Shown: in pieces, positions 1-15,496 of the stretch
How the letters are laid out: every line of letters starts with the position of its first letter
Position numbering within the stretch: position 1 is the first letter of the stretch
Assembly (NCBI GenBank): GCA_900546355.1
Contig: URCM01000074.1
Location: 1-15,496 of the forward strand
Origin: an uncultured Bacteroides sp.
Lineage (GTDB): Bacteria; Bacteroidota; Bacteroidia; Bacteroidales; Bacteroidaceae
Reading direction: 5' to 3'
DNA length: 15,496 bases
Notes under the pieces: generated by a model
What the model was told of the DNA's origin: nothing
Database searches by the model: none
What the model saw: the letters and a program-made list of their open reading frames with translations, nothing else
Program-made: the position numbers and the translations under genes

Positions 1-234
1 GTAGGGCTGGAACCGGATCCATCCGGGCAGACCCATGGTATCCAGTTCTGGGGAAACAGCTTTGTAGCAGGTCCGCAAGGCGAACTGCTGGCACAGGCAA
101 GCAATACGGAAGAAGAAAACCTTGTGGTAGACATCGATATGGACCGAAGCGAGAAAGTACGCCGCTGGTGGCCCTTCTTGCGAGACCGCCGCATAGAAAA
201 GTTCGGCGAACTGACCCAAAGGTTCATCGACTGA
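1..234 (+). CDS. aguB: N-carbamoylputrescine amidase, C-terminal part (cut by window edge)
   Basis: The reading frame is open from base 1 to a TGA at 232-234 and gives the last 77 residues of a nitrilase-superfamily protein. Visible features are a GLEPDPSGQTHGIQFWGNSF block, an acidic strand (LVVDIDMD), and a C-terminal VRRWWPFLRDRRIEKFGEL segment typical of bacterial and plant carbamoylputrescine amidases. In that family the enzyme hydrolyses N-carbamoylputrescine to putrescine, CO2 and ammonia, the last step of the agmatine route to polyamines in the cytosol. The catalytic Glu-Lys-Cys residues lie upstream of the window and cannot be checked. The partner agmatine deiminase gene, often adjacent in Bacteroides, would also be outside the window. 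Confidence 0.85.
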   Translation, partial: VGLEPDPSGQTHGIQFWGNSFVAGPQGELLAQASNTEEENLVVDIDMDRSEKVRRWWPFLRDRRIEKFGELTQRFID

Positions 235-365
235 CCGAAGGGACATCAACCATGACGCAAGCAATGCAATGTGTATAGCCAGCAAAGAGAATCGCCACAG
301 ACATTTGGCCTAAGGAAACGATGTGAATCCACTGTGGTGAAATGCCCATGCTTTTCCGTAAGAAG

Positions 366-425
366 TTTTATTGCATTGAAACTAAAGTTTTATTGCACTG
401 GAACTTTAGTTTCAATGCAATAAAA
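366..425. repeat. Nested inverted and direct repeat element
   Basis: Bases 366-387 and 404-425 are perfect 22-base inverted arms around a 16-base spacer. The spacer and its right flank (388-405) repeat the first 18 bases of the left arm in direct orientation with two differences (C at 398, G at 400). Two hairpins that exclude each other are therefore possible: the long 366-387/404-425 stem, or a shorter 388-404/409-425 stem with one mismatch, one G-U pair and a TTTA loop. There is no T tract after either stem on either strand, so this is not a standard terminator. It lies between aguB and the 3' end of the inositol-phosphate synthase gene and may be a small palindromic intergenic repeat. Confidence 0.8.
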
Positions 426-457
426 AAGCCTGAAACTACCTATATGTATAGGAAAAG

Positions 458-487
458 AAGAGGATGCGCCAGCAAGTGCATCCTCTT
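458..487 (-). terminator. Rho-independent terminator of the inositol-phosphate synthase gene
   Basis: Arms AAGAGGATGC (458-467) and GCATCCTCTT (478-487) form a perfect 10-bp stem with a 10-base loop. Read on the minus strand it lies 28 bases after the stop codon at 516-518, and its 3' arm runs into a T-rich stretch (CTCTTTTCC). A small palindrome, CCTATATGTATAGG, follows at 439-452. Confidence 0.7.
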
Positions 488-515
488 TCTATTCAATAAA
501 CTTCCGGCTAAAGCA

Positions 516-1823
516 TCAATCGATTTCTTCATCCGCTTCGTAACCACCCATCTCACGGATGGCATTCTTCAGCATTACATATTGCTGGAAAAGATGGTTG
601 ACCGGCACTTCATCCTGTGTATAGTCGTGCATCGGGCTTTTGAGGAAGAAGCTCAGGAAACGCTGAATGCCATAGCGTCCGGCACGTGCGGCAAGGTCGC
701 TTAACAGCACCAAGTCAAGGCAAAGAGGAGCAGCCAGGATAGAATCACGACACAAGAAGTTTATCTTAATTTGCATCGGATACCCCATCCATCCGAATAT
801 ATCAATATTGTCCCAACCTTCTTTGTTGTCATTGCGCGGCGGATAATAGTTGATGCGCACTTTATGATAGTAACCCGTATATAAATCGGGTTGCTCTTCC
901 GGCACTAAAATCGATTCCAAAGTAGAAAGTTTGCTCACTTCCTTCGTATGGAAATTAGCAGGTTCATCCAAAACCAAGCCATCGCGATTACCTAAAATAT
1001 TTGTTGAGAACCAGCCCGACAATCCCAAGCAACGGGTACCGATAATCGGCGCAAAGCCTGATTTCACCAATGTCTGCCCCGTCTTGAAATCTTTTCCCGC
1101 AATCGGCAGTTGGGTCTTTTCCGCCATCTCCCACATGGCGGGAATATCTACCGTCGTATTCGGCGCACCCATAATAAACGGCGCACCTTCGGCAAGCGCC
1201 GCGTATGCATAACACATCGAAGGAGCGATATGTTCACGGTCGTCATTTTTCATGGCTTGCTCCAATGCCGCCAACGTACCATGTACTTCCTCGCATACCG
1301 GCACATAAATTTCGGTAGAAGCTGCCCACAGCACCACCATACGGCTGCATCCGTTTGTTTCTTTAAACTCGCGGATGTCTTTACGCAAAGCCTCTACCAT
1401 CTCCCAGCGAGTAGCACAGTCTTTCACATTATCGCCATCCAAACGCTTTGCATAATTATAATCGAAAGCTGCCTTCATCGGTACAATCTTCTCTAATTCA
1501 TCTTTTACCGGATTGATGTCTTTTTCTCTCAGTACCTCACAATTCACAGCCGATTCGTATGCATTGGCAGGATATACATCCCATGCGCCGAAAACGATAT
1601 CTTTCAAGTCTGTCATCGGAACTATTTCGTTGTAATGAAGGTATTTCTTGTTAGCTCCACGCCCTACACGGATTTTATCGTATTGCGTCATCGAGCCAAC
1701 AGGTTTTGCCAACCCCTTTCTTACCATCAAAACCCCAGTTATAAACGTAGTGGCTACCGCCCCTAAACCTACACACAGCACACCTAACTTGCCTGTGGCT
1801 GGCTGAACATTCTTTTTTTCCAT
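516..1823 (-). CDS. ino1: myo-inositol-1-phosphate synthase (MIPS)
   Basis: This 435-residue protein matches the bacterial inositol-3-phosphate synthase family, which isomerises glucose 6-phosphate to 1D-myo-inositol 3-phosphate using bound NAD. The N-terminal nucleotide-binding motif is visible at about residues 18-26 (VGLGAVATT), and the central SGWFSTNILGNRDG segment corresponds to the family's conserved LGN-DG region. The length is between the archaeal/actinobacterial forms (about 360-390) and the eukaryotic ones (about 510-530). In gut Bacteroidetes this enzyme feeds inositol-lipid synthesis; the phosphatidyltransferase and phosphatase expected for that pathway are not in this window. 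The ATG at 1821-1823 follows a Bacteroidetes-type promoter, and the gene ends in its own terminator. It is divergent from a PfkB kinase gene. Confidence 0.93.
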   Translation of the reverse strand: MEKKNVQPATGKLGVLCVGLGAVATTFITGVLMVRKGLAKPVGSMTQYDKIRVGRGANKKYLHYNEIVPMTDLKDIVFGAWDVYPANAYESAVNCEVLREKDINPVKDELEKIVPMKAAFDYNYAKRLDGDNVKDCATRWEMVEALRKDIREFKETNGCSRMVVLWAASTEIYVPVCEEVHGTLAALEQAMKNDDREHIAPSMCYAYAALAEGAPFIMGAPNTTVDIPAMWEMAEKTQLPIAGKDFKTGQTLVKSGFAPIIGTRCLGLSGWFSTNILGNRDGLVLDEPANFHTKEVSKLSTLESILVPEEQPDLYTGYYHKVRINYYPPRNDNKEGWDNIDIFGWMGYPMQIKINFLCRDSILAAPLCLDLVLLSDLAARAGRYGIQRFLSFFLKSPMHDYTQDEVPVNHLFQQYVMLKNAIREMGGYEADEEID

Positions 1824-1875
1824 TTCAAATTTTGTTTTTCTGATTTCTATTTATATCATTAAGACAATGACCGCG

Positions 1876-1905
1876 TAAAGGTAGCCCTTTTATCATAATA
1901 GCAAA
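1876..1905 (-). promoter_or_regulatory. Promoter of the inositol-phosphate synthase gene
   Basis: Minus-strand TTTG (1902-1905), an 18-base spacer, then TACCTTTA (1876-1883), seven of eight matches to the Bacteroidetes TAnnTTTG -7 box. The ATG lies about 52 bases downstream. Confidence 0.5.
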
Positions 1906-2031
1906 AGTTTTCCCTGCTTTTTTAGCTCTTTATTCATAAAATGAACACTATTTCTACCAAAACAACCATATAAACAGATATTTCACCAACTGAATCAGAA
2001 AACGACGTTTCTTCCATTTAAAGAAAAATAT

Positions 2032-2039
2032 TATCTTTG
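2032..2039 (+). promoter_or_regulatory. Promoter -7 box of the PfkB kinase gene
   Basis: TATCTTTG fits TAnnTTTG exactly and ends 33 bases before the ATG at 2073. No good TTG -33 box is seen at the expected distance, so the assignment rests on the -7 box and its position. Confidence 0.5.
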
Positions 2040-2072
2040 CACCCGTTTTCCAACCGAATAACAAAATAGATA

Positions 2073-2972
2073 ATGAACGATATTTGCTGCATAGGACATA
2101 TTACACTGGATAAGATAATCACCCCTAAACAAACCGTTTATATGCCGGGAGGCACTTCTTATTATTTTTCACACGGAATCCAGCACCTGAATGACTACAC
2201 ACATTATAAATTAGTCACTTCGCTGGCTCCGAGCGAATACCAATCGGTTGACGAACTACGCGCCGAAGGCATAAACGTAGAAGTCATCCCTAGTCACCAT
2301 ACCGTGTATTTCGAAAACAAATACGAAGAAAACCAGAACAACCGTACCCAACGTGTATTGGCTAAAGCCGACCCGTTCACTGTAGAAAAGTTGAAACACC
2401 TGGAAGCCCGCTTCTTTCATTTAGGCAGTCTGCTCTCCGATGATTTTCCGCTTGAAGTTATCGAATATTTGTCTACCAAAGGTACGCTTTCGGTAGATGC
2501 ACAAGGATATTTACGGGAGGTACGTGGCGAGAACGTCTATCCGACGGACTGGAACGGAAAACAGGAAGCACTGAAATACATAGATATCTTAAAAGTGAAC
2601 GAACACGAGGCTGCTGTCCTTACCGGCTCTTCCGATTATGTCGAAGCGGTCCACTTATTGCACCAATGGGGAGTAAAAGAAGTCTTGCTGACTTTAGGAA
2701 GCGAGGGGTCTTTGATTTACGCCGAAGATACCCTGTACCGCATTCCCGCTTACCCACCTCAAGAAATAGTAGATGCTACCGGATGTGGAGACACCTATAT
2801 GCTGGGCTACTTGTATATGCGCAACAAAGAAGCATCTTATGCTGAAGCAGGTTCGTTTGCCGCGGCTTTATCCACAATCAAACTGGAAAAGTCCGGTCCC
2901 TTCAGTGGAACGGAAGAAATGGCTGCCGATATTGTAAAACATAGCCAATTAAAAGCAGAGACATTATCCTGA
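2073..2972 (+). CDS. PfkB/ribokinase-family sugar kinase, possibly an inositol kinase
   Basis: A 299-residue member of the ribokinase/PfkB fold. The N terminus holds a GH-TLDKI strand and the glycine pair PGGTSYY (25-31). The family's second signature is DATGCGDTYMLGYL (234-245), with the catalytic base Asp240 and the anion hole made by the TGCGD loop. ATP-binding strands LKVNEHEA (173-180) and LTLGSEGS (207-214) are present. The middle segment with T77, F80, Y84 and RTQRVL (91-96) resembles, from memory, the myo-inositol kinase-like branch rather than fructokinases. That and its divergent position beside inositol-phosphate synthase suggest an inositol-related substrate. This is inference; adenosine or another sugar remains possible. 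Length is normal for the family (about 300). Confidence 0.82.
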   Translation: MNDICCIGHITLDKIITPKQTVYMPGGTSYYFSHGIQHLNDYTHYKLVTSLAPSEYQSVDELRAEGINVEVIPSHHTVYFENKYEENQNNRTQRVLAKADPFTVEKLKHLEARFFHLGSLLSDDFPLEVIEYLSTKGTLSVDAQGYLREVRGENVYPTDWNGKQEALKYIDILKVNEHEAAVLTGSSDYVEAVHLLHQWGVKEVLLTLGSEGSLIYAEDTLYRIPAYPPQEIVDATGCGDTYMLGYLYMRNKEASYAEAGSFAAALSTIKLEKSGPFSGTEEMAADIVKHSQLKAETLS

Positions 2973-3051
2973 ACGACACGAATTGGCCGCTTACGAATCA
3001 GCATACAAAGACACGGAGAAAAAATATATTCACATTTTTGTCTGATAAGCA

Positions 3052-3081
3052 TTGCTTTTCCAAAAATAAACAATATATTTG
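3052..3081 (+). promoter_or_regulatory. Promoter of ndk
   Basis: TTG (3052-3054), a 19-base spacer and TATATTTG (3074-3081), an exact TAnnTTTG match. The inferred transcription start would be a few bases downstream, within or just before the leader inverted repeat. Confidence 0.65.
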
Positions 3082-3113
3082 TGGTAATTTGTAATAACCT
3101 AATAATTACCACA
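3080..3113 (+). promoter_or_regulatory. Inverted repeat in the ndk leader
   Basis: TGTGGTAATT (3080-3089) and AATTACCACA (3104-3113) are perfect 10-base inverted arms with a 14-base AT-rich spacer. The repeat starts in the last bases of the -7 box and ends two bases before the ATG. It could be a dimeric repressor site or a leader hairpin at the start codon; the sequence alone does not decide. Confidence 0.55.
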
Positions 3114-3115
3114 CT

Positions 3116-3583
3116 ATGAGTCTTGAAAAAACATTAGTCATTTTAAAGCCCAGTGCTGTACAGCGTGGGTTAATCGGAGAAATCACCACTCGTTTCGAAC
3201 GCAAAGGACTACGGCTGGCTGGAATGAAAATGATGCAACTTACCGATGAACTGTTAAACGAACACTATGCACACCTGACAGACAAACCTTTCTTCGGACG
3301 TATAAAACAATCGATGATGGCTTCACCGGTTATCGCTTGCTGCTACGAAGGGGTGGATGCAGTACAAGTAGTACGCGGCATGACCGGCGCTACCAATGGA
3401 CGCAAAGCCACTCCGGGCACAATTCGCGGTGATTACAGTATGAGCGCACAAGAAAACATCGTCCACACATCCGATTCTCCTGAAAATGCAATCATCGAGC
3501 TAAACCGTTTCTTCAAGCCTGAAGAAATATTCGATTACAAGCTCGGCACACTTCCTTTCATCAACTACGAAGGAGAAGAGTAA
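3116..3583 (+). CDS. ndk: Nucleoside diphosphate kinase
   Basis: A 155-residue protein with the complete NDK fold. It begins EKTLVILKPSAVQRGLIGEI, the universal KP-A-RG-GEI nucleotide-binding start, and carries the phosphohistidine loop ENIVHTSDS (113-121) with catalytic His117. The usual loop is NxxHGSDS; here Thr replaces the Gly after the histidine. The RGMTGATNGRKATPGTIRGD segment (87-106) supplies the phosphate-binding arginines. The enzyme transfers the gamma-phosphate of ATP to NDPs and dNDPs in the cytosol. It has its own promoter and an unusual inverted repeat just before the ATG. It stands alone, with an unrelated kinase upstream and a convergent gene downstream. Confidence 0.97.
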   Translation: MSLEKTLVILKPSAVQRGLIGEITTRFERKGLRLAGMKMMQLTDELLNEHYAHLTDKPFFGRIKQSMMASPVIACCYEGVDAVQVVRGMTGATNGRKATPGTIRGDYSMSAQENIVHTSDSPENAIIELNRFFKPEEIFDYKLGTLPFINYEGEE

Positions 3584-3598
3584 AGTTTTAAAAAACAC

Positions 3599-3668
3599 AG
3601 AGACACAAAAATACAGAAAAACCAATCTTCCAATCAATGGAAAAAGAAGTCCGTATCGTTGTGTCTCT
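3599..3668. repeat. Inverted repeat between convergent genes, possible two-way terminator
   Basis: AGAGACACAA (3599-3608) and TTGTGTCTCT (3659-3668) are perfect inverted arms about 50 bases apart, with a smaller TTCCA/TGGAA hairpin inside the loop. The pair lies between the ends of ndk (3583) and the HD-protein gene (3719). The CACAGAGACACAA wording resembles low-complexity intergenic repeats I recall from Bacteroides genomes; a similar half (ACAAAGACACGGAGAAAA) occurs at 3005-3022 after the PfkB gene. Confidence 0.45.
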
Positions 3669-3718
3669 ATGTTCACTTTCTTCTTTAAAGTCTTTTCCTA
3701 AACCGCTACCGTTGCTTA

Positions 3719-4348
3719 TCAAAGTTCGTCCAAATCACTCCCGGTACGTTCCATAATACCGGCAGCCAGACTATCTGCCACTTGTGTGATGACCACCAAC
3801 GGATAAAGCATACGGGCGGTGTCATAATTACGTAAATCTTCGTAACTGTTCTGATTAAGCCCGAATGCTCCCATATGCCAGCGGATAGCGAGCATTTCAT
3901 CGTCGCTCATCTCTAATCCATTACACAACAAGAGTATTACCGACTTCTCGCCATGTCCCATCGGAAAACTTTTATATGTCACTTTATAACCTTCGGTATC
4001 CTCCCAAACACCCAATGCATTCTTACGCTTTTTCACGCTACGCACATAAATGTCACTCTTGCATACATCGTGAAGCAAACTGGCGATAATCACACTATCC
4101 CGTCCGACTTCATTTTCTAAACCCGGCTCCAGTTTTTTCATTCCTTCCCACACAGCCAAAGCGGCTTTACACGTATTAATAGAATGTAACACCAATCCGC
4201 CTTCGGTATTCAAATGATGCCCGGCCGAGGCGGGAGCGGTAAAGAATCCCATTCCTTCCAACCCTTCTATCACATCTTCCACTCCGTCACGCCCCGTAGA
4301 ACGTAACAGTTCGATAAATTCTTCCTTGTTTTTCTTAATATCCATCAT
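3719..4348 (-). CDS. HD-domain metal-dependent hydrolase
   Basis: A 209-residue protein with the HD phosphohydrolase pattern: H44-H45, LVLHSIN with H55, the defining LLHDVCKSD with H93-D94, GHGEKS with H132, and IRWHMG with H158. Proteins of this group bind metals and cleave phosphoester bonds in nucleotides or nucleic acids; the layout (GGLVLHS, LLHD, GHG, IRWH) recalls the HD part of YhaM-type 3'-5' exonucleases, but the OB-fold of YhaM is missing. The substrate is unknown. There is no signal peptide, so it is cytosolic. It follows the dehydrogenase gene by 26 bases on the same strand and is probably co-transcribed as the last gene of the steroid-type operon. Two adjacent ATG codons (4343-4348) are both possible starts. 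Confidence 0.8.
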   Translation of the reverse strand: MMDIKKNKEEFIELLRSTGRDGVEDVIEGLEGMGFFTAPASAGHHLNTEGGLVLHSINTCKAALAVWEGMKKLEPGLENEVGRDSVIIASLLHDVCKSDIYVRSVKKRKNALGVWEDTEGYKVTYKSFPMGHGEKSVILLLCNGLEMSDDEMLAIRWHMGAFGLNQNSYEDLRNYDTARMLYPLVVITQVADSLAAGIMERTGSDLDEL

Positions 4349-4374
4349 CTATAATTTTCTAACTAATTTATGAT

Positions 4375-5232
4375 TCATGCCAACCAAGGCTTCACAATCT
4401 CCTCAGTCCGATTCCAAAGCTCTTCCATCTGTACATGATGTGTATACTTTTCCGAAAGCGGCTTGACGTGGCAACTTACATTCAGTGTACCAGTCCGCCC
4501 GCCTGCCTCCTTATCCAATAAAAGATGTATCGCAGTAGCTGCACCTTGGCGCGGCGTACGGATAAAAGGACGGAAAAGCACATCTGTCAATGGGTCGAAC
4601 CATGCATGCATCGTAATAATATCGGTCGACACAATCCCCGGATCGGCAGCATTGACTACAATTCCTTTTTCACGTACTCTACGAGCCAAATCGATGGTGA
4701 ACAGCGTCAAAGCCAGCTTCGTATTGCTATAAATGGGAATACGCCAAAACGCACCTTTCTTTCCCTGGGTAAAGAAATATGGGAAATCCAACCGTCCGAT
4801 AGCATACGTACACGACACCATATTGACGATACGGCTTCCCTCTCCCATCAGCGGCAAAAGTTTACGAGTCAACAAATAATGTCCTACATAGTTCACGCTA
4901 ACGGTACGTTCCAATCCATCTTCGGTAATATGCCTGCCCGTTTCCATCGTGCCTGCGTCATTCATCAGCAAACTGACCGGTTCACCTTCCGACAGAAGCG
5001 CATCAGCAAAAGCACCTACCGAAGCCAGCGAAGCCAAATCGAGCTCACGTATTTCCAACCTCAGGCCATCCCGCTCTTGTAACAATTTATGGCGCACTTC
5101 TTCTGCCTTGGACAAACGGCAGCTTGCCATGATGACCCGATATCCTGCCAATGCCACGGCACGGGTTATCTCAGTACCCATACCTCCATCGGCACCTGTT
5201 ATCACAGCTAATTTCGGTTTTTCTTCCATCAT
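4375..5232 (-). CDS. Short-chain dehydrogenase/reductase, candidate 3-beta-hydroxysteroid dehydrogenase
   Basis: A 285-residue classical SDR. The cofactor motif TGADGGMG is at 12-19, NDAG (usually NNAG) at 91-94, a conserved Asn at 114, Ser140, and the active site YSNTK (Tyr168, Lys172). DPGIVSTD (198-205) is typical of the retinol/steroid dehydrogenase-like branch. Arg39 after the second strand suggests NADP(H), as inference. SDRs reversibly oxidise hydroxyls to ketones; beside a 5-alpha-reductase homologue and an Old Yellow Enzyme the likely substrate is a 3-keto or 3-hydroxy steroid or bile acid. An in-frame upstream start would add 27 residues inside the previous gene and lacks the SDR beginning. 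The ATG at 5230-5232 overlaps the preceding TGA as ATGA, pointing to translational coupling. Confidence 0.85.
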   Translation of the reverse strand: MMEEKPKLAVITGADGGMGTEITRAVALAGYRVIMASCRLSKAEEVRHKLLQERDGLRLEIRELDLASLASVGAFADALLSEGEPVSLLMNDAGTMETGRHITEDGLERTVSVNYVGHYLLTRKLLPLMGEGSRIVNMVSCTYAIGRLDFPYFFTQGKKGAFWRIPIYSNTKLALTLFTIDLARRVREKGIVVNAADPGIVSTDIITMHAWFDPLTDVLFRPFIRTPRQGAATAIHLLLDKEAGGRTGTLNVSCHVKPLSEKYTHHVQMEELWNRTEEIVKPWLA

Positions 5233-6464
5233 TGCACAGCCTGCCTTTCTTCTATCTGTTCGATTTCTTTCTTCAAACAAGGCGGAAGCTCTTCTTGCAA
5301 ATGTTGGTGGCACGCCATTTCAATCGAATACATCCGGGCAATGCAATAATTGCTGTGCCGACAATTACAACGGGCTTTCTCTTCTTCACGCATCCGATTG
5401 ACAAATCCAGGCTCGTTCAACAAAGCACGCCCCATTTGCACGGCCTCAAAACCACAATCGAGCACTTCGTCTATCTTCTCACGCGATACGAGACCTCCTA
5501 CATACACCAACGGCATCTTGATTTCTTTACGGAAATTCAAAGCATCATCCAAGAAATAAGCCTCTTTAAAGGGAACGGAAGGAATCATCCATTTGCCTAC
5601 CATCCGCACTCCGTATTTCAACCACCAACAAGTCATATAATATGTCATGCTACGGATAGGCATCTCGCCACGCATTACATACATCGGTGCCTTGCTTACG
5701 AAACCTCCGCTCAACACCAACGCATGTGCCCCCGACTGCTCCAACCGTTTAGCCACCTGCAACGATTCATCCAATTCCATGCCGCCTCTGAATCCATCGC
5801 GCATATTCATCTTTACCAATACCGCCATATCGCTTCCCGCAGCTTTCATCACTTCATCCATCACCATATCCATGAACCGCATCCGGTTCGAGAGTGAACC
5901 ACCGTATGCGTCTTTCCGATGATTAGTAGACGGAGACAGGAACTGGCTGATCAAATAACCATGCCCGGCATGAATCTCCACTGCATCAAATCCCGCTTCG
6001 CGAGCCAAATTAACCGAACGTCCATAAGCACGCGCCATTTCGGGCAATTCTTCGGCACGAAGCCCGCGCACAAACGTGGGCGAATAGAGATTGAATCCGC
6101 TACTGGCACCCACAGGCAAGCAACCACAAATACTTTTATGCGACATATTTCCGCAATGACCTAACTGGATACTTGCCGCCGCACCTTCTTTATGCACCGC
6201 ATCAGTCAGTTCACGTAAGCCAGGCACTATTTCGGGACGCATCCACAACTGGCGGTCGAACGACAAGCCACTCCGTGTTACAGCAGCATATGCTACCGTC
6301 GTCATGCCCACCCCCCCCGCAGCTACCGACCGATGATAATCGAGCAGCATCTGCGAAGGCTTATTCCCCGGACACATACTCTCGAACGCAGCCGAACGAA
6401 TGGTACGATTACGCAACGTAAGTGGCCCCAATGTGACCGGAGTAAACAATTTCGAGTTTTCCAT
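5229..6464 (-). CDS. Old Yellow Enzyme-family flavin reductase, candidate steroid 5-beta-reductase
   Basis: A 411-residue NADH:flavin oxidoreductase/OYE protein. The FMN barrel begins LFTPVTLGPLTLRNR (6-20); QLGHCG (100-105), EIHAGHGYLISQFLSP (163-178) with substrate-binding His165 and His168, and GGSLSNRMRF (188-197) follow, and VGGL (322-325) and MGRALLNEP (344-352) close the phosphate site. It lacks the C-terminal FAD/NAD domain of 2,4-dienoyl-CoA reductase and BaiCD, which are about 640 residues. A Cys cluster at 366, 368, 374 and 385 lies where those enzymes bind an iron-sulfur cluster, but the spacing differs. Family members reduce activated C=C bonds; the neighbours suggest a 3-oxo-delta-4 steroid. 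Codons 49-52 contain eight consecutive G. It lies 26 bases after the 5-alpha-reductase gene. Confidence 0.88.
   Translation of the reverse strand: MENSKLFTPVTLGPLTLRNRTIRSAAFESMCPGNKPSQMLLDYHRSVAAGGVGMTTVAYAAVTRSGLSFDRQLWMRPEIVPGLRELTDAVHKEGAAASIQLGHCGNMSHKSICGCLPVGASSGFNLYSPTFVRGLRAEELPEMARAYGRSVNLAREAGFDAVEIHAGHGYLISQFLSPSTNHRKDAYGGSLSNRMRFMDMVMDEVMKAAGSDMAVLVKMNMRDGFRGGMELDESLQVAKRLEQSGAHALVLSGGFVSKAPMYVMRGEMPIRSMTYYMTCWWLKYGVRMVGKWMIPSVPFKEAYFLDDALNFRKEIKMPLVYVGGLVSREKIDEVLDCGFEAVQMGRALLNEPGFVNRMREEEKARCNCRHSNYCIARMYSIEMACHQHLQEELPPCLKKEIEQIEERQAVQ
6311..6318 (-). other. Homopolymer G8 tract inside the flavin-reductase gene
   Basis: Eight C on the plus strand read as GCG GGG GGG GTG (Ala-Gly-Gly-Val, codons 49-52) on the coding strand. 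Gain or loss of one base would truncate the enzyme early. The frame is intact in this sequence. Confidence 0.9.
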
Positions 6465-6490
6465 ATTTTAATTTTTGACAATTATACATC

Positions 6491-7267
6491 CTAATATATA
6501 AAAGGTATAATCCGTTTCCGATTCCCTACAGCCTCCACTCCAAACTCTTCGCGATACTTACGATGGATGGCATCGGCACGAGGCACTAAGTTAGCCGCCG
6601 TCCACCCTACGAACACCCATGCCGCAGGCGAAACGGTAAGTATGGCAAAACCTGTCCACTCCACCAGCTCACCGAAATAATTGGCAGACGTAACATATCG
6701 GTACATTCCTTTCTGCGGAAGATAATGCCGCGTATCGCCGGGCTTGCGCAAATGGCGTATCACATGGTCGGAATGTAAGTTTATCCCCATCCCTATGACA
6801 AACAAAGACAACCCCAGCCAAGCATGCGGCTCCAACAAATAAGCGGTGCCGATACCCGTAGGCACATTTTCGTTGAACCAAAACAGACCGCCTGCCTGCA
6901 TCACTCCATTCAACACGTTGAACACCATACCCATTGCCATAATAGCCACCGGCATACGGCTTTTGCCTTTCATCAGGAAAGGAAATACAAACGAACGTTG
7001 GAAATAATGAAAAAGAAAAAGAAAGAGGAACACGAATTGCGGCAAAGCGAACCCTGTCCCGCTGCACAACCACAAGACAAGCATCACCACAAACACAGGC
7101 GACTCCATCAGCACCCAAGCCAACTTATTATCGACAGCCCATCCCCACGAAGGGGTACGGAACATACCATATCCCGCCTTGACAAAATAAAGGGCAACAA
7201 ATACAATGAGGGCAATTCCAGCCATCACCCACAAAAATAATTGAAAAGTTTCCGAATCCATATCCAT
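6491..7267 (-). CDS. Membrane 3-oxo-5-alpha-steroid 4-dehydrogenase (SRD5A-family 5-alpha-reductase)
   Basis: A 258-residue integral membrane protein whose second half aligns closely with human SRD5A2 from memory: GMGINLHSDHVIRHLRKPG (160-178), a YRYVTSANYFGELVEWTG stretch (189-206) and the RKRIIPFIY end. The residues equivalent to human Glu57 (WVLMESPVF, E55) and Tyr91 (FHYFQRSF, Y88), which bind the steroid 3-keto group, are both kept. Six or seven hydrophobic segments are visible, consistent with the seven-helix fold. The family reduces the delta-4 double bond of 3-oxo steroids with NADPH to the 5-alpha product. A TTG at 7297 would add ten residues but lies upstream of a promoter-like box; the ATG at 7267, after AAAGGAT, is preferred, and the ATG at 7261 is also possible. 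It is the first of the three reductase genes. Confidence 0.9.
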   Translation of the reverse strand: MDMDSETFQLFLWVMAGIALIVFVALYFVKAGYGMFRTPSWGWAVDNKLAWVLMESPVFVVMLVLWLCSGTGFALPQFVFLFLFLFHYFQRSFVFPFLMKGKSRMPVAIMAMGMVFNVLNGVMQAGGLFWFNENVPTGIGTAYLLEPHAWLGLSLFVIGMGINLHSDHVIRHLRKPGDTRHYLPQKGMYRYVTSANYFGELVEWTGFAILTVSPAAWVFVGWTAANLVPRADAIHRKYREEFGVEAVGNRKRIIPFIY

Positions 7268-7283
7268 ATCCTTTAAACAGGCG

Positions 7284-7317
7284 TAAAGATACTTCAAAAC
7301 CTTGAAATAAAAACAAA
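7284..7317 (-). promoter_or_regulatory. Possible promoter of the steroid-reductase operon
   Basis: Minus-strand TTTG (7314-7317), a 22-base spacer (slightly long) and TATCTTTA (7284-7291), seven of eight matches to TAnnTTTG. It would give a very short leader before the ATG at 7267 and would let the reductase genes be transcribed apart from the serine hydrolase upstream. Confidence 0.35.
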
Positions 7318-7371
7318 TTCACAGGAAAAAGCCGATAAAAGCATAAAAAACAGCCAAAAAGCCGCTTAAAA

Positions 7372-8547
7372 TCAATCTGCCAATATCCGCATCGCAATAT
7401 CCAAATAGCGGGTCATGTCTACCGTAAAAGGACCATCGTACACATCGTGGCGTTTCCGTCCCAAACGAACCACCACAGCATCCTCGGCAGGAAGAGCATA
7501 AATATATTGTCCCAGCATCCCTCTCATACACGGGACAACCTCCCCACGATAAGGCATCAACCATACCTGCATCCCATAATAACTAAGCGAGTCTTTGCCC
7601 CACTGGTCTTTCAGATACGAAGCGGGACGCAACATTTCGTCCATGTATTTCCGCGACACTATCTGATTTCCATTCCATTCGCCCCGATGAAGCATCAACT
7701 TGCCGAAACGAGCCGCATCACGTGCTGTCGTATGGAAACAACAAAACGCTTTCTCATCACCTCCTTCCTTGTCCAACAACCAATAAGCATCCCGTTCTGC
7801 CTGCATCGGTTTCCATAACTTCTCTTCCGCATAGCCGCTCAATGTTTTCCCCGTAGCGGCTTCTAAGACAAACGCCAAAAGCTGAGTTTCACCACTGCGG
7901 TAAGAAAACCGGATGCCAGGACGCTCTTCTACCTCCAAGCCGGTCACCAATTCGTATAAGTCATTTCCGTAATAGCCGTGGGTCGTGACCGAAAAAAGCG
8001 AGGCATACGCTTCGTCCCACGCCATACCACCACTCATCGTAAGCAAATCGCGCAACGTAACATCCGCCTGCATACCTTTATTATAGCCTGGAATGTACCG
8101 CGACACCTTGTCATCCAAGCTGTGTATCTTTCCTTCATCAAGCGCCACACCCACAAGCAACCCGACAATCGTCTTTGTGGCCGAATAAAGATTTGAAGTC
8201 AACATATTGTTCCAGCCGTCCCGATAGCTTTCGAACAGGATACTATCTCCGCGAACCACCAGAAAAGCGACCGTGTGCAAACTATCCAAGTAGGCCGCGT
8301 CTTTCCCGGAAAGCTGAAAACGATTATAACCTTCCGCTTCCGCCCACCGCCATACATTGCCCACATCATGACGCACCGTGTCACGATAGAACGTCTCCAC
8401 ATCATCAATGACAGGCATCCAATGAATCAACGCCTGACGTGCGTAATAAGGCAATGAGAAATACACAACGGCAAGCAAACCCACAATGCCGAAGCCTATA
8501 CCCATCCTTTTCTTTAAAATAGCTTTCATTTCTGTTTGACGAATCAT
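7372..8547 (-). CDS. Membrane-anchored serine hydrolase of the beta-lactamase / class C penicillin-binding protein fold
   Basis: A 391-residue protein with one N-terminal hydrophobic helix (about 15-33) and no lipobox Cys, so it is probably anchored in the inner membrane facing the periplasm. The active-site motif is SATK (Ser122, Lys125), the second motif is YRS (Tyr216, Ser218), and a GMLGQYIYALP segment near residue 346 stands in the place of KTG. These are features of the EstB / 6-aminohexanoate-dimer hydrolase group rather than true AmpC. Members cleave esters, amides or D-amino acid peptides; the substrate here is unknown. It lies 104 bases upstream of the 5-alpha-reductase gene on the same strand and may share its transcript. 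A second ATG at 8529 (residue 7) is an equally plausible start. Confidence 0.83.
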   Translation of the reverse strand: MIRQTEMKAILKKRMGIGFGIVGLLAVVYFSLPYYARQALIHWMPVIDDVETFYRDTVRHDVGNVWRWAEAEGYNRFQLSGKDAAYLDSLHTVAFLVVRGDSILFESYRDGWNNMLTSNLYSATKTIVGLLVGVALDEGKIHSLDDKVSRYIPGYNKGMQADVTLRDLLTMSGGMAWDEAYASLFSVTTHGYYGNDLYELVTGLEVEERPGIRFSYRSGETQLLAFVLEAATGKTLSGYAEEKLWKPMQAERDAYWLLDKEGGDEKAFCCFHTTARDAARFGKLMLHRGEWNGNQIVSRKYMDEMLRPASYLKDQWGKDSLSYYGMQVWLMPYRGEVVPCMRGMLGQYIYALPAEDAVVVRLGRKRHDVYDGPFTVDMTRYLDIAMRILAD

Positions 8548-8606
8548 TTAAAGCGATATACCCAAGCGACCCTTTTACCGCATCCCGCAAATAGTTCGCT
8601 TACCGC

Positions 8607-8637
8607 TTGCAAGATATAAATAAAATCCATACCTTAG
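8607..8637 (+). promoter_or_regulatory. Promoter of the small membrane-protein gene
   Basis: TTG (8607-8609), a 20-base spacer and TACCTTAG (8630-8637), one mismatch to TAnnTTTG, ending 19 bases before the ATG at 8657. Confidence 0.5.
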
Positions 8638-8656
8638 GCCGATTTTTAACAAAAAC

Positions 8657-8956
8657 ATGAATCTTATGTGGACAACTATCAAATTTTTCATATTCGCGGC
8701 AATATATATTATAGGTATGGTCAGTGCAGCCAGAACCAACACCGTATGGACGGGCGACCTAAGTTACCGAATCATCCACCTGCTGCTCTTTATCACCGGT
8801 ATGATTGTTTTAATCAGCCTTCCCAAAATCAAGACGGCACAAACAAACACATGGAATAAAATAGCCCGCTGGTGCTTCGGTTTCGCTTGTTTGGTTTATG
8901 TCCTCACCTATCTCTCGGCCGTTTTCGTCCATGACTTGCCTCTACTTGTCAAGTAA
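8657..8956 (+). CDS. Small three-helix membrane protein of unknown function
   Basis: A 99-residue protein with three predicted membrane segments: about 6-24 (TIKFFIFAAIYIIGMVSA), 40-55 (IIHLLLFITGMIVLIS) and 72-92 (CFGFACLVYVLTYLSAVFV). The loops are short and basic (KIKTAQTNTWNKIAR). I do not recognise a family. It is likely to be real: it has its own promoter-like sequence, it is the only open frame in the gap between two minus-strand genes, and its composition is that of a membrane protein. It is convergent with nth, 69 bases away. Confidence 0.65.
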   Translation: MNLMWTTIKFFIFAAIYIIGMVSAARTNTVWTGDLSYRIIHLLLFITGMIVLISLPKIKTAQTNTWNKIARWCFGFACLVYVLTYLSAVFVHDLPLLVK

Positions 8957-9025
8957 AAACACCATTATGAACGGCATTTAGGATGGCAATGCACCGGAGA
9001 TTCTTTGCAAACCGATTCCGTCCTA

Positions 9026-9664
9026 CTACAAAATGACAGCTGCCTTGCAGATACCGTTCAGCCCGCACTCGGCGCATTTGGGATTACGTGCCGTGCAGAC
9101 GTACCTGCCGTGTAGAATGAGCCAATGGTGAGCTTTCGGGATAAGTGACTCGGGGATGTACTTCACCAATTCACGCTCGGTAGCAAGAGGCGTGGTGCAA
9201 GAAGCGGGAACCAAGCCGATGCGGTGGCTTACACGGAACACGTGGGTATCGACCGCCATTGTCGCTTTATGGAACACCACACTCTGCACGACATTTGCCG
9301 TTTTCCGTCCCACACCGGGAAGCTTCACCAGTTCTTCGAGTGTGTCGGGCACCTGTCCTCCATAATCACGTACCAGCATTTGCGCCGTACCTACGAGGTG
9401 ACGTGCCTTGTTGTTGGGATAGCTCACGCTCCGGATGTATTCGTAAACCACATCGGAAGTGGTGGCAGCCATAGCTTCTGCCGTAGGAAAATCACGGAAC
9501 AATGCCGGAGTAATCATATTGACCCGCTTGTCGGTGCATTGTGCGCTTAAGATAACGGCTACAAGCAACTGGAAAGGGTCTTCGTAATGCAATTCGGTTT
9601 CTGCCACGGGCATCGCCTGCTCGAAATAAGCGATTACCCGGTCGTAAAGTTCTTTTTTTCTCAT
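9026..9664 (-). CDS. nth: Endonuclease III, DNA glycosylase/AP lyase
   Basis: A 212-residue HhH-GPD glycosylase. It removes oxidised pyrimidines from DNA and nicks the abasic site. The helix-hairpin-helix LPGVGRKTANVV carries the catalytic Lys, and VDTHVFRV carries the catalytic Asp. The C terminus holds the iron-sulfur ligands in the exact C-x6-C-x2-C-x5-C spacing (CTARNPKCAECGLNGIC). The length equals that of E. coli Nth (211). The frame is open 34 codons further upstream, into the end of corA, but that extension has no resemblance to Nth; the ATG at 9662-9664 gives the standard start. The gene follows corA by 64 bases with no clear promoter between, so co-transcription is likely. Confidence 0.95.
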   Translation of the reverse strand: MRKKELYDRVIAYFEQAMPVAETELHYEDPFQLLVAVILSAQCTDKRVNMITPALFRDFPTAEAMAATTSDVVYEYIRSVSYPNNKARHLVGTAQMLVRDYGGQVPDTLEELVKLPGVGRKTANVVQSVVFHKATMAVDTHVFRVSHRIGLVPASCTTPLATERELVKYIPESLIPKAHHWLILHGRYVCTARNPKCAECGLNGICKAAVIL

Positions 9665-9728
9665 TTTTCTTTCGTTCCCATTTTTATATAAAAAGTGCCG
9701 TTGAGGCAAATCGCAATCTCTCCGGCTT

Positions 9729-10769
9729 TTAATACCATTTCTTCCGCTTAAAGTACACGCATACACCGATGGCGATGAGCAACATCAGTCCCCAAGCATA
9801 GAGGTATCCGTATTTCCAGTCCAGTTCGGGCATGACGCGGAAGTTCATCCCCCAGATGCCGGCGAGAAAAGTCAGCGGAATAAAGATGGTAGACACCACG
9901 GTGAGCTGGCGCATGATGTTGTTCATGTGCCGGTCGTTGCTGGAAAGAATCATATCGACCAGCGCACCGAGCAGGTCACGGCATCCTTCCAATGTTTGCA
10001 GGACAAATTGCAGGTGGTCGTTTACATCGTTGAAGAAGGGGCGGCTCGCCTTATGCAGCAACCGGGTATCTTCAGGATGAAGAAGTTTGGCGATTTGTTC
10101 TTTCAGCGGGAAGATGCATTTCTTTATCAGGCGATAATTACGCCGGAACACGTGCAGGTCGCCGATTGTTGGGTCCATCACACCGGGCGTGAGCAAGCGC
10201 TCTTCCAAGTCTTCCAGCTTGTCTTCCATATCCGAAATGATGGACATGAAACTGGTCATCACACTATTCAGAATCACGCTCAGCAGAAAGTCTGACGAGC
10301 GGGTACGGATTTTCAACACGTCATTTTCTATCGCCGTATAGATTTCATCGAAAAAATCGGTATCGTTTTCCGTAAAAGTGAGCAGGTAATCTTCGCCTTG
10401 CACCAGGCAAAGCTGCTGGGGAAGATATTCGTCCTCACCTGTAGCGGAAAGCAGTTTCAGGATTACGACATTATAGTCTTCGTGTGCTTCAATCTTGGTG
10501 AGATGAAGCGAATTGAGAATATCCTGCTCGGTAAGGAACCCAATGCCGAAATGCCGGCATACCTTCTGTATTTCTTCCGTATCCTTCAGCCCATGTATCT
10601 GAATCCAGTGCATGGAGCCCGCCTTGAAATAAGGCAATATGTCTTCTATGGTGTCACCGTCTTGGTTTTCCGCTCCGGCTGGTCCATACGTACACAAGTG
10701 CAGGTGCGTCGGGGTCTTGCTTCCTCCGATATAGTTCAGTTCTTCCGTCAAAAGATTGTTCTTTGCCAT
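9729..10769 (-). CDS. corA: CorA-family magnesium/cobalt transporter
   Basis: A 346-residue CorA-type channel. A long cytosolic N-terminal domain (about 1-280) rich in acidic residues ends in the pore helix, with the family signature GMN at 307-309 (LAGIWGMNFRVMPEL) and two membrane helices at about 292-309 and 321-341, followed by a basic tail KRKKWY. The loop has MPEL where many members have MPEL or MPE, matching the Mg2+ selectivity region. These proteins form pentamers in the inner membrane and take up Mg2+ (or Co2+/Ni2+). The gene is divergent from the queuosine operon, with overlapping promoter regions, and nth follows it. Confidence 0.95.
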   Translation of the reverse strand: MAKNNLLTEELNYIGGSKTPTHLHLCTYGPAGAENQDGDTIEDILPYFKAGSMHWIQIHGLKDTEEIQKVCRHFGIGFLTEQDILNSLHLTKIEAHEDYNVVILKLLSATGEDEYLPQQLCLVQGEDYLLTFTENDTDFFDEIYTAIENDVLKIRTRSSDFLLSVILNSVMTSFMSIISDMEDKLEDLEERLLTPGVMDPTIGDLHVFRRNYRLIKKCIFPLKEQIAKLLHPEDTRLLHKASRPFFNDVNDHLQFVLQTLEGCRDLLGALVDMILSSNDRHMNNIMRQLTVVSTIFIPLTFLAGIWGMNFRVMPELDWKYGYLYAWGLMLLIAIGVCVYFKRKKWY

Positions 10770-10791
10770 AATCTTGCCTATAGAAAGTGTA

Positions 10792-10822
10792 CAAATATAG
10801 GGTTTTCTTGCTAATCCGACAA
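10792..10822 (-). promoter_or_regulatory. Promoter of corA
   Basis: Minus-strand TTG (10820-10822), a 20-base spacer and TATATTTG (10792-10799), an exact TAnnTTTG match. It ends 22 bases before the corA ATG and interleaves with the divergent promoter at 10808-10838. Confidence 0.7.
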
Positions 10823-10838
10823 ATTATCCGTAACTTTG
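10808..10838 (+). promoter_or_regulatory. Promoter of the queuosine-precursor operon
   Basis: TTG (10808-10810), a 20-base spacer and TAACTTTG (10831-10838), an exact TAnnTTTG match. The leader to the ATG at 10920 would be roughly 75 bases. Confidence 0.7.
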
Positions 10839-10857
10839 CGCCCGATAAAAAGATGAG

Positions 10858-10879
10858 GATGTTTCTTTGCCGGAACATC
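10858..10879 (+). promoter_or_regulatory. Leader hairpin upstream of the riboswitch candidate
   Basis: GATGTTTC (10858-10865) pairs with GGAACATC (10872-10879), with one G-U pair and a six-base loop. AAGATG (10850-10855) could instead pair with CATCTT (10876-10881), so two alternative stems exist. Confidence 0.4.
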
Positions 10880-10882
10880 TTC

Positions 10883-10917
10883 CGTGTATTCTAGGACAAC
10901 CACGTAAAAAACAGGAG
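10883..10917 (+). promoter_or_regulatory. Candidate preQ1-I riboswitch
   Basis: The order of elements matches the preQ1 class I aptamer: a short P1 stem (CGTG 10883-10886 with CACG 10901-10904), a loop containing TTCTAG, a C (10900) directly before the 3' P1 strand where the ligand-pairing cytosine sits, then an A-rich strand TAAAAAAC and a purine-rich tail AGGAG (10913-10917) just before the ATG. Loop CUAG against tail CAGG would give a weak P2 (G-C, A-A, U-G, C-G); UUCU with AGGA is an alternative. Binding would hide the AGGAG ribosome site. The P1 is only four base pairs, which weakens the case. The downstream genes carry and make preQ1-pathway compounds, which supports it. Confidence 0.5.
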
Positions 10918-10919
10918 CG

Positions 10920-11606
10920 ATGAAAAAAGAAAATCTCGTATCGGTGCCTTTTATGGTTTTGGGCATCGTGTTTTGTGTATGCCTCGTAGCGGCAAACCTA
11001 TTAGAAACCAAAGTCATCCAAATGGGTCCCGTGGCGGTTACGGCAGGCCTGATTGTATTTCCCATATCTTACATTATCAACGATTGCATTGCCGAAGTAT
11101 GGGGCTTCCGCAAAGCGCGTCTCATCATTTGGATGGGATTTCTTATGAATTTTATGGCCGTTGGCTTGGGACAGCTAGCCGTGGCATTGCCCGCCGCTCC
11201 ATTCTGGGAAGGTGAAGAAGGGTTCAACTTCGTGTTCGGCATGGCTCCCCGCATCGCCATCGCCAGCCTGCTGGCATTTCTGGCAGGGTCATTCATCAAC
11301 GCCTACGTAATGAGCCGCATGAAACTGGCTTCACAGGGAAAACATTTTTCGGCACGCGCTATCCTTTCTACGGTATTCGGCGAAAGTGCCGACTCGCTCA
11401 TATTTTTCCCCCTGGCATTCGGAGGACTGATGCCAATAGAAGAGTTAGGCAAAATGATGCTGGTACAAGTCATACTGAAAACCGCGTATGAAATCGTCGT
11501 ACTCCCTGTCACCATCCGCGTCGTGCGTTACATCAAGCACATCGACGGGTCGGACGCCTACGATGCAGGCATCTCCTACAACATCTTGAAGATTAAAGAA
11601 ATCTGA
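10920..11606 (+). CDS. yhhQ: Queuosine-precursor transporter (YhhQ/QPTR family)
   Basis: A 228-residue membrane protein of the DUF165/YhhQ family, which imports preQ0 or preQ1 for queuosine synthesis. The family motif is visible as VFPISYIINDCIAEVWGFRKAR (46-67), followed by the conserved GESADSLIFFPLAFGG (153-168) in the second half. Six hydrophobic segments can be seen: about 9-27, 37-54, 69-90, 107-127, 156-172 and 179-198. The start is preceded by AGGAG five bases upstream, unusually strong for this phylum and part of the candidate riboswitch. It is first in an operon with queC and queF, which fits the assignment. Confidence 0.92.
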   Translation: MKKENLVSVPFMVLGIVFCVCLVAANLLETKVIQMGPVAVTAGLIVFPISYIINDCIAEVWGFRKARLIIWMGFLMNFMAVGLGQLAVALPAAPFWEGEEGFNFVFGMAPRIAIASLLAFLAGSFINAYVMSRMKLASQGKHFSARAILSTVFGESADSLIFFPLAFGGLMPIEELGKMMLVQVILKTAYEIVVLPVTIRVVRYIKHIDGSDAYDAGISYNILKIKEI

Positions 11607-11664
11607 TTTTACCAATCGACATGCCTCTTTTTTATATTGGGCATAATCATAAAAATACCATACA

Positions 11665-12342
11665 ATGAATAAAGACAAAGCATTAGTCGTATTCAGTGGC
11701 GGACAAGACTCTACCACTTGCCTGTTTTGGGCAAAAAAACATTTTAAAGAAGTGTATGCACTCAGTTTCCTCTACGGACAAAAGCACATCAAGGAAGTAG
11801 ACCTGGCACGCGAAATCGCCCGCAAAGCCGAAGTGCATTTCGACACAATGGATGTATCGTTCATCGGACATCTGGGAAAAAATTCACTTACAGATACATC
11901 CATCCAGATGGATGAAACAAAACCGAAGGAAACTTACCCCAATACATTCGTCCCGGGACGCAACCTGTTCTTTCTAAGCATTGCAGCCGTATATGCACGC
12001 GAACATGGCATCTACCACCTCGTAACCGGTGTATCACAAACCGATTTCAGCGGATACCCCGATTGCCGTGACACTTTTATCCGCTCGCTCAACGTTACCT
12101 TGAACCTTGCCATGGACGAGCAATTTGTCATCCACACTCCACTGATGTGGATAGACAAGGCCGAAACTTGGGCACTGGCAGACGAACTGGGAGTGCTCGA
12201 CCTGGTACGTCACGAAACCCTGACGTGTTATAACGGAATCCCAGGAGACGGATGCGGGCATTGTCCTGCCTGCAAATTGCGCCGCGAAGGACTGGAAAAA
12301 TACCTGAATAGTAAACAGTGTGATAAACACATTAGCGAATAA
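11665..12342 (+). CDS. queC: 7-cyano-7-deazaguanine (preQ0) synthase
   Basis: A 225-residue QueC. It converts 7-carboxy-7-deazaguanine to preQ0 with ATP and ammonia, in the cytosol. The PP-loop SGGQDS is at 11-16, and the zinc-binding cysteines are C188, C197, C200 and C203 in the block [19 protein letters not shown]. The [13 protein letters not shown] (94-106) and [12 protein letters not shown] (127-138) motifs are also typical of QueC. It is 58 bases after the transporter gene and five bases before queF, so the three are probably one operon. The other pathway enzymes (FolE, QueD, QueE) are not in this window. Confidence 0.97.
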
Positions 12343-12347
12343 AAAAG

Positions 12348-12818
12348 ATGGAAAGAAAAGACGAACTGACCATTTTAGGCAAGACTACCGCCTATAAACA
12401 AGACTATGCACCCGAAGTACTGGAAGCATTCACCAACAAGCACCCTGAAAACGATTATTGGGTGCGGTTCAATTGCCCGGAGTTCACCAGCCTCTGCCCC
12501 ATTACAGGACAACCGGACTTTGCAGAAATACGCATCTGTTATCTGCCGGATATGAAAATGGTGGAAAGCAAAAGCCTGAAACTATATCTCTTCAGTTTCC
12601 GTAACCACGGAGATTTCCACGAAGATTGTGTAAACATCATCATGAAAGACCTCATCCGCCTGATGGACCCGAAGTACATCGAAGTGACAGGCATATTTAC
12701 CCCGCGCGGAGGAATCTCCATCTATCCGTATTGCAACTACGGACGCCCCGGCACAAAATATGAAGAACTGGCAGCGTATCGGATGAGAAACTTTGGACTA
12801 TTTACAACCAGCAACTGA
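12348..12818 (+). CDS. queF: NADPH-dependent 7-cyano-7-deazaguanine reductase (preQ0 reductase)
   Basis: A 156-residue single-domain (type I) QueF. It reduces the nitrile of preQ0 to the aminomethyl of preQ1, which is then put into tRNA. The catalytic Cys50 lies in [16 protein letters not shown], with Asp57 nearby; the QueF-specific NADPH motif [14 protein letters not shown] (73-86) and HEDC (91-94) are present. It starts five bases after queC. The stop codon lies six bases from the end of the convergent dnaX gene, and a terminator-like hairpin follows inside the dnaX 3' end. Confidence 0.97.
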
Positions 12819-12824
12819 CGATTA

Positions 12825-14609
12825 TCAAGAGAGTTCCAGCCCCAGTTCCTCTTTCAGTTTCAAGAGACTGGGGTTCTTTTGGCTCATCATTTGAAAACGT
12901 TCCAAGTGACTATAAGCACGTACATTTTCACCCTGCTCACTCACACGCACCTTCATTGTGATTTTACGGTTATGGAGCCGCCCCCGCAAGTGCGCTTCAA
13001 TACCTGCACTTAGGTTCTGCATATATTTTTGCACCATGCCATTATCTACCACTACCTCAAAAGTTACCCCATCCTCCAGCAAATGCGGATGGATGTTGCG
13101 CATACGCGCAGCGTTGGCAGCTTCCTCCTTCGGAAGATTCACCGCATATTCGGTCCAATAAACATTCAAATCCCTTTCATTGATGATGTAGTCCTCGTAT
13201 GCCTGTTCATCGGATACGGAAGGCTTCACACCCGCCTGTGCGGTATGCGTATTCTTTTGCGCGGCATACGGACGCTTAATGGATATATTCATGCTTCCTG
13301 CCTTCATTACCGGAATCTTATTGCCTATATCCATCTTCGGGAGCGGACTGGAGTGTACCGCATTTGTCTCCGCGGGCTTTGGCTGAGGCTGGCAAACAGG
13401 CCGAGGTTCGGAAACGGATGCTCCAGCCGCCGGTTGAGACACTTGAGCAGGCTGGGCTTGACTGAATACGGGTTTAAGAGTCTGCTTAGGGCTACGCCCC
13501 TCACTTTCCGCATCAGGCTCGGTAAGTTGTGCCAACTGAATCAGGGTCAATTCTATCAGCAAGCGCTTGTTCTTGCTTACCCGGTAATTCAGGTCACAAT
13601 CATTGCAAAGCTTCATTGCCTTGAAAAGGAAGGGGGCGGTACATTTTTGCGCTTGCGCCAGATACCGGTCGCGGATAGAAGCTCCTACCTCTAACAGAGG
13701 CAACGTGGAAGGGTCGCGACTCACCAATAAATCACGGAAGTGTGAAGCCAGACCCGTGATGAAATGATTTCCGTCGAATCCTTTCTGCAACACATCGTTG
13801 AACGTGAGCAAGCATTCGGACACCTTATTCTCCAATATAAAATCGGTCAACCGGAAATAATACTCATAATCCAACACATTCAGATTCTCGATGACACTCT
13901 TATACGTGATGTGTCCATTGGTGAAGCTCACTATCTGGTCGAAGATAGACAAAGCGTCGCGCATACCTCCGTCTGCCTTTTGGGCGATTACCGTCAAGGC
14001 TTCGGGTTCTGCCTCAATATGTTCTTTCGAAGCTACGTTCTCCAGATGCTCCACCATATCGTTCACACCGATACGGTTGAAATCATAAATCTGACACCGG
14101 CTCAGGATGGTAGGAAGTATCTTATGCTTTTCGGTCGTAGCAAGAATGAAAATGGCATGACGGGGCGGTTCTTCCAATGTCTTCAGGAAGGCATTGAAAG
14201 CCGCTTGCGAAAGCATGTGCACCTCATCGATGATATACACCTTATACATCCCTACCTGAGGCGGGATACGCACCTGCTCGATAAGCGAACGGATATCCTC
14301 TACCGAATTATTCGAAGCCGCATCCAGTTCATGAATGTTGTAAGAACGTTGTTCGTTGAAAGCGACACACGACTCACACTCGTTACACGCTTCCCCATCG
14401 GGAGTAGGATGCAAACAATTGATAGTTTTGGCGAAAATACGGGCGCAAGTCGTTTTTCCCACTCCTCGAGGCCCACAGAACAAGTAGGCATGTGCCAGCT
14501 TGTGGTTGGCTATAGCGTTCTTCAGAGTAACAGTCAATGCCCTTTGTCCCACGACGGTGTCGAAGGTGGAAGGACGGTATTTGCGTGCCGATACGATGTA
14601 ATTCTCCAT
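12825..14609 (-). CDS. dnaX: DNA polymerase III subunit gamma/tau
   Basis: A 594-residue clamp-loader ATPase. Walker A is GPRGVGKT (46-53), the zinc module uses C65, C75, C78 and C81, Walker B is IDEVHM (127-132), sensor 1 is ATTE (157-160) and the arginine finger is in SRC (170-172). Domain III follows, then a low-complexity Pro/Gln/Ala linker at about 365-430, and a C-terminal domain that would contact the polymerase. Length is near E. coli tau (643). I saw no run of more than five A in the coding strand, so programmed frameshifting to a short gamma form is not apparent. It is divergent from the FtsB-like gene and convergent with queF. Confidence 0.96.
   Translation of the reverse strand: MENYIVSARKYRPSTFDTVVGQRALTVTLKNAIANHKLAHAYLFCGPRGVGKTTCARIFAKTINCLHPTPDGEACNECESCVAFNEQRSYNIHELDAASNNSVEDIRSLIEQVRIPPQVGMYKVYIIDEVHMLSQAAFNAFLKTLEEPPRHAIFILATTEKHKILPTILSRCQIYDFNRIGVNDMVEHLENVASKEHIEAEPEALTVIAQKADGGMRDALSIFDQIVSFTNGHITYKSVIENLNVLDYEYYFRLTDFILENKVSECLLTFNDVLQKGFDGNHFITGLASHFRDLLVSRDPSTLPLLEVGASIRDRYLAQAQKCTAPFLFKAMKLCNDCDLNYRVSKNKRLLIELTLIQLAQLTEPDAESEGRSPKQTLKPVFSQAQPAQVSQPAAGASVSEPRPVCQPQPKPAETNAVHSSPLPKMDIGNKIPVMKAGSMNISIKRPYAAQKNTHTAQAGVKPSVSDEQAYEDYIINERDLNVYWTEYAVNLPKEEAANAARMRNIHPHLLEDGVTFEVVVDNGMVQKYMQNLSAGIEAHLRGRLHNRKITMKVRVSEQGENVRAYSHLERFQMMSQKNPSLLKLKEELGLELS
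12840..12880 (+). terminator. Terminator of the queuosine operon, inside the end of dnaX
   Basis: CCCCAGT (12840-12846) pairs with ACTGGGG (12867-12873), and CTCTT (12849-12853) with AAGAG (12862-12866), leaving a two-base bulge and an eight-base loop. TTCTTTT follows on the plus strand. It lies 22 bases after the queF stop and overlaps the last codons of dnaX. Confidence 0.5.
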
Positions 14610-14653
14610 ACTTCCGATGTCCTTGTTTTAATACGATTAGTGATTCATCCGCA

Positions 14654-14661
14654 CAAAAGTA
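14654..14661 (-). promoter_or_regulatory. Promoter -7 box of dnaX
   Basis: Minus-strand TACTTTTG fits TAnnTTTG, 44 bases upstream of the ATG at 14609. No TTG box is seen at the expected distance; an inverted repeat lies there instead. Confidence 0.4.
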
Positions 14662-14670
14662 TATAAAAAT

Positions 14671-14689
14671 ATCGGTTTTTCTTACCGAT
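14671..14689. promoter_or_regulatory. Inverted repeat between the divergent dnaX and ftsB-like promoters
   Basis: ATCGGT (14671-14676) and ACCGAT (14684-14689) with a seven-base T-rich spacer. It lies where both promoters would have their -33 boxes, a position suitable for a shared operator. The repeat is short and could be chance. Confidence 0.35.
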
Positions 14690-14706
14690 TTGCCGTGAAA
14701 TCTTTT

Positions 14707-14714
14707 TATCTTTG
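14707..14714 (+). promoter_or_regulatory. Promoter -7 box of the ftsB-like gene
   Basis: TATCTTTG is an exact TAnnTTTG match, 30 bases before the ATG at 14745. It rules out the upstream in-frame TTG at 14712 as the start, since transcription would begin downstream of it. Confidence 0.55.
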
Positions 14715-14744
14715 CCGCGTCATCTTAGCATAAACCATCCGATT

Positions 14745-15068
14745 ATGAGCAAACTTAAAGTTGTGTGGAATTATGTCCGCCGTCATAAGTACCTGATAAC
14801 CATCTTAGCATTTCTGTTAATCATCGGCGTGTTGGACGAGGAGAACAGTCTGATACAACGTGTCAAGCACAAACGTGAAATCTTTGAGTTAAAACGCGAA
14901 ATCAAACATTACCGAAACCAATACGAAGAAAGCAGCCGAGAGCTGAAAGAGCTTACATCCAACCCCGAAGTGTTGGAAAAAGCCGCACGGGAAAAATACT
15001 TGATGAAGAAGCAAAACGAAGACATCTATATCTTTGAAGAAGACTTAAACCAGAAAAATGAAAAATAA
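14745..15068 (+). CDS. ftsB: FtsB/DivIC-like septum formation protein
   Basis: A 107-residue bitopic protein: a short basic cytosolic head (about 1-15), one membrane helix (about 16-29), a coiled coil rich in K, E and R (about 35-70), and a C-terminal NPEVLEKAAREKYLMKK block typical of FtsB/DivIC proteins, followed by an acidic tail. In the family it joins FtsL and FtsQ/DivIB to activate septal peptidoglycan synthesis. The length matches E. coli FtsB (103). The ATG at 14745 was chosen because the longer in-frame start overlaps the promoter. The next gene starts within its last codons (11-base overlap), so the two are co-transcribed. Confidence 0.85.
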   Translation: MSKLKVVWNYVRRHKYLITILAFLLIIGVLDEENSLIQRVKHKREIFELKREIKHYRNQYEESSRELKELTSNPEVLEKAAREKYLMKKQNEDIYIFEEDLNQKNEK

Positions 15069-15399
15069 ATATTATCCGATTATATCAACTGTGGGAGCCT
15101 TATTGTTATTGGCCGGAGCGGTTATCCAAATTACCCATACGATATGGGCACCCTACATCTACCTTGTAGGAGCCATTTTATTCGCTTATGTACAAGTAAC
15201 GAGCGGATACGATGGAGAAAATATCGTCATCAAGCGCCTGCGCCGCCAGCAGATGTTAGGAGCTGCTCTTTTAGTGCTGGCAGGTGTAATGATGCTCATC
15301 TGGCACCGCAATGAATGGGTGCTCTGCCTCACCATAGCCGCTGTACTTGAACTCTATACAGCATTCCGCATTCCGCAGGAAATGAAGAATGAGGAATGA
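15058..15399 (+). CDS. Small four-helix membrane protein of unknown function
   Basis: A 113-residue protein with four hydrophobic segments: about 8-27, 29-47, 66-82 and 86-102. A polar loop between the second and third (SGYDGENIVIKRLRRQQ) carries positive charge and is probably cytosolic. I do not recognise a named family; similar small proteins follow the FtsB-like gene in Bacteroidales as far as I recall. The ATG overlaps the end of the ftsB-like gene by 11 bases, which implies coupled translation. The last six codons (EMKNEE, stop) lie inside a repeat that forms the 5' arm of the terminator, so the tail of the protein may be derived from that repeat. Confidence 0.75.
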   Translation: MKNKYYPIISTVGALLLLAGAVIQITHTIWAPYIYLVGAILFAYVQVTSGYDGENIVIKRLRRQQMLGAALLVLAGVMMLIWHRNEWVLCLTIAAVLELYTAFRIPQEMKNEE

Positions 15400-15447
15400 A
15401 AAATTGCACAATCCGTACATTCATCACTCCTCATTCTTCATTTTTTA
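15380..15447 (+). terminator. Terminator formed by a long inverted repeat overlapping the stop codon
   Basis: AATGAAGAATGAGGA (15381-15395) and TCCTCATTCTTCATT (15428-15442) are perfect 15-base inverted arms, extendable by one A-T pair, with a 32-base loop. A T-rich stretch (TTTTTTATTT) follows. The left arm includes the last codons of the upstream gene. The AATGAAGAATGAGGAATG wording resembles low-complexity intergenic repeats I recall from Bacteroides. Confidence 0.6.
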
Positions 15448-15496
15448 TTTAGAAGCTGTTTTGAATTTCTCCAAAAAGTTTTTCTTGGCTTGATGT
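15445..15496 (-). CDS. Unidentified gene, last codons only (cut by window edge)
   Basis: On the minus strand one frame reads HQAKKNFLEKFKTASK and then TAA (complement of 15445-15447). The Lys/Phe-rich ending looks like a real protein C terminus and the position after a convergent terminator fits, but 16 residues are too few to identify a family, and the other two minus-strand frames cannot be ruled out. Confidence 0.35.
   Translation of the reverse strand, partial: HQAKKNFLEKFKTASK

What the first reader, a model, noticed from the sequence alone, without database searches (positions are those of the whole stretch)
4375..7267. Steroid / bile-acid reduction cluster: SRD5A-type 5-alpha-reductase, Old Yellow Enzyme and SDR in one operon
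Three genes in a row, with a 26-base gap and then an ATGA overlap, encode two unrelated reductase folds and one dehydrogenase suited to 3-oxo-delta-4 steroids. A 5-alpha-reductase and a flavin reductase would give opposite C5 stereochemistry, and the SDR would interconvert the 3-keto and 3-hydroxy forms. As I recall, this gene set matches the 5AR-5BR-3-beta-HSDH clusters linked to isoallolithocholic acid in gut Bacteroidetes. The protein families and layout are seen in the sequence; the substrate and stereochemistry are inferred.
Basis: partly seen in the sequence, partly recalled or inferred. Interest (0 to 1): 0.85.

Follow-up and report, generated by a model that had tools for sequence, protein, structure and literature searches.

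The report
Gut-bacterial steroid ring-flipping operon
Three neighbouring bacterial genes match a gene cluster already linked to making flat bile acids in gut bacteria; the cluster itself is known, but two of its enzymes have unusual active-site and metal-binding features worth testing.

Summary
In detail: 5AR (6491-7267, PF02544), OYE (5229-6464, PF00724) and SDR (4375-5232) lie on the minus strand with a 26-base gap, then an ATGA overlap. The triad is conserved (uninterrupted in 68 of 80 loci), and in 393 Bacteroidales genomes 62 of 65 with OYE also carry 5AR, some unlinked. Details seen in no passage I read: (1) the QEY steroid-binding motif reads MEY in all 175 Bacteroidota 5AR sequences aligned; (2) 5AR splits into an OYE-linked clade and an unlinked one, told apart by the residue at an NADPH-contacting His; (3) OYE is an FMN barrel plus an Fe-S-type segment with three invariant cysteines but no NAD(P)H/FAD module, so its electron partner is unclear. 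Most likely function: turning 5beta-3-oxo or delta-4 bile acids into 5alpha-3beta-hydroxy "iso-allo" forms. Substrate, direction and stereochemistry are inferred. New member of a known kind.

The parts
6491..7267 (-). 5AR: SRD5A-type membrane 3-oxo-5alpha-steroid 4-dehydrogenase/reductase, 258 aa
   Evidence: PF02544 1.5e-35; PDB 7c83 PbSRD5A 8.9e-47 and 7bw1 human SRD5A2 1.3e-36
7103..7108 (-). Codons for M54-E55 of 5AR: 'MEY' in place of the QEY signature (Y88 at 7004-7006)
   Evidence: alignment to 7c83/7bw1; M,E,Y in 175 of 175 aligned sequences, 170 distinct over their last 200 residues; QEY described in PMC7815742
6566..6568 (-). Codon for I234 of 5AR, aligned with NADPH-contacting H231 of SRD5A2 (H230 of PbSRD5A)
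   Evidence: alignment; aliphatic (I/L/V) in 129 of 175, H/N/Y/S in 46 of 175, an exact split on the tree
5229..6464 (-). OYE: single-barrel FMN ene-reductase/dehydrogenase with C-terminal Fe-S-type segment, 411 aa; putative 5beta-reductase/5beta-dehydrogenase (5BR)
   Evidence: PF00724 1.8e-53; AF2 pLDDT 92.5; structural matches 6qkg, 2tmd, 1ps9 whose aligned range reaches residue 409
5955..5972 (-). OYE active-site motif H165-A-G-H168-G-Y170 (enone-binding His pair and Tyr, role recalled from YqjM)
   Evidence: H165, H168, Y170 invariant in 236 of 236 sequences aligned; aligned to YqjM
5310..5369 (-). Candidate Fe-S segment of OYE: C366-N-C368-x5-C374-x10-C385
   Evidence: C368, C374, C385 invariant in 236 of 236; C366 in 210 of 236; position 371 never Cys
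4375..5232 (-). SDR: short-chain dehydrogenase, putative 3beta-hydroxysteroid dehydrogenase, 285 aa
   Evidence: PF00106 1.6e-27 (on the longer frame); S140, Y168, K172 conserved in at least 97% of 74 aligned
7284..7317 (-). Promoter-like site TTTG-N22-TATCTTTA just upstream of 5AR (one mismatch to the recalled Bacteroidales consensus)
   Evidence: sequence; exact TTTG-N17-23-TAnnTTTG within 150 bases upstream of 5AR in 12 of 79 relatives, shuffled mean 0.37, 0 of 77 upstream of OYE
7372..8547 (-). Upstream serine hydrolase (beta-lactamase fold), adjacent but probably not part of the system
   Evidence: PF00144; next to 5AR in only 3 of 80 loci; orthologues more than 8 kb from 5AR in two related genomes
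3719..4348 (-). HD-domain protein 26 bases after SDR; may be co-transcribed; not conserved with the triad
   Evidence: HD domain 0.00034, 21.3 bits against a cut-off of 22; beside the triad only in L001 and L002 of 80 loci

Best explanation
The three genes form an operon that resets the A/B ring junction and the 3-hydroxyl of bile-acid-type steroids. OYE interconverts 5beta-3-oxo and 3-oxo-delta-4 steroids (5beta-reductase in one direction, 5beta-dehydrogenase in the other). The membrane 5AR adds hydride from NADPH to C5 on the alpha face of the delta-4 ketone, giving a flat 5alpha-3-oxo steroid. The SDR reduces the 3-ketone to a 3beta-hydroxyl, giving iso-allo products such as isoalloLCA or isoalloDCA. 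Shown here: families, order, conservation, catalytic residues, co-occurrence. Inferred: substrate, direction of OYE, stereochemistry, cofactor, 3beta rather than 3alpha product.
For: Families and conserved layout. A review describes the same three-gene cluster in Bacteroidota, with 5AR disruption in P. merdae preventing alloLCA derivatives (PMC10382948 passage), and another paper describes the indirect pathway 3alpha-HSDH + 5BR, then 5AR + 3beta-HSDH (PMC9645264 passages). E55/Y88 and seven of the eight NADPH residues listed for SRD5A2 are kept in the window (list in PMC7815742). OYE keeps the His-His-Tyr motif in 236 of 236. 5AR and OYE co-occur: of 393 Bacteroidales genomes 90 have 5AR, 65 OYE, 62 both, Fisher 3.7e-46; in 5AR clade B, where the genes are unlinked, 16 of 43 genomes have OYE against 3 of 303 without 5AR, 1.4e-13 (relatedness not corrected).
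Against: No assay and no direct comparison with the published P. merdae proteins. Two residues reported as important in SRD5A are changed: Q56 to M (Q56A/L inactivates human SRD5A2, PMC7815742) and H231 to I (H231A is tolerated in that paper). OYE falls far below the BaiCD model (183.8 against 825 bits) and lacks the NAD(P)H/FAD module. None of the 60 listed (of 295) solved relatives of the SDR is named a hydroxysteroid dehydrogenase. Fifteen deeper relatives carry two SDRs, so the window SDR need not be 3beta-specific. 27 of 43 clade B genomes have 5AR without OYE, so 5AR can serve without it. The window's host is unknown.
Confidence: 0.75

Rival explanations
1. Same chemistry, but the main natural substrates are steroid hormones, cholestenone or other neutral sterols rather than bile acids.
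For: The bacterial SRD5A homologue PbSRD5A reduces progesterone (PMC7815742 passages); clostridial OYE-type reductases act on hormones (PMC12238238, abstract and section 9).
Against: The Bacteroidota cluster has been tied genetically to bile acids (review passage). Neighbouring genes do not decide it: only some were annotated, and none of those is a sterol side-chain enzyme.
Confidence: 0.2
2. OYE works only as a reductase, so the operon simply disposes of 3-oxo-delta-4 steroids made by other gut bacteria to either 5beta or 5alpha products; it does not flip 5beta bile acids.
For: OYE enzymes are usually reductases (recalled); a review reports P. [quoted passage not shown]
Against: A review states that several strains convert 3-oxoLCA or isoLCA (5beta) to isoalloLCA, which needs oxidation at C4-C5.
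Confidence: 0.2
3. The serine hydrolase at 7372-8547 belongs to the system and adds or removes a 3-O-acyl group on the bile acid, like 3-succinyl-cholic acid synthase.
For: Adjacent, same strand, best NCBIfam hit is 3-succinylated cholic acid synthase, 5.9e-30.
Against: 104 bits against a cut-off of 800; in G003 (genome of L014) a true member lies on another contig than 5AR; its own orthologues (72-75%) are not within 8 kb of 5AR in the genomes of L003 and L057; adjacent in 3 of 80 loci; a promoter-like site lies between it and 5AR.
Confidence: 0.05
4. The triad acts on a non-steroid enone and the steroid reading is only family resemblance.
For: PF02544 and PF00724 are broad families (recalled); the Q of QEY is lost.
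Against: E/Y pair and most of the NADPH site kept; bile-acid phenotype of the cluster in P. merdae (review passage).
Confidence: 0.05

Closest known systems
Bacteroidota 5AR-5BR-3beta-HSDH cluster (Honda and colleagues, as described in PMC10382948, passage seen)
   Same: Same three enzyme families clustered; found here in gut Bacteroidales, including P. vulgatus (L060).
   Different: Published proteins not available for alignment; activity of this copy untested.
SRD5A family (human SRD5A2 7bw1, PbSRD5A 7c83)
   Same: PF02544 by sequence, catalytic E and Y, NADPH residues N, D, R, N, E, R, Y.
   Different: QEY reads MEY; an NADPH-contacting His is Ile.
2,4-dienoyl-CoA reductase / 2-naphthoyl-CoA reductase / trimethylamine dehydrogenase class (1ps9, 6qkg, 2tmd)
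   Same: FMN barrel plus the following segment, which in that class carries the Fe-S cluster (recalled); aligned range of the model reaches residue 409.
   Different: Only three invariant cysteines, and no C-terminal FAD/NAD(P)H domains.
YqjM-type single-domain OYE (1z41, 3gr7)
   Different: About 45 extra C-terminal residues with conserved cysteines.
Clostridial 5beta-reductase ci2350 and BaiCD (PMC12238238, abstract and section 9)
   Same: OYE-superfamily enzymes acting on delta-4 3-ketosteroids.
   Different: Far below the BaiCD cut-off; the positions matching ci2350 N166 and S171, by simple offset from the catalytic Tyr and without an alignment, are G169 and Q174 here.
BaiP/BaiJ bile-acid 5alpha-reductases of Firmicutes (PMC9645264, passages)
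   Same: Same product class, allo bile acids.
   Different: The paper's abstract says they differ from the membrane-associated Bacteroidetes enzymes.

Membership tests
SRD5A / PF02544 | Match to the family model over its cut-off | tested here: met
   122.9 bits against 22.6, residues 104-258
SRD5A / PF02544 | Catalytic Glu and Tyr (E57, Y91 of SRD5A2) | tested here: met
   E55, Y88; 175 of 175 aligned sequences
SRD5A / PF02544 | Full QEY signature reported by PMC7815742 | tested here: not met
   M54 replaces Q in the window and in 175 of 175 aligned Bacteroidota sequences. Filed therefore as a PF02544 homologue of MEY type, not as a canonical QEY SRD5A.
SRD5A / PF02544 | Eight NADPH residues listed for SRD5A2 | tested here: not met
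   Seven of eight present; H231 is I234. H231A keeps activity in the same paper.
Bacteroidota 5AR-5BR-3beta-HSDH cluster | Three families clustered together | tested here: met
   against the review description
Bacteroidota 5AR-5BR-3beta-HSDH cluster | Orthology with the P. merdae genes whose disruption was reported | not tested
   primary papers not held; no named P. merdae entry in the best 120. Nearest proxy: an uncultured Parabacteroides triad, L076.
Bacteroidota 5AR-5BR-3beta-HSDH cluster | Conversion of 3-oxo-delta-4-LCA to isoalloLCA | not testable with these tools
   needs an assay
BaiCD | NF041087 score over 825 bits (profile of 642 positions) | tested here: not met
   183.8 bits, protein of 411 aa
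2,4-dienoyl-CoA reductase class | Fe-S cluster segment after the barrel | tested here: inconclusive
   aligned range with 6qkg, 2tmd, 1ps9 reaches residue 409; three, not four, invariant Cys; metals not modelled; sequence search with the C-terminal piece found no relative of this class
2,4-dienoyl-CoA reductase class | C-terminal FAD/NAD(P)H module | tested here: not met
   411 aa; the longest of the 236 aligned is 446 aa
Bilirubin reductase BilR | NF045592 score over 425 bits | tested here: not met
   133.4 bits
Mycofactocin OYE 2 (TIGR03997) | score over 793.15 bits | tested here: not met
   194.8 bits
3-succinylated cholic acid synthase (upstream hydrolase) | NF045925 score over 800 bits | tested here: not met
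   104.2 bits
SDR superfamily | Glycine-rich TGxxxGxG and Ser/Tyr/Lys catalytic residues | tested here: met
   T12-G13-A14-D15-G16, M18-G19, S140, Y168, K172 conserved in at least 97% of 74
3beta-hydroxysteroid dehydrogenase | 3beta stereospecific activity | not testable with these tools
   needs an assay

The most novel reading that the evidence does not exclude
The Bacteroidales 5BR is an OYE with a new electrical layout: an FMN barrel plus a three-cysteine Fe-S cluster that lacks one canonical ligand and has lost the NAD(P)H/FAD module, so it trades electrons with a separate carrier. That would let it run as a 5beta-dehydrogenase under anaerobic conditions and feed an MEY-type 5alpha-reductase with a modified substrate/cofactor site, together making a ring-flipping unit for A/B-cis to A/B-trans steroids. 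The link between the two is strong enough to show in genomes where the genes lie apart.
Probability: 0.25. Interest if true: 0.6.

Novelty: new member of a known kind. Interest (0 to 1): 0.35.

Why it matters
IsoalloLCA is reported to inhibit C. difficile and to induce regulatory T cells (review passages), so knowing which genomes carry a complete unit matters for predicting who makes it. The comparison gives sequence markers (Ile/Leu/Val at 234; adjacent OYE) that separate OYE-linked 5AR from other Bacteroidales SRD5A homologues, which a PF02544 match alone does not do. The missing electron-supply domain of OYE turns the direction of the 5beta step into a concrete biochemical question.

Tried and rejected
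Rejected: serine hydrolase 7372-8547 as a bile-acid acyltransferase of the 3-succinyl-CA synthase kind. Rejected: OYE as BaiCD, BilR or mycofactocin OYE 2. Considered: inserted genes in Prevotella-type loci as extra steroid enzymes; the one copy of each that I annotated is a protein with an AraC-type HTH and a histidine kinase core (between OYE and SDR) and a protein with only weak REP-transposase similarity, below its cut-off (between 5AR and OYE). I had expected Q-to-M to mark the OYE-linked clade; one search showed it in both clades, and position 234 separates them.

Led nowhere: Rfam scan of the window, no hit at gathering threshold; exact Bacteroidales promoter scan of the window found no site upstream of 5AR (the site listed has one mismatch); a search with the OYE C-terminal piece against solved structures gave nothing useful, best E 0.13, so the Fe-S reading rests on the structural match, on conserved cysteines and on cysteine spacings of 1ps9 and 2tmd recalled from memory. 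Search for a named P. merdae 5AR: none named. Paper search for chicken plus 5AR plus Bacteroidetes: 0 papers. Rows left out: clade B fragments in G437 and G527 were not fetched; the 17 weak PF02544 genomes (E above 1e-30) were not aligned; OYE hits covering under 85% of the query were left out. BaiCD and ci2350 do not appear in the structural list, which excludes nothing.
Full report
What is there. On the minus strand the window holds 5AR (6491-7267), OYE (5229-6464) and SDR (4375-5232), separated by 26 bases and then an ATGA overlap. Pfam assigns Steroid_dh, Oxidored_FMN and adh_short. 5AR matches the solved bacterial PbSRD5A (7c83, 8.9e-47) and human SRD5A2 (7bw1, 1.3e-36). All three frames are intact and, against L001, L002 and L004, dN/dS is 0.02-0.13.

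Conservation of the unit. A scan of one genome per species with a 5AR alignment kept the best 80 of 188 loci. OYE follows 5AR on the same strand within 400 bases in 74 of 80; in three more an insert of about 1.26 kb lies between; three have no OYE in the DNA held (in two the contig ends soon after 5AR). SDR follows OYE within 90 bases in 68 of the 73 loci where all three were found, and in all 68 OYE is also within 400 bases of 5AR; five carry inserts of 2.2-4.6 kb; four loci have OYE without an SDR found. Named species with the triad include Phocaeicola vulgatus ATCC 8482, P. plebeius, P. coprocola, P. massiliensis, Bacteroides finegoldii, B. clarus, B. gallinarum and B. fluxus. A Bacteroidales-type promoter motif (consensus recalled) lies within 150 bases upstream of 5AR in 12 of 79 loci (mean of 200 mononucleotide shuffles 0.37, largest 2) and in none of 77 upstream of OYE; the 12 include close relatives and one identical pair (L007, L009). 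This fits one transcript starting at 5AR. The window has the same site with one mismatch at 7284-7317.

Wider survey. In 395 Bacteroidota genomes PF02544 rings in 25, 8 of them strongly (E below 1e-30). In 393 genomes of the order, 90 carry a 5AR-like gene. I fetched 94 loci from these two surveys and aligned 175 sequences (94 + 80 + window), 170 distinct over their last 200 residues. They fall into two clades, an exact split on the tree with support 1.0: clade A (129) has Ile/Leu/Val at window position 234, clade B (46) has His/Asn/Tyr/Ser. OYE is adjacent (same strand, within 3 kb) in 116 of 129 of clade A and 0 of 46 of clade B; in the order sample alone 39 of 48 and 0 of 41. The first 80 loci were found with clade-A motifs, so the order sample is the fairer count. 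Co-occurrence goes beyond adjacency: of 393 genomes, 90 have 5AR, 65 have OYE and 62 have both (Fisher 3.7e-46); 46 of 47 clade A genomes and 16 of 43 clade B genomes have OYE, against 3 of 303 genomes without 5AR. Shared ancestry was not corrected for, so these P values overstate the case, and 27 of 43 clade B genomes have 5AR without OYE.

Anatomy of 5AR. The catalytic Glu and Tyr (E57 and Y91 of SRD5A2) are E55 and Y88. The third member of the published QEY signature is Met in all 175 sequences, although PMC7815742 (passages and section 8) calls QEY highly conserved in all 5alpha-reductases it studied and finds Q56A/L inactive in human SRD5A2. An NADPH-contacting His is Ile; H231A is tolerated in the same paper. 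The chemistry expected is alpha-face hydride transfer to C5 (PMC7815742 passages; PMC7591894 passages). I saw no mention of MEY in the passages read; the paper searches give titles and abstract starts only and miss most subscription journals, so this is not proof that it is unreported.

SDR. It has the glycine-rich motif and Ser/Tyr/Lys residues. Fifteen of 48 order-sample clade A loci carry two SDRs in a row after OYE, which would fit a 3alpha/3beta pair; in 14 of the 15 the second SDR is the one closer to the window SDR (35-44% identity), in L115 it has no match to it.

Mechanism. The best reading is the published indirect pathway: 5beta bile acids are oxidised to 3-oxo-delta-4 by 3alpha-HSDH and 5BR, then reduced by 5AR and 3beta-HSDH to iso-allo acids (PMC9645264 passages; PMC10382948 passage). 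The step from family to substrate rests on those papers, on synteny and on active-site residues; nothing here shows activity.

Not part of it. The serine hydrolase upstream and the HD protein downstream lie beside the triad only in close relatives, 3 and 2 of 80 loci.

Verdict.

Noticed in passing
L141:4989-5972:+ and 23 further clade B loci: In 24 of 46 clade B loci an extended SDR lies directly upstream of SRD5A on the same strand; the one copy annotated (L141) matches PF01073 3Beta_HSD and, weakly, SdmB. A different, OYE-free 3beta-HSD plus 5AR pair in other Bacteroidales.
   Followed up: partly
15 loci between L095 and L121: Four-gene form 5AR-OYE-SDR1-SDR2 with two different SDRs in a row.
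   Followed up: partly
L051:10046-12328:+ and relatives in L046, L047, L058, L063, L075: In Prevotella-type loci a protein with AraC-type HTH followed by a histidine kinase core (L051 copy annotated) sits after OYE, in one or two copies; possible dedicated sensor.
   Followed up: partly
L040:3189-4415:+, also L050 and L054: A roughly 400-540-aa open frame splits 5AR from OYE; the L040 copy has no Pfam match and weak REP-associated transposase similarity.
   Followed up: no
window 516-12342 against L002: dS is 0.55-0.88 from the inositol-phosphate synthase gene through OYE but 0.93-1.45 from 5AR to queC, which may mark a recombination breakpoint between OYE and 5AR.
   Followed up: no
window 7372-8547: Serine hydrolase next to 5AR in three related genomes, with distant similarity to 3-succinylated cholic acid synthase.
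   Followed up: yes
window 516-1823: Myo-inositol-1-phosphate synthase gene (PF07994, PF01658), kept near the triad in L001 and L002.
   Followed up: no
window 8657-8956: Small 99-aa protein with no Pfam or NCBIfam match, kept in L001 and L002 (62% and 82%).
   Followed up: no
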